Part shown: piece by piece, positions 1 through 64,000 of the stretch
How positions within the stretch are numbered: position 1 is the first letter of the stretch
How the letters are laid out: each line of letters begins with the position of its first letter
From: an uncultured Erythrobacter sp.
Lineage (GTDB): Bacteria > Pseudomonadota > Alphaproteobacteria > Sphingomonadales > Sphingomonadaceae
Direction: 5' to 3'
Assembly (NCBI GenBank): GCA_947500645.1
Contig: CANMSD010000002.1
Location: 372,001 to 436,000 of the forward strand
Length of the DNA stretch: 64,000 nucleotides
Program-made: the position numbers and the translations under genes
Notes under the pieces: model-generated
Told to the model about the DNA's origin: nothing
Seen by the model: only the letters and a program-made list of their open reading frames with translations
Databases searched by the model: none

Positions 1-192
1 CAATTGCGCCACCGCAATGCCTGGCGCGCCCCGCGCTGCACAAGCCGGGGACACATCCACGCGGCAAATCCAAGCGATAATTTGGAGCTTGGCCAGGCGA
101 TTTGCATTCACTGCCAATCGGTGGCCTGATTCGGAGTTAGCGAGGCTAGGCGCATTTGCCAAGCCCTGATCAATTTTAGTCAACCTATAGAA

Positions 193-1017
193 TCAGACCG
201 AATCCAGCACCAATGCACGCGGACGCGAGGCCAGATCGCGGTAAATTTCTGTCGTGAAGTCCTCGACGGCGGCAATTTCGCTGACCGCTTTGGCTTGCTC
301 GGCACCGATTTCCAGCACTGCTTTGCCTATCGGCGTAAGCAGCCCTCTCAACTGGGGAATGATCGTCTTGTAGTCGTCAAGGCCGTCAGTTCCCGCGAAT
401 AGCGCGGATTTTGGCTCAAAATCACGCACATCCGGGTCCAAAATGGCATTCGTTTCCACATAGGGAGGATTGGCAAGGATAAGATCGAATTGGCCGAGAT
501 CATCACTCCAGCCTGCACTGTTCCAATCCGCGATTCTCAGATCCACTCGCCCAGACACCTCAAGGCGCCTTGCATTCTCGGCCGCCACCGCAATCGCCGC
601 GGCAGATTGGTCGATCCCAATTCCTTCCGCGTCAGTCTCAGCTAAAAAGGTCAAGAGCAACGCGCCGCTGCCCACTCCCAAGTCCAAGACGCGTTTTGCA
701 TCGCGTTTTTGGGCAAGCGCGGCCTCAATTACCGTTTCACTGTCGGCGCGCGGGATCAGCACGTCGTGAGTCAGCTGAAATTCCCGCCCGTAAAACTCTT
801 GCACGCCGGTGATGTATGCGACTGGCTCGCGAGCCGCGCGGCGATCAATCAACTCGGCGAACGCCTCCGGTTTAGGCTCCGATGTTTTACGAAGCAGTAG
901 GTCTGAGCGACTGACTCCTAGAGCGTGAGCCATCAAAACTTCGGCATCGAGACGCGCCGTATCGCTTGTCGCAGCCAGCCGCTCGGTGGCAGCGCGCAGC
1001 GCCTCCGAAATCATCAT
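193..1017 (-). CDS. prmC: Release factor glutamine methyltransferase PrmC (HemK)
   Basis: Methylates the glutamine of the GGQ motif in peptide chain release factors, using S-adenosylmethionine, in the cytoplasm. The 274-aa protein shows the small N-terminal helical domain (about residues 1-75), the SAM-binding loop [13 protein letters not shown] and the signature substrate motif NPPY ([12 protein letters not shown]). Length is normal for the family. Its start ATG overlaps the stop of prfA by 4 bp (ATGA), so enzyme and substrate are translated from one leftward transcript, a common prfA-prmC arrangement. Identification is secure. Confidence 0.95.
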
Positions 1018-2108
1018 TCTGACAGTGCGGCGAGCCGCTTGCCCTCGTCTTCGGCAATGAGCGCATCGACCAATTCGTTCAGCCCTGGCCCCGCCAGAAC
1101 ATCTTCGAGCTTGTGCAGGGTGAGGCCAATGCGGTGATCGGTCACGCGTCCTTGGGGGAAATTGTAAGTGCGAATGCGCTCGGAACGATCGCCCGAACCG
1201 ACCATCGCTTTCCGCGCTTCGGCCTCGGCCCCCTGCGCCTCGTCGCGCATCTTTTCGTAAAGGCGTGCACGCAAAACCTGCATCGCTTTCGCGCGGTTCT
1301 TGATCTGGCTGCGCTCGTCCTGTTGCATCACGACCAGACCGGTTGGCAGATGCGTGATCCGCACCGCGCTGTCAGTAGTGTTGACGTGCTGACCGCCCGC
1401 GCCGCTGGCACGGTAGGTGTCGATCTTGAGATCATTGGTGTCGATCTGCACGTCGACCTCGTCCGGCTCGGGCAGAACGGCTACGGTCGCCGCAGACGTG
1501 TGGATACGCCCACCGCTTTCGGTGACCGGCACACGCTGCACGCGGTGCACACCGCTTTCGAACTTGAGCTTGGCGAAAACGCCTGTGCCCGTGATGTTGG
1601 CGACGATCTCTTTGAAGCCACCAACCTCGGAGGCATTCATGCTCACCGGCTCGACTTTCCAGCCCTGTTCGGACGCAAACTTTTCATACATTCGGAAGAG
1701 GTCGCCCGCGAAAAGTGCCGCTTCATCGCCGCCGGTGCCCGCACGGATTTCGAGCATGGCAGGCTTACTGTCAGCGCTGTCGCGGGGAAGCAGGGCGATG
1801 GCTAACCTGCGTTCGGCAGCGGGCAATTGCTCGCGCAATGCGGCCAGCTCCTCTTCGGCCATGGCCTTCATTTCCGGATCGCCAAGCATCTCTTCAAGCC
1901 CGGCGATCTCTTCGCGCATGGCCTTCACTTCGACCGAAAGCTTGGCCACCGGCTCCAGTTCGGCATAGTCGCGGCTGGCCTGCACGAACTCGTCGCCTTC
2001 AAGCGTTCCGCTCGCCATGCGAGCTTCAAGCTCGGCAAAGCGATGCGCGATCTGATCAAGGCGTTCGGCTGGGATTTGCAATTGGGCTCTCGGTGGCGAA
2101 GTTGACAA
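1014..2108 (-). CDS. prfA: Peptide chain release factor 1
   Basis: Reads UAA and UAG stop codons on the ribosome and triggers peptide release. The 364-aa protein has the N-terminal helical domain, the catalytic loop [18 protein letters not shown] with the universal GGQ, and the C-terminal RF domain. The stop-codon recognition region lies in the expected place for RF1. It is the first gene of the leftward prfA-prmC pair, with prmC translationally coupled behind it. The start at [10 protein letters not shown] is the track start; a slightly later Met cannot be excluded. Confidence 0.95.
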
Positions 2109-2276
2109 AGTTGACAGTGTGTCAGGCGGGATTTCGGCGCATCACTCGTTGTTTTTAATGCGAAATAGGACGTTCGGGCGAAGTTGACACTTATCCAACA
2201 CAGTTTGCAGGTGATCGGTTGGTCTCATTGGGGCTGAATAGCGCGGAAATCGCGAGGTAGGAAAGGCCACTCCATC

Positions 2277-2362
2277 CGTCATCCCGACCTACGAGCCGGA
2301 ACCCCGCTTCTTTTCGACTTGCGCCAGAAGAAGCTGGACCCCGGATCAAGTCCGGGGTGACG
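2277..2362. repeat. Short palindromic repeat element (RPE/REP-like) at the hisS 3' end
   Basis: An 86-bp segment bounded by imperfect terminal inverted repeats (CGTCATCCCGAC at the left, GTCCGGGGTGACG at the right). It contains the inner palindrome CCCCGGATCAAGTCCGGGG. Read leftward in another frame it encodes [11 protein letters not shown], a peptide I recognise as a frequent translation product of dispersed palindromic repeats in alphaproteobacteria. The last five residues and the stop codon of hisS lie inside the element. Only one copy was noticed in this window, so its repetitive nature rests on recognition rather than on a second copy seen here. Confidence 0.6.
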
Positions 2363-3743
2363 TTTGTCTGCTTGACTGGATAGCGAGCGCCAATGGCGCT
2401 CCCTGAAGGAAGTCGTTCGCACGCTCAAGAATCTTCCCGTCATATCGCTGGGCGAGAATGGAAATAAGCCTGCTACCGAAAGGCCCTCCTTGCGCCTCTC
2501 CTTTGAAGCGCAGATTTGCAACCGCGGCGTCAGAATCGATGATGCCGTCAATCACCAAGATGCATCCAGGCTCTAGTTTTGTCGCTTTGTCGAACCTTTT
2601 TCTCCGCGAACCAGAAGATACAATTTCGACCGAGAAACCATGGCGCATTCCATACTCACCCTCGAACTTCTCGCGTAGTTTTCGGGCCAGCCAAACTGCC
2701 GAGCCAATAACCTCATCGTCTTCCACAACGATTGCGCAATCGAGTCTCTCATCGAGTTGTCCTGCACCAACACCCACCAACATCGCTAACCGCTCTATCC
2801 CCGCAGCCCAGCCAACCGCAGGCGTCGGCGTTCCGCCAAGGCTTTCCATCAGCCCATCATAGCGACCGCCGCCAAGCACGGTGCTTTGCGAGCCGAGTGC
2901 GTCAGCCGACGCGCTGCCTTCATCAGGAATGAACTCGAATGCCGTGTGGCGATAATAGTCGAGTCCGCGCACCAGGCTTTCCGCGCGCACCCACTTAACG
3001 CCGGCTGCATCTAACCCATCGGTGACTGCTTGAAAGAATGCGCGTGCCTCGTCTGACAGAAAATCATCGATCTTGGGCGCATCCGCCAGAAACGGTTTGT
3101 CGCGGCGATCCTTGCTGTCGAGGATCCGCAGCGGGTTCTTTTCAAGCCGCTCTTGCGAATCCTCGCTCAGCTGACCCTTCACCGCGCGAAAGTATTCTAT
3201 CAACGCCCCGCGCCAAGCCTCGCGGCTCTCACCATCACCCAGCGTGTTAAGGTGAAGAGTCACATCATTGATGCCCAGTTCCTTGAGCAACTGATCGGCC
3301 ATCGCTAGCAATTCGACATCGGCCTGCGGCTCGGCAGCGCCGATAATCTCCGCATCGATCTGGTGGAACTGGCGATAGCGCCCCTTTTGCGGGCGTTCAT
3401 AACGAAACAATGGCCCGTGCGTTGCGACCTTCAGCGGAGCATGCTGCTGCCAACCGTTGGTGAGATAGGCGCGCGCAATTCCTGCAGTGAATTCAGGACG
3501 CAGCGTAAGCGAATCCCCACCCCGGTCCTCGAAGGAATACATCTCCTTAGAGACAATATCGGTGGTCTCGCCGATCGAGCGCGCAAACACTTCGGTCTTC
3601 TCGAACACCGGCATTTCGATCCGGCGAAAGCGATAGAGGCGCCGCACGCGCTCGAATGTTTCGACCACGAATGCGAAGGCCTCGGCCTCGGCACCGAAGA
3701 TATCTTGCGTTCCGCGAATGGCTTTGGGTGTGTTTTTGGACAT
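2346..3743 (-). CDS. hisS: Histidine--tRNA ligase
   Basis: Charges tRNA-His with histidine. Class II synthetase motifs are visible: the N-terminal [11 protein letters not shown], motif 2 with [19 protein letters not shown], and the histidine-specific [14 protein letters not shown] followed by GGGRYDGL. The track ORF begins 10 codons upstream. I chose the internal ATG ([16 protein letters not shown]) because family proteins start just before the RGTQD motif; this gives 465 aa. The C-terminal tail SRQTSPRT and the stop codon run into the palindromic element downstream, so the natural C-terminus has probably been replaced by element sequence. Confidence 0.94.
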
Positions 3744-3850
3744 TTCAGTTTGGCCGATTAGGGGCAACAGCATCTTGCCGCAATAGAGCCGCGCAGCTAG
3801 GGGGCATCCGAGCTCAGGGAGAGGGGCGTTGACACTAGCAGGATAGCAAT

Positions 3851-4381
3851 ATGCGTATCGACAAGATCCCGACCGGGAAGAACCCTCCCGAAGACCTGAA
3901 TGTAATCATCGAAGTGCCGACCGGCGGCGAACCGGTCAAATACGAATTCGACAAGGAAAGTGGCGCGTTGTTCGTTGACCGCATCCTGCACACGCCGATG
4001 CGCTATCCGGCGAACTACGGTTTTATCCCGCATACGCTCAGCCCGGACGGCGACCCGCTCGACGCTCTCGTGATCGCACGCTCGCCTTTCATGGCTGGCT
4101 GCGTAGTGCGCACGCGGCCCATCGGCGTTCTCAACCTGGAAGACGAGCATGGCGGCGACGAAAAACTGATCTGCGTGCCGGTCGACACGACTTTCCCCTA
4201 TTATTCAGATGTCGGCGAAACCAAGGATTTGCCGTCGATCATTTTTCAACAGATCGAGCACTTCTTCACTCACTACAAAGATCTCGAAGCCGAAAAATGG
4301 GTGCGGATCGGGAAATGGGGCGACGCCGCAGAAGCAAGGCAGGTCGTTATTGAAGCGGTCGAGCGCGCGCAGCAGAGTTGA
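3851..4381 (+). CDS. ppa: Inorganic pyrophosphatase
   Basis: Cytoplasmic soluble class I pyrophosphatase that hydrolyses the PPi released by biosynthetic reactions. The 176-aa protein has the family size and the metal-binding signature DGDPLDALV, preceded by [12 protein letters not shown] and followed by [14 protein letters not shown]. The N-terminus [23 protein letters not shown] is typical. It stands alone on the plus strand between hisS (divergent) and the mechanosensitive channel gene (convergent). Its stop codon directly abuts the stop of the convergent gene, with no base between them. Confidence 0.96.
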
Positions 4382-5827
4382 TCACTCCACCGGACGGCCT
4401 GGATCGAGCAGGTCCTTAGCCTGCTCGCCATCCGTCTTGCGCTCCTGATCGACCATTTCGCTGATCTCGTTTTCAGGGCGCACGTCTTCTTCTGGCGGCG
4501 CTGCAGAAACCTTTTTCGGCTTGGGCAGTGCCTGCCCGTCAGAAACCTTTGCCGATCGTCCGATTGGCAGAGGATCGGTCCGCCCATCAAAGCGTAGGCG
4601 ATAGATCGGCTCAGGAAGCGCGAAACCTGCATCTTCAAGAGCCTCCTTGACCGACGCGATCGCCAGACTTCGCGACTTGCCCCAGTCCGCCTCTCGTTGA
4701 TCGACCCAGCCGAGAAACAGGATCACGATGTTTGAATCGCCAACCTGCGTAATCCGCGCAGCCGGTTCCGGATCAGACAGCACGAAAGAGAGGTCAGCAA
4801 GAACTTCACCGCCAAGCTTCATAGCTGCCCTAGGGTCATCGTCGGCATCTATGCCCAATTCGAATTCGAACCGGCGCTGAGGATTGCGGGTGAAATTGAC
4901 GATAATCGCTTTGAACACCTGGCTGTTGGGAATCCTCAGATGGTTTCCATCCAACGTCATCAATACGGTTGCCCTGCTGGTTAGGCGGATCACCAGGCCC
5001 TCGCGGTCGTCGATCAATACATGATCGTTCGCCCGAAAAGGCTGGCGCAAGCTGAGCATCAACGAAGCGACATAATTCTCAATCGTGTCGCGCATCGCGA
5101 AGCCGAGAGCGATACCGATAACGCCTGCCCCGCCCAAGACAGCACCTAAAAGCGCTCCAGCACCCAGCATATCAAGCGCGATGACTATCCCGCCAACGAC
5201 GAAAACAAAGCGTATCGCGCTGCGTATGAGTTCGCCAAGAAAGGCGTTCGGAGCAATGCGGTCCCAGAGAAATCCAAGCCCCGCGAGCAAATAGCCAATT
5301 GCGCCAATCGCGAGAGCCGTCAACGTTGCCACGAGCATCAGAGGCAGAGCCGCGAACAAGTCTCTCGCCAAATCCGACATCTTGCCGAAAATCGAGAGGT
5401 TTTCTTCGACTGACAGGTCGCGTTCAAGCTGGTTCTCGACTGTCACCACGCCGGCAACCCGCGCGGCGATATTGGCGGCGCGATCAATCGCTGCGGAAGC
5501 GCCGACCGTACCGCTCAAGGTTACGACGCCCTCGCTCACATCCACCTCGACATCGGCAAAGGCTGGAAGCTCTCCGAATATGCCTTCGATACGCTCAGCG
5601 ATACGTGCATCATCGCCCGCGTCCTGTGACTGTTCGATTGTCTGAGTAACAGGTTCCGAACCTGCGTCGGCTTCAGTTGGAGTGGCGGGCAATAGCGCTG
5701 ATGCAGGTGAAGCGATCAGCAAAGCCAAGAAACCAAGAATACGAATTACGCCGACCAACTGCGATCTCCCCCGCGAGCCTACACTAGCGCGGCGCTTTCG
5801 GCGGCACCGCGTCGATAAAGCGCGCAA
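4382..5827 (-). CDS. Mechanosensitive ion channel (MscS family) with periplasmic BON domain
   Basis: A 481-aa inner-membrane protein expected to open under membrane tension. Order of parts: a signal or anchor segment (IRILGFLALLIASPASA), a BON domain at about residues 65-140 (VEVDVSEGVVTLSGTVG), transmembrane helices, then the MscS pore and beta domain (VLGGAGVIGIALGFAMRDTIENY, then the RQPFRANDHVLIDD motif). The C-terminal tail is charged and probably disordered. BON domains bind phospholipid or envelope surfaces, so the fusion may tether the channel. The start is ambiguous because the first 30 residues are strongly basic. It is convergent with ppa, with no spacer. Confidence 0.88.
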   Translation of the reverse strand: MRALSTRCRRKRRASVGSRGRSQLVGVIRILGFLALLIASPASALLPATPTEADAGSEPVTQTIEQSQDAGDDARIAERIEGIFGELPAFADVEVDVSEGVVTLSGTVGASAAIDRAANIAARVAGVVTVENQLERDLSVEENLSIFGKMSDLARDLFAALPLMLVATLTALAIGAIGYLLAGLGFLWDRIAPNAFLGELIRSAIRFVFVVGGIVIALDMLGAGALLGAVLGGAGVIGIALGFAMRDTIENYVASLMLSLRQPFRANDHVLIDDREGLVIRLTSRATVLMTLDGNHLRIPNSQVFKAIIVNFTRNPQRRFEFELGIDADDDPRAAMKLGGEVLADLSFVLSDPEPAARITQVGDSNIVILFLGWVDQREADWGKSRSLAIASVKEALEDAGFALPEPIYRLRFDGRTDPLPIGRSAKVSDGQALPKPKKVSAAPPEEDVRPENEISEMVDQERKTDGEQAKDLLDPGRPVE

Positions 5828-5886
5828 GCACCCACAAGGGTTCCCTGAGTGGCTATGACATTGTCAGATTGGCGGCCAATTGCGGC

Positions 5887-6276
5887 TTAGAAGGCTGCGG
5901 AGATAGCCTTGAAGCAACCGGTAAAGAAAAACGGGAGCCCGATGGCAAGAAGCCACAGTCCGGTAATGTCACGCCGGAATGCGCCAAGATATGCGACATC
6001 TTGCGCTTGGTCGTCGGACAGGCCAGCCCAACGCTTTTCAAACCAGCGACATGCAGGAATAATGCCAGCGACCAGAACAATCAGGCCCATATATGGCAAG
6101 ATTGAGGAGCTTCCCGTCGTGAGCGCCTTAACGGTGACGAAAATCTGCAGGGCAGTGTAAACCAGCAGCGCATAAGCGACATGATCGCTCATCGATTTGC
6201 GCCAGTCGCGCGCCGCACCACCGCCTTCGCTCGTGTGCAGCTCGCTTGCCTTGGCTCGATGCGCCATATCTTTCAT
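5887..6276 (-). CDS. Small multi-pass membrane protein, function unknown
   Basis: I do not recognise the family. The track ORF is longer, but the internal ATG (MKDMAHRAKASELHT) sits behind a good ribosome binding site (GGGGAG), giving 129 aa. A polar N-terminus of about 40 residues is followed by three hydrophobic segments (AYALLVYTALQIFVTV, ILPYMGLIVLVAGIIPA, GLWLLAIGLPFFFTG). It is transcribed leftward, separately from lptB on its right. About 200 bases between its start and lptB would hold divergent promoters, but I could not pick out clear boxes there. Confidence 0.6.
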   Translation of the reverse strand: MKDMAHRAKASELHTSEGGGAARDWRKSMSDHVAYALLVYTALQIFVTVKALTTGSSSILPYMGLIVLVAGIIPACRWFEKRWAGLSDDQAQDVAYLGAFRRDITGLWLLAIGLPFFFTGCFKAISAAF

Positions 6277-6474
6277 ATTACCGCTCCCCAACGGATTCTC
6301 TCTCCAAGCGACGAGTATTCCAAATTGCGGCAAGGGTTGCAAGCGCGGTAACCAAACGGAAATAATGTTGCGCGAACACGCAAGAGTGCGCCGAAATCCT
6401 AAGCAAGCAAAAATCCTGCCAAATCGGCGCATACCGGCCTTTAATGTCCAGCTTTAGGTGCTAAAGAAACGTCG

Positions 6475-7266
6475 ATGAGCGAGATAGATGCAATTGCCGA
6501 GGCCCAACCAGATGCCTCCGCGGACGCTACCGCGCCGCTCCCAGATGGCGGGTTGGAAGTCATTTCTATAGCCAAGAGCTACGACAAGAGATCGGTTCTG
6601 ACCGACATCTCGCTGACGGTCGGTAAGGGCGAAGTGTTGGGTCTCCTCGGCCCCAATGGTGCTGGAAAAACCACCTGTTTCTACTCGATCATGGGCCTCG
6701 TCAGACCAGATTCGGGCCGAATCCTCATGGATGGCGAGGATGTGACGAAGCTGCCGATGTATCGCCGCGCGATCCTGGGACTTGGCTATTTGCCTCAGGA
6801 AACCAGCATCTTTCGCGGAATGACCGTTGAGCAGAATATCAATTGCGTCTTGGAAATGGTGGAACCCGATGACGAGACGCGGGCACAAGAACTGGAACGC
6901 CTACTTGGCGAATTCGGCCTCACCGAACTGCGCAGCTCACCGGCGATGGCGCTATCTGGCGGTGAAAGACGCCGCTGCGAGATTGCCCGCGCGCTGGCGG
7001 CCAAACCCTCGATCATGCTGCTCGACGAGCCCTTTGCAGGCATTGACCCATTGTCGATCAGCGACATCCGTGATCTCGTGAAGGACTTGAAACGCCGTGG
7101 CATCGGCGTTCTCATTACAGACCACAATGTGCGCGAAACCCTGGATATCGTCGATCGCGCTTGCATCATCTATGGCGGGCAAGTGCTGTTCGCGGGAACG
7201 CCGGAAGCGCTCGTGGCGGATGAAAATGTGAAGCGGCTCTATCTTGGCGAAGGATTTACGCTGTGA
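6475..7266 (+). CDS. lptB: LPS export ABC transporter ATP-binding protein LptB
   Basis: Cytoplasmic ATPase of the LptB2FG complex that extracts lipopolysaccharide from the inner membrane. The 263-aa protein shows Walker A GPNGAGKTT, the signature LSGGERRRCEIARAL, Walker B IMLLDEPFAGIDPLS and the H-loop DHNVRETL. The context lptB-rpoN, 20 bp apart, is the widespread proteobacterial arrangement and supports LptB over the similar branched-chain amino-acid ATPases. An N-terminal extension of about 25 residues precedes the ABC core. lptA and lptC are not visible here. Confidence 0.94.
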   Translation: MSEIDAIAEAQPDASADATAPLPDGGLEVISIAKSYDKRSVLTDISLTVGKGEVLGLLGPNGAGKTTCFYSIMGLVRPDSGRILMDGEDVTKLPMYRRAILGLGYLPQETSIFRGMTVEQNINCVLEMVEPDDETRAQELERLLGEFGLTELRSSPAMALSGGERRRCEIARALAAKPSIMLLDEPFAGIDPLSISDIRDLVKDLKRRGIGVLITDHNVRETLDIVDRACIIYGGQVLFAGTPEALVADENVKRLYLGEGFTL

Positions 7267-7286
7267 CGAGGCGGCGGACGTAGATC

Positions 7287-8792
7287 ATGGCACTGGGTCC
7301 ACGGTTAGACCTCAGACAATCACAATCTCTGGTGATGACGCCGCAATTGCAGCAGGCGATCAAACTGCTGGCGGCTTCCAACCTAGAAATCGAGACGTTC
7401 ATCAGCGAAGCGCTGGAGGCAAACCCGCTGCTCGAAGCTGGCGCAGTGTCAAGCGAGGATAGAGGGCCGAGCAACGAAGCCGACGATATTCCTCGCGAGG
7501 AATTCACAGCCGACCAGCTGATCGGGCAAGCTCAGGGCGAGAGCGAAGCGCCGCTCGATCTGGACACAGGCGCGCTCGATCGCGACCGGGATACGGGCGA
7601 CGGTGCAAGTGGACCAGCAGCAGCCGACGCGGAATGGGGCGCAGCACCGAGCAGCGGCGCTGGCTCTGACATGCTTCCCGACATCGAACAGACTCAGGCC
7701 GCGGAAACCACCCTGTCGGAGCATCTCAACGAGCAGGTGGGTGCGGTCGCGAAAGATGATCGCGATGCTTTTGCTGCGCGACATCTCATCGGACTGCTGG
7801 ATGAGGCGGGATACCTCCCATTTGACCTGCGCGATGTCGCATATGATCTCGGTATGGAGCTTCGCGACGTGGAACGCGCGCTCAAAGTGGTGCAATCGCT
7901 CGATCCAAGCGGCGTGGGCGCGCGCAGCCTCAGCGAGTGCCTGGCAATCCAGGCACGAGAAGCTGATCGCTACGATCCTTGTATGGCGCAGCTGATTGAT
8001 CACCTTGAATGGGTCGCGCGCGGAGAAGTGGCCAGGTTGAAGCGTGTGTGCGGCGTCGACGAAGAGGACTTCGCCGACATGCTCGCTGAACTGCGCAGCT
8101 ATGACCCCAAGCCGGGCCTCGCTTTTGGATCGAGCGTCGCCAACGCCGTAGTACCGGACATCCTACTGGCCAATAATGGAAAAGGTGGCTGGGACATCAC
8201 GATCAACGAAGAGACCTTACCGCGTCTCGTGGTCAACCGGTCTTACTATGTTGAGCTCAGCGATGGCTCGCCTGATCCTGAAGCGCAAAGCTGGCTCAAG
8301 GAGAAGCTGGCAGATGCGCATTGGCTCATCCGCGCGCTGGATCAGCGTCAGAAGACGATCCTCAAGACCGCGGCCGAGATCGTGAAGAAGCAGGATGGTT
8401 TCTTCCGCAAAGGTGTGTCGGAGCTTCGCCCGCTGACCCTGCGCGAAGTGGCCGAAGAGATCGACATGCACGAAAGCACGGTCAGCCGCGTGACCAGCAA
8501 CAAATTTCTGCACTGCGATCGCGGCTGTTTCGAACTCAAATACTTCTTCACCAGTGGCGTTTCTTCGAGTGACGGCGAAGGCGCGTCCTCCGAAGCGATC
8601 AAGGCGCGGATCAAAGCCTTGATCGAAGGCGAAACGGCCAAGAAGATCCTGTCTGACCAAAAGCTGGTCGACTTGTTGAAGGAAGAAGGTTTCGACCTCG
8701 CTCGGCGGACAGTGGCAAAGTATCGCGAGGCTATCGGCATTGGCAGCAGCGCCCAGCGCCGCCGGCAGAAAAAGCTCGAAGGCTTGGGCTAG
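7287..8792 (+). CDS. rpoN: RNA polymerase sigma-54 factor RpoN
   Basis: Alternative sigma factor that binds -24/-12 promoters and needs an activator ATPase to melt DNA. Region I (LRQSQSLVMTPQLQQAIKLL) at the N-terminus contacts activators. An acidic region II follows, then the core-binding and helix-turn-helix parts (LREVAEEIDMHESTVSRVT), ending with the diagnostic RpoN box ARRTVAKYRE. At 501 aa it is full length. It follows lptB by 20 bp and is probably cotranscribed with it. The usual downstream hpf and ptsN are absent; ctrA comes next instead. A weak hairpin with no T-run follows the stop. Confidence 0.95.
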   Translation: MALGPRLDLRQSQSLVMTPQLQQAIKLLAASNLEIETFISEALEANPLLEAGAVSSEDRGPSNEADDIPREEFTADQLIGQAQGESEAPLDLDTGALDRDRDTGDGASGPAAADAEWGAAPSSGAGSDMLPDIEQTQAAETTLSEHLNEQVGAVAKDDRDAFAARHLIGLLDEAGYLPFDLRDVAYDLGMELRDVERALKVVQSLDPSGVGARSLSECLAIQAREADRYDPCMAQLIDHLEWVARGEVARLKRVCGVDEEDFADMLAELRSYDPKPGLAFGSSVANAVVPDILLANNGKGGWDITINEETLPRLVVNRSYYVELSDGSPDPEAQSWLKEKLADAHWLIRALDQRQKTILKTAAEIVKKQDGFFRKGVSELRPLTLREVAEEIDMHESTVSRVTSNKFLHCDRGCFELKYFFTSGVSSSDGEGASSEAIKARIKALIEGETAKKILSDQKLVDLLKEEGFDLARRTVAKYREAIGIGSSAQRRRQKKLEGLG

Positions 8793-8889
8793 AGACTCGT
8801 CGCATGGTTCGCGAAAGAGCCATTCTGGCGCACCGATACGATCAGAAATCGTTAGGTAATCATACCTGCGACTCGCCGGAATCCATTGG

Positions 8890-8905
8890 TTTACGGTAAA
8901 TTAAC
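8890..8905 (+). promoter_or_regulatory. Candidate CtrA binding site upstream of ctrA
   Basis: TTTA-CGGTAAA-TTAAC, about 105 bases before the ctrA start, matches the CtrA full-site consensus TTAA-N7-TTAAC with one mismatch in the first half. CtrA autoregulation is established in Caulobacter, so a site here would fit. Direct evidence is sequence similarity only. Confidence 0.45.
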
Positions 8906-9008
8906 CTTTTCCGTTCAGAACTTGTGTGGTTAATACGGGGCAACACCTCTTAGCGAGGCGTTACCATGATGCGAAATTGCAACGATCTGGGAATATAGGG
9001 GACCAGTA

Positions 9009-9704
9009 ATGCGTGTGCTCTTGATTGAGGATGAGCCAACCACGGCTAAGGCTATTGAGCTCATGCTCACTACCGAAGGCTTCAATGTCTATTCAACCGA
9101 CCTGGGCGAAGAAGGCTTGGACCTGGGCAAGCTGTATGATTACGATATCATCCTGCTGGACCTGAACCTTCCAGATATGCACGGCTATGACGTGCTGAAG
9201 AAACTCCGCGTCGCCAAGGTGCAGACGCCTGTCTTGATCCTTTCCGGCATTGCCGAAATGGACAGCAAGATCCGCAGCTTCGGCTTCGGCGCTGACGATT
9301 ATGTGACCAAGCCATTCCACCGCGAAGAACTGGTCGCTCGCATTCACGCTGTTGTCCGTCGTTCGAAGGGCCACAGCCAGTCGATCATCCGCACTGGCAA
9401 GCTGGCAGTGAACCTTGATGCCAAGACTGTTGAAGTCGATAGCGCTCGCGTTCACCTTACCGGTAAAGAATACGCCATGCTCGAGCTGCTCAGCTTGCGC
9501 AAAGGCACCACGCTCACCAAGGAAATGTTCCTCAACCACCTTTATGGCGGCATGGATGAGCCCGAACTCAAAATCATCGACGTTTTCATCTGCAAGCTTC
9601 GCAAAAAGCTGAGCCACGCTTGCGGCGGTGAAAACTACATCGAAACCGTCTGGGGCCGTGGCTATGTGCTGCGCGATCCAGATGCTGAGGCAGAGGCCGC
9701 ATAA
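9009..9704 (+). CDS. ctrA: Cell-cycle response regulator CtrA
   Basis: OmpR-type response regulator, the master cell-cycle and motility regulator of alphaproteobacteria. In several groups it also influences GTA production. The receiver domain (residues 1-120) keeps the acidic pocket EDE and phospho-acceptor Asp51 ([13 protein letters not shown]). The C-terminal winged helix contains [32 protein letters not shown], very typical of CtrA. At 231 aa it has the normal length. It has its own 215-bp upstream region with a CtrA-like site and a clear terminator downstream, so it looks monocistronic. divK lies about 20 kb to the right. Confidence 0.95.
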
Positions 9705-9743
9705 GCCTCACGAAATTTTACCAGTCTTCTGGGACGGGATGAG

Positions 9744-9781
9744 ACGCTCGGGATGGAAACATCTCGGGCGTTTTCGTTTTT
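9744..9781 (+). terminator. Rho-independent terminator after ctrA
   Basis: Stem ACGCTCGGGATG / CATCTCGGGCGT (12 bp with two G-U pairs), GAAA tetraloop, then TTTTCGTTTTT. It lies 40 bases after the ctrA stop. Confidence 0.85.
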
Positions 9782-9880
9782 ACATCGTCTGAATAGCCCG
9801 CCTGATCTCAATCTATGCATTTCGTATAGATACACCGCCGCGACGATATGAAAGTTTCGCTGCGTATTGGAGGGATCGCG

Positions 9881-10879
9881 ATGATCAGCGCACCAACGCA
9901 AAACGCCTCGAATGGCACAAATCTCAGAGCGTCCACGCAAACCGGCCAGGCGAGCTACACGATCCGATCAGGCGATACGCTCGGAGCACTGGCCCAACGT
10001 TTTGGGACCGATATCTCAACGCTGGCTCAAGCGAATGGCATCGCCAATCCAAACCGTATCTTTGTGGGTGACACGATTGCCATTCCGCAAGGCAGCACGC
10101 GCTTCCATACGGTGAGCCGGGGCGACACCTTGCATGTCATCGCGCGAAACGCTGGCCTGTCAGTGCGCGAAGTGTTGGAGGCAAATCCGAATATTCGCAA
10201 TCCTGACCGGATCTATCCCGGTGACCGAATTGCACTGCCTGCCGGTTCAATCACAACCGAGACACCAAACCCGCAAACAACGCTTTCAACCCGATCGGTC
10301 GAACCGCCCACGTCGGTAACCTCTGTTTCTGAAACCAGCTTCAACGGCGATACACTCAGCCTAACCCAAGCGGACATCAACAATATCAAGCGCACCCTCC
10401 AAACGGAATGGGTTCCATCCGCCGGTGAGGGTCAAGCTCGCGGGATCATCGATACAATTCTCAACCGCACTGCATCAGGCCGGTGGGGAGATACGGTTTC
10501 GGAGGTTGTGAACGCCCGATATCAGTTCTCCGACATCAACGGACCTGTTTCATGGCGCGACGGTCGCACTTCGGTTGAGCAAATCCCGATGGCTCAGGTG
10601 ACCGGACGCGTTGATCGCTTGGTCGATAGTTACTTGGCGCAACGAGCCAATGGCCAGCCATCATCGATCGGGTCGCATCTCAATTATGCCAACCCCCACT
10701 ACTCCGATGCGAGAAACCTGAGCTGGATCAACCGGCTCGATGGTCCCGTTCTGGGTCGCGGCGATGCCATTCATCGGCACGGTACAGTCCCGGAATTGAA
10801 CAGGCATCGTCCTGGCGAATTCTCGGTCGGCCTTCCTGATAGCGCGCCCATAGGAGTGCCTCACAACCAGCCGCATTGA
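9881..10879 (+). CDS. LysM-repeat protein with SleB-like cell wall hydrolase domain
   Basis: Predicted peptidoglycan-binding hydrolase. Two LysM domains are clear: YTIRSGDTLGALAQRFG...GDTIAIP and HTVSRGDTLHVIARNAG...GDRIALP. A Ser/Thr/Pro-rich linker leads to a C-terminal domain with EGQARGIIDTILNR and VNARYQFSDINGP, resembling SleB/CwlJ-type hydrolases. I start it at the second Met (MISAPTQ) because GGAGGG sits 6 bases upstream; the track start has no such site. The result is 332 aa. No signal peptide is visible at either start, which is odd for a wall hydrolase. Confidence 0.8.
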   Translation: MISAPTQNASNGTNLRASTQTGQASYTIRSGDTLGALAQRFGTDISTLAQANGIANPNRIFVGDTIAIPQGSTRFHTVSRGDTLHVIARNAGLSVREVLEANPNIRNPDRIYPGDRIALPAGSITTETPNPQTTLSTRSVEPPTSVTSVSETSFNGDTLSLTQADINNIKRTLQTEWVPSAGEGQARGIIDTILNRTASGRWGDTVSEVVNARYQFSDINGPVSWRDGRTSVEQIPMAQVTGRVDRLVDSYLAQRANGQPSSIGSHLNYANPHYSDARNLSWINRLDGPVLGRGDAIHRHGTVPELNRHRPGEFSVGLPDSAPIGVPHNQPH

Positions 10880-10947
10880 GCGAGGTAGAACTTCCGCGAT
10901 ATCGCTACACGCTGGACAGGAAAGCGCCGGTTTTCTAGCGCGTCGCA

Positions 10948-11649
10948 ATGACTGCGCACAAAGAAGGCGATCCCACGACTCTCAACCGGCTGTACGGTCG
11001 CAGCCAGGGCAAACCACTGCGCCCGCGCCAGCAGGGCTTGGTCGATAATCTGCTTCCAAAAATTGCTGTACCGGCAGAAGGGCCAGTGACGGCAGGGAGG
11101 CTGTTTGGACAAGAGTGCCCACTGCATTTCGAGATCGGCTTTGGCGGCGGTGAGCATCTGGCCTACCGCGCCGATCTGCTGCCCGATCATGGATTGATCG
11201 GCGCCGAACCATTCCTGAATGGTGTTGCGCAGGCGCTAGGCCATGTTGAAGATCAGGGACTGACAAACGTGCGCCTCCACGCTGGCGATGCGTTAGAGGT
11301 TCTGAGCCGCATTCCCGATGGCGCTCTCACAATGGTCTATCTGCTCCATCCCGATCCATGGCCCAAGGCGCGTCACGCAAAGCGCCGGATGATGAATGAT
11401 GGCCCCGTCGCGATGATTGCCAACAAGCTCAAACCCGGAGGTGAATTCCGGTTTGGCACCGATCACGCGATCTATCTGCGACATGCCTTGATGGTGATGC
11501 AGCGCTTCACCGATCGCTTCGAATGGGTGACGGAAGGGCCCTCAAGCTTCCAAAACCGTCCGTCGGGCTGGCCAGAAACTCGCTATGAGAAGAAGGCTCG
11601 TAATGTGTTCGAACACGAGGTCTGGTATTTCCGCTATCGGAAACGCTAG
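10948..11649 (+). CDS. trmB: tRNA (guanine-N7-)-methyltransferase
   Basis: Methylates G46 in the variable loop of tRNAs using SAM. The 233-aa protein shows the SAM-binding FEIGFGGGEHL, the acidic GAEPFLNGV, and the family signature LLHPDPWPKARHAKRRMMND followed by GTDHAIYLRH. These motifs are diagnostic of TrmB. It lies alone on the plus strand after the LysM protein. The start at ATG follows a short gap; the N-terminal tail before the RLYGR motif is of usual length. Confidence 0.95.
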   Translation: MTAHKEGDPTTLNRLYGRSQGKPLRPRQQGLVDNLLPKIAVPAEGPVTAGRLFGQECPLHFEIGFGGGEHLAYRADLLPDHGLIGAEPFLNGVAQALGHVEDQGLTNVRLHAGDALEVLSRIPDGALTMVYLLHPDPWPKARHAKRRMMNDGPVAMIANKLKPGGEFRFGTDHAIYLRHALMVMQRFTDRFEWVTEGPSSFQNRPSGWPETRYEKKARNVFEHEVWYFRYRKR

Positions 11650-11687
11650 ATCGGTACGGTCGAGGCAAAAGGGGGGGAGTCGCAGTC

Positions 11688-12398
11688 ATGGGCAAAACAG
11701 GTTGGTGGATCGGAGGCATCTTCACCCCGATTGGCCTGCTATTTTCCGGTCTCGGCCTTTGGCTCTATCTGAACGATCAGGACCTCGCTGCAAAGGGCGT
11801 GCGAGCGAGCGGGACGGTTATCCAGATCGTAAGCTACCGCGATTCCGATGGAGAAACGATGTATCGCCCGGTCGTCGAGTTTACTGATACGGCTGGCAGC
11901 CGGCGAGAATTCAGCAGCGACGTGAGCAGCAGCACTAGCGAATTCCAGCGTGGCGAGGCGGTCGATGTGATCTACGATCCCGTCGCGCCAGAAAATGCCA
12001 TCATCGACAGCTTTATGGAGCGCTTCTTTCTTCCGCTGATTTTCGGCGGGCTGGGATCAATCTTTGCGCTGGTAGGTGCCGGAATCCTTTTTACGACCAT
12101 CCGCCGCCGCCAGATCGTCGCGGCACTCAAGGAACGAGGTCTGCGGATCAACGCCGAATTCGTAGGTTGCCAATTGGATACATCGATAAAGATCAACGGC
12201 AGAAGCCCATTTCGCGTATTCGCCCAAGCAACACATCCGATGACTGGAAAGCTGGCCAGCTTCGAGAGTGAGCCAATTTGGCTGGATCTCACAGGAGAGC
12301 TCGAACGGCAGCAAGTTCCAGTTCTAATCGATCCAACAAAGCCTAAGAGACACTACGTCGATTTGAGCGAATGGGTACATGAACGCGAACATGCTTGA
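11688..12398 (+). CDS. DUF3592 family membrane protein
   Basis: A 236-aa protein with an N-terminal transmembrane segment (IGGIFTPIGLLFSGLGLWLYL) and a DUF3592-type extracytoplasmic region (ASGTVIQIVSYRDSDGETMYRPVVEFTD). A second transmembrane segment follows (PLIFGGLGSIFALVGAGILF), then a cytoplasmic tail that repeats a similar beta-rich pattern. DUF3592 proteins have no assigned biochemical role. Start ATG follows GGGGGGGAG, a strong ribosome binding site. It lies between trmB and the DUF917 gene on the same strand. Confidence 0.75.
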   Translation: MGKTGWWIGGIFTPIGLLFSGLGLWLYLNDQDLAAKGVRASGTVIQIVSYRDSDGETMYRPVVEFTDTAGSRREFSSDVSSSTSEFQRGEAVDVIYDPVAPENAIIDSFMERFFLPLIFGGLGSIFALVGAGILFTTIRRRQIVAALKERGLRINAEFVGCQLDTSIKINGRSPFRVFAQATHPMTGKLASFESEPIWLDLTGELERQQVPVLIDPTKPKRHYVDLSEWVHEREHA

Positions 12399-12454
12399 TT
12401 GACCTCGACGGATGAGCGAGCTTCACCATAGGGCAACAGTGTGAGGGTATAACC

Positions 12455-13684
12455 ATGACATCGCGGCGGCAGTTTTTAGGCGGTTTGGCGATCGCCGCGG
12501 GTGCGATTTCGGCGTGCCGCGAGGTCGCTCCGACTGGCGTCGGCGATGACGGACGCAGTAGCAATCCCGACGCGACCACACTCGATGCAGAAGCGCTCGA
12601 GGACGCGCTCGTCGGCAGTTCATATCTCGGCACTGGCGGCGGCGGGAGCCTGTCGGCAGCTCGCGAGCTAGTCGCAGCCGATCTTGCCGCAGGACACACC
12701 TTCACGGTTCTGCCAGTCACGGCGCTGGCCGATACCGACCGGGTCGCCTGTCCCTATGGTCTTGCCAGCCTGGCGGAGACGAGCGAGGAAATGCAGGCGC
12801 AGCTCGACGCGATCGAGAACAAAGTGGAAGAACCAGTGCAGGCGGCGTTCGAAGCTCTGGAGCGCCATCTCGGCCAAAAATTTGCCGGGGTGATCATGGG
12901 CGAGATCGGCCCACTGAGTCTCGCAGAAGGATTGTCGATCGCAGCGCGATTGGGCGTGCCAGCGCTCGATGCCGACACGGTCGGGCGCGCAGTGCCGGAG
13001 ATCAACCAGCACTCGGTCAAGGTTGCGGGCATTCCGCTCACTCCAATCGGCGCAGCAACGCCGTTCGGCGATGAATTGGTGGTGGGCAAGTTGGGCGATC
13101 CGACCCGCGCGGAGGATATCCTGCGCGCGATTGCCGAAGCCAGCCGGGTGTGCGGCGTAGCCGACAGCCCGATCACCGGTGCGCAAGCGAAGCAAGATGG
13201 TACGCTCGTCACCGGCAGCCTGACGCTCGCTCGTACTATCGGCAGCGCGGTGCGCGAGGCAAAGGCGGGTGGCGACGACCCGATTGAGGCCGCGCGAGTT
13301 GCGGGCGATGGCTATCTGCTGTTCACTGGCATGGTCGCCAATACCGAGTGGAAGGATGAGGACGGTTTCCTGCAAGGCAAGGTTACACTAGCCGGAACCG
13401 GCGATTTTGCCGGTCAGCGCTTCGAAACCGACGTGAAGAATGAGCATCTCGTCGCCCGCCGCGATGGCACGGTGGTCGCCACCTGCCCCGACCTGGTCAG
13501 TTTGATCGACCTCGAAACCGCCGACGGCGTGATCAATCCCGGTTACGAGCGCGGACAGGCAGTCGCAGTGCTCGGCTTCCGTTGCGATCCACTGTGGCGC
13601 AGCGAAGCGGGGCTCGCGGTCTTCAGTCCGCGTTATTTCGGCTACGATCTCGACTACATACCGATCGAGGAACTCATTGGCTGA
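12455..13684 (+). CDS. DUF917 family protein with Tat-type lipoprotein signal
   Basis: The body of this 409-aa protein matches DUF917, a family usually found beside hydantoinase/oxoprolinase-type enzymes. Diagnostic stretches are YLGTGGGGSLSAA near residue 54 and GEIGPLSLAEGL. Unusually, it begins SRRQFLGGLAIAAGAISAC, which combines a twin-arginine motif with a lipobox-like cysteine, so the protein may be exported folded and lipid-anchored. No partner hydantoinase lies nearby. Its stop abuts the stop of maeB with no spacer. Substrate unknown. Confidence 0.8.
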   Translation: MTSRRQFLGGLAIAAGAISACREVAPTGVGDDGRSSNPDATTLDAEALEDALVGSSYLGTGGGGSLSAARELVAADLAAGHTFTVLPVTALADTDRVACPYGLASLAETSEEMQAQLDAIENKVEEPVQAAFEALERHLGQKFAGVIMGEIGPLSLAEGLSIAARLGVPALDADTVGRAVPEINQHSVKVAGIPLTPIGAATPFGDELVVGKLGDPTRAEDILRAIAEASRVCGVADSPITGAQAKQDGTLVTGSLTLARTIGSAVREAKAGGDDPIEAARVAGDGYLLFTGMVANTEWKDEDGFLQGKVTLAGTGDFAGQRFETDVKNEHLVARRDGTVVATCPDLVSLIDLETADGVINPGYERGQAVAVLGFRCDPLWRSEAGLAVFSPRYFGYDLDYIPIEELIG

Positions 13685-15949
13685 TCAGCCGACCACCCCC
13701 GCACTGGCGAGCACCGCTAGCGTCAGCACATCTGGCGCGATCGCAGTCATCGGCACGATCTGAACCGGCTTCTCCATCCCGATCAACATCGGTCCAACCG
13801 TCGCATTGCCCGCCAGCTCGCGGAGCATTTTGGCAGACAGGTTAGCTGATTGCAGACCGGGCATGACCAATACATTCGCAGGCGCGGACAGGCGGCTGAA
13901 AGGATAAAGCTCCATCACCTTCGGGTTGAGTGCGGCATCGGGTGCCATTTCACCTTCATATTCGAAACCGGGGTCTTCGCGATCAAGGATCGCAACAGCC
14001 TCGCGGATGTTACCGAGCCATTGGCCCGATGGATTACCGAAGGTGGAATAGGACAGGAATGCTACACGCGGCTCATGCCCCATGCGGCGCGCGACTGCTG
14101 CGGTTTCCTTGGCGATATGGGCAAGCTCTTCGGCATTCGGTCGCTCATTAATTGTGGTATCGGCAAGGAACGTCGTGTGGTTCTTGCCGATCATCATGTG
14201 CACACCGAACGGCAGGGAATCCGGCTTCGGATCGAGCACGCGATTGATCTCGCGCGCGGTCTGGGCGAATGTGCGCGTGAGGCCAGAGATAACTCCCTCA
14301 CCATGCCCGAGCGCAACGAGAAGCGCTGCGAACACGTTACGCTCCTGATTCACCATCCGGCGAACATCGCGCTCGGTGTAGCCTTTGCGTTGCAGTCGTT
14401 TGTACAGATAGTCGACCATGGCCGGCACGTGCTCGGACGTGGCCGAGTTCTGGATCTCAAAGCTGCCAGGGTCTGAAACCGACAATTGGTGTAGTTTGTC
14501 GACAACTGCCTTGGTCCGCCCCACCAGCACCGGCGTGCCGTAGCCGAAGTCGCGATATTGAATGGCAGCACGCAGCACGACTTCTTCTTCCGCCTCGGCA
14601 AAAACCATCCGCTTCGGATTGGCCTTTGCCTCATTGTAGACGCCGGTGAGGACGGCAGTCGTCGGGTTGAGGCGCGACTTGAGCGCGTGGCGATAGGCGT
14701 CGAGGTCTTCGATCTTCGCTTGCGCCACCCCTGAATCCATGGCCGCTTTCGCCACTGCCGAAGACACGACTTCGATCAAGCGCGGGTCGAAAGGTGCAGG
14801 GATAATATAGTCTTTGCCGAATTTCTGGTTCTTGCCGTAAGCACTCGCGACTTCCTCAGGCACTCGTTCGCGCGCCAACTCTGCGATAGCCTGGGCTGCA
14901 GCAATTTTCATCTCTTCATTGATCGTCGTCGCTTGGACATCGAGCGCGCCGCGGAAGATGAAGGGAAAACCAAGCACGTTGTTCACCTGGTTCGGGAAGT
15001 CGGACCGCCCGGTGGCGATAATCGCGTCGGGCCGAACCTTCTGCGCTTCATCCGGCATGATCTCCGGCGTCGGATTGGCCATGGCAAAGATGATCGGCTT
15101 GTCCGCCATCTTCTCCACCCAAGCTGGCTTGAGAGCCCCAGCTGCCGACAGACCGAGAAAGATATCCGCGCCGACAAGCGCCTCTTCCAGATCAGTGGCG
15201 TCTGTTTCAACCGCGTGCGCGCTCTTCCATTGATCGACATTGTCGCGACCCGGAGTGATCGGCCCGCTGCGATCGCATACGATGACGTTCTCGTGCGGAA
15301 TTCCCATCGCCTTGATGAGAGCTGTGCAGGCAAGCGCAGACGCCCCCGCCCCGTTCACCACCATGCGGGCATCCTTAAGGTCTCGTCCGGTAAGATGGCA
15401 CGCATTTATCAGGCCAGCTGCCGCGATGATGGCCGTGCCGTGCTGGTCATCATGCATCACCGGTATTTTCATTCGTTCGCGCAAAGCCTGCTCGATAATG
15501 AAGCACTCTGGCGCCTTGATGTCCTCGAGATTGATGCCGCCGAAGCTAGGTTCCATCAGTGCAACCGCCTCGATAAAGGCCTCTGGATCTTCGGTATCCA
15601 GCTCTAGATCGATAGAATCGACATCGGCGAAGCGCTTGAAGAGTACGGCCTTACCCTCCATCACTGGTTTGGAGGCAAGCGCCCCGAGATTGCCCAGGCC
15701 GAGAATAGCGGTGCCGTTGGAGATAACAGCGACCAAGTTGGAGCGCGCCGTATAGCGGGCCGCTAGACTGGGATCTTCGGCGATCGCCTCCACAGGAGCT
15801 GCAACGCCGGGAGAATAAGCCAGGCTCAGATCGCGCTGCGATGCCATTGGCTTCGATGCGACGATTTCGATTTTACCAGGACGAATGGTTTCGTGATAAA
15901 ACAGCGCTTCGCGCGTGGTGAAAGTCACTTGCCGATCTTCGGCCATCAA
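13685..15949 (-). CDS. maeB: NADP-dependent malic enzyme (malic enzyme-phosphotransacetylase fusion)
   Basis: Oxidatively decarboxylates malate to pyruvate, making NADPH. The 754-aa protein has the N-terminal malic domain (YSPGVAAPVEAI, VMHDDQHGTAIIAAAGL), an NAD(P)-binding fold (MVVNGAGASALACTALIK) and a C-terminal phosphotransacetylase-like domain from about residue 430. That domain is characteristic of the long MaeB class and usually serves regulation rather than catalysis. Transcribed leftward and alone. It is convergent with the DUF917 gene (adjacent stops) and divergent from mutS. Confidence 0.93.
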   Translation of the reverse strand: MMAEDRQVTFTTREALFYHETIRPGKIEIVASKPMASQRDLSLAYSPGVAAPVEAIAEDPSLAARYTARSNLVAVISNGTAILGLGNLGALASKPVMEGKAVLFKRFADVDSIDLELDTEDPEAFIEAVALMEPSFGGINLEDIKAPECFIIEQALRERMKIPVMHDDQHGTAIIAAAGLINACHLTGRDLKDARMVVNGAGASALACTALIKAMGIPHENVIVCDRSGPITPGRDNVDQWKSAHAVETDATDLEEALVGADIFLGLSAAGALKPAWVEKMADKPIIFAMANPTPEIMPDEAQKVRPDAIIATGRSDFPNQVNNVLGFPFIFRGALDVQATTINEEMKIAAAQAIAELARERVPEEVASAYGKNQKFGKDYIIPAPFDPRLIEVVSSAVAKAAMDSGVAQAKIEDLDAYRHALKSRLNPTTAVLTGVYNEAKANPKRMVFAEAEEEVVLRAAIQYRDFGYGTPVLVGRTKAVVDKLHQLSVSDPGSFEIQNSATSEHVPAMVDYLYKRLQRKGYTERDVRRMVNQERNVFAALLVALGHGEGVISGLTRTFAQTAREINRVLDPKPDSLPFGVHMMIGKNHTTFLADTTINERPNAEELAHIAKETAAVARRMGHEPRVAFLSYSTFGNPSGQWLGNIREAVAILDREDPGFEYEGEMAPDAALNPKVMELYPFSRLSAPANVLVMPGLQSANLSAKMLRELAGNATVGPMLIGMEKPVQIVPMTAIAPDVLTLAVLASAGVVG

Positions 15950-16059
15950 CGTCTCCTGTCGAATTTCTCTGAGCGCTTAGCCCGCTAAATTCACAAACGA
16001 TAGGGGAAAGGAGCCTTAGGCCAGTTCCGAATCGGCGGACGCCTGTCTAGGCCATTGCA

Positions 16060-18687
16060 ATGGCCGCCAAGACGACACCGATGATGGAGCAGTTTCTCGC
16101 TCTAAAGCAGGAGGCGGGAGACTGTCTGCTGTTCTATCGGATGGGCGATTTTTTCGAGCTGTTTTTTGACGATGCAAAAATCGCGGCAGGTATCTTGGAT
16201 ATCGCATTGACTGCCCGCGGCGAGCACGATGGCGAGCCCGTGCCGATGTGCGGAGTGCCGGTTCACTCAGCTGAAGGCTACCTCGCCCGCCTGATAAAGG
16301 GCGGATGCCGGGTCGCCATTGCCGAACAGGTTGAAACGCCCGAAGAGGCCAAAGTCCGTGCCAAGAAAGAAGGCACGCCATCCTCCAAAGCGTTAGTGAA
16401 GCGAGACATCGTAAGGTTTGTCACCGCTGGTACGCTGACTGAAGAAGCGCTGCTCGAACCGCGCAATGCAAACCTGCTTGTCGCGCTTGCGGAGGTGCGC
16501 GGGACACTCGGCATAGCCAGTTGCGACATTTCGACCGGGATTGTCGCTCTTGAGGAGTGCACTCCAGAAATGCTTGGGGCACATCTGGCCCGGCTGAATC
16601 CGAATGAAGTTGTTGTCCCGGAAGATTGGCCACATGGCCCGGATGACGTGACCTTCAGGCCGCGCGGCGATTTCGCTAGCGATGACGGTGCCGAACGACT
16701 GAAGAAAATCCATGATGTCGCGACGCTGGATGGCTTCGGCGACTTCTCGCGCGCAATGCTGGCAGCAGCAGGGGGCCTTGTCGCCTATCTCGACCATGTC
16801 GGGCGTGGGTCGCTACCGATGCTCCTGCCACCCACGGCGCGCCTCCACGCGTCGGGCATGGTCATGGATGAGGCGACGCGCGCGAGCCTCGAAATCCTAC
16901 AAGCGCAAGACGGATCGCGCGCTGGTAGTCTGATTGCTTCGATTGATCGCTGCGTTACGGGGGCTGGAGCACGGCAGCTCGCGGAAGATCTCGCGTCTCC
17001 TTTGCTTGATCGTCAGGCAATCGAAGAGCGGCTCGCGCTGGTGCAGTTTTGGCGCGACCGACCGATCGATCGCGCAGACCTGCGCGAAACCTTGCGAGCC
17101 CTGCCCGATCTGGGCCGTGCGCTTGGTCGGATCGTTGCCGGACGCGGCAGCCCGCGTGACTTGGGTCAGGTTCGCGACGGACTGAGCGATGCCCGAAAGT
17201 TGCATGATGCGCTGAAGCCTCAAAACGACAAACCTGCGTTGCTCACGCAATTGCTGCCGCATCTGACGGGGCATAGCGAACTTACCGATCTGCTCCATAT
17301 GGCGCTGGTTGCGTCACCTCCGACCGAGCGCGCGAACGGTGGCTATATCGCGGATGGCTACGATGCGGGGCTCGACGAGTTGCGTCAGGTTTCGGGCAAT
17401 GCACGCCGCGCCATAGCAGCGATGGAAGCGCGATATCGCGACGAAACAGGGATTGCCGCACTCAAGATCAAGCACAACGGCGTGCTCGGATATTTCATTG
17501 AAGTGCCAAATCGCCATGCAGATGCTTTGATGGCTCCCGACAGCGGCTTCACACACCGGCAAACTATGAAAGGCGCCGTCCGCTTCAATTCGATCTCGCT
17601 GCACGAGGAAGCGACGCGGATATCTGAAGCAGGAGGACGAGCGCTAGCAGCCGAAGAAGCGCATCTTGAAGAACTGACCAGCAAGATCGTCGGATCGCAG
17701 CGAGCAATTGCCGAAACAGCGGCGGCGCTTGCGCGGATCGATGTAGCGGCAGGACAAGCAGAGCGAGCCGCCGAAGGGGATTGGTGTCGGCCTGAGATCA
17801 TCGACACTTCGGCACTCGAGATAGCAGGCGGACGTCATCCGGTTGTCGAAGCGGCGCTTGCGAAAACGAACGAGCGCTTCGTAGCGAATGATTGCGCACT
17901 TTCCGAGACCAACCGTCTGTGGCTGATTGGCGGGCCGAACATGGGCGGTAAATCGACCTTCCTGAGACAGAACGCCTTGATCGTACTGATGGCGCAGGCG
18001 GGTGGATACGTTCCTGCAAACTCGGCCAAAATCGGCTTGGTCGATCGCCTTTTCAGCCGCGTTGGCGCTTCAGACAATCTCGCGCGTGGTCGCTCAACCT
18101 TCATGGTTGAAATGGTCGAAACCGCCGCAATTCTCTCGCAAGCCACCACTCGCAGCTTTGTAATCCTCGATGAGGTAGGTCGCGGGACATCGACCTATGA
18201 TGGGCTTGCCCTGGCGTGGGCAGTCGTCGAAGCGGTGCATTCGAAAATCGCGTGTCGCTGCCTGTTCGCCACCCACTATCATGAGCTGGCGCGCCTCGCG
18301 GAAAGCTGTGAGGCGCTTTCGCTGCATCACGTTCGCGCACGCGAATGGAAAGGCGATCTGGTCCTGCTTCACGAGCTAGCCGAAGGCCCCGCAGATCGGA
18401 GCTACGGACTTGCCGTTGCGAAATTGGCCGGCGTACCGGCCCCGGTGGTCAAACGCGCTCGCCAAGTGCTTGAGAAGCTGGAGGCAGCGCGATCAGAGAC
18501 TGGCGGTATCGCTGCTGGACTCGGTGAATTGCCATTGTTCGCGGCTGCTTCGCACGAGGAAGAACCTGAGCCGAAGGATGAATTGATCGAGCGACTCAAA
18601 GGGGCAGATATCGATGCATTGTCGCCGCGCGACGCGCTCGATTTTCTCTATGAGCTCAAACGCGAACTGGATGCTACCAAACCTTAA
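16060..18687 (+). CDS. mutS: DNA mismatch repair protein MutS
   Basis: Recognises base mismatches and loops and recruits MutL. The 875-aa protein contains the mismatch-binding N-terminus (FYRMGDFFELFFDDA with the Phe-x-Glu motif), connector, lever and clamp domains, and the ATPase with Walker A GGPNMGGKSTFLRQ, the STFMVEM segment, and Walker B VILDEVGRGTSTYDG. Length is normal. The upstream region shows no obvious ribosome binding site before the ATG. A short unknown gene follows 26 bp downstream on the same strand. Confidence 0.97.
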   Translation: MAAKTTPMMEQFLALKQEAGDCLLFYRMGDFFELFFDDAKIAAGILDIALTARGEHDGEPVPMCGVPVHSAEGYLARLIKGGCRVAIAEQVETPEEAKVRAKKEGTPSSKALVKRDIVRFVTAGTLTEEALLEPRNANLLVALAEVRGTLGIASCDISTGIVALEECTPEMLGAHLARLNPNEVVVPEDWPHGPDDVTFRPRGDFASDDGAERLKKIHDVATLDGFGDFSRAMLAAAGGLVAYLDHVGRGSLPMLLPPTARLHASGMVMDEATRASLEILQAQDGSRAGSLIASIDRCVTGAGARQLAEDLASPLLDRQAIEERLALVQFWRDRPIDRADLRETLRALPDLGRALGRIVAGRGSPRDLGQVRDGLSDARKLHDALKPQNDKPALLTQLLPHLTGHSELTDLLHMALVASPPTERANGGYIADGYDAGLDELRQVSGNARRAIAAMEARYRDETGIAALKIKHNGVLGYFIEVPNRHADALMAPDSGFTHRQTMKGAVRFNSISLHEEATRISEAGGRALAAEEAHLEELTSKIVGSQRAIAETAAALARIDVAAGQAERAAEGDWCRPEIIDTSALEIAGGRHPVVEAALAKTNERFVANDCALSETNRLWLIGGPNMGGKSTFLRQNALIVLMAQAGGYVPANSAKIGLVDRLFSRVGASDNLARGRSTFMVEMVETAAILSQATTRSFVILDEVGRGTSTYDGLALAWAVVEAVHSKIACRCLFATHYHELARLAESCEALSLHHVRAREWKGDLVLLHELAEGPADRSYGLAVAKLAGVPAPVVKRARQVLEKLEAARSETGGIAAGLGELPLFAAASHEEEPEPKDELIERLKGADIDALSPRDALDFLYELKRELDATKP

Positions 18688-18713
18688 CCAAGAGCAGCCT
18701 ATGTTCTCGCATT

Positions 18714-19184
18714 ATGTCGATGACACTGTTCGAAAATCACAAAGCAGCGCTTGTCTTTGCCGGGGTCACCCTGTTCGGCGCCGCAATTTTTGTGGAATCT
18801 CGCAGCGCTTCAGAACCGAAAGACATAGAAGTCGCAAACAAGGTTGAGCCGCGCGAACAGAAGCCAGCGGAGGTTAGCACGTCGAGTGAGACGCAGCTTA
18901 GTGAATGGTACGAGGGCGATGAGCCTGTCATCGACGATTTCGTCCCGGATGACGAGCTAATCGACGAGGCGAATGGGTTTGATCCAACACCTGAATATGT
19001 TTCGCCCGAGGAAAGCTCAGTGGTCGAAACAGTGATCGTACGGCAAGCCAACAATAGACCGCCAGCCGCCGGTGAGCGTAGCTATCGCGACAATGGAAAC
19101 GGACCGCGCATGGTCCCTGGAAAGCCTAAAGATGGCGGCGGTGGACCGCGCCAACCAATAGTTGCAAGGCAGGACGGCCGGTAA
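18714..19184 (+). CDS. Membrane-anchored acidic protein, unknown
   Basis: I do not recognise this 156-aa protein. One N-terminal hydrophobic segment (ALVFAGVTLFGAAIFVE) is followed by a long acidic, low-complexity region and a basic Gly/Pro/Arg tail (GPRMVPGKPKDGGGGPRQP). The layout suggests a single-pass anchor with a disordered extracytoplasmic tail. It starts 26 bp after mutS and may be cotranscribed. It converges with hbd. Codon use looks like its neighbours. Confidence 0.55.
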   Translation: MSMTLFENHKAALVFAGVTLFGAAIFVESRSASEPKDIEVANKVEPREQKPAEVSTSSETQLSEWYEGDEPVIDDFVPDDELIDEANGFDPTPEYVSPEESSVVETVIVRQANNRPPAAGERSYRDNGNGPRMVPGKPKDGGGGPRQPIVARQDGR

Positions 19185-19211
19185 TTAGCGCAAAGGCGCG
19201 CCACGCACACA

Positions 19212-20081
19212 CTAGCGTGTGGGAACTGGCGCTTCACCGGAGTAATCATAGAAGCCTCGCCCGGTCTTACGACCAAGCCAACCCGCTTCGACGTATTTCA
19301 CTAACAAGGGTGCTGGGCGATATTTCGTGTCGCGGGTCGTCTTATACAACACCTTGATGATATCGAGGCATGTATCAAGGCCTACAAAATCAGCGAGTTG
19401 CAGAGGACCCATCGGGTGGTTGAGACCTAGCCGACAACCCTTGTCGATATCCTCAATGCCAGCTGTTGATTGTCCCAGAACAAATACCGCCTCGTTGATC
19501 ATCGGCAGCAGAATGCGGTTCACCACAAAGCCCGGTTCATCCTGGCTAAGAACAACTTCCTTGCCCAAGCCCCGCGCGAAATCGGACACCCAATCGGTGG
19601 TCGCTTGCGCGGTCGCAAGCCCTGGAATTACTTCGATCAGGCCCATTACCGGGACTGGGTTGAAGAAATGCAAGCCGATGAAGCGCTCCGGGTCGGGCGA
19701 GTAATTTGCCATCCGGGTAATCGGAATTGAGCTGGTATTGCTCGCCATGATTGCGTTTGATCCGAGCACTTTCCCGGCCTCTTCGAAAATCACCTTTTTT
19801 ATCGGTTCTTTTTCGGTCGCCGCCTCGATGATCAGGTCTGCATCTGCCATCGGCTGATAGTCGCCAACGGGCGTAATTTTCCCGAGCAGTGTTTCCGCAG
19901 CGTCTGCCTCGAGCTTGCCGCGTCCAACCAGCTTGACTAGCGATTTCTCGATTGCGGCCTTGCCGGCCTGCGAACGAGCCAAATCTACGTCCGACAGCAG
20001 AACCGACATCCCATGCTGGGCGATCGTCTGCGCGATCCCCGTGCCCATTTGTCCAGCCCCGATGACTGCGATTGTCCGCAT
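19212..20081 (-). CDS. 3-hydroxybutyryl-CoA dehydrogenase
   Basis: Oxidises 3-hydroxybutyryl-CoA to acetoacetyl-CoA, or the reverse, with NAD(P). The 289-aa protein has the dinucleotide-binding N-terminus [13 protein letters not shown], the family motif [13 protein letters not shown], the catalytic His in [11 protein letters not shown], and the C-terminal helical domain ([21 protein letters not shown]). Stand-alone size (not fused to a hydratase) fits the PaaH/Hbd type used in butyrate, polyhydroxybutyrate or phenylacetate metabolism. It is the last gene of the leftward gluQ-HIG1-adenosyltransferase-hbd group. Confidence 0.93.
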
Positions 20082-20140
20082 GACTTTTCCCTTCGCAAGT
20101 GCAGCAAAGCAGGCGTGTTAGCGCCGCATCAGCGCGCTGG

Positions 20141-20716
20141 CTAGCGATTAGCGCCGGGAATCCACTTCACGTCAGCGCGCCCATCGTCATTGAGTACACG
20201 CGCTAGCACAAACAGAAGATCGGACAGGCGATTGATGTACGCCAACGCTGCCGGATTAACCGCATCATGATCGGCAAGTTCAGTCATCGCCCGCTCTGCG
20301 GCGCGAGTTGAGGCGCGAGCGACATGAGTGCGCGCGGCGGCTTCGCTTCCGCCGGGCAGAACAAAGCTCGTGAGCGGTTCCAGCCGTTCGTTCAACTCGT
20401 CGATCTGACCCTCAAGCCAATCAGACTGCGCGGGAACCACGCGCAGCACCATTTCCGACGGGGTGAAATCGCCATTCTCGCTAGGGGTCGCCAAATCAGC
20501 GCCTAAATCGAACAGGTCGTTCTGCACGCGATTGAGCAGAGCGCGGTGGTTTTCGTCGCTAAAAGCACAAGCCGCTAGGCCTATGGCGCTGTTCGCCTCG
20601 TCCACCCGGCCAATTGCAGCAATGCGCGCTGAGTGCTTTGCAGTGCGCGAGCCATCGACAAGGCCGGTCGTGCCATCATCGCCGGTGCGCGTGTAAATCT
20701 TGTTCAGCTTGACCAA
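20141..20716 (-). CDS. Cob(I)alamin adenosyltransferase, PduO type
   Basis: Transfers the adenosyl group of ATP to cobalamin to make coenzyme B12. The 191-aa protein carries the PduO signature KIYTRTGDDGTTGLVDG at the N-terminus, the RVDEANSAIG helix, and the conserved C-terminal ARASTRAAERAM...YINRLSDLLFVLAR. Length is usual. It lies 59 bp upstream of hbd and 32 bp downstream of the HIG1-like gene, all leftward. No B12 synthesis genes are near, so it probably serves salvage or B12-dependent enzymes encoded elsewhere. Confidence 0.93.
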   Translation of the reverse strand: MVKLNKIYTRTGDDGTTGLVDGSRTAKHSARIAAIGRVDEANSAIGLAACAFSDENHRALLNRVQNDLFDLGADLATPSENGDFTPSEMVLRVVPAQSDWLEGQIDELNERLEPLTSFVLPGGSEAAARTHVARASTRAAERAMTELADHDAVNPAALAYINRLSDLLFVLARVLNDDGRADVKWIPGANR

Positions 20717-20748
20717 AGATCGTTATCCCGCCTGAAATCGCCTGCGCT

Positions 20749-20979
20749 TTAGCGGGCCGCTAGCAGAATGATCGCCACCACCACGATGGCTAAAGCCTGG
20801 TACTTGATCCGCGCAAACATAGCCTTGTTTTGCAGCAATTGCATGTCGGTGGCGGTCTCGCCTTCGCCAGTCTCCAGATCGATTTTCGTGGTTTTCAGAA
20901 ACGCGATCACCCCGCGCACCAACGAGACAACCACAAGGACGCACAGAACGGCCAGCACAGCGACGAGGAAATAAGTCAT
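20749..20979 (-). CDS. HIG1-domain twin transmembrane protein
   Basis: A 76-aa protein with two hydrophobic helices (YFLVAVLAVLCVLVVVSLVRGVIAF and YQALAIVVVAIILLAA) joined by a short polar loop with the HIG1-like signature LLQNKAMFARIKYQALAI. Bacterial HIG1-domain proteins are inner-membrane proteins, some linked to respiratory complexes. A small gene of this type next to the cobalamin adenosyltransferase gene is, from memory, a frequent arrangement in alphaproteobacteria. Start ATG is 9 bp after the stop of gluQ, so it is cotranscribed. Confidence 0.8.
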   Translation of the reverse strand: MTYFLVAVLAVLCVLVVVSLVRGVIAFLKTTKIDLETGEGETATDMQLLQNKAMFARIKYQALAIVVVAIILLAAR

Positions 20980-20988
20980 GCGGTCTAT

Positions 20989-21819
20989 TTAGGCGCTTTC
21001 CAGAGAGATACCAGCCGGCAAACGTTGCAAGCGGAGTTGCTCTGCCAACAACCGGCCATCTTCACTGGAGTTCCGGAGATCGGACAGCGAGGGGGAATTT
21101 CGCCGTTTAGCTAGCTTCTTACCGTCACTATCGAGGAGCAGGGCGTGGTGATGCCAATGCGGAACTGGCAGGCTCAGCAGTTCTTGTAATAGCCGGTGAA
21201 CATGACTTGCCGAATAGAGGTCCGACCCGCGCGTGACCAAAGTTACCCCGTCGATTGCGTCGTCCAGTGTGGCAGCCACGTGATAACTGGCTGGTTCATC
21301 CTTGCGCACCAGCACCACGTCACCAAAGTCGCGTGGATCGACTATGACAGCGCCAGAAAGCTCATCGGTCCAGGCTATCTCACCTGCCTGGCCCATGGCT
21401 TTCTCGAGATCGAGCCGAAGCGCAGCTGGTTTCGATTTGTCAATCACAGCATTCTTGCAGGTCCCCGGATAGATTGGGCCTTCCGGACCACTCGCCGGCT
21501 GTGCCTGTCTGATATCCGATCGCGTACAAACGCACGGATACAACAATCCTCGCTCCAGCAATTGCTGCGCTGCGTGCTCGTAGCTTTCAAGGCGTGTTGA
21601 CTGAGCAGGAACTTCGTCCCACTCGAGGCCAAGCCATTCCAGATCATGGCGAAACTCATCGGCCAGCTCGGGCCTAGAGCGCGCACCATCAATGTCCTCG
21701 ATCCGCAAAAGGAAACGGCCATTACCCGCCTGCGCTAGGTCATGTGCTACAATTGCGGAATATGCGTGACCGAGATGCAAATGCCCATTTGGGCTCGGGG
21801 CGAAACGCGTTACGATCAT
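20989..21819 (-). CDS. gluQ: Glutamyl-Q tRNA(Asp) synthetase
   Basis: Truncated glutamyl-tRNA synthetase paralogue that attaches glutamate to queuosine at position 34 of tRNA-Asp. I start at the internal ATG (MIVTRFAPSPNGHLHLGHAYS), giving 276 aa, because the class I HIGH-type motif must lie near the N-terminus; the track ORF adds 77 unsupported residues. The zinc-site region (LLYPCVCTRSDIR) and the KMSKS equivalent (DGKKLAKRRNSPSL) are present, and the anticodon-binding domain is absent as expected. queC, in the queuosine pathway that supplies the substrate, lies at about 50 kb. Confidence 0.93.
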   Translation of the reverse strand: MIVTRFAPSPNGHLHLGHAYSAIVAHDLAQAGNGRFLLRIEDIDGARSRPELADEFRHDLEWLGLEWDEVPAQSTRLESYEHAAQQLLERGLLYPCVCTRSDIRQAQPASGPEGPIYPGTCKNAVIDKSKPAALRLDLEKAMGQAGEIAWTDELSGAVIVDPRDFGDVVLVRKDEPASYHVAATLDDAIDGVTLVTRGSDLYSASHVHRLLQELLSLPVPHWHHHALLLDSDGKKLAKRRNSPSLSDLRNSSEDGRLLAEQLRLQRLPAGISLESA

Positions 21820-21952
21820 CGTGTCGCTCCAATGCCACAGCGCTCTACACTGCGCGACCCTTCTGAAAATCCTTGTGGAAAGCGCGACTGTCATGGCTTT
21901 GACTCTTTCCATTGCCACGGCATTCTCGATTTCATCAGGGAGGAGCACCCGA

Positions 21953-22561
21953 GTGTTCAAAGCCGAACTGATTGAAAAAGCCGCGCGTTTTCGCAGCGCC
22001 GATGAAGATCCGACACGCAACCCGTCGTCGTGCCCTGCGCTCGTGCTCAATGCAGACTATACGCCGCTTTCATACTACCCGCTAAGCCTTTGGCCTTGGC
22101 AGACCGCGATCAAGGCAGTTTTCCTCGACCGTGTGGACATTGTCGCGAGTTACGATCGCGAAGTGCACTCTCCCTCGTTGGACATGAGGATCCCGAGCGT
22201 GATCGCGCTCAGGCAATATGTGAAGCAGAGCGAGTTTCCCGCGTTCACTCGCTTCAACCTGTTCCTGCGCGATCGCTTCCAGTGCCAATATTGCGGCAGC
22301 GGGCAAAACATGACCTTCGACCACGTCATTCCACGACGACTTGGCGGCAAAACCACGTGGGAGAACATCGCCACCGCCTGCGCGCCCTGCAATATGAAGA
22401 AAGGCGGGCGTACGCCAAAGCAGGCGAACATGAGCCTTAGGATGAAGCCGATCAGGCCGACCAGCTGGCAATTACAGCAATATGGGAAGATGTTCCCGCC
22501 GAACTATCTGCACGAAACGTGGCGGGACTGGCTTTATTGGGACATCGAGCTCGAAGAGTGA
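21953..22561 (+). CDS. HNH endonuclease
   Basis: Predicted metal-dependent nuclease of the stand-alone HNH family common in alphaproteobacteria; role unknown. The HNH core is CQYCGSGQNMTFDHVIPRRLGGKTTWENIATACAPCNMKKGG, with two CxxC zinc knuckles and the catalytic His. The track ORF starts at 21821. I prefer the GTG at 21953 (VFKAELIEKAARF) because AGGGAGGAG lies just upstream and the preceding 44 residues are not protein-like. The product is 202 aa. It is divergent from gluQ. Confidence 0.88.
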   Translation: MFKAELIEKAARFRSADEDPTRNPSSCPALVLNADYTPLSYYPLSLWPWQTAIKAVFLDRVDIVASYDREVHSPSLDMRIPSVIALRQYVKQSEFPAFTRFNLFLRDRFQCQYCGSGQNMTFDHVIPRRLGGKTTWENIATACAPCNMKKGGRTPKQANMSLRMKPIRPTSWQLQQYGKMFPPNYLHETWRDWLYWDIELEE

Positions 22562-22600
22562 GCTAGAGTTGATGTGCTCGATCAAGCGCTTCCAGGCCGG

Positions 22601-23017
22601 TCAGCCTTCGATTACCCGTGTTTCGGGATAATGCTTGTCGAGATGCTTGATGATAATCCGCAGATTCTTCGAATTCGAGCGATACAGAAAGTCTGCCGCG
22701 TCGCCGACGACTGGGACAAGTCCCAGCGCGGTATCGAAAGCGACATTGATACCCATGCGCCAAAGCTTCCACTTTGGAATTTTGAGGTTGCGAGCTTCCC
22801 ACACGATATAAGCGCCCAACGCGGTAGTAACCAAATCGCCAACCACCGGGATCAATCCGACCAACGCATCAAGACCAATCGGTACATTTACACCGGGAAT
22901 TCGAAAACTGCGCTCCAGCAGTGTCTCCATCGCCACCACGCGTTGCCGCACCGATGCCGGATCTGTACCTGTCGGCAGTTCAAAACTGACCGCCTGAGGG
23001 CGTTGAGGCCCTTCCAT
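22601..23017 (-). CDS. DUF4112 domain membrane protein
   Basis: A 138-aa protein containing the DUF4112 pattern: VAMETLLERSFRIPGVNVPIGLDALVGLIPVVGDLVTTALGAYIVWEA, then WRMGINVAFDTALGLVPVVGDAADFLYRSN. The two repeated 'GLIPVVGD' hydrophobic hairpins suggest membrane association. The chosen ATG (MEGPQRPQAVSF) follows AAGGAG, while the track start lies inside the upstream gene. It begins 20 bp after the stop of the peptide-binding lipoprotein gene, on the same strand. Function unknown. Confidence 0.8.
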   Translation of the reverse strand: MEGPQRPQAVSFELPTGTDPASVRQRVVAMETLLERSFRIPGVNVPIGLDALVGLIPVVGDLVTTALGAYIVWEARNLKIPKWKLWRMGINVAFDTALGLVPVVGDAADFLYRSNSKNLRIIIKHLDKHYPETRVIEG

Positions 23018-23036
23018 AATTTTCTCCTTATGCCCT

Positions 23037-24500
23037 CTAAATGGTAGGTTGAGAGAGTGGGAACAAGGGGTGCAGCCCCCATTGGTTGGGTTGATAAGCG
23101 TTGATAGTGCCGCGAACCAGCGACCAACGCACCGGTACTCCAAGCGGAATGAAAATCTCTTCGCGCACCAAAATCGAGTGCGCCTCCGCAAATAGGAGCG
23201 CCTTGGCGCGCGGATCGCGCGTTGTGAGCGATTGGGACACAAGCGCGTCTGCTGCCTCTGAGCAGAGACCGATATCCAACTCGCAATTGAACTGGTTCAG
23301 GAACCATCGCGGAGAGGAATAGCGCGCCAGCCGATCGCGGAGCTCCAAGTCCGACCGCTCGCCAAGGTCAACGCGCTCGATTGTCAACCCGATATCGCGC
23401 CAATCGGCCGCGATCTGTTCGAACATCAAATCGCTTCCCGGGCCTCGCGGTAATGCGAGGGTCAAAATTGCCTCCTCGCCGCTTTCGCTTTCCCAGGCAG
23501 CAATACGACGCGCCGCGATGCTGCGCCTTTCCGGCATGGAAAGGTCCTGCCAACGTTCATCGCCAGTGGTCACGGGTTCGAGCAGCTCAAGCGGAACAAT
23601 CCAAGTGGTCGATTGCCAGCCCCCAAGTCCAAATGGCGCGATCATCTCTTCCCGGTCGACGGCCATGGAGAGCGCCTCACGCCTTTGAGGGTCGGCCAAG
23701 ACCCCGTCATCGTTGCGAATGACGATACCGAACAGGCCGAACGCGGGGTCTATCCTGATGTTCCCCTGAGAAAGCGGGCCCAGCTGAGCGGACGGGAAAT
23801 TGGCCAATTGGCCATTCAACAGAATATCCGCGTCACCATTCGCAAATGCAGCCACCGCTTCATCTTCGGGCAGCGACCTGACTGTCATCGGGCGGGATGT
23901 CTCTTCCCAATCCTGCCTTGCCGGTAGCCCGCGCTCTTGAGGAGGCAGCGCACTCAATCGTCCCAATTGTTCCTCGCGAGCAGCGATCATGGGGCCAGCG
24001 CCGCCGCCATCCCGAATCAGGCCCATTTCCGGCTGAGCCAACAGCCGCAAGAATTCAGGCATTGGGGCAGACAAGCGAACCTCTACGACACGGCCCGTCA
24101 TCGCTCTGACTTCAGTCACCTTGGCGAGGTCCAAGCCCAGCGAAGTGCCTCGCAGGCGTCGCAAATTATCATTGAGCAGTACACGCACGTCAGCAGCGGA
24201 TATCTCTTCGCCGTCAGGCCAAGTGGAATCGCGCAGTCTGAAAATATAGCTTTGGCCATCATCGGTGATGATCCAACGCTCTGCAATTGCAGGGATAACC
24301 TGACCAGACGCATCGAGCGCGACCAACCCCTCATGAGTGGCAGCACGCAGATGCTGAGCGGCGGGGGCGAGCCTGACACCTTCCTGGAAGAGGCTTTCTG
24401 GCTCGCCGATGATCACGACATCAACCGGCCCATCATCGACTGACGAACCACATGAAGTTAGCGCCAGAGCGCACAGAGTTAGAGTGCAGAATCGCATCAC
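23037..24500 (-). CDS. ABC transporter substrate-binding lipoprotein (peptide/nickel family 5)
   Basis: Periplasmic binding protein, lipid-anchored, probably for oligopeptides or another small ligand. The N-terminus MRFCTLTLCALALTSCGSS is a signal peptide with lipobox LTSC. The body shows the family 5 pattern: ESLFQEGVRLAPAAQHLRAATHEGLVALD, ERWIITDDGQSYIFRLRDSTWPDGEEISAADV, and REALSMAVDREEM. At 487 aa it is full length. GTG at 24500 and ATG at 24497 are equally placed starts. No permease or ATPase gene is adjacent, so it is an orphan in this window. Confidence 0.85.
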   Translation of the reverse strand: MMRFCTLTLCALALTSCGSSVDDGPVDVVIIGEPESLFQEGVRLAPAAQHLRAATHEGLVALDASGQVIPAIAERWIITDDGQSYIFRLRDSTWPDGEEISAADVRVLLNDNLRRLRGTSLGLDLAKVTEVRAMTGRVVEVRLSAPMPEFLRLLAQPEMGLIRDGGGAGPMIAAREEQLGRLSALPPQERGLPARQDWEETSRPMTVRSLPEDEAVAAFANGDADILLNGQLANFPSAQLGPLSQGNIRIDPAFGLFGIVIRNDDGVLADPQRREALSMAVDREEMIAPFGLGGWQSTTWIVPLELLEPVTTGDERWQDLSMPERRSIAARRIAAWESESGEEAILTLALPRGPGSDLMFEQIAADWRDIGLTIERVDLGERSDLELRDRLARYSSPRWFLNQFNCELDIGLCSEAADALVSQSLTTRDPRAKALLFAEAHSILVREEIFIPLGVPVRWSLVRGTINAYQPNQWGLHPLFPLSQPTI

Positions 24501-24558
24501 GGCAATTCCGCTTAGCAGGTTGATGGAGCCCGGTCAGCGCGCAACCACCCAGAAATTA

Positions 24559-24936
24559 TCAGACTTTACGAAGGGTCCGCGGACTAGGCGCCGGGGGCGC
24601 ACGATGGGCTGGAGACCGGTCAAGAATATCAGCCGGTGCATTTTGACTGGAATCTGTCGGCTTGCGCGCGGCCTGAGAGTCGATTTCTTCGTCGAATGCA
24701 ACGCCGAAACGGTCATCTTGAACCCATGCGACGGTACCCGCAACCGAACCGACGTTGCGGAGCTCGATGTCCAAACGGTTTCCGCGTTGGACACGCAAAT
24801 TGCCTTCACCCATCATTCCGCCATCGGAAAGATTGCGCACTTTCACACGGTGAGTATCCGCCTCTTGCTCGATCCGAATGCCGGCGAGCAAAAGGAGGCT
24901 GTCGCGCGACACACTCCTGGTCTCAACACCCGTCAT
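24559..24936 (-). CDS. PilZ domain protein
   Basis: Likely cyclic-di-GMP sensing or PilZ-fold adaptor. The 125-aa protein has the PilZ pattern RVKVRNLSDGGMMGEGNLRVQRGNRLDIELRN...GTVAWVQDDRFGVAFDEEID, including the xNLSxGG turn. The N-terminal arginine motif is weak (RIEQEADTHRVKV), so c-di-GMP binding is not certain. The C-terminal 30 residues are Pro/Arg-rich and probably disordered. It is transcribed leftward behind a 190-bp region that contains a CtrA-like site. Confidence 0.78.
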   Translation of the reverse strand: MTGVETRSVSRDSLLLLAGIRIEQEADTHRVKVRNLSDGGMMGEGNLRVQRGNRLDIELRNVGSVAGTVAWVQDDRFGVAFDEEIDSQAARKPTDSSQNAPADILDRSPAHRAPPAPSPRTLRKV

Positions 24937-25051
24937 CTTTGGTAGTCTCCTGCGCCCTTAAGTCATCTGTTTTTCGCTCATTGCGCGGGTAGCGCGTTAA
25001 GCATTGATCCGCGCTTTTTCAGCGCATGGAAGGCGGGCTATGCCTCAGGAA

Positions 25052-25066
25052 CTAACGATTGTTTAA
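25052..25066 (-). promoter_or_regulatory. Candidate CtrA binding site upstream of the PilZ gene
   Basis: On the minus strand the sequence reads TTAA-ACAATCG-TTAG, matching TTAA-N7-TTAAC except for the last bases. It lies about 115 bases before the PilZ start. Sequence similarity only. Confidence 0.35.
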
Positions 25067-25088
25067 GGAAGGGCGGGACTGCATCTGC

Positions 25089-25128
25089 AAAAATAGGGCC
25101 GTCCCAAATTGGCACTTTTCGTGCCCTA
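25089..25128 (-). terminator. Terminator of dksA
   Basis: On the minus strand, outer arms TAGGGC and GCCCTA (perfect 6 bp) are followed by TTTTT. Inside is a second stem GGCAC/GTGCC with loop GAAAA. The first arm includes the dksA stop codon TAG. The nested layout could give two alternative folds. Confidence 0.6.
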
Positions 25129-25584
25129 ATCGTCTCTGGATATCTTTTCTTTGCGCTCGTGAGCCTCTTGAGCTTCGACCGTCATGGTGGCGACGGGGCG
25201 TGCGATAAGGCGTTTCAAACCAATCGGATCGCCAGTGACTTCGCAATAACCATATTCGCCTTCGTCAATTCGGCGCAGCGCGGAGTCGATTTTTGAAACC
25301 AGTTTGCGCTGGCGATCGCGAGTCCGAAGCTCGATACCCCAATCCGTCTCGCTCGATGCGCGATCATTGAGGTCAGCTTCGCGAATGGGGCCATCCTGCA
25401 GCGATTGCAGGGTCTGATCGGCAGCGTCATGGATCGAACGTTTCCATTCAATCAGCAGCATGCGAAAATAGTTCTGCTGCTGCTCGCACATATACTCTTC
25501 GCCGTCGCTCGGAACATATCCTGGCGGCAACATGCGCTTGGCTTTTGCTAGAATATCGATGTCATCAGTCGCCGCAGTGGCCAT
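25126..25584 (-). CDS. dksA: DksA/TraR family transcription factor (single-cysteine type)
   Basis: Binds the RNA polymerase secondary channel and, with ppGpp, tunes rRNA and amino-acid promoters. The 152-aa protein has the coiled-coil body (EQQQNYFRMLLIEWKRSIHDAADQTLQ) and the C-terminal GEYGYCEVTGDPIGLKRLIARPVATMTVEAQEAHE. Only one of the four zinc-finger cysteines of enterobacterial DksA remains; the others are Thr, Thr and Ala. Reduced-cysteine DksA proteins that work without zinc are known in alphaproteobacteria. It stands alone leftward with a terminator overlapping its stop codon. Confidence 0.92.
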   Translation of the reverse strand: MATAATDDIDILAKAKRMLPPGYVPSDGEEYMCEQQQNYFRMLLIEWKRSIHDAADQTLQSLQDGPIREADLNDRASSETDWGIELRTRDRQRKLVSKIDSALRRIDEGEYGYCEVTGDPIGLKRLIARPVATMTVEAQEAHERKEKISRDD

Positions 25585-25886
25585 GTGGTCCTCTTAACCC
25601 AATCAGTTCCCGCGAGACTTCCAAAACCCGAGCCTGGATCTTTCCAATGGCTACGCCGACCCCCCAAAAGCCAACGCTTGAGCGGGCCTATAGGCGTGGG
25701 ACTGTATGCACACAAGCCGCTTTCCATATTGCTAACGCCAATCATGCAAAATCCGGTGGGATGGAGGCTTTCTTGTCGTCGCGAGCGAAAAAATAAGATC
25801 GTCGTTAACGAATTGTTGACCATGATTGGCGACTTCTCCGTCAAGCGATCCAGCCGGGGGGCGTTGGATACGCGGTTAAACGGGGT
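25585..25886. other. Intergenic region between dksA and the Sel1 gene (302 bases)
   Basis: Divergent promoter region for dksA (leftward) and the Sel1-repeat gene (rightward). The only signal I can name is TTAA-CGAATTG-TTGAC near its right end. Track ORFs crossing it have no recognisable domain and are taken as chance. Confidence 0.6.
25805..25820 (+). promoter_or_regulatory. Candidate CtrA-like site upstream of the Sel1 gene
   Basis: TTAA-CGAATTG-TTGAC has one mismatch to TTAA-N7-TTAAC and lies about 65 bases before the Sel1 start. The right half (TTGACC) could equally be a -35 box. Confidence 0.3.
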
Positions 25887-26225
25887 ATGAAGAACATGGA
25901 ACTGAAGCCGATTGATGGTGGTGCAGCCACGAAATTGGACAAGACGCAAAACGATCTGATCGTTGCGCAATATCTGGCAGCTGCCGCAAACGGGGACGTA
26001 TCAGCGCATTTCGATCTTGGCGTGTCGTTCTCGACTGGCAGCAACGGCGCTGATTGTGATCTCATCGAAGCGCACAAATGGTTCAACCTTGCTGCCGCTC
26101 AGGGCCATGAAGAGGCATCCTGGTGTCGCGCGGATATCTCGGAAGAAATGACAGCCCGCGAAATCGCCGAAGCCCAACGCCGCGCACGACAATGGCTGGC
26201 AGATGGACGTCGAAAGGTTGCCTAA
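25887..26225 (+). CDS. Small Sel1-repeat protein
   Basis: A 112-aa soluble protein with one clear Sel1/TPR-like repeat and a partial second: AANGDVSAHFDLGVSFSTGSNG...DLIEAHKWFNLAAAQGHEEAS. The C-terminal helix EIAEAQRRARQWLADGRRK is amphipathic. Such repeats make protein-protein contacts. Two in-frame ATGs three codons apart are possible starts. Its stop overlaps the stop of the convergent GNAT gene by 4 bp. Partner unknown. Confidence 0.75.
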   Translation: MKNMELKPIDGGAATKLDKTQNDLIVAQYLAAAANGDVSAHFDLGVSFSTGSNGADCDLIEAHKWFNLAAAQGHEEASWCRADISEEMTAREIAEAQRRARQWLADGRRKVA

Positions 26226-27358
26226 CCCTTCTTGAAGGGCGTTCTCGCATCAAGCAGTAGTTGATCGGTGGAAACGCCGTCGCGTTCTCGCTCGAGGAAG
26301 TCGGCAACAGCTGCGCGAAAGCCCGGATCAGCAATCCAATGCGCAGACCAGGTTTGGACAGGCTCATAGCCGCGAGCAAGCTTGTGACCGCCTTGAGCAC
26401 CCGCTTCGACCCGCTGAAGGCCGAGCTCAATGGCGATCTCAATCGCCTGATAGTAACAAAGTTCGAAATGCAGGAAGCGCACGTCGCGAGTGCAACCCCA
26501 ATAGCGGCCATAGAGAGCGTTTTGGCCGATAAAGTTGAGCGCTCCCGCGATCGGTTGCTCGCCATCGAGCGCGAGCAGTAGAACCAGCCGCTCTCCCATC
26601 CGTTCACCCAATAGCGTGAACGCTTCGCGCGTGAGATAGGGCGTTCCCCATTTTCGCGCGCCGGTGTCTTGATAAAACACCCAGAATGCATCCCAATGCT
26701 CTGGCTTAATCTCGTCTCCGGACAGGCGCATAATGCTTACATCGGCTTGCGCGACCGCGCGTTCTTTACGGAGGTTCTTGCGCTTTCGAGAGGACAGCGC
26801 CGTCAGAAAATCATCGAAAGAAGCGTAGTCGCGGTTGATCCAATGAAACTGGATATCGTTGCGAACCAGCCAGCCTGCATCCTCGAATAGATGCAACTGG
26901 TCCTGATCGATGAATGTGGCGTGCGCCGATGAGAGGCCGCTTTGCTCACAAACCAATTCCGCACCTTTCAAGAGGTGCGGCGCGAAAGCATCGTCCGATA
27001 GGAGCAAGCGTGGTCCATTCGCGGGCGTGAACGGTGCAGCAATCTGCAGCTTGGGATAGTAACGTCCACCAGCGCGTTGATAGGCATCTGCCCAGCTGTG
27101 ATCGAAAACATATTCGCCTTGACTGTGCCCCTTGGCGTAGCTGGGCATGGCCGCAAGTAATTTCCCGTCAGCATCAGTGATAGTGATCGGCACCGGATCC
27201 CAACCCGTGCCCTCCCCCACACTGCCGGAGTCCTCCATCGCAGTCAGAAATTCGTGACTGACAAAAGGATTGTCCTTTGGATTGAGCGCATTCCAGGCAT
27301 CGGCCTTTAGCGAACCGACAGACGGCACGAGCCTTACGGTGAGCTCGCTCTCACTCAT
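26222..27358 (-). CDS. GNAT-like N-acyltransferase (COG3146/FemAB-like)
   Basis: A 378-aa protein of the 'peptidogalycan biosynthesis' acyltransferase family: SHEFLTAMEDSGSVGEGTGWDP near the N-terminus, FSRKRKNLRKERAVAQ-type core (SSRKRKNLRKERAVAQ), GQNALYGRYWGC and FELCYYQAIEIAIELGLQRVEAGAQGGHKLARGY. The substrate is not known. It is the last gene of the leftward operon and its ATG overlaps the stop of the glycerophosphodiesterase gene (ATGA). Its own stop overlaps the convergent Sel1 stop. Confidence 0.85.
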   Translation of the reverse strand: MSESELTVRLVPSVGSLKADAWNALNPKDNPFVSHEFLTAMEDSGSVGEGTGWDPVPITITDADGKLLAAMPSYAKGHSQGEYVFDHSWADAYQRAGGRYYPKLQIAAPFTPANGPRLLLSDDAFAPHLLKGAELVCEQSGLSSAHATFIDQDQLHLFEDAGWLVRNDIQFHWINRDYASFDDFLTALSSRKRKNLRKERAVAQADVSIMRLSGDEIKPEHWDAFWVFYQDTGARKWGTPYLTREAFTLLGERMGERLVLLLALDGEQPIAGALNFIGQNALYGRYWGCTRDVRFLHFELCYYQAIEIAIELGLQRVEAGAQGGHKLARGYEPVQTWSAHWIADPGFRAAVADFLERERDGVSTDQLLLDARTPFKKG

Positions 27359-28083
27359 CCAATGCCCTCGCCTTCGGCAATCGGTGCGTCGATCAAGCCA
27401 ATCGCCTTCTCACGCAATTCGCGGCTGCGGATGGTCCAGCTTAGCAAGGGCTTTCCTGTCTCACGCCATAGCGAACAGATCGAATTGGGTAGATCGCGGA
27501 TATCCATTGCAAGGAAATCTGGCTGGGCCGCTTCCAGCGCGCCTGCCTCCCTCCACGCTCCAAGAAAGCCGAGGTCCAGCGTATCGGTGCAAACGAGGCC
27601 TCGCGTTGTGCCAGGGGCATTCTGAGCGAACCATCCGCCGACGCGCGGGTCGAAACTCATCACTGCATGCTCGCCGCGATAGCTCTCCAAGGCAGCGCTG
27701 ACCAAAGCGCAACTGCGTTCGACATCATAGCCCGGTTTCGACTTGATTTCGATCAGCAGTGGGACCTGCCCATCTACGATCTTGAGAAAAGCCGACAATG
27801 GAATCGGCGTGTGTTCGGTGCCGAGCAGCGAAAGCTGCTCAAGCTCCGCCGCGCTCGCATTCTCAGTCGCGCCTACGCCGGTTGTCAGACGTTCCAGTTC
27901 CCAGTCGTGGAACACCATTGGGCAGTTATCGTGGCTCAGCTGGATGTCACATTCTATTCCCATACCAGCGGAGATTGCCGCCCGCGCCGCAGCCACAGAG
28001 TTCTCTGGCACGCCTTCACCGTGCAGGCCGCGATGCGCGTATGACCAATTGGTCAGCCAGTCCGGAATAGATCGATCATTCAC
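27355..28083 (-). CDS. Glycerophosphodiester phosphodiesterase
   Basis: Hydrolyses glycerophosphodiesters to glycerol-3-phosphate and an alcohol. The GDPD signatures are NWSYAHRGLHGEGVPENSVAAARAAISAGMGIECDIQLSHD (catalytic HR, E and D) and VPLLIEIKSKPG. The track start overlaps ridA deeply. I chose the GTG (VNDRSIPDWL) that overlaps the ridA stop by 8 bp, giving 242 aa and placing the HRG motif 14 residues from the start, as is usual. No signal peptide, so cytoplasmic. Confidence 0.88.
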   Translation of the reverse strand: MNDRSIPDWLTNWSYAHRGLHGEGVPENSVAAARAAISAGMGIECDIQLSHDNCPMVFHDWELERLTTGVGATENASAAELEQLSLLGTEHTPIPLSAFLKIVDGQVPLLIEIKSKPGYDVERSCALVSAALESYRGEHAVMSFDPRVGGWFAQNAPGTTRGLVCTDTLDLGFLGAWREAGALEAAQPDFLAMDIRDLPNSICSLWRETGKPLLSWTIRSRELREKAIGLIDAPIAEGEGIG

Positions 28084-28537
28084 CGGAGATTGCGATGATT
28101 GCGTCGACCTCCACCGCCGCTCCAAGGGGCAGAGCCGACACACCGACAGCAGCCCGCGCGTGACGGCCAATGTCGCCGAATACTTCGAACATCAGATCGG
28201 AGGCACCATTTGCCACTTTAGGTTGATCGGTAAATTCAGGGGTGGAGTTGACGAATGCGCCGAGCTTCACAATTCGAGCGACCTGATCGAGCGGAATATC
28301 AGTGGCTTTCAACTGCGCGAGGATCATCAATCCGCATGCCCGTGCAGCCGCCATACCGTCTTCCACTGAAACGTCTTCACCAAGTCGCCCCGTCACCAAC
28401 TCGCCATCGATAAACGGCAGCTGGCCAGAAACATGCGCGAATCCGTTTTGCACGACAACGGGCACATAACTTGCAACCGGAGCAGCAGCTTCAGGCAAGG
28501 TAATTCCCAGCTCCATCAAACGCGCTTCGATATTCAT
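28076..28537 (-). CDS. RidA family protein
   Basis: A 153-aa member of the YjgF/YER057c/UK114 family, many of which deaminate reactive enamine/imine intermediates. The patterns VVVQNGFAHVSGQLPFIDGELVTGRLGEDVSVEDG and FVNSTPEFTDQPKVANGASDLMFEVFGDIGRHARAAVGVSALPLGAAVEVDAII fit the longer RidA subgroup. The catalytic arginine expected near the end (VSxLPxxxxVE) region reads ARAAVGVSALPLGAAVEVD. It sits 9 bp downstream of the HAD gene and overlaps the next gene by 8 bp. Confidence 0.88.
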   Translation of the reverse strand: MNIEARLMELGITLPEAAAPVASYVPVVVQNGFAHVSGQLPFIDGELVTGRLGEDVSVEDGMAAARACGLMILAQLKATDIPLDQVARIVKLGAFVNSTPEFTDQPKVANGASDLMFEVFGDIGRHARAAVGVSALPLGAAVEVDAIIAISGE

Positions 28538-28546
28538 GGGAAACTC

Positions 28547-29164
28547 CTAGTCCAATTGATCCAACAGCCATGGCAACGCCTGCGACCATTGGTCGATCCG
28601 GGCATCAGCATGGCCAGCTTTGTGGGCACAGTCGATATGGCTTGCGATCATCGGCTCGCCGCAAAGGTGCAGACGAACTGTGTCTGGTACAATCTCGGCA
28701 GCGGACGCATGGTGTTGGGCCAAATCGTCAATGAAGATCGCCTTGCTCGGCGCATATTCGTCGATGATCGCTTGTAGAGCGGGACCCTTAGGCCCTTGGT
28801 TGGTGAACACGCGAGCATGAACGTCACAAGCAGCCAATTGCTCAGCTCGACGATCGCGCCGCTCGTCTACAAGATTTGTGAGGATCACAACATCGGCCTG
28901 CTCAGCCAGCCGATTGATGCCCTCCACGGCGCCGGCGATGGGCGATTGTCGATCCATTTCGGTATCGAAAAAGCCGCCCAGAAAGCGCCAGATGTCTTTC
29001 TGTTCCAGCACTTCGCCTGAATCCTGCCAGCGCAAGGCATTGGCAAAGTTGTTCCCCTCAAGGGCGAAGTTTACGCCTTGGCTATCCTCCAGCCAGTCCT
29101 TGAAATGCGTGACCATATGCAGGATCACTTCGTCGCAATCGCTGATGATAAGCGGACGGCTCAC
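28547..29164 (-). CDS. HAD-family hydrolase
   Basis: A 205-aa haloacid-dehalogenase-type hydrolase. Motif I is ISDCDEVILH (nucleophile Asp and second Asp), motif II is VVILTNL, the motif III lysine is in FTNQGPKGPAL, and motif IV is AIFIDDLAQHH. The phosphate substrate cannot be read from the sequence. Its ATG overlaps the stop of the DUF3572 gene (ATGA) and it precedes ridA by 9 bp, so it is the second gene of a five-gene leftward operon. Confidence 0.85.
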   Translation of the reverse strand: MSRPLIISDCDEVILHMVTHFKDWLEDSQGVNFALEGNNFANALRWQDSGEVLEQKDIWRFLGGFFDTEMDRQSPIAGAVEGINRLAEQADVVILTNLVDERRDRRAEQLAACDVHARVFTNQGPKGPALQAIIDEYAPSKAIFIDDLAQHHASAAEIVPDTVRLHLCGEPMIASHIDCAHKAGHADARIDQWSQALPWLLDQLD

Positions 29165-29448
29165 GCGCTAAGCTCCTGCCGCGCCGCGATCAGTTCCTCG
29201 GGCGTTACAGCCAGTGCTTCTGCTGCCCGCACCAGGTCCGGTTCGTGATTGGCGAGGAAATCGAGCACTGACCCCAGCATCGTAGGGTCATTCAGCCCGG
29301 TCCGAAGCGTGTCAGGATCGAGGCCGGTCAGCGTGAGGTATCGATGGGCCCGATCATCATCTTCAAGCACCCAACCGAGCACGGCAAGCGCCAGGGTTTC
29401 AGGGCTAAGCGCCTTCGGTGCATCTTGAGCGGAATCGTGATTTTGAAT
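29161..29448 (-). CDS. DUF3572 domain protein, possibly ATT-initiated
   Basis: A 95-aa protein matching DUF3572: LSPETLALAVLGWVLEDDDRAHRYLTLTGLDPDTLRTGLNDPTMLGSVLDFLANHEPDLV. The role is unknown. The reading frame has no ATG or GTG start. The track uses a TTG at 29511, which overlaps the divergent divK start. I place the start at an ATT (29448), which has AAGAGG 8 bases upstream and avoids that overlap. This is an inference. It heads the five-gene leftward operon. Confidence 0.7.
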   Translation of the reverse strand: MQNHDSAQDAPKALSPETLALAVLGWVLEDDDRAHRYLTLTGLDPDTLRTGLNDPTMLGSVLDFLANHEPDLVRAAEALAVTPEELIAARQELSA

Positions 29449-29504
29449 TGTAGTAACCTCTTGGCCGCGGTAGTCAGTCTCTCGCGAGGGGAGCGCAAAG
29501 GTCA

Positions 29505-29867
29505 GTGGCAAAGCGAATCTTGGTTGTCGAGGATAATGACCTTAATCGGAAATTGTTCTGTGATGTATTGAAGGCGAACGGATACGAAGTCGATCCGGTC
29601 GCGGATGGCGAACAGGTGCTGGACATGGCTCGTACGGTCGTGCCCGACCTGATTATCATGGACATCCAGCTGCCCGGCATTTCAGGCGTAGATTTGATCG
29701 AAGCTGCCAAACGCGACACGTCGCTGTGCGAAATCCCGGTATTGGCTGTCACCGCCTTCGCTGGCAAAGGCGATGAAGAGCGTATCAGATCGGCTGGTGC
29801 TGCAGGATATCTGTCAAAACCCGTTTCAATCATGCCCTTCATGAATGCAGTGAAAGCGTTGGTCTGA
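29505..29867 (+). CDS. divK: Single-domain response regulator DivK
   Basis: Receiver-only protein of the CtrA cell-cycle circuit; in Caulobacter it acts through DivL and CckA to lower CtrA activity. The 120-aa protein has the acidic pair in VVEDNDLNRKLF, phospho-acceptor Asp53 (IIMDIQLPG), the Thr in AVTAFA and Lys in YLSKPVS. Length and sequence are typical of DivK. The start is GTG, with GGGAG and AAAGG upstream. The divergent DUF3572 operon begins within about 60 bases. pleD, the neighbour in Caulobacter, is not here. Confidence 0.92.
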   Translation: MAKRILVVEDNDLNRKLFCDVLKANGYEVDPVADGEQVLDMARTVVPDLIIMDIQLPGISGVDLIEAAKRDTSLCEIPVLAVTAFAGKGDEERIRSAGAAGYLSKPVSIMPFMNAVKALV

Positions 29868-30027
29868 TCTGCGAAGAGCGTCTGGCAGCTTGTTTGTCGG
29901 TCGTTTGCCCACCATCTAAACTTGACATTGAGGCGGAAGAACCGCTTTTCATCATGAAAATGCCAAGCCTTCCGGCACCATAATGCAGCCCAAGCCGCTG
30001 CGCGCGAAAGAAAGTGAGCCCCTTCCA

Positions 30028-30270
30028 ATGGACCCAGCCGCAGTTGACGAGCGTATTCGCACCCTGATCGAGCCGTTCAATAAGAAGGGCGTCGAAATCA
30101 CGGATGCCACGACATTCCAGAACGATCTGGAATTCGACAGTCTGACGGTGATGGATTTCGTGGCTGAGATTGAAGACGAGTTCGATGTCATAATCAGCAT
30201 GAACCAACAGGCCGAAATCGAGAATTACGGTCAACTGGTCGCAGCAGTGCACAAACTTCAGGATAGCTGA
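30028..30270 (+). CDS. Acyl carrier protein of the sphingolipid pathway
   Basis: An 80-aa acyl carrier protein with the phosphopantetheine attachment Ser38 in DLEFDSLTVMDF. The track ORF adds 15 N-terminal residues; I chose the ATG giving MDPAAVDERIRTL, the usual ACP beginning. It lies 14 bp before serine palmitoyltransferase. A dedicated ACP next to that enzyme is known in Sphingomonas and Caulobacter and supplies the acyl thioester for sphinganine synthesis. It is distinct from the housekeeping AcpP, as the divergent helix II suggests. Confidence 0.9.
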   Translation: MDPAAVDERIRTLIEPFNKKGVEITDATTFQNDLEFDSLTVMDFVAEIEDEFDVIISMNQQAEIENYGQLVAAVHKLQDS

Positions 30271-30284
30271 TAAAGGCTCATCCC

Positions 30285-31514
30285 ATGACTGAGAACGCTA
30301 CCGCTACCGTTGAACGAGCAGATCTGTTTGCGAAGTTCGACCCCATCATCCAGACCCGTGAAACTCTGCTCGCTAGCGGCGTCGAAGACCCATACAATCT
30401 GGTAATGGAAAAGGTGCTGTCGCCGACCCGGGCAATATGCAACGGGCGCGATACGATCCTGCTCGGCACATATAATTACATGGGCATGACGTTCGATCCC
30501 GACGTTCTGGATGCGGGCAAGCAAGCACTCGCCGACTATGGCTCCGGTACCACCGGGAGCCGCGTTCTCAATGGCACGTATCAGGGTCACAAAGAGTGCG
30601 AAGACGCGCTCAAGGAATTTTACCGGATGGACCATGCGATGGTCTTCTCGACCGGCTATCAGGCGAACCTGGGGATTATCTCAACCATCGCAGGTAAAGG
30701 CGATTACATCGTCCTCGACATCGATAGCCATGCTTCGATCTATGATGGCTGCGCCATGGGCAAGGCCGAGATCGTGCCGTTCAAACACAACGATATCGAA
30801 GCGCTCGAAAAGCGGCTTCGACGCATTCCGGAAGGCGCAGGCATCCTGGTTGTGCTTGAAGGCGTCTATTCGATGATGGGTGACGTTGCTCCGCTCAAAG
30901 AGATGGTCGCCATCTGCAAGAAATACGGCGCGATGGTGCTGGTCGATGAAGCGCACTCAATGGGCTTTATCGGTGAGAATGGACGCGGCGTGTGTGAAGA
31001 ACAGGGCGTGATCGATGATTGCGATTTCATCATCGGCACCTTCTCCAAGAGCGTCGGAACGGTCGGTGGCTTTTGCGTTTCCAACCACCCCAAGTTCGAC
31101 ATTATGCGGCTTGTTTGCCGCCCCTATGTCTTCACAGCCAGCCTGCCGCCAAGCGTGGTCGCGACCGCAGCGACATCGATCCGCAAGCTCATGCATGGAT
31201 CAAACAAGCGCGCGCATCTTTGGGAGAATTCGAAGACGCTTCATAGAGGGCTCCTCGACCTCGGATTCGAACTGGGAACGGATGAGCCACAGAGCGCGAT
31301 TATCGCCGTGATCATGCCCGATCTCCAGCGCGGCGCGATGATGTGGGAAGCGCTGCTTAAGGAGGGCCTCTACGTAAATCTTGCCCGTCCACCGGCGACA
31401 CCCGCAAACATGACGCTACTGCGATGCTCTCTATGCGCCGAGCATTCATCGGAGGAGGTCAAAACGATCCTCTCAATGTTTGAGCGGGCGGGCAAAGCAA
31501 CCGGGATTATCTGA
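30285..31514 (+). CDS. spt: Serine palmitoyltransferase
   Basis: PLP enzyme of the alpha-oxoamine synthase family that condenses L-serine with an acyl thioester to 3-ketosphinganine, the first step of sphingolipid synthesis. The 409-aa protein shows LGTYNYMGMTFDP, GSGTTGSRVLNGTYQGH, DEAHSMGFIG (residues 221-230) and the PLP lysine Lys255 in GTFSKSVGTVGGF. The preceding ACP gene argues for this over the glycine or 7-oxononanoate paralogues. The later pathway genes are not in the window. The start ATG has AAAGG upstream. Confidence 0.92.
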   Translation: MTENATATVERADLFAKFDPIIQTRETLLASGVEDPYNLVMEKVLSPTRAICNGRDTILLGTYNYMGMTFDPDVLDAGKQALADYGSGTTGSRVLNGTYQGHKECEDALKEFYRMDHAMVFSTGYQANLGIISTIAGKGDYIVLDIDSHASIYDGCAMGKAEIVPFKHNDIEALEKRLRRIPEGAGILVVLEGVYSMMGDVAPLKEMVAICKKYGAMVLVDEAHSMGFIGENGRGVCEEQGVIDDCDFIIGTFSKSVGTVGGFCVSNHPKFDIMRLVCRPYVFTASLPPSVVATAATSIRKLMHGSNKRAHLWENSKTLHRGLLDLGFELGTDEPQSAIIAVIMPDLQRGAMMWEALLKEGLYVNLARPPATPANMTLLRCSLCAEHSSEEVKTILSMFERAGKATGII

Positions 31515-31546
31515 CGCAAGGAATTGCGCCGCAGATCGATAACTAG

Positions 31547-32239
31547 TCAGATTTGATCGAGTGAGGTCACTTGGTCACAACGGTTGTCTGATCCGGCGTC
31601 ATCGTCGTTCCCCGCCAACTGTGTGACTGCAAGAAATCCACCGACCACCAACACCACGAAAATTGTGGTCACCGTACCAAGATACTTGTCGATGACCCGC
31701 TTTATGGGCGCGCCGAAAAGCTGGAACAACACCCCGACCACCATGAATATCAGCGCTCGCCCTGCGATCGCAGCGAGCGTGAAAGTGAGCAGGTTCATCT
31801 CAATGAAGCCCGCAGTTATGGTCATAAGCTTGAACGGAATAGGCGTGCCCGCCGCGAAAAATACCGCAAGCGCGCCTTGCTCACGGATGTAGCAGGCAGC
31901 GACTGGAAAACTCTCGGTCAGGCCCAGCGCGCCGAGCAGCCAAGCACCAACAGCTTCATATAAGAAATAGCCGATCGCATAACCTAACAGTCCGCCCAGG
32001 ACTGACGCGATCGTCGCAATTGCGGCAAAGCGGATGGCCTTCTTGGGTTCAGCCAGACACATGAGGCCAAGCAGCGGGTGCGGCGGAATTGGAAAGAAAC
32101 TGGACTCGATGAAACAGAAAAACGCCAGCCAACCCTGCGCATGCGGGTGCGAGGCCTTATCCATTGTCCAATCATAAAGACTGCGAAGCCATGCCACTCG
32201 AGGGGCCCTTTCCAGGTCACGCGATGCCTGGACCGGCAC
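31547..32239 (-). CDS. YqaA/DedA-like (SNARE-associated) membrane protein
   Basis: A 230-aa polytopic inner-membrane protein of the VTT/DedA superfamily, YqaA type. The sequence WLAFFCFIESSFFPIPPHPLLGLMCL near the N-terminus and FFAAGTPIPFKLMTITAGFIEMNLLTF in the middle are the paired reentrant-loop motifs with conserved Pro and acidic residues. Related proteins are lipid scramblases or support undecaprenyl phosphate recycling. The start is a GTG in the track; a later Met (MDKASHPHAQGW) is possible. Convergent with spt. Confidence 0.85.
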   Translation of the reverse strand: MPVQASRDLERAPRVAWLRSLYDWTMDKASHPHAQGWLAFFCFIESSFFPIPPHPLLGLMCLAEPKKAIRFAAIATIASVLGGLLGYAIGYFLYEAVGAWLLGALGLTESFPVAACYIREQGALAVFFAAGTPIPFKLMTITAGFIEMNLLTFTLAAIAGRALIFMVVGVLFQLFGAPIKRVIDKYLGTVTTIFVVLVVGGFLAVTQLAGNDDDAGSDNRCDQVTSLDQI

Positions 32240-32313
32240 CTAAGCCGTGCCCGCCTAATGCACCGGGACGAACCGCGCAATATGAAAAAAGAAACCTATT
32301 TGGCACTTTTTTA

Positions 32314-32341
32314 TTGACATTGTCACGCTCTTTGGTTAGAA
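32314..32341 (+). promoter_or_regulatory. Candidate sigma-70-type promoter of the GTA cluster
   Basis: TTGACA, a 16-base spacer, then TTAGAA, about 125 bases before the first GTA gene and pointing toward it. The -35 is a perfect match and the -10 matches 4 of 6. It is AT-richer than its surroundings. Confidence 0.45.
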
Positions 32342-32376
32342 GAACTCAACATCGCGATAGTGTGAGTCGGGAGCGG

Positions 32377-32396
32377 GGCTGAAACAGAGTTCAGCC
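32377..32396 (+). other. Hairpin in the GTA leader
   Basis: Perfect 7-bp stem GGCTGAA / TTCAGCC with loop ACAGAG, 35 bases after the candidate -10 box and 70 bases before the small terminase start. It has no T-run, so it is more likely a 5' UTR structure than a terminator. Confidence 0.5.
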
Positions 32397-32467
32397 TTGC
32401 GACCAGGCATTCTCTCTTTCGGTCTCACCGCGTTGTTCTTTTCAACTCGACCGAACGGAGACAAGCG

Positions 32468-32926
32468 ATGGCGGAAATGCCGCGCAAATGCGCAACCAAA
32501 AGCAAACCACGAAAACGTGTCAGTCCACGCTGGCGCGATCGCTTCATCGAAGAACTTGCTCAGTCCTCGAACGTCAGTCGTTCTGCTGATCTTGCAGGAA
32601 TCACGACCAGTGTTGCATATCGCACTCGGACCAACGAGCCGGAATTTGCACGACGCTGGCTAGCGGCGCTTTGGGAAGGATACGAGCACCTGGAATTGGA
32701 AGTCTTGCGGCGCCTGCGAGAAGGCGATCAGCAGGCAGGAGATACATCGAAATACGACTTCGCCAACGCCATCCGGCTTCTCAACGCACACCGTGACAGT
32801 GCCAGCAAGGCTCAAGCAGAGCAAAGAAACGTAAGTGCTGCTGAAATCCGCGCTTCGATCGATCGCAAAGTCGAAGAAATTCGTTCGCGGATTCAGCAGG
32901 AAAAGAGCCGTAAGGCAGGCATCTAG
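32468..32926 (+). CDS. GTA small terminase subunit (gp1-like)
   Basis: DNA-recognition subunit of the packaging motor of the gene transfer agent. The 152-aa protein has a helix-turn-helix-like N-terminus (FIEELAQSSNVSRSADLAGITTSVAYRTRTNEPEFARRW) and a charged C-terminal coiled helix (SIDRKVEEIRSRIQQEKSRK) that would assemble the ring and contact the large subunit. It is the first gene of the GTA cluster. GGAG precedes the ATG. Its stop TAG shares one base with the GTG of terL (TAGTG). Confidence 0.85.
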   Translation: MAEMPRKCATKSKPRKRVSPRWRDRFIEELAQSSNVSRSADLAGITTSVAYRTRTNEPEFARRWLAALWEGYEHLELEVLRRLREGDQQAGDTSKYDFANAIRLLNAHRDSASKAQAEQRNVSAAEIRASIDRKVEEIRSRIQQEKSRKAGI

Positions 32927-34251
32927 TGAAAGAGCCGAACGACTGGCTGGCGGAAGCGCCGGCGGCAGCTCGCGAAGAACTGATCCGCGCTTTGAATGAC
33001 GAGGAGCGTGCAGAATTCGACTATCATTGGCGTATGTTTGCCCGGAAGGCGCAGCTGCCTCCTGAAGGCCAATGGCGAATCTGGCTCATCCTGGCCGGAC
33101 GCGGATTTGGGAAGACTCGTGCCGGGTCCGAGTGGGTGCGTTCAATTGCTGAAAGCAATCCGCAGGCGCGGATCGCCCTGATTTCCGGTTCACTGGCCGA
33201 GGCACGCGCTGTCATGGTTGAAGGTGAAAGTGGAATAATCTCGTGTTGTCCGCCAGAGCGACGGCCCATTTTCGAGCCGTCATTGCGGCGTTTGCGGTTT
33301 CCCAATGGGTCCCAAGCGTTGCTCTACTCGGCGGCAGAACCTGAATTGCTTAGAGGCCCTCAGCATTCGCACGCCTGGTGTGACGAAATTGGCAAGTGGC
33401 CGCTCGCCCATGAACGCGCCACGAGATGTTGGGACAATTTGCTTATGGGCCTTAGGCTTGGAGCAGATCCGCGAGTTGCCGTGACGACGACACCGAAAAG
33501 CGTTCCGCTGGTCATGCGACTGCTCGATCAGGAAGAGTCAGGCGCGACCGCAGTAGCGAGAGGTTCGACATACGATAATTCGGGCAATCTCCCGCAGCGG
33601 TTCCTGGCCGCTATAGAAGATGAGTTCGCCGGAAGCCTACAGGCACGCCAGGAAATTGGCGGTGAGTTGCTGACCGATGTGGAAGGCGCCTTATGGGACC
33701 GTACACTGCTTGAGCGAGCTCGCGAGCGTGCAGATAGGCCTGCTGATTCGAGGATGGTAGTAGCCGTTGATCCACCAAGCTCGGCCAAGGGCGATGCGTG
33801 CGGAATTGTGGTCGTGGCCCTTGGGATTGACGGTATCGGTCGTGTCTTGGCCGATTGCTCGGTCGAGAAAGCCAGCCCAGAAAAATGGGCTAGGCAAGTT
33901 GCCGCTGCTGCGACCGAATGGGGTGCAGACCGCGTGGTCGCAGAAGCCAATCAGGGCGGCGCCATGGTGGAGAGCGTCTTGCGCGCCGCCAGCAGCGATC
34001 TGCCGATCAAGCTGGTTCACGCCAGCCGATCAAAGGTGGCGCGGGCCGAACCCGTCGCTGCGCTATACGAAACTGCAAGAGTGAAGCATTGCGGGCACTT
34101 CCCGCATCTCGAAGATCAATTATGCGGCCTTAAGGCAGGCGGCGAATATGTCGGCCCAGGTCGCAGCCCGGACCGAGCCGACGCGCTTGTTTGGGCACTT
34201 ACTGAACTGATGCTCGGTCGTGCACGCAGACCGCGCGTGCTGCCCATCTGA
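32926..34251 (+). CDS. GTA large terminase subunit (gp2)
   Basis: Packaging ATPase and nuclease that fills heads with host DNA fragments. The 441-aa protein shows Walker A ILAGRGFGKTRAGSEW, Walker B-like HAWCDEIGKW, and the nuclease domain with MVVAVDPPSSAKGDACGIVVV, VVAEANQGG and the late acidic RSPDRADALVWAL. Start is GTG, overlapping the small-subunit stop. All expected catalytic acids are present, so it appears functional. Confidence 0.93.
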   Translation: MKEPNDWLAEAPAAAREELIRALNDEERAEFDYHWRMFARKAQLPPEGQWRIWLILAGRGFGKTRAGSEWVRSIAESNPQARIALISGSLAEARAVMVEGESGIISCCPPERRPIFEPSLRRLRFPNGSQALLYSAAEPELLRGPQHSHAWCDEIGKWPLAHERATRCWDNLLMGLRLGADPRVAVTTTPKSVPLVMRLLDQEESGATAVARGSTYDNSGNLPQRFLAAIEDEFAGSLQARQEIGGELLTDVEGALWDRTLLERARERADRPADSRMVVAVDPPSSAKGDACGIVVVALGIDGIGRVLADCSVEKASPEKWARQVAAAATEWGADRVVAEANQGGAMVESVLRAASSDLPIKLVHASRSKVARAEPVAALYETARVKHCGHFPHLEDQLCGLKAGGEYVGPGRSPDRADALVWALTELMLGRARRPRVLPI

Positions 34252-34268
34252 ATCCAAAAGGAATTTTC

Positions 34269-35426
34269 ATGGCATTGCTAGAAACGATCGCCGCTGCCTT
34301 CAAAGGCAGCGCGACTGCTCGTGTGCCGCTCGCACCGAGCTTCATCTCCACCTGGACTCCGGCCTATGAGGCGTCCGGTAACTCGCGAAACTACGACTAT
34401 CAAAGGGCCATTCGCGAAGGTTTTCTGGCGAACCCCATCGCTCAGCGAGCTGTCAGAATCGTCGCAGAGGGAGTGGGACAATCGCCGATCTCATCAAACG
34501 ATGATGAACTCAAAAATTTGGTAACCGCAACGAGTGCCGGCCAATCACTAGTCGAGACAATCACTGCCCATGTCGTGCTTCACGGCAACAGCTTCGTTCA
34601 AATCATCAAGGACGGCGCTGGTAGTCCTGTGGAATTGTTCGCGCTGCGCCCTGACCGCGTAAAAATCCTCTCGGGGTCTGATGGCTGGCCCTGCGCCTAT
34701 GAATATAGAGCGGGCGATCACCCGTCGCGTATTGCAGCAGAAGACGAAAATGGATGGCCCAGCGTCATCCATATCAAAGCGATGCATCCAGTCGAAGATC
34801 ACTACGGGGCAGGCTCGCTTGCTGCTGCACATGAAGCAATTGCCATTCACAATGCAGCAGCTGAGTGGAACCGCACGCTTCTGGAGAATGCAGCTCGTCC
34901 TTCCGGTGCGTTGGTTTACGATGCTGGCGAAGGAGCGGGCCTCTCGGCGGATCAATTCGATCGCCTCAAGGGCGAGCTCGCGACGGCATTTTCGGGCTCG
35001 ATCAATGCCGGACGCCCAATGCTCCTAGACGGCGGCCTGAAGTGGCAGAGCATGGCACTCTCTCCAGCCGACATGGATTTCGCCACACTAAAGAGTTCTG
35101 CGGCGAGAGACATAGCACTCGCCTTCGGCGTCCCACCGATGCTCTTGGGCCTGCCCGGCGACAACACATACTCAAACTATCGCGAAGCCAATCGCGCGCT
35201 GTGGCGACTGACCCTTCTTCCTCTCGCCGAGAAACTGTTCTCGGCCTTGAGCGAAGGGCTTTCGCCGTGGTTCGCAGAGGGTGAACTCAGCGTCGACTTG
35301 GATCGAATTCCAGCTTTGTCGGAAGATCGCGAACGTCTTTGGAAGCAGGTGTCAGATGCGGAATTCCTGACGCGAGCCGAGAAGCGCGACATGCTCGGCC
35401 TCCCCCCTGAGGAGACAGCACGATGA
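34269..35426 (+). CDS. GTA portal protein (HK97 family, gp3)
   Basis: Dodecameric portal at the head vertex through which DNA enters. The 385-aa protein has the HK97 portal pattern: ANPIAQRAVRIVAEGVGQ, TAHVVLHGNSFVQIIKDGAGSPVELFALRPDRV, and GVPPMLLGLPGDNTYSNYREANRALWRLTLLPLAEKLFSAL. AAGGA precedes the ATG. Its stop overlaps the next start (ATGA). Length is normal. Confidence 0.93.
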   Translation: MALLETIAAAFKGSATARVPLAPSFISTWTPAYEASGNSRNYDYQRAIREGFLANPIAQRAVRIVAEGVGQSPISSNDDELKNLVTATSAGQSLVETITAHVVLHGNSFVQIIKDGAGSPVELFALRPDRVKILSGSDGWPCAYEYRAGDHPSRIAAEDENGWPSVIHIKAMHPVEDHYGAGSLAAAHEAIAIHNAAAEWNRTLLENAARPSGALVYDAGEGAGLSADQFDRLKGELATAFSGSINAGRPMLLDGGLKWQSMALSPADMDFATLKSSAARDIALAFGVPPMLLGLPGDNTYSNYREANRALWRLTLLPLAEKLFSALSEGLSPWFAEGELSVDLDRIPALSEDRERLWKQVSDAEFLTRAEKRDMLGLPPEETAR

Positions 35427-35731
35427 GCCGTGAAGACATGCTTGCCAGCCTTATGGTTCAGGCAAATGAGGAGGGTGCAGACATCGTCACCTTGCGCGCA
35501 ATGATTGAGGAGGCAAGCGAGCTCGCCGCCGAGAAGGTTTTGGATCGACTTGGCCTAGGTGACGCTAGGGCCGAGGGTGATCTCGGAGAATTGCGCGAGC
35601 TCCTCAAAGCATGGCGAGACGCCAAGACAAGCGCTTGGAAAGCCTTTATCGGTTGGGTCATCCGCGCAGCGCTCGCGCTGATTCTGATCGGCATCGCCGT
35701 TCGTCTTGGCGCGTCGGATCTATTGTCATGA
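35423..35731 (+). CDS. Small membrane protein between portal and protease (gp3.5 position)
   Basis: A 102-aa protein: a soluble, acidic N-terminal part (LRAMIEEASELAAEKVLDRLGLGD) followed by an amphipathic helix and one transmembrane helix (VIRAALALILIGIAVRLGA). I believe it belongs to DUF6127, known from sphingomonad GTA clusters, but this is from memory. It is coupled at both ends (ATGA with the portal stop, ATGA with the protease start), so it is a real structural-cluster gene. A membrane helix in a particle gene suggests assembly at the membrane or a role before packaging. Confidence 0.75.
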   Translation: MSREDMLASLMVQANEEGADIVTLRAMIEEASELAAEKVLDRLGLGDARAEGDLGELRELLKAWRDAKTSAWKAFIGWVIRAALALILIGIAVRLGASDLLS

Positions 35732-36132
35732 CTAAGCAAACCATCCGATTTGCCGGATATGCAGGTCTATTCGATATCCCAGATGCAGCGCAGGATACGA
35801 TCCGACGCGGCGCGTTTGAGCAGACCGTCGCGAGCCGTAGCGAACCCTTGCCGCTTCTCTGGCAGCATCGTCCCGATCAGAAGATCGGAGTGATCGAGGA
35901 GATATCGGAGGATAATCGCGGCCTGCGCGTCATCGCCCGGATCGACGCTAATAGCTCCCGCGGTGCAAAGATGCTCAAAGATGGCACGGTCGACGGCTTG
36001 AGCTTTGGCTACCGGGCGCGCGAATATCGAAACTCAGACAAAGGCCGCGAGCTGCTTGCTATCGATCTGTTCGAAGTGAGCCTCGTCACACACCCACTTC
36101 AACACGGCGCGCGAGTGCACTTCGTCGCCTAG
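35728..36132 (+). CDS. GTA prohead protease (HK97 family, gp4)
   Basis: Serine protease that matures the capsid shell. The internal start MTKQTIRFAGYAGLF gives 134 aa and overlaps the preceding stop by 4 bp; the track start lies inside the previous gene. Motifs: PLPLLWQHRPDQKIGVIEEI (His), DGLSFGYRARE (catalytic Ser) and IDLFEVSLVTHPL. It is shorter than many phage proteases but complete in its core. A terminator-shaped hairpin follows within 30 bases of the stop. Confidence 0.9.
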   Translation: MTKQTIRFAGYAGLFDIPDAAQDTIRRGAFEQTVASRSEPLPLLWQHRPDQKIGVIEEISEDNRGLRVIARIDANSSRGAKMLKDGTVDGLSFGYRAREYRNSDKGRELLAIDLFEVSLVTHPLQHGARVHFVA

Positions 36133-36158
36133 CCAACCCAAAACCCAATTTCCCAAAT

Positions 36159-36183
36159 GGCCGCCAGCGGGGCGGTCTTTTTT
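36159..36183 (+). terminator. Terminator-shaped hairpin inside the GTA cluster, before the capsid gene
   Basis: Stem GGCCGCC / GGCGGTC (7 bp, one G-U), 5-base loop, then six T. It meets the form of an intrinsic terminator but lies in the middle of an otherwise coupled operon. It may attenuate or uncouple capsid transcription. Confidence 0.6.
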
Positions 36184-36210
36184 ATGCTCAACAGAAAGGT
36201 TGCATGCCCC

Positions 36211-37359
36211 ATGGAAAGCACTCCCGTCCCTACTCCCAAACCAGCCGAGCAGCTTGAAGAAAGCTTCGATATTGTCGCGCGCCAAGATCAAGCTGAAGCT
36301 GAAATCAAAGGCCTTCGCGGCGACGTTGACGAAGTAAAAGCTCGTCTCGACAAGGTTTCCCGCGCAGCGTCGCGTCCAGCAATTGGCGGTGGAACCGCAT
36401 CAAGCGAAGTCAAAGGCTTTGTCGACGGCTATCTGCGCCGTGGCAATGAAAGCGAAATCAAATCGATCAGCGGCGCTGTACCGTCAGATGGTGGCTACGC
36501 AGTACCGCGTGAAATCGACGCGCTCATCGCCAGCGAACTCGCGGAGATCAGTCCAATTCGCAGCATCGCCCAGGTGGTCCAGACCGGCAGCGCAGGTTAT
36601 CGCAAGCTGGTATCGACCGGCGGCACCGCGTCGGGCTGGGTTAGCGAAACCGCTGCACGCCCTGAAACTGATGCGCCAGAATTCGCCGAGATCGCGCCAC
36701 CTACGGGAGATCTTTACGCCAATCCAGCGGCCAGCCAATCGATGCTGGATGATGCCGGTTTCAATCTCGAGGCTTGGCTCTCCAGCGAAATTGCGAGCGA
36801 ATTTGCTCGTGCAGAAGGTGCAGCCTTCGTTTCTGGCACAGGCACGGATCAGCCTGAGGGCTTCCTAACGGCGCCCAATGGCACCGGTGATGATGGCGTT
36901 CGCGCGTTCGGCACGCTCCAATATGTCGGATCGGGCGATGCCAATGGCTTCGACACTGCTCCCGACGCGAAGCTGATCGACCTCATTCACACTATGAAGT
37001 CGGGTCACCGCCAAGGTGCTAGCTTCGTGATGAACTCGGCCACTTTAGCCGAAGTGCGCAAGCTCAAAACCGCTGATGGTGCGTTTCTGTGGCAACCAGG
37101 AATGATCGAAGGTCAGCCTGATCGCCTGCTGGGCTATCCAGTGGTCGAGGCTGAAGACATGCCAGACATTGCATCAGGCACATTCCCGATCGCTTTCGGC
37201 AACTTCCGCCACGGCTATCTGATCGCCGAACGCAGCGCCACTCAAGTCCTGCGCGATCCGTTCACAAACAAGCCGTTCGTCCACTTCTACGCCACCAAAC
37301 GAGTCGGCGGCAAAGTGCTCGACAGCAACGCGATCAAACTCCTGAAGATCGAGGCCTGA
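36211..37359 (+). CDS. GTA major capsid protein (HK97 fold, gp5)
   Basis: Shell protein of the GTA head. Start chosen at MESTPVPTPKPAEQ (382 aa), with AAAGG 12 bases upstream; the Met at 36184, directly after the T-run, is possible but has a poorer site. The N-terminal delta domain is a coiled coil (QAEAEIKGLRGDVDEVKARLDKV) that is normally removed by the prohead protease. The HK97 core begins near GGYAVPREIDALIASEL and includes RPETDAPEFAEIAPP and YATKRVGGKVLDSNAIKLLKI. It is bracketed by two strong hairpins. Confidence 0.93.
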   Translation: MESTPVPTPKPAEQLEESFDIVARQDQAEAEIKGLRGDVDEVKARLDKVSRAASRPAIGGGTASSEVKGFVDGYLRRGNESEIKSISGAVPSDGGYAVPREIDALIASELAEISPIRSIAQVVQTGSAGYRKLVSTGGTASGWVSETAARPETDAPEFAEIAPPTGDLYANPAASQSMLDDAGFNLEAWLSSEIASEFARAEGAAFVSGTGTDQPEGFLTAPNGTGDDGVRAFGTLQYVGSGDANGFDTAPDAKLIDLIHTMKSGHRQGASFVMNSATLAEVRKLKTADGAFLWQPGMIEGQPDRLLGYPVVEAEDMPDIASGTFPIAFGNFRHGYLIAERSATQVLRDPFTNKPFVHFYATKRVGGKVLDSNAIKLLKIEA

Positions 37360-37409
37360 TCCTCTCCCGGCGAGGTTGAGTTAGCCCCTGACTCCCTCGT
37401 CGGCACCCC

Positions 37410-37461
37410 GCACCCGCGCCGCGCTAGGCCATCCTCCCGCCTGATGCAGCGGCGCGGGTGC
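37410..37461. repeat. Perfect 13-bp inverted repeat after the capsid gene
   Basis: GCACCCGCGCCGC and GCGGCGCGGGTGC, separated by 26 bases, in the only sizeable gap of the GTA cluster. As RNA it would form a very stable stem. There is no following T-run, so it is more likely an mRNA 3'-end stabiliser, pause or factor-dependent terminator than an intrinsic one. Confidence 0.65.
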
Positions 37462-37492
37462 ACCCCTTGTTCTTGATTATTGGGAGACCGCA

Positions 37493-38038
37493 ATGCAGCG
37501 GACTATTGTTATTGCGGCAAACCTTGGTGGAGCCGCACTTGATGATCTGAAGGCTTGGCTAGGCATCACCCGTCCCAATGAGGATAAGATGCTCGTCGAC
37601 CTGCTGCGCACAAGCTCAGCCATGTGCGAAGCCTTCATCGGCCAAAGTCCGGTTGAAGTGACCTTGGAAGAGAGTCTGCCGGTAGAGGCTGCTCGCTCCC
37701 GAATGGCTTCGCGCCCAGTTCAGACGATCATGTCGATCGAAGCGCTTAGCGACGATGGCACCCGAAGCACAGTAGACACTGACCGGTACAGCATCGAAGT
37801 TGATGGATCTGGTTCCGCTTGGGTAACGATCAAGTCATCGCTCGACGCGCGCGCCATCATTGTGCGAGCAACCTGCGGATTGGCACAAGATTGGAACGAC
37901 GTTCCCTCATCACTACGCCATGGGATCATACGTCTTGCAGCCTATTATTATCGTGATCGCGACCATGAAGGCACACTTGAACCGCCAGCGAGCGTAAGTG
38001 CCCTGTGGCGCCCATGGCGCGACATTAGTCTCACATGA
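37493..38038 (+). CDS. GTA head-tail connector protein (gp6)
   Basis: Adaptor ring below the portal. The 181-aa protein matches the phage gp6-like connector family: LDDLKAWLGITRPNEDKMLVDLLRTSSAMCEAFIGQ at the N-terminus, then the SRPVQTIMSIEAL beta region, and IRLAAYYYRDRDHEG. GGGAG precedes the ATG, after the 13-bp inverted-repeat gap, so it may begin a new segment of the transcript. Its stop overlaps the next start (ATGA). Confidence 0.88.
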   Translation: MQRTIVIAANLGGAALDDLKAWLGITRPNEDKMLVDLLRTSSAMCEAFIGQSPVEVTLEESLPVEAARSRMASRPVQTIMSIEALSDDGTRSTVDTDRYSIEVDGSGSAWVTIKSSLDARAIIVRATCGLAQDWNDVPSSLRHGIIRLAAYYYRDRDHEGTLEPPASVSALWRPWRDISLT

Positions 38039-38202
38039 TCGCTCGCCCTCAGAACCCCGCCAGCGACCTCATCCAGGGCCTCAGTTCTCGAGCACGCATC
38101 AAGGGCGAGCGGCGAGCAATTGGCTTGCGCGAACAAAAGCGAGCGAACGGGCATTTTTGGCGATCGGCAAACGCACTCTGGCCAGAACTTACGGTGAATT
38201 GA
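38035..38202 (+). CDS. Short ORF in the gp7 position of the GTA cluster
   Basis: A 55-aa basic ORF (MIARPQNPASDLIQGL...ANALWPELTVN) missing from the track because of its size. It overlaps the gp6 stop by 4 bp (ATGA) and ends 4 bp before the next start. That is the spacing of a translated gene. In Rhodobacter this slot holds gp7, a head-tail joining protein about twice as long. Whether this is a shrunken gp7 or a linker ORF that only couples translation cannot be decided by reading. Confidence 0.5.
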   Translation: MIARPQNPASDLIQGLSSRARIKGERRAIGLREQKRANGHFWRSANALWPELTVN

Positions 38203-38206
38203 CTCT

Positions 38207-38593
38207 ATGGAAAATCTCTTGCGCACCGCGCTCATCGAGTGGCTGCGAAACGATCCGGCTCTGGGCAGCATAAACGCGATCGAGGAGGAAAGCCCTCTTG
38301 GTTCTAGTCAGCCCTGGCTTGGAATTGCCGCAAGCGGCTCGACAGATTGGGGCACCAAGGACAGGCGCGGCCGCGAAGTTCGCATCGCTCTCGAATTGGA
38401 AAGCCGAACCGATGATCCTGCCGCCGATGCCGCATTAGTTGAAACGATCGAGCAGCGAATCTCCAGCCTGCCGCGCGAACAGTCTGGCTTCGAGGTAGCC
38501 GCCTCACGCTTTCTTCGCGCGCGAAGCGAACGGCGTCCAAACAACCTGCGCGGCACATTGCTCGAATATCGATTTCGCCTCTTAAACCTCTGA
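38207..38593 (+). CDS. GTA DUF3168 tail-completion protein (gp8)
   Basis: Tail terminator or completion protein linking tail tube to head. The 128-aa protein shows the DUF3168 pattern: LRTALIEWLRNDPALGS, PWLGIAASGSTDWGTKDRRGREVRIALELESR and a final RGTLLEYRFRLL strand. It begins 4 bp after the short ORF and is followed 13 bp later by the tail tube gene. Confidence 0.88.
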   Translation: MENLLRTALIEWLRNDPALGSINAIEEESPLGSSQPWLGIAASGSTDWGTKDRRGREVRIALELESRTDDPAADAALVETIEQRISSLPREQSGFEVAASRFLRARSERRPNNLRGTLLEYRFRLLNL

Positions 38594-38606
38594 CGGAGTA
38601 ACCTTC

Positions 38607-39014
38607 ATGCCTGCACAAAATGGCTCTGCATTTCTGCTCAAGATCGGCGACGGTGGATCGCCTCTAACCTACGATACAGTCGCCGGTCTCAGGACCACAC
38701 AAATGTCCATCAACGGGGATACGGTCGTCGTCACTCACAAGGATTCGGGCGGTTGGCGCGATCTTCTTTCAGGCGCTGGAACACGGTCCGTGTCGGTTAG
38801 CGCGGCCGGGATATTCCTAGGCAGTACAGCAGAAGCCTCGGTGCGTGCTCATGCTCTGGCTGGAACCATCGATGACTATGAACTGTCCTTTGAGGACGGT
38901 GAAAAGCTGCGTGGACGATTTCTTGTCCAACGTCTGGACTATTCCGGCGATTTCAATGGTGAGCGCAACTATACGATGCAGCTCGAAAGCTCAGGACCGG
39001 TAGTGCCCGCATGA
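38607..39014 (+). CDS. GTA major tail tube protein (gp9)
   Basis: Polymerises into the tail tube. The 135-aa protein matches the TP901-1-like major tail family: LLKIGDGGSPLTYDTVAGLRTTQMSINGDTVVVTHKDSGGWRDLLSGAGTRSVSVSAAGIF and GRFLVQRLDYSGDFNGERNYTMQLESSG. Length is typical for GTA. Its stop overlaps the next start (ATGA). Confidence 0.9.
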   Translation: MPAQNGSAFLLKIGDGGSPLTYDTVAGLRTTQMSINGDTVVVTHKDSGGWRDLLSGAGTRSVSVSAAGIFLGSTAEASVRAHALAGTIDDYELSFEDGEKLRGRFLVQRLDYSGDFNGERNYTMQLESSGPVVPA

Positions 39015-39325
39015 GCGCGACCGCCAACTCGTTGAGGGGCGAGGCCGAAATAGTCATCGACGGCAGACCATTTGTTCTACGTCCGAGTTTCGAAGCCCTG
39101 GTTCTAGCGGAGAAAGAACTCGGTTCGCTTTTTGCACTGGTCGAGAGAGCGTCCGAGGGCGCGCTAACAATTTCGGAAATGACGGGCCTGGTTTGGCATT
39201 GCCTTCCCGATGACAGGCGGCCTCCTCGTGAAGAGGTGGGGCGGAGCATTCTTTCGATCGGCCTGCTTGAGGCCGCGAAGCCTGTCAGGTCGATTTTGGC
39301 GCAAGTCCTGAAAGGGCAAAAGTGA
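39011..39325 (+). CDS. GTA gp10 tail assembly chaperone-like protein
   Basis: A 104-aa protein of the GTA gp10 family (GEAEIVIDGRPFVLRPSFEALVLAEKELG). Together with the following small gene it takes the place of the phage tail-assembly chaperone pair located between tail tube and tape measure genes. Coupled on both sides by 4-bp overlaps (ATGA, GTGA). Here the two products are separate genes rather than a programmed frameshift. Confidence 0.85.
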   Translation: MSATANSLRGEAEIVIDGRPFVLRPSFEALVLAEKELGSLFALVERASEGALTISEMTGLVWHCLPDDRRPPREEVGRSILSIGLLEAAKPVRSILAQVLKGQK

Positions 39326-39519
39326 CCCAGCAATTCCGGGAAAGCATCCCGGAACTCTGCGGCATTGCCTCAGCCTTCTTGCGTTGGTCCCCGACTGAAT
39401 TCTGGCAGGCCACACCAGAAGAGCTGGCCATGGCGCTCCACAGCCCAAACTCAGATGCAACGGCATCGCCCACGCGCGAGCAGATCGCACAGATGATGGA
39501 AGATGATCGTCATGGATGA
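39322..39519 (+). CDS. GTA phage tail assembly chaperone, small (gp10.1)
   Basis: A 65-aa protein with the conserved core CGIASAFLRWSPTEFWQATPEELAMAL, recognised as the small rcc01693-type tail chaperone. It starts with GTG, overlapping the gp10 stop. It overlaps the tape measure start by 8 bp if that gene begins at 39512. Confidence 0.85.
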   Translation: MTQQFRESIPELCGIASAFLRWSPTEFWQATPEELAMALHSPNSDATASPTREQIAQMMEDDRHG

Positions 39520-40081
39520 CAATATTGAAGAACTCGTCGTCGACGTGCGCGCCACAACCGATGGCTTCACCAGCGATCTTGAGAGCATGCGAGGCGCACT
39601 AGACACGTCTCTGCTCGATGGGTTCGAAAAGGCCGGTAACGTGCTCGAGCGAGGGCTATTATCTGCCTTACGCAATGGCAGCCTCGGTTTCGATGACCTC
39701 AAGAAGACAGCGCTAAGCGTGCTCGATCAAATTGCTTCCCACGCGATCAAAGCCGGGATCGGTTCGCTGTTTGGCGGCTCCTCGTCCGGGTTTGGTGACA
39801 TTGTCGGACAATCACTCGGCGCATTGCTCGGCCTGCCTGGCCGCGCGACTGGCGGCCCCGTGAGTCCGGGAAGCAGCTATTTGGTCGGCGAACGCGGCCC
39901 GGAAGTGTTCGTTCCGACCAGCTCAGGACGGATCGAACCCAATGGCAGCGACTCACAATCTCGCGATGTCCGGGTTGCCATCCAGGTGGCATCGCCGCGC
40001 GGGACCTCGGCGCCAGTCGCTATGCGCCGTTCATCACGGCAAGTCGCCAGCGCCGTTCGGCGTGCACTTCAACAAACATAA
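39512..40081 (+). CDS. GTA tape measure protein (gp11)
   Basis: Sets tail length and occupies the tail lumen. At 189 aa it is very short, as expected for the short GTA tail. The helical N-terminal part (ATTDGFTSDLESMRGALDTSLLDGFEKAG) is followed by a glycine-rich hydrophobic segment (IKAGIGSLFGGSSSGFGDIVGQSLGALLGLPGRATGGPV) and the C-terminal LVGERGPEVFVPTSSGRIEP motif seen in tape measure proteins. I chose the second Met (MDDNIEELVV) for its better spacing from GGAAG; the track start is three codons earlier. Confidence 0.85.
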   Translation: MDDNIEELVVDVRATTDGFTSDLESMRGALDTSLLDGFEKAGNVLERGLLSALRNGSLGFDDLKKTALSVLDQIASHAIKAGIGSLFGGSSSGFGDIVGQSLGALLGLPGRATGGPVSPGSSYLVGERGPEVFVPTSSGRIEPNGSDSQSRDVRVAIQVASPRGTSAPVAMRRSSRQVASAVRRALQQT

Positions 40082-40093
40082 AGGGCGAGCACA

Positions 40094-42418
40094 ATGGCAT
40101 TCTGGTTGGCACGCGAGCGGCGCGGGCAGGAATCGAGCTATCTCCAACGGTTCGACCCGCGGTTCTGGACGATTGATTTTCCCCGTCCTGCGATGGGATC
40201 GATCGTCACCACGTCGGCTGATAGCTTCAAAGTGGACGTCGAACTGCATCATGAAGGTGAGTTGGTCGGACTGATCTGGGACAGTGTCAATGCGTTCGAT
40301 CACCCCTTGCTCGCGTACGAGACAAGCCGCGATTACTCTCACACGACCCTCAGTTTCCGTTGGCAGTCCAGCGGGGTGGCGACGCTGGACCAGGCCAATG
40401 GCCCAACTCTTACGATCGAGGGCCGGGACGCGTCAGGCCAGCCGAGAACTTGGTATGTCAGACTTTGGAACTACGCCAACGGCTCACCAACGAATGCGAT
40501 CATTACTCTGCCGTTTTCCAACCTCGAAAGCGGCTGGGTCTTGCCTGGTGAACAAGTATGGCCGTCCGATATCGACCGAATGTTCATTTCGATCGCCGCG
40601 CCAAACTTCGTTTCTCGAAGCAGTGAACCACTTGCCTCTCGTCTGAATGGAAGCGTTACCGTTTCAGGCATCGCTTGCGACGGAAAGAATTCGATGCTCG
40701 AATTGGGCGACATTCGACTGCCGCCCCATCAAGAGCGAATGGCGACCGCGTATGACGACGCCTACAATCAGACACCTGCACGCCTTCTTCGGAATATCGT
40801 TGGCCTAGGGTATCGAACCGAGATCTTGCATTATGTCGGGATGAGTCACTTCATGCAGCTTGAAGCTGATGGAGGCGGCGAACTGAAAGTGATCGATGGC
40901 GGGCCGCTTAGTGTGCCTGCAGAGATATGGCACGAGAGCTTCTTCGAACATTGCAGCAAGAACGGCTTCGAAGCGATTTCATCAATCTCATACGAGTTAT
41001 TCGACGCGTATTGCCCGGAGGCCTGGAAGCAGCGCACCGCGAGCGGTGCGCAAGCGCTTACTGGCTGGGTGCCACCTTCCACATTGCTTTCACCGGCCAA
41101 CGCCGACGCGATGGCATGGCTGCAAGCGAGCGCAGTCAATTTCATCGAACTTATGCAAGACGCGCAACTGCCCGTCCGATTCCAGATCGGGGAACCCTGG
41201 TGGTGGATCACGCCAGCGGGCGAGATATGCCTTTATGATGATGCCGCAAGGACAGAATTTGGCGGTAGTCCACCGACGATCTCCGATGTCCGGGCCCCTC
41301 TGAATGACAGTCAAAAGGCACTGCTTGATGAAGCCGGTGCATTGCTTGCCCAATCCACTGCAGACTTGAGCCAAGCTGTACGCAATGCAGCAACCGGCAG
41401 CGCGGAGATCTTGCTACTCGCGTTCACGCCGACAATTCTCGATGCGGAAACTCCCGAGCTCTATCGAGCAAACCTGCCCATTGGCTGGGCTCATCCCGCC
41501 TTCGACCGGTTGCAACTGGAGGATTATGACTGGTTGACCACTGGCGCTGACGCCGATCGCCGCCGAGCCTATGCCTTGGTCGATACAAGGTTGGGATACC
41601 CCGTTGACCAGCAAGACTATCTATCAGGCTTCGTCCTGCTCGAGACAAATGCCGAGGTGATGTGGCCCCTAATCGACATGGGGCTCGATGAAGCAAAAGA
41701 GCGTGGCGTCGAACGCCGGTTCGTCTGGGCCCTGCCGCAGGTCGCTCGCGATGGATACACACGCCTCCCCAAAAACCACGAGGAACCCATGCAATCATTT
41801 GATGATGTTCTATACCCGTTTGCCCTCGGGCGAGACACGGCGGTCGCACCGGAATTCTCCACGTCAGTTGCGGTCATGGCCTCCGGCCACGAACGGCGGA
41901 ATTCTCTTTGGAGCGATGCCCGAATTCATTTCGATGTCGGACCAGGTATTCGCTCGGAAAGTGAACTGGCAGAACTGATTGCGTTCTTCCGGGCGCGCCG
42001 TGGAGCTGCTCGAGGGTTCAGAATATCTGACCCGTTCGACAACAGTTCGAATGGCATGACGGGCAGTCCAGGAACTTCAGATCAGCTGATTGGCATGGGT
42101 GATGGGCTCAAAGCAGACTTCCAACTCGTGAAGACCTACGGCACTGGCGATGACCAACAGAAACGCATTATCACCAGACCACGCCCAGAGACGGTTAAGA
42201 TCAGCGTTGGAGACTACGAAAGCACTGACTGGACTCTAAGCGAAAAGGGCGTCGTACAGTTTGCGCAAGCCCCTGCAGCTGGAGATGAAGTGCGCGCTGG
42301 CTTTCTGTTCGATGTACCCGTCCGTTTCGCAGACGATCGCATAGACGTCTCAGCTGTCAATTTCGAAGCCGGTGAAGCGCCCAGTATTTCGCTGATCGAA
42401 ATTCGCGAGGCATCGTAG
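40094..42418 (+). CDS. GTA DUF2460 distal tail protein (gp12) fused to a large N-terminal region
   Basis: The C-terminal ~209 residues (from Met566, MQSFDDVLYPFALGRD) make a complete DUF2460 distal tail protein: MASGHERRNSLW, LIAFFRARRGAARGFRISDPFDN and RIITRPRPETVKI. The preceding ~565 residues are extra compared with Rhodobacter gp12. They contain a beta-rich part (residues ~1-200) and a region with IWHESFFEHCSKNGFEAISSISYELFDAYCPEAW and RFQIGEPWWWI that looks like a glycoside-hydrolase-type TIM barrel, perhaps the non-contractile tail sheath-like group. AAGGGCGAG precedes the first ATG. A Shine-Dalgarno-like GAGGA also precedes the internal Met566. Confidence 0.85.
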   Translation: MAFWLARERRGQESSYLQRFDPRFWTIDFPRPAMGSIVTTSADSFKVDVELHHEGELVGLIWDSVNAFDHPLLAYETSRDYSHTTLSFRWQSSGVATLDQANGPTLTIEGRDASGQPRTWYVRLWNYANGSPTNAIITLPFSNLESGWVLPGEQVWPSDIDRMFISIAAPNFVSRSSEPLASRLNGSVTVSGIACDGKNSMLELGDIRLPPHQERMATAYDDAYNQTPARLLRNIVGLGYRTEILHYVGMSHFMQLEADGGGELKVIDGGPLSVPAEIWHESFFEHCSKNGFEAISSISYELFDAYCPEAWKQRTASGAQALTGWVPPSTLLSPANADAMAWLQASAVNFIELMQDAQLPVRFQIGEPWWWITPAGEICLYDDAARTEFGGSPPTISDVRAPLNDSQKALLDEAGALLAQSTADLSQAVRNAATGSAEILLLAFTPTILDAETPELYRANLPIGWAHPAFDRLQLEDYDWLTTGADADRRRAYALVDTRLGYPVDQQDYLSGFVLLETNAEVMWPLIDMGLDEAKERGVERRFVWALPQVARDGYTRLPKNHEEPMQSFDDVLYPFALGRDTAVAPEFSTSVAVMASGHERRNSLWSDARIHFDVGPGIRSESELAELIAFFRARRGAARGFRISDPFDNSSNGMTGSPGTSDQLIGMGDGLKADFQLVKTYGTGDDQQKRIITRPRPETVKISVGDYESTDWTLSEKGVVQFAQAPAAGDEVRAGFLFDVPVRFADDRIDVSAVNFEAGEAPSISLIEIREAS

Positions 42419-43227
42419 TGCGTGTCTTTTTCGACCGAGAGCTGGACAATGTAGCCACATTTTGGCGCGTGTTTCGGCGTGACGGTGTCACGCTCGGCTT
42501 CACCAGCCATGATCGCGACTTGTACTTCTCTGGCATCGTACACCAATCGGCACCAGGAATGGTGCCGTCCGCGATCCGGCGCACAATAAATGTAGATGAT
42601 GATGACGCTGAGGTCGAAGGTGCGCTAAGCCATGATTCAATTCGAGCCGACGAGCTTGCGACAGGTCTCTACGACGCAGCATCGATAGAAATCGGAGCGG
42701 TGGATTGGGAAGCGCTCGATCACCATGTTTTCTACAATGGAAAACTCGGCACGATTGAAGACGACAACCACAGTTTTTCAGCCCAATTGAAGTCAGCAAA
42801 AGCAATTCTGGAAGAAGATCTGGTACCGCGGACAAGCCCGACCTGCCGGGCAGAGTTCTGTGGCAAGGGATGCTCTCTATCGGCTGCGACGTTTACCTCG
42901 CTTCGATCGGTGTCAGCGCTAGATCTTGATGCCAACTCAGTGCAATTTCCCGGCATCACCATGGATGACTTCATCGATGGCCAGCTACGTTTTCTGGATG
43001 GCCCTCAAACGGGCCTCACCTTCGGGATTGTGGCCAGTGGCGCAGAGGGACTGACACTTGATCGCCCCCTCGTCGCTGGGACCGCAGTCGGTACAATGGT
43101 AGAGCTACGAGAAGGCTGCGATCATACATTTGCCTCGTGCCAAGGTCGTTTCGGCAATGCCGAGAACTTTCGCGGTGAGCCGTTCTTGCCCGGCAATGAC
43201 CTTCTTGCTCGTTACGGCAAGTCATAG
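42418..43227 (+). CDS. GTA baseplate hub protein (DUF2163, gp13)
   Basis: Hub of the tail tip. The 269-aa protein has the DUF2163 N-terminal part (DGVTLGFTSHDRDLYFSGIVHQSAPGMVPSAI) and a BR0599-type C-terminus (REGCDHTFASCQGRFGNAENFRGEPFLPGNDLL). Cysteines occur in two groups, TCRAEFCGKGC and GCDHTFASC. These resemble the iron-sulfur-type ligands of lambda-gpL-like hub proteins; that role here is an inference. GTG start shares one base with the previous stop (TAGTG). Confidence 0.9.
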   Translation: MRVFFDRELDNVATFWRVFRRDGVTLGFTSHDRDLYFSGIVHQSAPGMVPSAIRRTINVDDDDAEVEGALSHDSIRADELATGLYDAASIEIGAVDWEALDHHVFYNGKLGTIEDDNHSFSAQLKSAKAILEEDLVPRTSPTCRAEFCGKGCSLSAATFTSLRSVSALDLDANSVQFPGITMDDFIDGQLRFLDGPQTGLTFGIVASGAEGLTLDRPLVAGTAVGTMVELREGCDHTFASCQGRFGNAENFRGEPFLPGNDLLARYGKS

Positions 43228-43230
43228 ATA

Positions 43231-43650
43231 GTGAAAAGGGACGTTGAGCTGCTGGTAGCAGCGGCGACAAGTTTGATCGGCACACCCTTTCGACTTCATG
43301 GGCGCGATCCTAGCTCGGGCGTTGACTGTGTTGGAATGCTGGACTGGTGCTTGCGCGAGATCGGCCAACGGCCATCACTGCCGCGCGGGTATCGCTTACG
43401 CAATTCAAGCGTTGATATGTGGTTTGAGTGCGCGAAATCTTGCGGTTTGCGGCCTGTCGATGGCGCAATCCGTGTGGGGGACATAATTCTCGTGTCGCCG
43501 TCGCCCGGCCAATTCCATTTGATGATCGCTGAGGCGAGCGACACTTTCATTCACGCACATGCCGGGCTGAAGAAAGTGGTCAGGGAGAGGGGCCCCTTGG
43601 CTTCAGGGCCAACCAAGCACTGGCGCCTAGCACCCGGATTTCAGGACTAG
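43231..43650 (+). CDS. GTA NlpC/P60-type cell wall peptidase (gp14)
   Basis: Tail-associated peptidase that would open the recipient peptidoglycan. The 139-aa protein keeps the catalytic Cys in SSGVDCVGMLDW and the His in GQFHLMIAEASDTFIHAHAG. Length is usual for this GTA gene. Start is GTG, three bases after the hub stop. The megatron-like gene starts 5 bp downstream. Confidence 0.9.
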   Translation: MKRDVELLVAAATSLIGTPFRLHGRDPSSGVDCVGMLDWCLREIGQRPSLPRGYRLRNSSVDMWFECAKSCGLRPVDGAIRVGDIILVSPSPGQFHLMIAEASDTFIHAHAGLKKVVRERGPLASGPTKHWRLAPGFQD

Positions 43651-43655
43651 AACAA

Positions 43656-45827
43656 ATGGCAACCATTATTTTGACGGCCGTCGGATCAGCTCTCGGCGGG
43701 CCTATCGGTAGCACAATTGGTGCAATCATCGGACAGCAGGTCGACCAAGCGATATTTGGTAGCGGAACACGGGAGGGGCCGAGGCTAAAAGAGCTATCGG
43801 TGACGACGTCCAGTTACGGCCAGCCGATGGCGCGAGTATTCGGACGAATGCGTGTGCCAGGTACGATCATTTGGTCGACTGACCTTATTGAAAGCTCTGA
43901 GAAAAGTGGTGGGGGAAAGGGAAAGCCATCGACAAAGACCTACAGCTATTCCGCATCATTCGCCGTCGCCCTTAGCAGTTCGCCCATCTCATCTCTGGGA
44001 AGAATTTGGGCCGACGGTGAGCTTCTTAGAGGTGCTGCCGGCGACTTGAAGGCAGAGGGGGGACTCCGCATTTACAATGGGCGTGGGGATGATCCCGTAG
44101 ACCCGCTCGTTGCAGCCGATAAAGGTGGCAACGCTCTGGCATTTCGCGATTGCGCATACGTCGTCTTCGAAAATCTTCAGCTGGCCGATTTCGGCAATCG
44201 GATTCCGGCCCTTACTTTCGAAATCATGGGCGAGGACAATGCTTCCGTTCATCTCGCGGATGTAGTTCCGAGCGCAGATCATTCGAGTACAGCCTCTTCA
44301 CTACCACACTTGCGAGGCTTCGCGGACGAAGGAGGCCCGTTATCGTCAACCTTGTCCGTGATCGGGCAGGTATTTCCGATCGTCTGCGCTACGGACGCCA
44401 GTGATCTGCGCGTCGCTCAGATTGAGAATGCCAGCGCTGACGTGACCGCACTGCCAGAGAAGCTGGTTGATAGGGAACAGGAGGAGAAGGAGCATCGCCG
44501 AGTTGAGAGGGTCGGCAAAGAACCACTCGCCATGCGATATTACGATGAGAGCCGAGACTATCAACCTGGTGTTCAGCGCGCGATCGGCGGTCGTTCGAAT
44601 GGACGCGAAAGAATACTGGATATGCCAGGCACTCTTCTAGCAAACGGCGCGCGGGCGATTGCCAATGAAACGGCCCAACGCGCAAGGTGGTACCAGGAGC
44701 AAGTTTCATGGCGAATGGCTGAGCTTGATCCAATGGTCAAACCAGGCGAGATTGTCCAAATCCCCGGCAAGCTAGGGAAATGGCTAGTCCGGAGATGGGA
44801 ATGGCTTGATCGCGGAGTGGAATTGGACCTCGAGCGGATTCCGCCAGAATTCAACAACACACCGCTTGAAGAACTGGCTTTTGATAACGCACCACAAGAT
44901 CTACTTCCAGGCTCGACCATACTGAACGTATTCGAGGTCCCACCTGACCTTGCTGCATCCCAATCGGATCCGATCATTCTCGCGGCAACTTCTTCCGAAA
45001 ATTCTGCATGGCGCGGTGCGGCTCTCTATGTCGAACAGGGTCAAGGACTTATTCCAATTGCTTCATCAAACCGCTTGCGCTCAATCACGGGCTACCTCGC
45101 TCAAGACTTAGCGGGTTCCTCATCGACATATTTGCAGACCCAGGCCTCGCTCTTGGTGCAACTGCCCGCTCACGACCTCACGTTCACAGAAACAGATATC
45201 TCAGGCCTCGCGCTTGGCGCGAACAGGCTCTTGGTTGGCGCTGAAGTGTTGCAATTTCTTGAGGCTGAGCCGCTAGGTGGCGGCTTGTGGAGGCTTAGCG
45301 GGCTGCTACGCGGGCGCGGTGGAACTGAAAATACAGCAATCGAAGGTCACGTCGCCGGCACTTCAGTGGCTCTGATTGATGAGCGCCTGACCGTGCTGGA
45401 CGCCTCGCTGGTTCAATCGAACGCTGCAACTCGCATTGGTGCGATCGGACTTGGCGACATCGATCCAGTTTTCGCAAGTCTCCAAAATGCTGGCATTTCT
45501 AGACGCCCGTTGTGTCCAGTCCATCCTCGAGTTCTTGAAGCACCAGATGGCACTTGGGAATTCTGTTGGACGAGGCGCGCGCGCGGCCAATGGCTATGGG
45601 AAGATGATGTCGATGTCCCGCTGGTAGAGGAAGTGGAATCGTATGTGATCGGTTACGGGCCGATCGAAGAGCCCTTCGCGACTTGGTCAGTTGCGACAAC
45701 ACAGATCGCGCTTTCCGAAGCTGAGCGAAACGCATTGCTTGCCAACTATGGCTCCGGCGACCTGTGGGTCAAGCAAGTCGGAACCTTTGCAAATTCGCCA
45801 GCGACCTTGATCGCACAGATTACGTAA
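43656..45827 (+). CDS. GTA megatron-like tail tip protein (gp15, short form)
   Basis: Large tail-tip protein for host contact and DNA exit. The N-terminus MATIILTAVGSALGGPIGSTIGAIIGQQVDQAIF and SYGQPMARVFGRMRVPGTIIWSTDL are typical. A phage-tail_3-like middle (QRARWYQEQVSWRMAELDPMVKPGEIVQIPGKLGKWLVRRWEW) and the fibre-binding C-terminal region follow. At 723 aa it is roughly 550-600 residues shorter than Rhodobacter gp15, and I see no TIM-barrel segment between the N-terminal and middle parts. Confidence 0.9.
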   Translation: MATIILTAVGSALGGPIGSTIGAIIGQQVDQAIFGSGTREGPRLKELSVTTSSYGQPMARVFGRMRVPGTIIWSTDLIESSEKSGGGKGKPSTKTYSYSASFAVALSSSPISSLGRIWADGELLRGAAGDLKAEGGLRIYNGRGDDPVDPLVAADKGGNALAFRDCAYVVFENLQLADFGNRIPALTFEIMGEDNASVHLADVVPSADHSSTASSLPHLRGFADEGGPLSSTLSVIGQVFPIVCATDASDLRVAQIENASADVTALPEKLVDREQEEKEHRRVERVGKEPLAMRYYDESRDYQPGVQRAIGGRSNGRERILDMPGTLLANGARAIANETAQRARWYQEQVSWRMAELDPMVKPGEIVQIPGKLGKWLVRRWEWLDRGVELDLERIPPEFNNTPLEELAFDNAPQDLLPGSTILNVFEVPPDLAASQSDPIILAATSSENSAWRGAALYVEQGQGLIPIASSNRLRSITGYLAQDLAGSSSTYLQTQASLLVQLPAHDLTFTETDISGLALGANRLLVGAEVLQFLEAEPLGGGLWRLSGLLRGRGGTENTAIEGHVAGTSVALIDERLTVLDASLVQSNAATRIGAIGLGDIDPVFASLQNAGISRRPLCPVHPRVLEAPDGTWEFCWTRRARGQWLWEDDVDVPLVEEVESYVIGYGPIEEPFATWSVATTQIALSEAERNALLANYGSGDLWVKQVGTFANSPATLIAQIT

Positions 45828-45843
45828 ACGCTAAGGAAGCATC

Positions 45844-46293
45844 ATGCCCGCACCAACCGACTTTCCATCAAGCACCTCGAACTTTTCTCTGCCATTGCTC
45901 TTCGCAGGACAATCGCAAAAAGAGTTCTTTGTGAACGAAGCTATCGCTTTGATCGACGCCCACCTTCATCGGACTGTAGTTTCTTCGCAGCCAACACCGC
46001 CAGCAATCCCCAACGAAGGTGAAGCATATCGCGTGACCAGTGGCGTCGACGATTGGTCCGGGCAAGACGATACCATTGCCGTGTTTATAGGAGGGACCTG
46101 GCGCTTCCAGTCACCGGTTTCTGGTATGACGATCTTTGACCGAAACGCAGGCCAGTTCCTGCACTTTTCAACGACATGGTCTTCGGCTGCTGAGCCAGCG
46201 TTGCCGCAAGGGGGGGCAGTGGTCGACTCAGAGGCGAGGACCGCAATCGAAGCGTTGATCCAAGCGCTCAAAGTTGTCGGAATTCTGATCTGA
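45844..46293 (+). CDS. GTA-associated DUF2793 protein
   Basis: A 149-aa protein recognised as DUF2793: STSNFSLPLLFAGQSQKEFFVNEAIALIDAHLHRTV and PNEGEAYRVTSGVDDWSGQDDTIAVFIGGTWRFQSPVSGMTIFD. In tailed phages and GTAs this domain occurs in tail fibre or adsorption proteins near the end of the tail module. AAGGA precedes the ATG, 16 bp after the megatron-like gene. It is the last gene of the cluster. Confidence 0.87.
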   Translation: MPAPTDFPSSTSNFSLPLLFAGQSQKEFFVNEAIALIDAHLHRTVVSSQPTPPAIPNEGEAYRVTSGVDDWSGQDDTIAVFIGGTWRFQSPVSGMTIFDRNAGQFLHFSTTWSSAAEPALPQGGAVVDSEARTAIEALIQALKVVGILI

Positions 46294-46482
46294 CAAGCCT
46301 CGCCAAGCCAACTTGCGTCTAGCGCAACTCAGCAAGATTCTGATGAGACCTGCCTTTTTTGCGACCAGTTCAGCCAATAGCGACTTTATTGCAACAGTTT
46401 GAGTTGATTGATTGCTTGCCACGCCGTGGGGGAAAAGTTAGAGACAGCGCAGCTCCAAATAACGCTAAAAGGGGATTATGGA

Positions 46483-47610
46483 ATGCGCAAACTCGTCATA
46501 GGAATGGCGATGGCTTCAACGGCGCTTGCAGCGCCTGCAATGGCTCGAGAGGGCCAATGGTACATCCAAGCCGATGGTGGAGCCATGCTGGTCGAAGACA
46601 TTGCCTTCGACGTAAACGAAGCTTCGAACGAAGTAGAAGGTGAGTATGACTCTGGTTATGACTTCGGCGCCGCCGTTGGTTATGACTTCGGTGCTTTCCG
46701 CCTTGAGGCAGAAGCGAGTTATCGCGCTGCTGACCTTGATGAATTGGTAGTTGGTACAACCGGTGTCCCGGGAAATCGGATCAGCACTGTTGCAAGCAAC
46801 GGCACTTTCCCTGCCTCTGGTGAAATGAACGCTTTGAGCTTTATGCTCAACGGCCTGTTTGATTTTGGCTCGGACGATGGCATTCAGGCCTTTGCTGGTG
46901 CTGGCGTTGGCGTCGCACGCGTCGACCTTGATGCAACGGTCGCCTCTTTCGGCCCAGGTGCATATGACGATTCGGACACTGGCCTTGCTTGGCAACTTTT
47001 GGCAGGTATTCGGGCGCCTCTCAGCGACAGCTGGGATGTCGGGGTGAAGTATCGTTATTTCAATGCGGTTGACGTGAATATCGTCGATACGCTTGGTAAC
47101 GATTACAGCACCGATGTGAGCACTCACTCGATCCTTGGTTCGGTGATCTACAACTTTGGCGGCGAGGCTCCACCACCACCTCCGCCACCACCACCTCCGC
47201 CACCACCACCTCCACCACCTCCGCCACCTCCGCCACCACCACCACCGGTAGCGGCACCGTGTAACACTGGCCCATACATCGTCTTCTTCGATTGGGATGA
47301 GTCTGTGATTACGCCAGAGGCGGCAACAATTCTCGACAATGCGGTTACCGCATATGCGGATTGTGGTTCGGCGAACGTTATGCTGGCAGGTCACACTGAC
47401 CGTTCCGGCAGCGTGACTTACAACATGGGTCTTGCTGAGCGTCGCAACGCTTCGGTCCGTGGGTACCTTGCTGGTCGCGGTGTGCCAGAAGCACGCATCA
47501 CCGGTGAAGCGTTCGGTGAGGCTCAGCCTCGCGTTCCGACCGCTGATGGTGTTCGCGAACTGCAAAACCGTCGTGTTGAAGTCACTTACGGTCCAGGTTC
47601 GGGCATGTAA
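46483..47610 (+). CDS. OmpA-family outer membrane protein with polyproline linker
   Basis: Outer-membrane beta-barrel joined to a peptidoglycan-binding domain. Signal peptide MRKLVIGMAMASTALAAPAMA. The barrel (about residues 22-225, WYIQADGGAMLVEDIAFDV...VGVKYRYFNAVDV) is followed by 26 consecutive prolines (230-255). The OmpA C-terminal domain follows (YIVFFDWDESVITPEAATIL...NVMLAGHTDRSGSVTYNMGLAERRNASV). Start ATG chosen by the signal peptide; AAAAGGGG lies upstream. A strong terminator follows. Confidence 0.93.
   Translation: MRKLVIGMAMASTALAAPAMAREGQWYIQADGGAMLVEDIAFDVNEASNEVEGEYDSGYDFGAAVGYDFGAFRLEAEASYRAADLDELVVGTTGVPGNRISTVASNGTFPASGEMNALSFMLNGLFDFGSDDGIQAFAGAGVGVARVDLDATVASFGPGAYDDSDTGLAWQLLAGIRAPLSDSWDVGVKYRYFNAVDVNIVDTLGNDYSTDVSTHSILGSVIYNFGGEAPPPPPPPPPPPPPPPPPPPPPPPPPPVAAPCNTGPYIVFFDWDESVITPEAATILDNAVTAYADCGSANVMLAGHTDRSGSVTYNMGLAERRNASVRGYLAGRGVPEARITGEAFGEAQPRVPTADGVRELQNRRVEVTYGPGSGM
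47170..47247 (+). repeat. Proline-codon microsatellite (CCN)26 in the OmpA-like gene
   Basis: Twenty-six CCN codons in a row, including three tandem copies of a 15-base unit CCACCACCACCTCCG (the third with one change). Codon use is mixed (CCA, CCT, CCG), so it is not a pure triplet run. Copy number could vary without frameshift. Confidence 0.85.
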
Positions 47611-47636
47611 GAGCGACTAACGCGCTATCAACTCGA

Positions 47637-47669
47637 GAGGGGTCAGAGCAATCTGGCCCCTCTTTTGTT
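47637..47669 (+). terminator. Rho-independent terminator after the OmpA-like gene
   Basis: Stem GAGGGGTCAGA / TCTGGCCCCTC (11 bp, one G-U), loop GCAA, then TTTTGTT. It lies 27 bases after the stop codon. Confidence 0.88.
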
Positions 47670-47706
47670 ATGCGTTGCTAAAGCTACTGTTTCCAAAGGT
47701 GTCTCG

Positions 47707-48282
47707 ATGTCTCGTTTTGCTTTTCTGAACCTCGCTCTTGTAGGGCTTGCCATTTCTGCATGCTCAGATTCCACTCAGAATTTGGCCCCAGCAGGTGAAG
47801 GTAGTGTCGAGCATGATTCTAACGCGAAAGTCATTGCGACCGCCGAGGTGAGGACTCCTGCCGGTGAGCAGCTCGGAACCGTTGAGCTCCAGGAAACCAC
47901 CGGACGGATTTTCATCGCTGCAGTTTTCGAGGGACTTGACCAAGGCGAATATGCATTTCATCTGCACGCGACCGGTTTGTGCGACGCACCTGATTTCAAA
48001 TCAGCTGGCGGGCACCTGAATCCACTAGGCAAAACTCATGGGAAGCTAAGCGAAGGAGGAGCGCATCTCGGCGATCTTCCGAATTTGATCTTCAACGAGG
48101 AGCAGATGTCTGAAGCGACGGTCGCGATCGAAGGAGAGGCTTCCAAGTTATTTGGAGAGATATTCGACGAAGACGGCACGGCGGTCATGCTGCACTCTGG
48201 CCCTGACGATTACGTCAGCGATCCAGCTGGTGCCGCTGGCCCACGAATTGCCTGCGGCATCCTAGTTAGAGCAGACGACTAA
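47707..48282 (+). CDS. sodC: Cu-Zn superoxide dismutase, lipoprotein
   Basis: Removes superoxide in the periplasm. Start chosen at MSRFAFLNLALVGLAISAC, a signal peptide with lipobox ISAC; the track adds 14 residues. The 191-aa protein keeps the copper ligands FHLHATGLC and GGHLNP and the late His in MLHSGPDDY, the zinc-loop GAHLGDLPN, and the C-terminal GPRIACG with its disulfide Cys. Lipid anchoring is the unusual part. Convergent with the MFS gene; stops overlap by 3 bases. Confidence 0.93.
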   Translation: MSRFAFLNLALVGLAISACSDSTQNLAPAGEGSVEHDSNAKVIATAEVRTPAGEQLGTVELQETTGRIFIAAVFEGLDQGEYAFHLHATGLCDAPDFKSAGGHLNPLGKTHGKLSEGGAHLGDLPNLIFNEEQMSEATVAIEGEASKLFGEIFDEDGTAVMLHSGPDDYVSDPAGAAGPRIACGILVRADD

Positions 48283-49895
48283 ATCATCTCTTCACCCGCT
48301 GCTTTCGCTCGCTCAACGACGCTCTTAGAAGCGCTTGGCACCAGCTTGAGGGCCGCGATAAGCAGGGCGAAGCCCAGTGGTGCGACCACCAGCGTTGAAA
48401 GCACTCCAGTAGAAAGATCGTCACCATTAGTCGCAGACACATAGCCGGCCATAAACGGTCCCAGCCCCAAGCCCACTAGGGTAGTGGCCAAAAAGAATGT
48501 TGCAGTGGCAACACCCCTCATTCGCGGCAAAACCAATGCCTGGCTCGATGCAGCGGCAGCACCTAGAGCGGACGCTGAGAGCATGTTGGCAAAGAAGCTC
48601 ATGACGTAGAAAACCCCCAAGCTTTCCGTCGAGTACGCGACCACCAAAGCCGGGATGGGCGACAAGAGCCCAAATAGAATTACCCAGACACGGCCATTCG
48701 CTCTGCGTTCCTGCAGGTAATCCGCCATCCTTCCCCCAAGAATGACACCAAGAAAACCGGCGACGGCAGAAGGTGCACCTAGCAGCAACCCAAGGTCCGA
48801 CTTGTTGGCCCCCAAGGCCCGCTCTGCATATGGAGCTCCCCAATATGCAGCCGAATAGGCCATGAAGGCGACCATCCCATATCCGAGGATCACACTCATG
48901 AAGGCGGGCGACCCCCATGTTAGCTTGAACGTTGGTAGGTCGCGTGACTTCAATCCCATCGCCCAACTAAACACTGCGTAATAACCGACCCCCAAGAACA
49001 GCCATTGGTCGGAAATCGCGAATGAACCAACGAGTGCTGAAGTCAGAATATTGGATGACGCTGGAACCACTTGGGAAAGCAGCCAGGCCAGAACCGCGAA
49101 ACCGGTCAGCCCGACCAAGTTGGTGATCAGAGCTGTTTGCCCGCGCGCTGCTGCGCCGAATATAGTGAACGGCGGGATGACCTGAGAAAGCTCACGGAAG
49201 AACCCTTTGAAAGGTTCGGGGTCTTCCGGTGTTTCCAGACCGTCGATTGCTCCACGAATAGGCTCCTTCAAAGTAAGAACCCAAAGAGCGAGAATCAGGC
49301 CAGGAATACCCACCGACAAGAACGCGGCCTGCCAGCCGACAATTCCGTTCCAGCCGTCGGGAAAAGCCTCGTTCCAGTTCTCGACAATCAGCCCGCCAAT
49401 CAACAGCGATACGCCGCCACCAATATATAGGCCCGATGAATAGATCGCGAGGGCCGTCGCGCGAAGCCTGGCAGGGAACCAGTCTGAGATCAGCGAATAG
49501 GCCGAGGGACTAGCCGTGGCCTCGCCAACCCCGACGCCAATCCGCGCGACCGTAAGCGTAGCGGCATTTTTGGCGAACCCGGAAAGAGCGGTCATCGTCG
49601 ACCACAGCGTCAAGCCAATCGCCAGAAGCCTGATCCGTTTCCAACTGTCCGCGAGCTTTCCGAGTGGAATCCCAAACAGCGCGTAGAAGACCGCAAAAGC
49701 GGTTCCATAGAGGAAACCAAGATAATCATCGCCGACTCCCAGGTCCGCTTTGATATCATTGGCAAGGATCGACAGGATCTGGCGATCAATGAAATTGAGC
49801 ACGTAGACAATGACGAGTACAAACAGCGCATACCAGGAATAGGCTGGCACCTTCTGATTTTCAGATGACGCTGGTGCGCTTGGACTATCGCTCAA
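48279..49895 (-). CDS. MFS transporter, spinster-like
   Basis: A 538-aa inner-membrane permease with about 12 helices. The N-terminal FIDRQILSILANDIKADLGVGDDYLGFLYG and the GIPLGKLADSWKRI loop motif (RxxLADSWKR) are typical of the spinster-like group in sphingomonads; GVGEATASPSAYSLISDWFPARLRATALAI is motif C/A-like. The substrate is unknown. It carries a loop of about 60 residues after helix 6. Transcribed leftward, with queC just upstream in the same direction (26 bp). Confidence 0.88.
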   Translation of the reverse strand: MSDSPSAPASSENQKVPAYSWYALFVLVIVYVLNFIDRQILSILANDIKADLGVGDDYLGFLYGTAFAVFYALFGIPLGKLADSWKRIRLLAIGLTLWSTMTALSGFAKNAATLTVARIGVGVGEATASPSAYSLISDWFPARLRATALAIYSSGLYIGGGVSLLIGGLIVENWNEAFPDGWNGIVGWQAAFLSVGIPGLILALWVLTLKEPIRGAIDGLETPEDPEPFKGFFRELSQVIPPFTIFGAAARGQTALITNLVGLTGFAVLAWLLSQVVPASSNILTSALVGSFAISDQWLFLGVGYYAVFSWAMGLKSRDLPTFKLTWGSPAFMSVILGYGMVAFMAYSAAYWGAPYAERALGANKSDLGLLLGAPSAVAGFLGVILGGRMADYLQERRANGRVWVILFGLLSPIPALVVAYSTESLGVFYVMSFFANMLSASALGAAAASSQALVLPRMRGVATATFFLATTLVGLGLGPFMAGYVSATNGDDLSTGVLSTLVVAPLGFALLIAALKLVPSASKSVVERAKAAGEEMI

Positions 49896-49921
49896 TTCTC
49901 ATCCCCATATGGCGCGACAGC

Positions 49922-50617
49922 TCAGGCCGCATATCTGGTGCTATCGGTTAGACCTGCTTCGGCAAAGCCCTTCAGTCGTAACCTGCATGAATCGCATTTG
50001 CCGCAGGCGCTGCCATCGTCGGCTGGATCGTAGCAAGACCAGCTCCATGCTGGATCAAGGCCAAGCCGCTCACATTCGCGCGCAATATCTGCCTTTGTCA
50101 TATTTTGAAGCGGTGTGTGAATTGCAAACGGGGCTCCTCCAACACCAGCCTTCGTGCCAAGCCGAGCTGTCTCAGCAAAGCTGGCAATGAACTCCGGTCG
50201 GCAATCGGGATAGCCCGAATAATCGAGTGCATTCACGCCAATAAAGACATCTCGCGAACCCGCCGCTTCCGCAAAAGCAATCGTTAGCGCAAGGAACACG
50301 AGATTGCGCGCCGGTACATAGGTGACTGGTATGTCGTCACCCACCCCTTCCTTGGGTACGTCAATATCTGCAGTAAGGGCCGAACCCCCAAAGGCTCTCA
50401 TATCGAGGGCGAGCTGGACTTGATTGTCGAGACTCAATTGGCCAGCAATGCGCTTCGCAGACTCAAGCTCTCGTCGATGCCTCTGACCATAATCAAGAGT
50501 TAGCGCCTGAACCGAAAACCCGCGCTCTTTGGCGATGGCAGCTGTAACCATGGAATCAAGCCCACCGGACAGCAACACTACAGCGGTTGCGCGCTCTTCC
50601 TTTTGCTCAACACTCAT
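49922..50617 (-). CDS. queC: 7-cyano-7-deazaguanine synthase
   Basis: Converts 7-carboxy-7-deazaguanine to preQ0 with ATP and ammonia, in queuosine synthesis. The 231-aa protein has the PP-loop VVLLSGGLDSMV at the N-terminus and the zinc site SCYDPADDGSACGKCDSCRLRL at the C-terminus. I chose the ATG at MSVEQKEERATAV; the track begins 12 codons earlier at TTG. It joins gluQ (about 21 kb) as a second queuosine-related gene in the window. Confidence 0.95.
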   Translation of the reverse strand: MSVEQKEERATAVVLLSGGLDSMVTAAIAKERGFSVQALTLDYGQRHRRELESAKRIAGQLSLDNQVQLALDMRAFGGSALTADIDVPKEGVGDDIPVTYVPARNLVFLALTIAFAEAAGSRDVFIGVNALDYSGYPDCRPEFIASFAETARLGTKAGVGGAPFAIHTPLQNMTKADIARECERLGLDPAWSWSCYDPADDGSACGKCDSCRLRLKGFAEAGLTDSTRYAA

Positions 50618-50677
50618 TGAAGATCGGCTTAGCGGGCTTGCAGCATTAAGCAATCCAAACCGGCAATTCTCGGCGCG

Positions 50678-51091
50678 TCAGCAGGAGCCTGTGCGACGTG
50701 CCTCTGCAGTCACTTGGAACGGCAATCCATCGCTAATGCCCTGGCTTTCGAGCTGAACCAGTGAGCCGGTTTCACGCCGGATGTTGGTGCGGCCATAGCC
50801 ATTACCGGGGCAAGTGTACTGGACCGTCACTTCCGAAGCGCCATCTTCCACGACAAAGCGACTGCAATTCGGTTGGGAATGGCGAAGCTGGATGAGTTCA
50901 CGTCCACTGCGCACGCAAATTTTCCGCGAGGCAGCGCCGCTACGGGGCGTAATTGTCCATTCGCCTTTGGATAGACCTGCCAACATGGCCAAGCCATCAG
51001 ACTGAGCGGCGAGCGGAACAGCACCTGCGGCGATCACGAGCGCCACGCCGATCAGGCCATTTCGGCCAAAATTTTTCACGCGCTTTTGCAT
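50678..51091 (-). CDS. Exported DUF3617-like protein
   Basis: A 137-aa secreted protein: signal peptide (LIGVALVIAAGAVPLAAQS), then a small beta-rich domain (LSKGEWTITPRSGAASRKICVRSGRELIQLRHSQPNCSRFVVEDGASEVTVQYTCPGNGYGRTNIRRE) with four cysteines able to form disulfides. It resembles DUF3617; function unknown. It sits between hslO and queC on the same strand. Confidence 0.72.
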   Translation of the reverse strand: MQKRVKNFGRNGLIGVALVIAAGAVPLAAQSDGLAMLAGLSKGEWTITPRSGAASRKICVRSGRELIQLRHSQPNCSRFVVEDGASEVTVQYTCPGNGYGRTNIRRETGSLVQLESQGISDGLPFQVTAEARRTGSC

Positions 51092-51176
51092 GCTTTCACC
51101 TCGCCACAGAATCTTCCAACTCGATTGTATCTCTTAGCCATATGTCGATGACCCGTTCATTAATAGCGATGAATTG

Positions 51177-52088
51177 TTAAATCGCTAAGACATATTGCTT
51201 CGAACAAAACGCGCAATCGACAACGATTTCCCCATCGGCATTGCGCATTTCGTCCTGCTCATCGGCCGGAAAGCGCGCGACCACATTATTGTAATGCTCG
51301 GCGCTACACCGGCAACCACGCTCCAATTCAGTGCCGGGTTGCACGCGGATCTGATCTTCTTCGTGGAACAGGCGCCAAACGATCCCCTCCATCGAGAGCG
51401 CTTGATCAAGCAGTTCGTCGTGACTGATGGTAGTGGCAAGCGCGAGAATATGCTCCCAGTCGGGATGGTCGAGCCGTACATGCAGCCGCTCCCGCCCCTC
51501 TTCGCCGTCCGCGAGATGCTGGATCAGAATTCCCGCTGCCTGGCGGCCGTCTTTGCCCGAACGGCTGGCAACTCGAATGAGGGTCGGCACCTGTTCAGAT
51601 TGGACGAAATAGTTCTCGCACGCCTCTGAAAGAGTATCGCCTTCAAGCGGCACAATACCCTGATATCGCTTGCCCGCGCCGGTCTCGAAGGTGATTGCAA
51701 GATAGCCTTCGCCAAAAAGCGCTGAGAGCACTGGATTTGCGCCCAACTCTTCAAGTTGGGCGTCTTCGAATTCGGCATAGCCGCGCATGATCCCGCCGCG
51801 ATAATCGCAAACGAGCAATTGCACCGGACCAGACTTGGTCTGAGCCTGCATAGTCAGCTGGCCATCTTCGCCCTTCAGCAATCCGCCCATCAAGGCGCCA
51901 AGGACGAGCGCTTCCTCCAGCAGATGTGTGACAGGGGCGGGATAGGCATGTGCAGACAGTACGTCCTCGACCACCCTATAAAGGCGCACCACCCGCCCGC
52001 GAGCATTACGCGCAGGCAGTGTGAAACCGAGTAGCTTGTCAGAAAACGTCTCGGGGGTCTGATCTTTGGTATTCTGAGCTTGTTCCAT
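51177..52088 (-). CDS. hslO: Redox-regulated chaperone Hsp33
   Basis: Holdase chaperone switched on by oxidation of a zinc-bound cysteine cluster. Start chosen at MEQAQNTKDQTPETF (303 aa). The N-terminal domain contains THLLEEALVLGALMGGLLKGEDGQLTMQAQTKSGPVQLLVCDYRG. The C-terminal redox switch has the CxC (RGCRCSAEH) and CxxC (VDCAFCSKQY) motifs, all four cysteines present. It is the last of the argD-argF-hslO set, a grouping common in sphingomonads. Confidence 0.95.
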   Translation of the reverse strand: MEQAQNTKDQTPETFSDKLLGFTLPARNARGRVVRLYRVVEDVLSAHAYPAPVTHLLEEALVLGALMGGLLKGEDGQLTMQAQTKSGPVQLLVCDYRGGIMRGYAEFEDAQLEELGANPVLSALFGEGYLAITFETGAGKRYQGIVPLEGDTLSEACENYFVQSEQVPTLIRVASRSGKDGRQAAGILIQHLADGEEGRERLHVRLDHPDWEHILALATTISHDELLDQALSMEGIVWRLFHEEDQIRVQPGTELERGCRCSAEHYNNVVARFPADEQDEMRNADGEIVVDCAFCSKQYVLAI

Positions 52089-52152
52089 CACCGCCATATA
52101 TGGTGAGCGCGACGCGCAAAGGAACCCCACCTCAGATGCGACACACTGTCGC

Positions 52153-53085
52153 TCAGCCTAGCAGGCCAAAGCTCCACAAGAGTACCGATTTCTGCGCGTG
52201 GATGCGGTTCTCCGCTTCGTCAAAGACTACAGATTGCGAGCCTTCGAACACGTCTTCGCTCACCTCTTCGCCGACGTGAGCAGGCAGGCAATGCAGGAAG
52301 ATCGCATCCGATTTCGCCTCAACCATCAATGTCGAATTGACCTGGAAAGGCTCCATCGCCGAGCGTTTCTCCGCAGCGTCGGCCTGCCCCATCGAAATCC
52401 AGGTGTCGGTGACCAGCACGTCTGCCCCTCGCGCCGCCTCGCTCGCATCACTGGTTAGCGTGACGGTCGCTCCGCCAGCACGCGCCATTTCGACAAACTC
52501 CGAATCAGGCTCGAAGCCAGCAGGCGTCGCCACACGGACGTTGAACTTCATCAAGCCTGCAGCCTCAAGAATGGAATGCAGAACATTGTTGCCGTCGCCG
52601 AACCAGGCGAGCTCCAGGCCGGGCAGCGCCTTGCCATGCTCAATTACAGTAAGCAGATCGGCCACAATCTGGCAGGGATGCGACCGATCCGTCAGGCCGT
52701 TGATCACTGGCACGCTCGCATGGCGAGCCATCTCCTCGATCTTCGCATGATCGTCAGTCCGCAGCATGATCGCATCGACCATCCGGCTCAGCACACGGGC
52801 AGTGTCAGCGATCGTTTCCCCACGACCCAACTGGCTTGAGCTGCTGTCCAGAAACAGGACTGTGCCACCCAGCTGCCGCATTGCGATATCAAAACTAACG
52901 CGGGTACGGGTCGAGTTCTTCTCAAACACCAACGCAATGACCTTACCGGCCAGGGGGGCATCCCCGTCAGGCTGGCCCTTACCCCATCTCGCTCGCACTG
53001 CTTTGCGATCAATCGCGTCGTTGATCATCGCAGCAATTGCGTTTGCTCCCGCATCACTGAGGTCGAGGAAATGTTGGTATGTCAT
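52153..53085 (-). CDS. argF: Ornithine carbamoyltransferase
   Basis: Makes citrulline from ornithine and carbamoyl phosphate in arginine synthesis. The 310-aa protein shows the carbamoyl phosphate site [12 protein letters not shown], the [11 protein letters not shown] motif, the ornithine-binding [11 protein letters not shown] and the C-terminal HCLPAH with catalytic Cys. Its start codon shares one base with the argD stop (TGATG), so the two are translationally coupled. Confidence 0.96.
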
Positions 53086-54284
53086 CAGGCAGGCTCTGGT
53101 ATCTTGTAGCTCGCTGCACCGGCAGAAAGTTTCTCGAAGAACTCTTCGATTTCTGCGTCGCCGATCACCAGCGGTGGCAAGACACGCAAAGTGTTGTCTC
53201 CAGCAGCGACCGTAAGCAGCTGATGATGGTCGCGCAGGTGGACAAAGAACGGCCGGCTTTCGACCTTCATCTTGATACCAAGCATCAGTCCCTTGCCGCG
53301 CACCAGTTCAAACAGCTCCGGGTAGTTTCCAATAAACTGCTCGAGACGGGTACGCAGGCGGTCACCCTTCTCCCGCACCGATGCGAGAAACTCTTCATTG
53401 GCGACCGCATCCATCACCGCACAACCTGCGGCCATGGCAAGCGGATTGCCACCATAGGTCGAGCCATGCGTGCCGAAGGTCATGCCGCGCGCCGCCTTCT
53501 CGGTGGCGAGACAGGCGCCGAACGGGAAGCCACCGCCGATACCCTTTGCCGTTGCGACAATATCGGGCGTAATGCCATATTGTTCATAGGCATAGAGCGT
53601 GCCGGTGCGCGCGACACCGCATTGCACCTCGTCCAGAACCAGCATCAGATCGTGCTCGTCAGCCAGCGCCCGCAACCCCTGCATGAATTCCTGCGAAGCC
53701 GGCCGAATGCCACCCTCGCCCTGGATCGGCTCGACCAGGAAGCCTGCCGTGTTTGGCCCCATCAGCGCCTTGGCCGACTCCAGATCATCAAACTCGGCAT
53801 ATTTGAAGCCCTCGAGCATGGGTGAGAAGCCATGGTGCATCTTCGTCTGGTTCGATGCGCTGATCGTCGCCATCGTGCGGCCGTGGAAAGCATTGGCAAA
53901 GGTGATCAATTCGTATTTGTCCTTGTCGCCTTCATCGCCTGCATTCTGATGATAGGCGCGCGCAGTCTTGATCGCGGTCTCAACCGCCTCTGCGCCCGAG
54001 TTGGTGAAGAAGACCGTGTCGGCAAAGGTATTGTCGACCAGCTTCTGCGCCAGCTTCTCGCCTTGCGGACTGCCGTAGAGGTTGGAGACATGCATCAAAG
54101 TCGCAGCTTGCTCCTGAATCGCACTGATCAACCCTTCATGCGAATGGCCGAGCAGGTTCACCGCAATGCCGCTAGCAAAATCGAGATAGCGCGTGCCGTC
54201 CTCGTCGATCAGGTGACAATGCTCCCCTCGCACCGGCCGGACACCGCAACGAGGATAGACAGGCATAAGCGGTGTGATCGACAT
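53085..54284 (-). CDS. argD: Acetylornithine aminotransferase
   Basis: PLP-dependent class III aminotransferase of arginine (and possibly lysine) synthesis. Start chosen at [23 protein letters not shown] (399 aa); the track start reads through the terminator region upstream. Motifs: [47 protein letters not shown] and the PLP lysine in [17 protein letters not shown]. It is the first gene of argD-argF-hslO. Confidence 0.95.
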
Positions 54285-54312
54285 CGATTGATCCTTGAAA
54301 AATGCAGTTGCG

Positions 54313-54347
54313 AAAAGAAATGGCGGCCTGTTGAGAGCCGCCATTTC
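54313..54347 (-). terminator. Terminator after the cold-shock gene
   Basis: Perfect 11-bp inverted repeat GAAATGGCGGC / GCCGCCATTTC with a 9-base loop; on the minus strand TTTTC follows. It lies between the cold-shock gene and argD. Confidence 0.78.
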
Positions 54348-54406
54348 CGAATTTGGATAAGGCCGCTCGCGTGTTCGGTCAAACGGCCTCGATATGAAGA
54401 GCAGGA

Positions 54407-55174
54407 CTATCCCTGCGCTGGCACCAGATTGACCGCAGAATGTTTGCCGCGTCGATCCACTTCGAGATCGAACTCGTAGCGTTCACCTTCATTGATACCT
54501 TGCAGGCCAGAGCGCTCAACCGCGCTGATATGCACGAATGCATCCGGCTGGCCGTCATCGCGCACCAGGAAGCCAAAACCCTTCATCGAATTGAAGAATT
54601 TAACAGTTCCTGTGGCTTTCTCGCCAGTCAGTTCACGCTGAGGTGGACCATCATCGCGCTTCTCGACCGCAATCACGTCACCGACGATCTGAAGATCCTG
54701 GGCGGAAACCTTTCCGCCACGATCGACCAGATTAAACTCTAGCTCCTGCCCTTCAGCAAGCCCTTCGAGCCCGGCGCGCTCAACCGCACTGATGTGGACA
54801 AACACGTCTTCGCCACCGCCCTCTTGAGCGATGAAGCCGAAACCTTTTTGTCCATTGAAGAATTTCACTTGGCCTTTGCCGGTGCCAACGACCTGAGCAG
54901 GCATGCGGTTGAAACCGCCACCACCACCGCCGCTGCCGCCACCGCGCGGACCACCGCCGCCGCCACGATCGCGATCGCCGCCGAAGCGGTCTCCACCGCC
55001 TCCGCCGCCACCATAACGGTCACCACCGCCGAAGCGATCGCCGCCGCCATTCCGATCATTTCCGAAATTGCCTGGAGGTGGGAACTCTCCACCGCCGCCA
55101 AAAGGATCGTAGCTGTCCTCGCCGAATCCGTCGCGCTTATCCCGGCCGCGCCGACGGCCTCTATCGTAACCCAT
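54407..55174 (-). CDS. Double cold-shock domain protein with glycine-rich RGG-like N-terminus
   Basis: RNA-binding protein. Residues 1-90 are low-complexity Gly/Arg/Asp ([16 protein letters not shown]...[11 protein letters not shown]), followed by cold-shock domain 1 at about 97-165 ([32 protein letters not shown]) and domain 2 at about 186-253 ([20 protein letters not shown]). Both domains keep the RNP1 and RNP2 aromatic motifs. The disordered N-terminal half is unusual and resembles RGG tails of eukaryotic RNA-binding proteins. A structured leader of about 290 bases lies upstream. Confidence 0.9.
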
Positions 55175-55213
55175 AACTCAAAACGTACCTTACCAGACTG
55201 CCCATCCTCCTAT

Positions 55214-55248
55214 GCGTCGGTGCAGGGACAGCAAGCCGCAGCCGACGC
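55214..55248 (-). other. Hairpin in the cold-shock gene leader
   Basis: GCGTCGG and CCGACGC pair perfectly, extended by GC/TGC across a one-base bulge. It is followed in the same leader by a smaller ACTCC/GGAGT stem. Position, about 40-75 bases upstream of the start codon, fits a 5' UTR structure. Confidence 0.4.
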
Positions 55249-55465
55249 AGGAGTTACTCCAACAAAGTCGGAGTCCCACCTCGTAGAATCGGGTCATAGC
55301 GCACAAAGATGAGCTTTGCGAACGATTTAAGCCGACATACATCTTATCGTTTGGAATTGTGACACTTTCGAACCGCATAGCAACTTGCCTTGGCCGAAGC
55401 AGTTCGCCATGAAACTGAGTGATGATGGGTCCAAGCGGTCCACCAGCATGAGGAGATTCTGAACA

Positions 55466-55906
55466 ATGAGCGACTTTCGCGAACTCTCCGCATCTGTACT
55501 GGCCAGCCCGCAAATCACATTGGACGACATTGCCGCAGCCAAAGCAGCTGGCGTTACGCTGATAATCAACAACCGACCCGACGGCGAAGACCCGAACGCA
55601 CCACAAGGTGCTGACATTGAAGCTGCGGCAGAGGCAGCGGGCTTGACTTATAACGCCATCCCGATCGGCCATTCAGGCTTTAGCGAACCGCAAATCGAGC
55701 AAATGCAGGCGATGCTTGCTAGCAGTGAAGGCAAAACGCTCGCCTATTGTCGCTCAGGCACCCGCTCCACGTTCTTATGGGCTTTGGCGCAGGCGAAGAG
55801 CGGGGCAGCTCCCGACGAAATAGTTCGTGCGGCAGCAGGCGCGGGCTATGACGTTACCCCTGTGCGCCCGATGCTCGATATGCTGTCAGGGCAGGCAAGC
55901 GCTTGA
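55466..55906 (+). CDS. TIGR01244-type (DUF442) sulfurtransferase/phosphatase-like protein
   Basis: A 146-aa protein of the beta-lactamase hydrolase-like (Blh) domain group with a tyrosine-phosphatase-like fold. The active-site loop is AYCRSGTRS (CX5R). The N-terminus SDFRELSASVLASPQITLDDIAAAKAAGVTLIINNRPDGED is diagnostic. In other bacteria the domain accompanies sulfide-oxidising hydrolases, but no such gene is adjacent. AGGAG lies upstream of the ATG. Confidence 0.87.
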   Translation: MSDFRELSASVLASPQITLDDIAAAKAAGVTLIINNRPDGEDPNAPQGADIEAAAEAAGLTYNAIPIGHSGFSEPQIEQMQAMLASSEGKTLAYCRSGTRSTFLWALAQAKSGAAPDEIVRAAAGAGYDVTPVRPMLDMLSGQASA

Positions 55907-55921
55907 GCGCTTAACCTCAAC

Positions 55922-57364
55922 CTATTTGCGATAATCGAGCGGCGGAGCGCGGTCGCCCAGCAATGACTTGTACTGGTAGTTCGGCCCGCGAGCTTGGTCG
56001 AACTCGGCCCGCGCCGCGGCGCGCAATTCAGGATTGGTGTAAAGCTCAGCAGCCATCAGCGCCATCGCCTTAGCTGCCACCTGTGCGCCTTTATGGCCGA
56101 TCGAGTGCCCGCTGGCGGCCACGGCCTGCCAACTATGTGCGGAGGTACCCGGAACCCAGGTCGCAGTGCGAACACCAACAGTGGGCGTCGCCCAAGAGAC
56201 ATCGCCCACATCGGTCGAGCCGTAACCCAGGCTTTTGCTATATGCGCCAATCTCACCAGCGCTTTCGAGCGGTTTGGCGGCATCGCCCAGCGATTTCTGG
56301 ATTTCCTCGGCCCACGCACGTTCTTCAGCGTCGTATTCGACCCCGCCGACCATACGCAATTTGGCATCCATCGCTTTGGCGAGCGTCTCATTCACCAACA
56401 GCGGATTGTTGCCGTGAATAACCTCCCAAGTGACCTCGGTGCCGGTGCCCATAGCCGCGCCCTGCGCCGCGTTTTCCAGCCGCTTCCATATCTCCTCCAC
56501 GCCGTCAGGCTCAGGGTGGCGGACATAGTAAAACACTTCGGCAAAATCGGGCACGACATTGGGCGCATTGCCGCCTGAGGTGATGACATAGTGCATGCGT
56601 GCGTCCTGCGGCACGTGCTCATGCAGCATGTTCGCCATCATATTCATCGCCTCTACGCCGTCGAGCGCCGAGCGACCGCGCTCAGGCGCGCCGGCAGCAT
56701 GAGCGGAAATACCAGTGAAGCGGAATTTGGCCGAGCGATTGGCGAGACTCGTTTGAGCCGCCGCGCTGTTCTCGTCATCGGCGTGCCAATGGATCGCGAT
56801 ATCGACATCATCGAACATGCCGGCGCGCGTCATGTAGACCTTGCCAGACCCGCCTTCCTCGGCGGGCGTGCCATAGAAACGGATACGGCCGGGAGTGCCC
56901 GTCGCCTCGAGCCACTGCTTGATCGCAATTGCAGCGGTCAGCGACGCGGCGCCGAACAGGTTGTGGCCGCAGGCATGACCCGCATGTTTGCCATCGATCG
57001 GATCGCGCGTAGCCGCAGCTGACTGGTTGATACCGGGAAGCGCGTCCATTTCTGCTAGGATTGCGATGATCGGTCCGCCATCACCCCATTCGGCAACAAA
57101 GGCGGTAGGGATTTCGGCAATGCCCGGAGTGATATCGAACCCTTCGCCCGCAAGCTCAGATTGCAGCAAGGCGGTGGACTGGGTCTCGAGATAGCCAACT
57201 TCCGCCAACTCCCACAGTTCTTGTGCAACGCGAGCGGTACGCTCCTTTTGCGCTGCCACCTTTTCGGCTGGATCATGCCCATCTGCGGAGAGCGGAGACG
57301 CTCCCATCAGCAGCAGTGCAACTGTTGCCCCGGAAACAAGAACACTGCGACCAAACAATTTCAT
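55922..57364 (-). CDS. M20 family amidohydrolase, exported
   Basis: A 480-aa metallo-amidohydrolase of the AbgB-like M20D group with a signal peptide (MKLFGRSVLVSGATVALLLMGASPLSA). Metal-binding residues are in ILAEMDALPG, GHACGHNLFG, YGTPAEEGGSGK and IHWHADDEN. It probably cleaves an N-acyl amino acid or aminobenzoyl-type amide in the periplasm; the substrate is not readable. Start chosen by signal peptide and AAGGAGAG upstream. Confidence 0.88.
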   Translation of the reverse strand: MKLFGRSVLVSGATVALLLMGASPLSADGHDPAEKVAAQKERTARVAQELWELAEVGYLETQSTALLQSELAGEGFDITPGIAEIPTAFVAEWGDGGPIIAILAEMDALPGINQSAAATRDPIDGKHAGHACGHNLFGAASLTAAIAIKQWLEATGTPGRIRFYGTPAEEGGSGKVYMTRAGMFDDVDIAIHWHADDENSAAAQTSLANRSAKFRFTGISAHAAGAPERGRSALDGVEAMNMMANMLHEHVPQDARMHYVITSGGNAPNVVPDFAEVFYYVRHPEPDGVEEIWKRLENAAQGAAMGTGTEVTWEVIHGNNPLLVNETLAKAMDAKLRMVGGVEYDAEERAWAEEIQKSLGDAAKPLESAGEIGAYSKSLGYGSTDVGDVSWATPTVGVRTATWVPGTSAHSWQAVAASGHSIGHKGAQVAAKAMALMAAELYTNPELRAAARAEFDQARGPNYQYKSLLGDRAPPLDYRK

Positions 57365-57406
57365 ATCACTCTCCTTGCGCTGCCTGCTTGCCGCAAAGTG
57401 AGGCTC

Positions 57407-57832
57407 ATGCCAATCCATCAGATTATGGAGATAGATCCTCGTCTGATTCAATTCGGTGGCTCGCTTGTCGCGATTATCGTGCTCGCATGGCTAGCGTTGG
57501 CCTTGCGGCTGGGGCCCAAGCCCGGGCTAGAAAACGCACAACAGGCCGCAAACGCAGCCAGCGAAGTCCATGACGGATTTGTGCCGGTCGAAAGCGCGGT
57601 CGCGCGTGACGGCAGCGCCGCTGTGCTGCGCGATGACGCCGGTCAGGTGATGCTGATCAAGACCCATGGCACCAAATTCGCCGGTCGTATTCTCTCCAGC
57701 TCCGCTAGCGCCACGGTTAGCGACACTATGCTTGTTATCGACACCGGAGAGGCGCGTTTCGGCCAAGTGACGCTCGATCTGGACTCACCCGATGCTTGGG
57801 CGGACGCGATCAATCGGCTAGGAAGCGCTTGA
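57407..57832 (+). CDS. Single-pass membrane protein, unknown
   Basis: Not recognised. The start MPIHQIMEIDPRL (141 aa) has GAGG just upstream; a second Met is six codons later. One N-terminal transmembrane helix (QFGGSLVAIIVLAWLALALRL) precedes a small soluble domain (VARDGSAAVLRDDAGQVMLIKTHGTKFAGRILSSSASATVSDTMLVIDTGEARFGQVTLDL) that looks beta-rich, PH-like in pattern. It ends one base before the sterol-desaturase-like gene and is surely cotranscribed with it. Confidence 0.7.
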   Translation: MPIHQIMEIDPRLIQFGGSLVAIIVLAWLALALRLGPKPGLENAQQAANAASEVHDGFVPVESAVARDGSAAVLRDDAGQVMLIKTHGTKFAGRILSSSASATVSDTMLVIDTGEARFGQVTLDLDSPDAWADAINRLGSA

Positions 57833-57833
57833 G

Positions 57834-58820
57834 ATGCTCGACCTGCCAGACTTTTCCGTAACCCAGATCGCCGTGCCGCTGTTCGTAGTTGCGGTGCTGG
57901 CCGAAATGATCTGGTCCAAGTTGCGCGCACCGCAAGCCTATGAGCCGAAGGATACGTTAGTGAGCCTTGCATTCGGGCTCGGTTCCACGGTCGCTGGCGC
58001 TTTGTTCGGCGGATTCGCGCTCGCCATTTTCATCGCCGCTTACGAGTATCGCCTGTTCGACATCAGCGAGAATTGGTGGGGGCCGCTTTGGGCCTGGCCT
58101 GTCGTGTTCGTACTCGATGATCTCAAGTATTACTGTGTCCACCGCGCGGGGCATCGCATCCGCTGGTTCTGGGCCGCGCATGTGAACCACCATTCCAGTC
58201 AGCACTATAACCTCTCGACCGCCCTGCGGCAAAGCTGGACTGGCGCGTTCACATTGGGCTTTGTTTTCGCCCTGCCACTCGTGCTGCTTGGCTTCCATCC
58301 CGGTATGATTGCGGTCTGCGCGGGTATCAATCTTGTCTACCAATTCTGGATTCATACCGAGGCGATAGACAAGATGCCGCGCTGGTTCGAAGCGGTCTTG
58401 AACACACCAAGCCATCACCGCGTCCATCATGCCACCAACCCTCGCTACCTAGACCGCAACTATGCGGGCGTTTTCATCATCTGGGACAAGATGTTCGGCA
58501 CGTTTGAGCCGGAACGCAGTCTCGAAGAAGGCGGCGAACCTATCCGCTACGGGATTGTAAAGCAGTTGGGCAGTTTCAACCTTCTGTGGGCGGTGTTTCA
58601 CGAATGGATCGGCATGATCGGCGACATCTGGAGCGCGCCGTGGAAACACAAGCTGTCTTACCTGCTGCGCGAGCCGGGCTGGACTCACGATGGCAGCCGC
58701 GAAACCTCCGATATGATCCGCGCAAGATGGCGCGCGCGCATGGGAAAGGAGCCTGATCAGCCACGAGCCGATCCGGTGGCGGATCGAAACTCGATTGAAA
58801 GCCACGGCGAAGCTGCCTAA
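57834..58820 (+). CDS. Sterol desaturase-family (fatty acid hydroxylase) protein
   Basis: A 328-aa membrane di-iron enzyme. The three histidine clusters are HRAGHRIRW, HVNHHSSQHYN and HRVHHATNPRYLDRNYAG, embedded among four or more hydrophobic segments. Family members hydroxylate or desaturate sterols, carotenoids, fatty acids or sphingolipids. With serine palmitoyltransferase in the same genome, sphinganine is one conceivable substrate, but this is speculation. It begins one base after the preceding small membrane protein and is followed 24 bp later by the GMC oxidoreductase. Confidence 0.88.
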   Translation: MLDLPDFSVTQIAVPLFVVAVLAEMIWSKLRAPQAYEPKDTLVSLAFGLGSTVAGALFGGFALAIFIAAYEYRLFDISENWWGPLWAWPVVFVLDDLKYYCVHRAGHRIRWFWAAHVNHHSSQHYNLSTALRQSWTGAFTLGFVFALPLVLLGFHPGMIAVCAGINLVYQFWIHTEAIDKMPRWFEAVLNTPSHHRVHHATNPRYLDRNYAGVFIIWDKMFGTFEPERSLEEGGEPIRYGIVKQLGSFNLLWAVFHEWIGMIGDIWSAPWKHKLSYLLREPGWTHDGSRETSDMIRARWRARMGKEPDQPRADPVADRNSIESHGEAA

Positions 58821-58844
58821 CACTCCTCCTCAAGAGGAGAAATC

Positions 58845-60431
58845 ATGGAAAGCTTTGATTATATCGTCATTGGCGGCGGCAGTGGCGGCAGCGCAGTTGC
58901 CGGGCGTCTCGCGGTCGATGGGACAAAGCGCGTGTGCGTGGTCGAAGCCGGTGGGCGCAACGACAATTTCCTTATCAAGACGCCGGGCTTCATGCCCTTC
59001 ATCCGCAATTCGGCGAACTACAAATTCGATACGGTCCCGCAAAAAGGGCTAAACGGACGGATTGGTTATCAACCGCGGGGCAAGGGCCTGGGCGGCTCAT
59101 CCGCAATCAACGCGATGGTCTATATCCGCGGCAATGCCTGGGACTATAACAATTGGGCTGAGATGGGTTGCACCGGCTGGGCCTACGACGATGTACTCCC
59201 CTATTTCAAGAAGGCCGAGGCCAACGAACGCGGCGCGGATGAGTATCATGGCGAAGGCGGACCTCTCTTCGTCTCTGACCTGATCTCGCCCAACCCCTCC
59301 AGCCACGCTTTCGTCGAGGCTGCGGCGGAATTGCAGCTGCGCAAGAACGATGATTTCAACGACGAAAGCCAGGACGGCTTCGGCCTTTATCAAGTGACGC
59401 AACGCAATGGCGAACGCTGGTCCGCCGCGCGCGCCTATGTCGAGCCGATCCGCGCCCAGGGCAATTTCTCGATCCGCACAAACACGCTGGTCGAGAAGCT
59501 GGTCATCGAACAGGGCCGCGTGACGGGCGTTCGCGTAAAACGCGGTCGGCGCAGCGAGATGCTCTACGCGAAGCGCGGCGTGATACTCTCGGCTGGCGCC
59601 TTCAATTCCCCACAAATCCTGATGCTGTCAGGCGTCGGTCCCGGCGAGCACCTGAAGGAGCACGGCATTGATGTCGTACTCGACCGGCCAGCGGTGGGCG
59701 CGAACCTTCAGGATCATCTCGACTATGTGTCTGCTTGGCAAACGGAGAGCGATGTGCCGATCGGCGGCACGCTGAAAGGCACCATGCGCATGGCCGCCGC
59801 CATGCTTGAACATCGCAAGAACCGCACCGGGGCGATGACAACTTGCTATGCGGAGGCAGGCGGTTTCTGGACAGTCATGCCAGACGCGCCCGCGCCAGAC
59901 ATCCAATGGCATTTCGTTCCCGCAGTTCTGGAGGACCATGGCCGCGAAAAGGTGAAGGAGCACGGCTTCTCCCTCCATGCCTGCGTGCTACGCCCCGAAA
60001 GCCGGGGGACTGTGCGCCTAGGCTCGTCAAAGGCGGACGACGCGCCCGTGATCGACCCCAACTTCCTCGACGATGAGCGTGATTTGGCTGTCCTGCGTGG
60101 CGGTATTCGCCTGTCACATCGGATCGTCGACGCGCCTGCCTTGCAGGAGTACGGCCCGACCGATCGCTATCCGATCGACCTCGACGACGATGCAGCGCTC
60201 GATGAGCTTATCCGCAGTCGCGCAGACACCGTCTACCACCCGGTCGGCACATGCAGGATGGGCGCCGATCAGAACAGCGTGGTTGATCCGACGCTCAAGG
60301 TGCGCGGGCTCGACGGGCTGTGGGTGGCAGATGCCAGCGTCATGCCGAAGATTGTCAGCGGCAATACCAACGCGCCGAGCATCATGATCGGTGAGCGCTG
60401 CGCTGACTTCGTAAAAGCTGCGACCCAATAG
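58845..60431 (+). CDS. GMC family FAD oxidoreductase (choline dehydrogenase-like)
   Basis: Oxidises an alcohol with FAD. The 528-aa protein starts with the FAD loop [19 protein letters not shown], followed by [18 protein letters not shown] and the signature [22 protein letters not shown]. The C-terminal active-site part is [11 protein letters not shown]...[32 protein letters not shown], with the catalytic His and Asn. No signal peptide. The substrate may be a long-chain or alicyclic alcohol; choline is not proven. AGGAG upstream. Confidence 0.92.
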
Positions 60432-60441
60432 GGCCGAACTA

Positions 60442-61284
60442 TTACTCTGGTGGAGGCGGCAATATCAGCAGCATCGCGCGGCGATAGACCTCTGGCAACG
60501 AGGCTGCGTGTGTTCCGCCTTCGATATCGAGAAATTGCGCACGCCAAGGCAGATCGGTTCGCGTAGCGAAGGTGTCAGCCCATTCCAGCGCAGTCCCACG
60601 CAGATAATCGCGATCTCTCGAACCGGAGGCCAACACCAGCAGTCCGTCCGTTCTAGCGTCTGCCATGGCCTGGCCCATCCCATAGAGCTCTCTGCCTGGA
60701 TATTCGCGGCCTGGATTGCTGGCGACATAACCATGGAAAAGTGCAGGTCTTTCGACAGCTGCATAGAGGACAAACGACCCACCTCGGCTTTGTCCGACGA
60801 GTATTCTTTTGCCTGGATCGCTCCTGTAGTCCCGTTCGATCTCGGGAATGAGCTCGCCTTCTAGCATGGCGAGAAACGCCGCAGAGCCGCCTTCACCGCC
60901 GCCCTCAAGAACCGGGCGGAAATCGTGGCCTCGCCGGTTGATCTCGCCAAAGCCGCCATACGCGATCCCGACAATAATCGCTTCGGGAAGTCGTTCATCG
61001 TAATGCAGAAAGAGGTGCTGCGGCGCGAGCATCGGAAAAGTGGAATCGCCATCGAGCAGGTAAACCACCGGCCAGGTTTTCTCGGACTGCTCCGCATACC
61101 CCTCGGGTAGTCGCACAAAGATGTGATAGCGACTCTCGGTCGCTTCGGAATCGAGTGCGAAATAGTCGCCGGCAAGTGCAGGCAGATAGGCGAGTGGCCC
61201 AAGTTCGTCTTGAGCTTCCGCCGTACCGCTCGGGACAGCAGTCATGCAGAAGAGGCTCGCCAAGAACAGCATAAGCTTACGCAT
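60442..61284 (-). CDS. Secreted alpha/beta hydrolase (esterase, Fes/IroE-like)
   Basis: A 280-aa exported esterase. Signal peptide MRKLMLFLASLFCMTAVPSGTAEA. Nucleophile elbow GQSRGGSF, the family pattern WPVVYLLDGDSTFPMLA, and a late His in EGGTHAASLPE complete the triad. It resembles the putative esterase group that includes enterochelin esterases. It lies 99 bp downstream of the TonB-dependent receptor gene on the same strand, but a terminator intervenes. A link to siderophore use is possible but not shown. Confidence 0.85.
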   Translation of the reverse strand: MRKLMLFLASLFCMTAVPSGTAEAQDELGPLAYLPALAGDYFALDSEATESRYHIFVRLPEGYAEQSEKTWPVVYLLDGDSTFPMLAPQHLFLHYDERLPEAIIVGIAYGGFGEINRRGHDFRPVLEGGGEGGSAAFLAMLEGELIPEIERDYRSDPGKRILVGQSRGGSFVLYAAVERPALFHGYVASNPGREYPGRELYGMGQAMADARTDGLLVLASGSRDRDYLRGTALEWADTFATRTDLPWRAQFLDIEGGTHAASLPEVYRRAMLLILPPPPE

Positions 61285-61328
61285 TTCGCATCTCCTTCGG
61301 TGAGCACGCTACGCAATTGGCTCCGAAA

Positions 61329-61360
61329 GAAAAAGGGCCGGAGCATCGCGCCCCGGCCCT
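61329..61360 (-). terminator. Terminator after the TonB-dependent receptor gene
   Basis: On the minus strand AGGGCCGG and CCGGCCCT pair (8 bp) around an 11-base loop, followed by TTTTTC. It separates the receptor from the esterase gene. Confidence 0.82.
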
Positions 61361-61383
61361 CCGACTTTCTTAGATCAGCGAGA

Positions 61384-63792
61384 TCAGAACGATTGGCGCG
61401 CCGTAACCCCGAATGTGCGCGGATTGCCAATCCGATAGCCCAGGCGAGCACGCCCGCCACGTTCGCGGTCGAATGAAAGCAACGCATTCTCATCGAACAC
61501 ATTGTTGGCATAAACAACGACGCTCAAGCCGCTCTCGAAGTCGATGCCGGCGCTCAGATTGACCAGCTGGTAATCGTCGAGCAGCAGATCGACCGTAGTT
61601 GCAGCATCTGCAGGCGCACCGCCAAATGGCAAACCATGCACAAAGGTGCGCGGGTTGTTCTCCTGGTCGGCAGGCTGAGTGAAGCGCGACCCGACATGAG
61701 TGACAGAAGCGGAGATATACGCCTCTGCACTGTCCGAGATCGGCCATTCATAGCTGCCGCTGGCTGAGAACTGGAACTCCGGAACGGAAGGCAGGCGATT
61801 GCCCTCGCGAATGCCAGTTGCTTCGGCGAGCGGCCCCGGCAATGTCGTGTCGAATTCCGCTTCGATCCAGCTTCCCGACAGGTTGAAGTTGAGGCCTTCG
61901 AATGGGCTGATACCCAGCTCTGCCTCAATCCCGGCCGAATGCGCATCGGGCACATTGAACACGATGCGCGATGAGCAACTGCCCGCATCCAACGTCACCT
62001 GAAGGTCGCTGATGTCGTTGTAGAAGCCAGCGGCGTTGAACGTGAACCCATTGCCCTGAGCTTTGACGCCGATCTCATAGTTCCACAGAGTTTCGTCGTC
62101 ATAGTCCTGGAAACCGCCGAACAGCGCGAGATCGTCTGCGTTGCAGAGCGGCACGTTGAGCGGATCGTTGACGCCGCCGAGGCGGAAGCCCTGCGAAGCC
62201 TGTGCGTTGATGGTCAGGTCCGGGCTCAGCTCATAACTGAGTAGGAAGCGAGGCGTGAAACCATCCGACGCTGTCTCATCCACGAGACCCGCATCGCCAT
62301 TGGCAAACAGGCCGCCGGTCGTGATCGTGCGGGTTTCCTCAAAGTCGTAATACCGGCCACCTGCGGTGAATGTCAGCGCGTCGGTGATCTCCCAACTAGC
62401 CTCACCGAAAATCGCAAGCTGCTCGATATCATACGGCAGATCGGAATTGAACGGAGAGTCGAGGTTGTCGAAACCGTTGGCAACCGCAGCCGATGTTCCC
62501 GCGCCAAGAGTTGCGTCGGTGAAAGCGGCATAGCCCGGTGTGGGCAGGCGCTGGCGATAGAAGCGATCGGTTTCCGAATAGAAACCACCGATAACCCATT
62601 GGATCGGGCCATCGTAATCGGAGGCAAACCGGATCTCTTGCGTCAGGGTCTCGAGATCGGTGGTATCGCGCAAGTTCGAAGGCAGCAGCACCGCTTCGTC
62701 AGGAAAACCAAGATCGACCGAAACCGAGCCCGACAAGGCGCTTGCATCACGGCTGACCAGAATATCGCGGTTCGAATAGGAGCTGACCGAGGTCATCACC
62801 ACTGGCCCCAAGTCGGCCTCCACGACGAGGTCGACAATCAGCGTCTCGTCCTCAAATGCTTCGCGTAGCAGCAGGAATTGCTCGCGCTCACCCAGTTGGA
62901 CCGCAGGCCGAGTGGTGGTGAACGGATTTGCGAACAGGCTGAAAATCTCCTGCCGGTTAAAGCCGTCAGCCTTGACCTTCTGGTAAACAACCCGCGGAGT
63001 AATGCTGAAGCCCTCGCCCGTATCGAGCGTGAAGGCGAGACGGCCACCATAGCGCTCACCGCCATTGATATCCTCGCCGCCGGCCGGGCCGATAGCATCG
63101 ATAAAGCCGCCGTATTGCGTATAATAGCCGACCGCGCGAACTGCAGCGACATCGCCAAGCGGCAGGTTGACCGCGCCCTTCAGATGCCAACCCAAATCGT
63201 CCCCATCGACCAGGTTCACATTACCTTCGACCAGACCTTCAACCACACCTGGCTCGGGCTGATTGGTGATGTAGCGGATTGTACCGCCGACCGATCCCGA
63301 ACCGAACAGCGTGCCCTGCGGGCCGCGCAGGGTCTCGACACGGTTGAGGTCGAACAGGTCAAGGTCGGGCGTGAACAGCGAGAGCGAGATCACCGACTCG
63401 TCGAGATATACGCCAACCTGCTCCTTCACGCCCGGTTGGTCGCGAACCACCTGACCGGCGGACACACCGCGCACCGAGACCTGGCTTTGGCCCGGCCCGA
63501 GGTTCTGCACGGAGAGGCCTGCAACATTGCGCGAAAGATCTTCAAGCGTCACCGCACCGGAACGCTGAATGTCTTCCTGTGTCTGCGCGTTAATCGAGAA
63601 GGGAACGTCCTGAATCGTCGTGTCACGCTTGGTTGCGCTCACAACGATAACATTGCCGGTCGCAGGAGCGTCTGCGGTTTCATCCTCATCCGAATCTTGC
63701 GCCACTGCGGGGGTCGCGCTTAGCGAAAGGGCGCAGCTCGCCAGAAGAACACTGCGAAAAGGGGTAGCCGAAAGAAGCTTGGGGGAACGCAT
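61384..63792 (-). CDS. TonB-dependent outer membrane receptor
   Basis: Outer-membrane barrel for energised uptake. The start is the second of two adjacent ATGs (MRSPKLLSATPF), 5 bases after GGAG, giving 802 aa; the track start is 34 codons earlier. Signal peptide to AVAQ, then the plug (VVSATKRDTTIQDVPFSINAQTQEDIQRSGAVTLEDLSRNVAGLSVQN...RGPQGTLFGSGSVGGTIRYIT) and a 22-strand-type barrel ending ...FGVTARQSF with C-terminal Phe. The substrate cannot be read; the plug type is common in sphingomonads. Confidence 0.93.
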   Translation of the reverse strand: MRSPKLLSATPFRSVLLASCALSLSATPAVAQDSDEDETADAPATGNVIVVSATKRDTTIQDVPFSINAQTQEDIQRSGAVTLEDLSRNVAGLSVQNLGPGQSQVSVRGVSAGQVVRDQPGVKEQVGVYLDESVISLSLFTPDLDLFDLNRVETLRGPQGTLFGSGSVGGTIRYITNQPEPGVVEGLVEGNVNLVDGDDLGWHLKGAVNLPLGDVAAVRAVGYYTQYGGFIDAIGPAGGEDINGGERYGGRLAFTLDTGEGFSITPRVVYQKVKADGFNRQEIFSLFANPFTTTRPAVQLGEREQFLLLREAFEDETLIVDLVVEADLGPVVMTSVSSYSNRDILVSRDASALSGSVSVDLGFPDEAVLLPSNLRDTTDLETLTQEIRFASDYDGPIQWVIGGFYSETDRFYRQRLPTPGYAAFTDATLGAGTSAAVANGFDNLDSPFNSDLPYDIEQLAIFGEASWEITDALTFTAGGRYYDFEETRTITTGGLFANGDAGLVDETASDGFTPRFLLSYELSPDLTINAQASQGFRLGGVNDPLNVPLCNADDLALFGGFQDYDDETLWNYEIGVKAQGNGFTFNAAGFYNDISDLQVTLDAGSCSSRIVFNVPDAHSAGIEAELGISPFEGLNFNLSGSWIEAEFDTTLPGPLAEATGIREGNRLPSVPEFQFSASGSYEWPISDSAEAYISASVTHVGSRFTQPADQENNPRTFVHGLPFGGAPADAATTVDLLLDDYQLVNLSAGIDFESGLSVVVYANNVFDENALLSFDRERGGRARLGYRIGNPRTFGVTARQSF

Positions 63793-63931
63793 CATCTCTC
63801 TCCTATTTGTTGGGCTTTTACCCATGACGGAGCGAATCAACGCCTCGATTGTACCAATTGCAAGCCGATGTCGTTTTTCGGCCAGAAGAAACACAGCGAC
63901 TGTAACACACTGGCCACACGCAAGAATCGCG

Positions 63932-63968
63932 AAAAAAAGGGGCCGGAGCGCTTGTCGCGGTCCGGCCC
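63932..63968 (-). terminator. Terminator of a leftward gene beyond the window
   Basis: On the minus strand GGGCCGGA-type arms (TCCGGCCC / GGGCCGGA, 8 bp) are followed by TTTTTTT. It closes a gene entering from the right edge; a frame ending in ...RTFNL stop at 63970 fits but is too short to name. Confidence 0.75.
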
Positions 63969-64000
63969 ATCACAAGTTGAATGTTCGCAGGAGGAACATT

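Follow-up and report, generated by a model that had tools for sequence, protein, structure and literature searches.

How gene transfer agents (GTAs), virus-like particles that carry DNA, stay silent is a central question, since GTA production kills the producing cell. The question arises here at a short GC-rich hairpin and a run of T placed in front of a GTA capsid gene. The window, i.e., the whole 64,000-nucleotide stretch of Erythrobacter sp. DNA that was analysed, carries on its + strand a GTA head-tail cluster of about 13.8 kb extending from a terS-like ORF to the tail genes (32468–46293; coordinates follow the window numbering throughout). A first-pass annotation had noted the hairpin as having the shape of an intrinsic terminator which, if active, would cut transcription ahead of the most abundant structural protein, and had proposed two ways around it: regulated read-through or a promoter of the capsid gene's own. 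Does the site terminate, and by what route would the polymerase reach the capsid gene?

The gap between the protease and capsid genes

Gene names were assigned from family models and synteny. The prohead protease gene (35728–36132, + strand; ATG at 35728; TIGR01543, 2.3e-23) lies 5' of the hairpin and ends with the stop codon at 36130–36132. It is followed, after an intergenic region of 78 nt, by the HK97-type major capsid gene (36211–37359, + strand; TIGR01554, 1.4e-110), whose start is conserved. The longest capsid ORF opens at the ATG at 36157 and overlaps the hairpin. Judging from the sequences, translation almost certainly begins at 36211 and not at 36157, because the ribosome-binding site AGAAAGG (approximately 36194–36200, + strand), itself conserved and situated in an unstructured stretch, and a conserved ATGGA mark this position. 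The hairpin as capsid coding sequence, as an ORF start at 36157 would have it, was ruled out: the loops in relatives measure 4, 5, 6 and 7 nt, lengths that are not all multiples of three, and the spacing varies by single bases. Over 36130–36159 the protease and capsid genes share one frame, in which a lone TAG is followed by 24 nt to the next in-frame ATG; this shared frame is probably a coincidence.

The hairpin (36159–36177, + strand) consists of a 7-bp stem, GGCCGCC/GGCGGTC, with arms at 36159–36165 and 36171–36177, six G-C pairs and one G-U pair, and a 5-nt loop AGCGG (36166–36170). A tract of six T follows directly (36178–36183, + strand). The stem and T-run of the first-pass annotation were thus confirmed and exactly placed at 36159–36183, and the site has both the GC-rich stem with a short loop and the U-tract directly after the stem that characterize intrinsic (Rho-independent) terminators. 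The stem begins 26 nt after the protease stop and ends 33 nt before the capsid ATG.

The fold by itself is unremarkable (MFE −13.3 kcal/mol over 36145–36195; z −0.53), and a loose terminator scan of 30–49 kb returned 19 sites against 18.6 in shuffles, which is the chance level. With a strict definition (dG ≤ −8, compact stem, at least 5 T in 7), two sites were found on the + strand of the 13.8-kb cluster. The pre-capsid hairpin is one of them and stands alone on that strand of the cluster in combining dG ≤ −12 with T6, a class that appeared once in 60 cluster shuffles; when the 78-nt intergenic region was shuffled 2000 times, 21 of the shuffles had a strict site of any kind. Taken by itself, the window provides weak, suggestive evidence above chance. 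Of this stem type, 456 kb of the home genome contain a single strict case, and the hairpin pattern has two matches in the whole 3.38-Mb genome and 0–3 matches per genome across the genus, which rules out a generic genomic terminator. Rfam, searched in gathering and E-value modes, gave no match.

Conservation of the hairpin in related loci

Related capsid loci were gathered by protein searches and direct fetches. A strict terminator was found within 100 nt upstream of the capsid start in 56 of 91 distinct near loci and was absent from the other 35, and the loci share descent, so that these counts are not independent events. The background rate of strict sites on the same strand elsewhere in the clusters (529 kb) is about 1% per 100 nt. 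When more distant family members were added, the strict terminator was present in 77 of 154 loci. The related clusters show a second, small peak of strict terminators just 3' of the capsid gene; a trade-off between terminators before and after this gene was unsupported, both being present in 11 loci.

Among the rows of the capsid tree belonging to the window's clade, the hairpin is present in 30 of 32 loci and the strict T-tract in 27 of 32. The two members without the hairpin are L009 and L103, and the T-tract is decayed behind an existing hairpin in L065, L070 (E. tepidarius) and L087 (E. cryptus). Two of these last three are thermophiles, judging from species names only. Either the demands on termination may differ in these loci, or the stem may have a further role. 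Hairpin presence switches 18 times on the 90-row capsid tree; together with the near loci that lack a strict site, this means that the terminator is dispensable and its loss common. It is not essential to every GTA, as many relatives do without it. A class-wide GTA feature was also ruled out, since a comparable strict site was found in one of 27 loci from other alphaproteobacterial families.

The placement and the composition of the site are informative as well. In most loci the 3' end of the stem lies 28–33 nt upstream of the ATG, and its distance from the capsid start varies less (sd 11 nt) than the distance of the stem start from the protease stop (sd 44). The clade alignment conserves the arms, the T-tract and the ribosome site with the start codon only, and the loop, spacer and flank are not conserved. 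Across 51 hairpins picked by the arm pattern, where arm conservation is partly circular, positions T1–T5 are kept at 1.4–2.0 bits, the spacer before the stem is mostly at 0.1–0.5, and 39 distinct loop sequences occur. A TGCC-like string often follows the T-tract (36184–36188 in the window; TTTTTTATGCC and TTTTTCATGCC in relatives), even with different stems.

The first-pass annotation had named stem conservation in related clusters as a check and compensatory changes in relatives as a further sign of function. The former is borne out by the clade counts, as is the terminator shape by the strict sites of the near loci. The latter holds in part: the stem hardly varies within the window's clade and shows no covariation there, whereas four loci of the wider set have AGCCGCC/GGCGGCT, in which both members of the outer pair are changed, and far relatives carry different stems ahead of the same kind of T-tract, e.g., GGCCCCGTCGCCCAGCGGCGGGGCC-TTCTTTT and GGGCCTGTCTCTGGCAACAGAGGCGGGCCT-TTTTTGT.

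A functionless product of chance or repeat debris is scarcely credible as an explanation. The chance-level loose scan and the low fold z value agree with it, as do the unrelated repeats that fill the protease–capsid spacer in some relatives, but the strict sites in the near loci, the information content of T1–T5, the retention along the capsid tree and the conservation in the clade alignment all oppose it. On these comparisons the hairpin is real; the related sequences, not the window alone, settle the matter.

Structures on both sides of the capsid gene

Local structure was profiled from −2.7 kb to +1.8 kb, and folding stood out clearly as unusual at the two capsid flanks only, with mean z values of −1.6 before the gene and −2.3 and −2.2 after it. 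Two hairpins lie downstream. D1 (37367–37403, + strand) stands directly 3' of the capsid stop and has no T-tract; D2 (37410–37461, + strand) has 13-bp arms at 37410–37422 and 37449–37461 and a poor T-tract. Both covary: nine pairs show double changes, the covariation score is 0.273 against 0.151 in shuffles, double-change cells number 54 against 19.7, and 95.1% of cells are paired against 34–49% when the pairing is slid. They are mostly without a U-tract. A covariance model of D1/D2 had one match in the home genome, and in the searched loci its matches fell on the capsid 3' side. Under a fast genome filter the model was found in 3 of 121 family genomes, yet a direct search recovered it in most clade loci, and absence in the genome scan is therefore no evidence. 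No match to D1/D2 was found in Rfam, and the tandem pair is a candidate for a new RNA element in GTA clusters of the Erythrobacter type.

Escherichia coli hairpins without a U-tract shield upstream cistrons from 3'–5' exonucleases (PMC5927463), and the puf operon is the classic alphaproteobacterial example of a stabilising hairpin (PMC6238624). Like the stabilising hairpins between cistrons of the puf, malE and papBA mRNAs (PMC5927463, PMC6238624), D1 and D2 directly follow the most-needed gene, are stable and are free of a U-tract; with their conserved pairing they have the form of the puf/malE type. By this resemblance they probably stabilise the capsid mRNA.

The main rival to termination is 5' stabilisation, because the capsid gene also has these two covarying hairpins lacking T-tracts downstream. 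The pre-capsid hairpin would then be a papBA-like 5' protector of a processed capsid mRNA, D1/D2 would be its puf/malE-like 3' protectors, and differential decay would lift capsid over its neighbours. The confinement of unusual structure to the capsid flanks, the strong covariation of D1/D2, the closer tie of the hairpin to the capsid start than to the protease stop, and the relatives with thermophile names that retain the stem and lose the T-tract all speak for this explanation. It leaves unexplained, however, the conservation of T1–T5 behind the upstream stem and the swapped stems with retained T-tracts in far relatives. A U-tract is required for termination and not for known mRNA-protecting hairpins (PMC5927463); the pre-capsid hairpin has a conserved one, unlike the puf, malE and papBA elements. 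Protection of the mRNA from both sides is on balance an unlikely explanation. Termination is favoured because the T-tract is conserved, and the site quite probably terminates in vivo, as far as conservation can tell.

The GTA promoter and a candidate antiterminator

If the site terminates, capsid transcription has to be accounted for. The other proposal of the first-pass annotation, that the upstream transcript ends at the terminator and the capsid gene has a private promoter, has nothing in its favour beyond that annotation's own logic. The stem and the ATG are just 33 nt apart, no sigma-70-like match was found on the + strand over 30–49 kb, no synonymous-site conservation peak occurs at the protease 3' end, and the clade alignment contains no conserved block between the protease stop and the hairpin. 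The private promoter is thus unsupported and very improbable. A plain leaky terminator, whose unregulated read-through would set a fixed ratio of packaging to capsid and tail genes or which would end a separate upstream transcript, suits the shape and position of a simple intercistronic terminator. It would, however, reduce the most-needed protein (145 copies per RcGTA particle), and no promoter is visible downstream; it appears improbable, if less so than the private promoter. Regulated read-through is favoured because the demand for capsid is high and partial termination otherwise makes little sense.

Transcription of the cluster has a recognizable origin. The sequence 5' of terS in the window is AACCTATTTGGCACTTTTTTATTGACATTGTCACGCTCTTTGGTTAGAAGAACTCAACATCGCGATAG. 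It contains an operator-like AACCTATTTGGCACTTT (32293–32309, + strand), one of two copies in the genome, and the GTA cluster promoter (32314–32342, + strand) with −35 TTGACA, a conserved 17-nt spacer and −10 TAGAAG. A conserved start of the transcribed leader (AACATCGCGATA...; 32346–32375, + strand) and a leader hairpin GGCTGAA/TTCAGCC with a poor T-tract (32377–32396, + strand) follow. Relatives have the same layout of operator-like AACC-N5-GG, TTGACA, 17-nt spacer, −10 and leader start, often with a T-tailed hairpin. Several carry a full terminator at the position of the leader hairpin, an attenuator-like arrangement between promoter and first gene (seen among L264–L293): of the 39 leaders compared, 10 have a strict T-rich tail and 17 a tail with four T or more. 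The window's own leader hairpin has a weak tail, and the pre-capsid site is therefore its only strong intrinsic terminator.

With up to two mismatches allowed, 128 of 201 family genomes contain the promoter pattern TTGACATYGTVACRCTSTTNRG, most often in a single copy, and the reversed control was almost empty. In all of the 3.38-Mb genome just two matches to the operator pattern exist: one belongs to the GTA promoter, and the other, on a different contig, lies in the intergenic region separating a DUF6456 gene from an HTH gene that diverges from it. AACC-N5-GG motifs are present at 40 of 43 GTA promoters and in 24 of 30 regions upstream of DUF6456 loci.

GafA homologues carry the DUF6456 annotation (PMC9638019); of the alphaproteobacterial genomes that bear a GTA, 94% were reported to contain gafA homologues (PMC9765227). 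The DUF6456 gene of this genome (L212:1405–1887, + strand; PF20057, E 4.4e-40, 138 bits) qualifies as a GafA/GafZ homologue. It encodes a protein of 161 aa with DUF6456 as the sole Pfam domain, which by inference is GafZ-like. Divergent from it lies the HTH repressor gene (L212:717–1313, − strand), with the AACC-N5-GG operator between the two, and a homologue of the repressor adjoins the DUF6456 gene in 30 of 30 DUF6456 loci. The Caulobacter repressor family RogA combines an N-terminal HTH with a C-terminal LexA/cI-like domain; the repressor here contains HTH_3 (1.7e-9), and Pfam gave no S24 match in its C-terminal half. In several distant family members the DUF6456 and capsid genes occur on one contig, roughly 4–12 kb apart.

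A precedent exists in Caulobacter crescentus, where experiments support GafZ as an antiterminator that carries transcription past terminators within the GTA cluster (PMC11150451). Its binding site on the GTA promoter lies between −35 and −10; the protein joins RNA polymerase with NusA/G/E and reads through both terGTA and E. coli rrnB T1 (PMC11150451). The present locus resembles the terGTA/GafYZ system (Tran and Le 2024, PMC11150451) in several respects. Its GTA cluster contains a terminator, the genome encodes a DUF6456 protein of GafA type, a repressor gene is linked to this GafZ-type gene, and the conserved stretch between −35 and −10 of the promoter is a candidate counterpart of the Caulobacter binding element. 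The differences are equally clear. terGTA follows the first gene and is built of three 150-bp direct repeats that contain imperfect inverted repeats, whereas a compact hairpin with T6 stands before the capsid gene here; repeats of the terGTA type would have no room after the terminase, since portal begins at 34269, close behind the TerL end at 34251. The strongly conserved promoter spacer differs in sequence from the Caulobacter palindrome GCGCCCG-CTGGCGC, and the operator differs from that of Caulobacter and is found at both promoters. Caulobacter has GafY; no GafY-like protein with DnaA domain IV was found in this genome, where the sole PF08299 match is a long frame fitting DnaA, and GafY may be present in a diverged form.

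Lambda Q and AlpA are examples of promoter-loaded processive antitermination. The likeness of the GTA cluster to them concerns anatomy alone: a promoter spacer element, a conserved leader start and terminators downstream. No description of the pre-capsid terminator site was found in the open-access literature. The principle of GTA antitermination is known from Caulobacter, and the site, anatomy and circuit described here appear new.

With this precedent, the DUF6456 gene and the conserved promoter and spacer, the regulated read-through proposed in the first-pass annotation fits. The explanation to which we lean from sequence comparison, with confidence slightly above even, is an intrinsic terminator, conserved and internal to the GTA operon, that is passed by means of a GafZ/DUF6456-type antiterminator loaded at the single GTA promoter; bypass of the pre-capsid site by DUF6456-dependent antitermination, considered as a separate claim, is held about as firmly. 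Polymerases without the antiterminator, from leaky or host-derived transcription, would stop at the hairpin before the costly capsid and tail genes. With the GTA on, polymerase would start from the one conserved GTA promoter, located near 32.31 kb, and be modified there by the GafZ-like DUF6456 protein. So modified, it would pass the pre-capsid terminator and any leader terminator and transcribe the whole cluster. By analogy, the DUF6456 protein may act here as GafZ does in Caulobacter, and the conserved promoter spacer would be where it loads. It is plausible that the terminator serves as a switch between silent and productive GTA states.

More tentatively, at somewhat less than even confidence, a two-gate circuit of Sphingomonad/Erythrobacter type, unlike that of Caulobacter, may be proposed. 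A divergent HTH repressor and a stand-alone DUF6456 antiterminator would share the operator AACC-N5-GGTT with the GTA promoter, and polymerase would have to pass the leader and/or pre-capsid terminator. The capsid message would then be stabilised by the lineage-specific covarying double hairpin. Capsid, rather than the whole operon, would be gated.

Antitermination in a GTA cluster has been demonstrated in one organism so far. The pre-capsid terminator belongs to another large group, is compact, conserved and easily mutated, and is accompanied by a candidate antiterminator, promoter, operator and repressor, so that whether GTA antitermination is general can be tested directly. The conserved RNA structures that frame the capsid gene are a possible way to make far more capsid than tail from one operon.

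Follow-up and report, generated by a model that had tools for sequence, protein, structure and literature searches.

A gene transfer agent distal tail gene of Sphingomonadales, fused to a tail sheath and TIM-barrel module, carries a conserved internal start codon

Why should a gene transfer agent encode its distal tail protein at the end of a much longer open frame, and why should a start codon sit just where the free protein would begin? Gene transfer agents (GTAs) are phage-like particles carrying DNA, and the question is raised by a single open frame of 774 amino acids at positions 40094 to 42418 of the window, the whole 64-kb stretch of DNA that was analyzed, from a Sphingomonadales genome near Erythrobacter. 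The window holds, in a single copy, the gene order of an RcGTA-type head-tail cluster (terminase, portal, protease, capsid, connector, tail tube, g10, tape measure, g12, hub, peptidase, and megatron), with the tape measure and peptidase matches being weak. We identify the frame as gp12 of a gene transfer agent of this type, known here from its genes; Sphingomonadales clusters have been classified as GTAs (PMC6821227). The features of the region are as follows.

39503 to 40081, + strand: tape measure protein (g11 position), adjoining gp12 on its upstream side, with a weak RcGTA_tape match
40094 to 42418, + strand: gp12-type open reading frame, the long product, with tail sheath domain, TIM barrel, and distal tail protein
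40094 to 40096, + strand: start codon of the long product (MxxWLA), kept among relatives
40142 to 40708, + strand: NCTSP_N (PF23844), residues 17 to 205, E 6e-88
40721 to 41758, + strand: TIM-barrel_NCTSP (PF23845), residues 210 to 555, E 2e-166
41756 to 41788, + strand: linker from the RDG motif to the internal start, 11 codons
41780 to 41784, + strand: internal Shine-Dalgarno-like GAGGA, with a spacer of 4 bases (ACCC)
41789 to 41791, + strand: internal start codon ATG (Met566), at which relatives conserve a start codon
41789 to 42418, + strand: distal tail protein (PF09343/TIGR02217), 209 amino acids, the proposed short product
42418 to 43227, + strand: baseplate hub protein (g13), whose start overlaps the gp12 stop by 1 base
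43656 to 45827, + strand: megatron-type protein (g15), 723 amino acids, without the middle section that holds GTA_TIM

A first-pass annotation had described one 774-residue frame ending in a complete DUF2460 protein of about 209 residues, and the open frame and the Pfam and NCBIfam domains agree with that description. TIGR02217 matched residues 568 to 771 over profile positions 1 to 209 of 210 (188.9 bits against a cut-off of 136.65), and PF09343 (DUF2460) matched residues 570 to 771 over positions 1 to 205 of 205 (243.5 bits against a cut-off of 30.4). The NCBIfam label obtained above its cut-off was "phage distal tail protein, Rcc01695 family." Rcc01695 itself, the g12 product of RcGTA (PDB 6tba and 6teh), belongs to the same family, occupies the same slot between the tape measure and hub genes, and aligned with the C-terminal 204 residues of gp12 at an E value of 2e-44. 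In this alignment, residue 2 onward of Rcc01695 (PDB 6tba) corresponds to window residue 568 onward, and Met566 therefore lies one residue before the expected start of a free protein, much as had been suggested for it. The RcGTA protein, however, is free and has 210 amino acids, whereas gp12 carries a 565-residue module in front and has kept the old start as an internal one. The GAGGA noted upstream of the ATG at 41789 is indeed present, although its spacer is four bases and not the five first given. In RcGTA, the distal tail proteins form a hexameric ring between the tail tube and the baseplate (PMC7296036).

The module in front of the distal tail protein matched PF23844 with 293.4 bits and PF23845 with 553.7 bits, against cut-offs of 27 each, and both domains were present in that order. 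Among proteins of known structure, the tail sheath subunits gp64 and gp65 of phage N4 are closest to it. The former aligned with residues 267 to 556 (E 3e-43) and the latter with residues 12 to 90 (E 3e-15), and in a fold comparison the barrel matched N4 gp64 at Z scores of 28 to 30. On these matches, the fused part is assigned as the N-domain of a non-contractile tail sheath followed by a TIM barrel, related to N4 gp64 and gp65, and the upstream part that had been presumed to be fused to gp12 thereby gains an N4-like identity. In N4 (PDB 9lc0, 9yf4, and 9yf5), gp64 and gp65 are separate proteins, whereas gp12 has both parts and the distal tail protein in one chain. As described in two N4 reports (PMC12633501 and PMC12892993), six gp64:gp65 heterodimers assemble on the short tail as a six-fold sheath, in which gp65 is the subunit that binds NfrA, the receptor. 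The barrel fold also resembles the barrels of PgaB, beta-amylase, and GH35 glycoside hydrolases, with Z scores of 20 to 23 at about 10% identity. Three barrel residues, E301, E367, and E476, were invariant among 70 sequences; a residue-level match to the hydrolase acids was sought, and no catalytic pair was established in the TIM barrel. A model of the entire protein, predicted with AlphaFold from an alignment of 70 relatives, had a mean pLDDT of 91 and fell below 50 in one interdomain stretch, residues 562 to 567, right at the internal start.

Phages offer partial likenesses to this architecture. The Acinetobacter siphophage Loki also has a distal tail gene beside a sheath/TIM-barrel gene (LOKI_16 and LOKI_17), but these are separate genes in the opposite order, and a distal tail domain is absent from LOKI_17. 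In phage phi92 gp142 and its Justusliebigvirus relatives, a single protein, about 32% identical to the fused part of gp12, holds both NCTSP_N and the TIM barrel; that protein, however, lacks a distal tail domain, and its gene adjoins the tailspike genes of a contractile phage. At three further loci (L122, L126, and L355), which are likely prophages, the distal tail and sheath/TIM genes are separate, with the distal tail gene first, as in Loki.

The fusion is typical of the order and not peculiar to the window genome. Among 196 genomes of Sphingomonadales, DUF2460 was found in 102 and the NCTSP barrel in 99, and nearly all of the DUF2460 matches sit in frames of about 770 amino acids or longer. 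The named relatives include Erythrobacter, Qipengyuania, Novosphingobium, Pontixanthobacter, and others. When 385 genomes across the class were searched, the NCTSP barrel was found in four genomes of the window's family (counting the window's own) and in a further genome, G352, which has separate genes for the distal tail protein and the barrel. The fusion was not found in the Alphaproteobacteria sampled outside the Sphingomonadales in that set, and elsewhere in the class DUF2460 is free, in proteins of about 205 to 290 amino acids in most genomes.

Relatives of the fused frame were gathered in two sets. The first comprised 76 fused open reading frames, 41 to 75% identical to the window protein among those measured. 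The second comprised 156 from two other collections and may share some strains with the first. Pooling gave 223 distinct relatives at approximately 41 to 78% identity, and these allow several explanations of the locus to be weighed against each other.

One is that the upstream part merely lost its stop codon, so that the short product is the functional one and the fusion is a by-product of reading on. The Shine-Dalgarno (SD) sequence of the internal start is strong and often exceeds that of the long start, as this explanation would have it: in 69 sequences, the mean SD energy was -7.6 at the internal start versus -6.2 at the long start, and the internal one was stronger in 47 of the 69. Some damaged copies point the same way. 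At L348 to L353 and L107, the sheath part is broken by a frameshift, a deletion, or a stop; the internal start is intact in L348, L349, L351, and L353, as if the short product had outlived the long one, with L350 and L352 being unreadable at that point. The separate genes of Loki and of L122, L126, and L355 would also fit, but those loci run distal tail first and sheath second, the reverse of the fusion. The linker itself argues against simple read-on. Between the RDG motif and the internal start it spans 3 to 19 residues in the relatives, with all differences in length being in frame, and none of the 223 linkers contains a stop although 746 of their 2,468 codons (30%) are one substitution away from one, a count biased in that the frames had been selected as open. 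Whole-genome searches that read through stops, however, listed few broken copies, and the breaks that could be placed disrupt the sheath part, leaving the linker untouched. On balance, we consider it improbable that the fusion is a mere by-product.

Another explanation holds that the internal ATG and GAGGA are fossils, the unused former start of gp12, and that the long protein is the sole product. Met566 marks the point at which a free distal tail protein starts, which is what any simple fusion would leave behind. An unused codon, however, fits poorly with what was found at this position. In the first set, the codon was ATG in 49, GTG in 25, and TTG in 2, a start codon in 76 of 76, with the start of L133 being displaced by one codon; no other column among the 762 well-filled codon columns mixes start codons in this way. 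The second set yielded ATG in 96, GTG in 49, and TTG in 9, that is, 154 of 156 at the exact position. Of the remaining two, one has its start shifted by one codon and the other has lost it: L213, from Pontixanthobacter aquaemixtae, reads AAG with the fusion still open, and it is the sole relative found in this state. Pooled, 222 of the 223 distinct relatives carry ATG, GTG, or TTG at Met566, and the expectation that the internal ATG would prove conserved in related genomes is thus borne out in the wider form of a conserved start codon.

The choice of synonymous codons adds to this evidence. Valine at the Met566 position is always GTG and leucine always TTG, although 51% of the valine codons of the frames are not GTG (first set). 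Given the frames' own codon use, finding nothing but start codons for valine and leucine at this position has a probability of about 10^-9 for the first set and about 10^-25 for the second, figures that ignore shared ancestry, as do the shuffle counts given below. Ancestry is accounted for by a tree of the 223 distinct sequences, which called for at least 44 codon changes at Met566 and only one exit from ATG, GTG, and TTG. The single loss in L213 would fit a fossil start, but at 41 to 78% identity with so many changes at this very codon, we judge the fossil explanation to be very unlikely. We also rejected a chance or local oddity of the window, because the fusion and the internal start are order-wide.

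The bases upstream of the codon point in the same direction. An SD core (GGAG, GAGG, or AGGA) precedes the Met566 codon in 97% of the 223 relatives, whereas synonymous shuffles drawing on codons of the same gene gave an expectation of 59% and a maximum of 66%. The SD-like bases are therefore conserved as well, as the first-pass annotation would have them, and above the level at which coding alone would leave them in a fossil. The mean SD pairing energy was -7.7 kcal/mol, the corresponding values being -5.6 for synonymous shuffles and -2.4 for ATG codons elsewhere in the frame, and the glycine codons upstream of the internal start are GGA in 20 of 32 cases versus 11% elsewhere. In the window, the SD energies are -5.9 kcal/mol for the internal start and -3.7 kcal/mol for the long start. 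Taken alone, the window's internal SD is unremarkable, 31% of synonymous shuffles equaling -5.9 kcal/mol, and the case therefore rests on the relatives. It is hardly credible that the SD-like sequence, though it falls squarely within the linker that joins two well-folded domains, only stalls ribosomes so that the TIM barrel folds first, with no initiation, since pausing needs no start codon and yet the next codon is restricted to ATG, GTG, or TTG, and since the spacer is mostly 4 to 8 bases, as in initiation.

From the conservation of the start codon and of the SD core, together with the lack of stops in the linker, selection appears to keep both the fusion and the internal start. Our preferred reading, in which we have good confidence, is that gp12 is a dual-product gene in its fused form throughout the order, with an internal start under selection and two proteins as its predicted output. 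The same conservation supports the earlier proposal of a fused domain plus a free distal tail protein arising by internal initiation. Ribosomes would make the 774-residue protein and, very probably, a free distal tail protein of 209 residues. Less surely, proteins of both lengths may enter the distal tail ring.

A possible role for the fused module comes from the megatron. The window megatron (43656 to 45827) scored 346.8 bits with NF048004, for which the cut-off is 800, and gave no full-length match with GTA_TIM. Its similarity to RcGTA-like megatrons is limited to the two ends, and the middle section is therefore missing. Megatron relatives in the order mostly have 700 to 860 amino acids, counted from stop to stop. 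GTA_TIM (PF13547) was absent from all 196 Sphingomonadales genomes, the window genome included, and was found in 36 of the 385 genomes across the class. In RcGTA, the peripheral domain of the megatron comprises residues 230 to 744 (PMC7296036). Because GTA_TIM is absent across the order, the N-terminal module of gp12 may be the replacement for the hub-side TIM barrel of the megatron. A move of GTA_TIM itself into gp12 was not supported, as a comparison of the NCTSP TIM barrel with GTA_TIM by hhalign showed no profile relation (no match; probability, 0.1%). With the two barrels not detectably related, this would be a replacement and not the transfer of the same domain.

How two lengths of the protein might share one ring can be modeled on the contacts in RcGTA, a system outside this order. 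There, the N-terminal Ala2 of the distal tail protein contacts the three-fold baseplate, and odd and even subunits of the ring make different contacts (PMC7296036). By analogy, a 565-residue extension would sit at the junction of ring and baseplate and may disturb these contacts. Short copies would then supply the baseplate contacts, since it is Ala2 that touches the baseplate in RcGTA and since odd and even contacts differ, and long copies would carry the sheath/TIM modules outward around the tail tip. The simplest model would be a ring of long and short copies, perhaps alternating, in which the sheath/TIM modules may take the surface-glycan or receptor job of the peripheral TIM barrel of the megatron. 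A more specific version is offered only tentatively: a mixed ring, perhaps of three long and three short copies, could turn the six-fold tail into the three-fold baseplate, with three sheath/TIM arms at the sites of the RcGTA megatron barrels, an unrelated barrel, borne by another protein near the baseplate, taking the hydrolase or receptor role, and the internal start setting the ratio of long to short protein.

In-frame internal starts are known from lambda C/Nu3, from T7 gene 4A/4B, and from Cas11 made from cas8 or cas10d. In each of these, as proposed for gp12, one frame gives rise to a long protein and to its C-terminal part. We are aware of no internal start of this kind in the gene for a tail ring (distal tail) protein or in a gene transfer agent. 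A literature search of partial coverage found no dual-product tail ring or GTA gene, and in the GTA literature, as far as the incomplete search extended, neither a g12 fusion nor an internal start was mentioned. Each of the three elements (the distal tail family, the sheath family, and internal initiation) is already known; within the reach of that search, their combination in one gene appears to be new. Standard annotation misses internal starts; the homolog in one annotated relative is recorded as a single "DUF2460 domain-containing protein." If the dual-product reading is true, a whole bacterial order builds its GTAs from a ring protein of two lengths. This would offer a concrete handle on how a six-fold tail is joined to a three-fold baseplate and on how Sphingomonadales particles, without the RcGTA megatron barrel, recognize recipients. 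Looking for a codon column that contains start codons only is, moreover, a strong and inexpensive way to test fused phage genes for hidden second products.

The fused gene was also met in records of phages, viruses, and plasmids. Inheritance of the fusion from a known phage was rejected, as it was absent from isolated phages among 50,697 phage records, and the only record with the fusion was an uncultured 5.4-kb contig, MT840053.1. This contig (L063), recorded as "Bacteriophage sp." from human faeces, encodes the fusion split in two, its internal start being GTG, and it is probably part of a GTA that was submitted as a phage. In IMG/VR, the fused gene occurs on many "viral" contigs of about 13 to 16 kb (L268 to L347), which are likely to be GTA clusters listed among the viruses. 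Positions 162370 to 188631 of NZ_CP155752.1 (L356) hold a complete head-tail cluster of the GTA type, fused gp12 included; the record describes this 395-kb replicon as a Sphingomonas parapaucimobilis plasmid.
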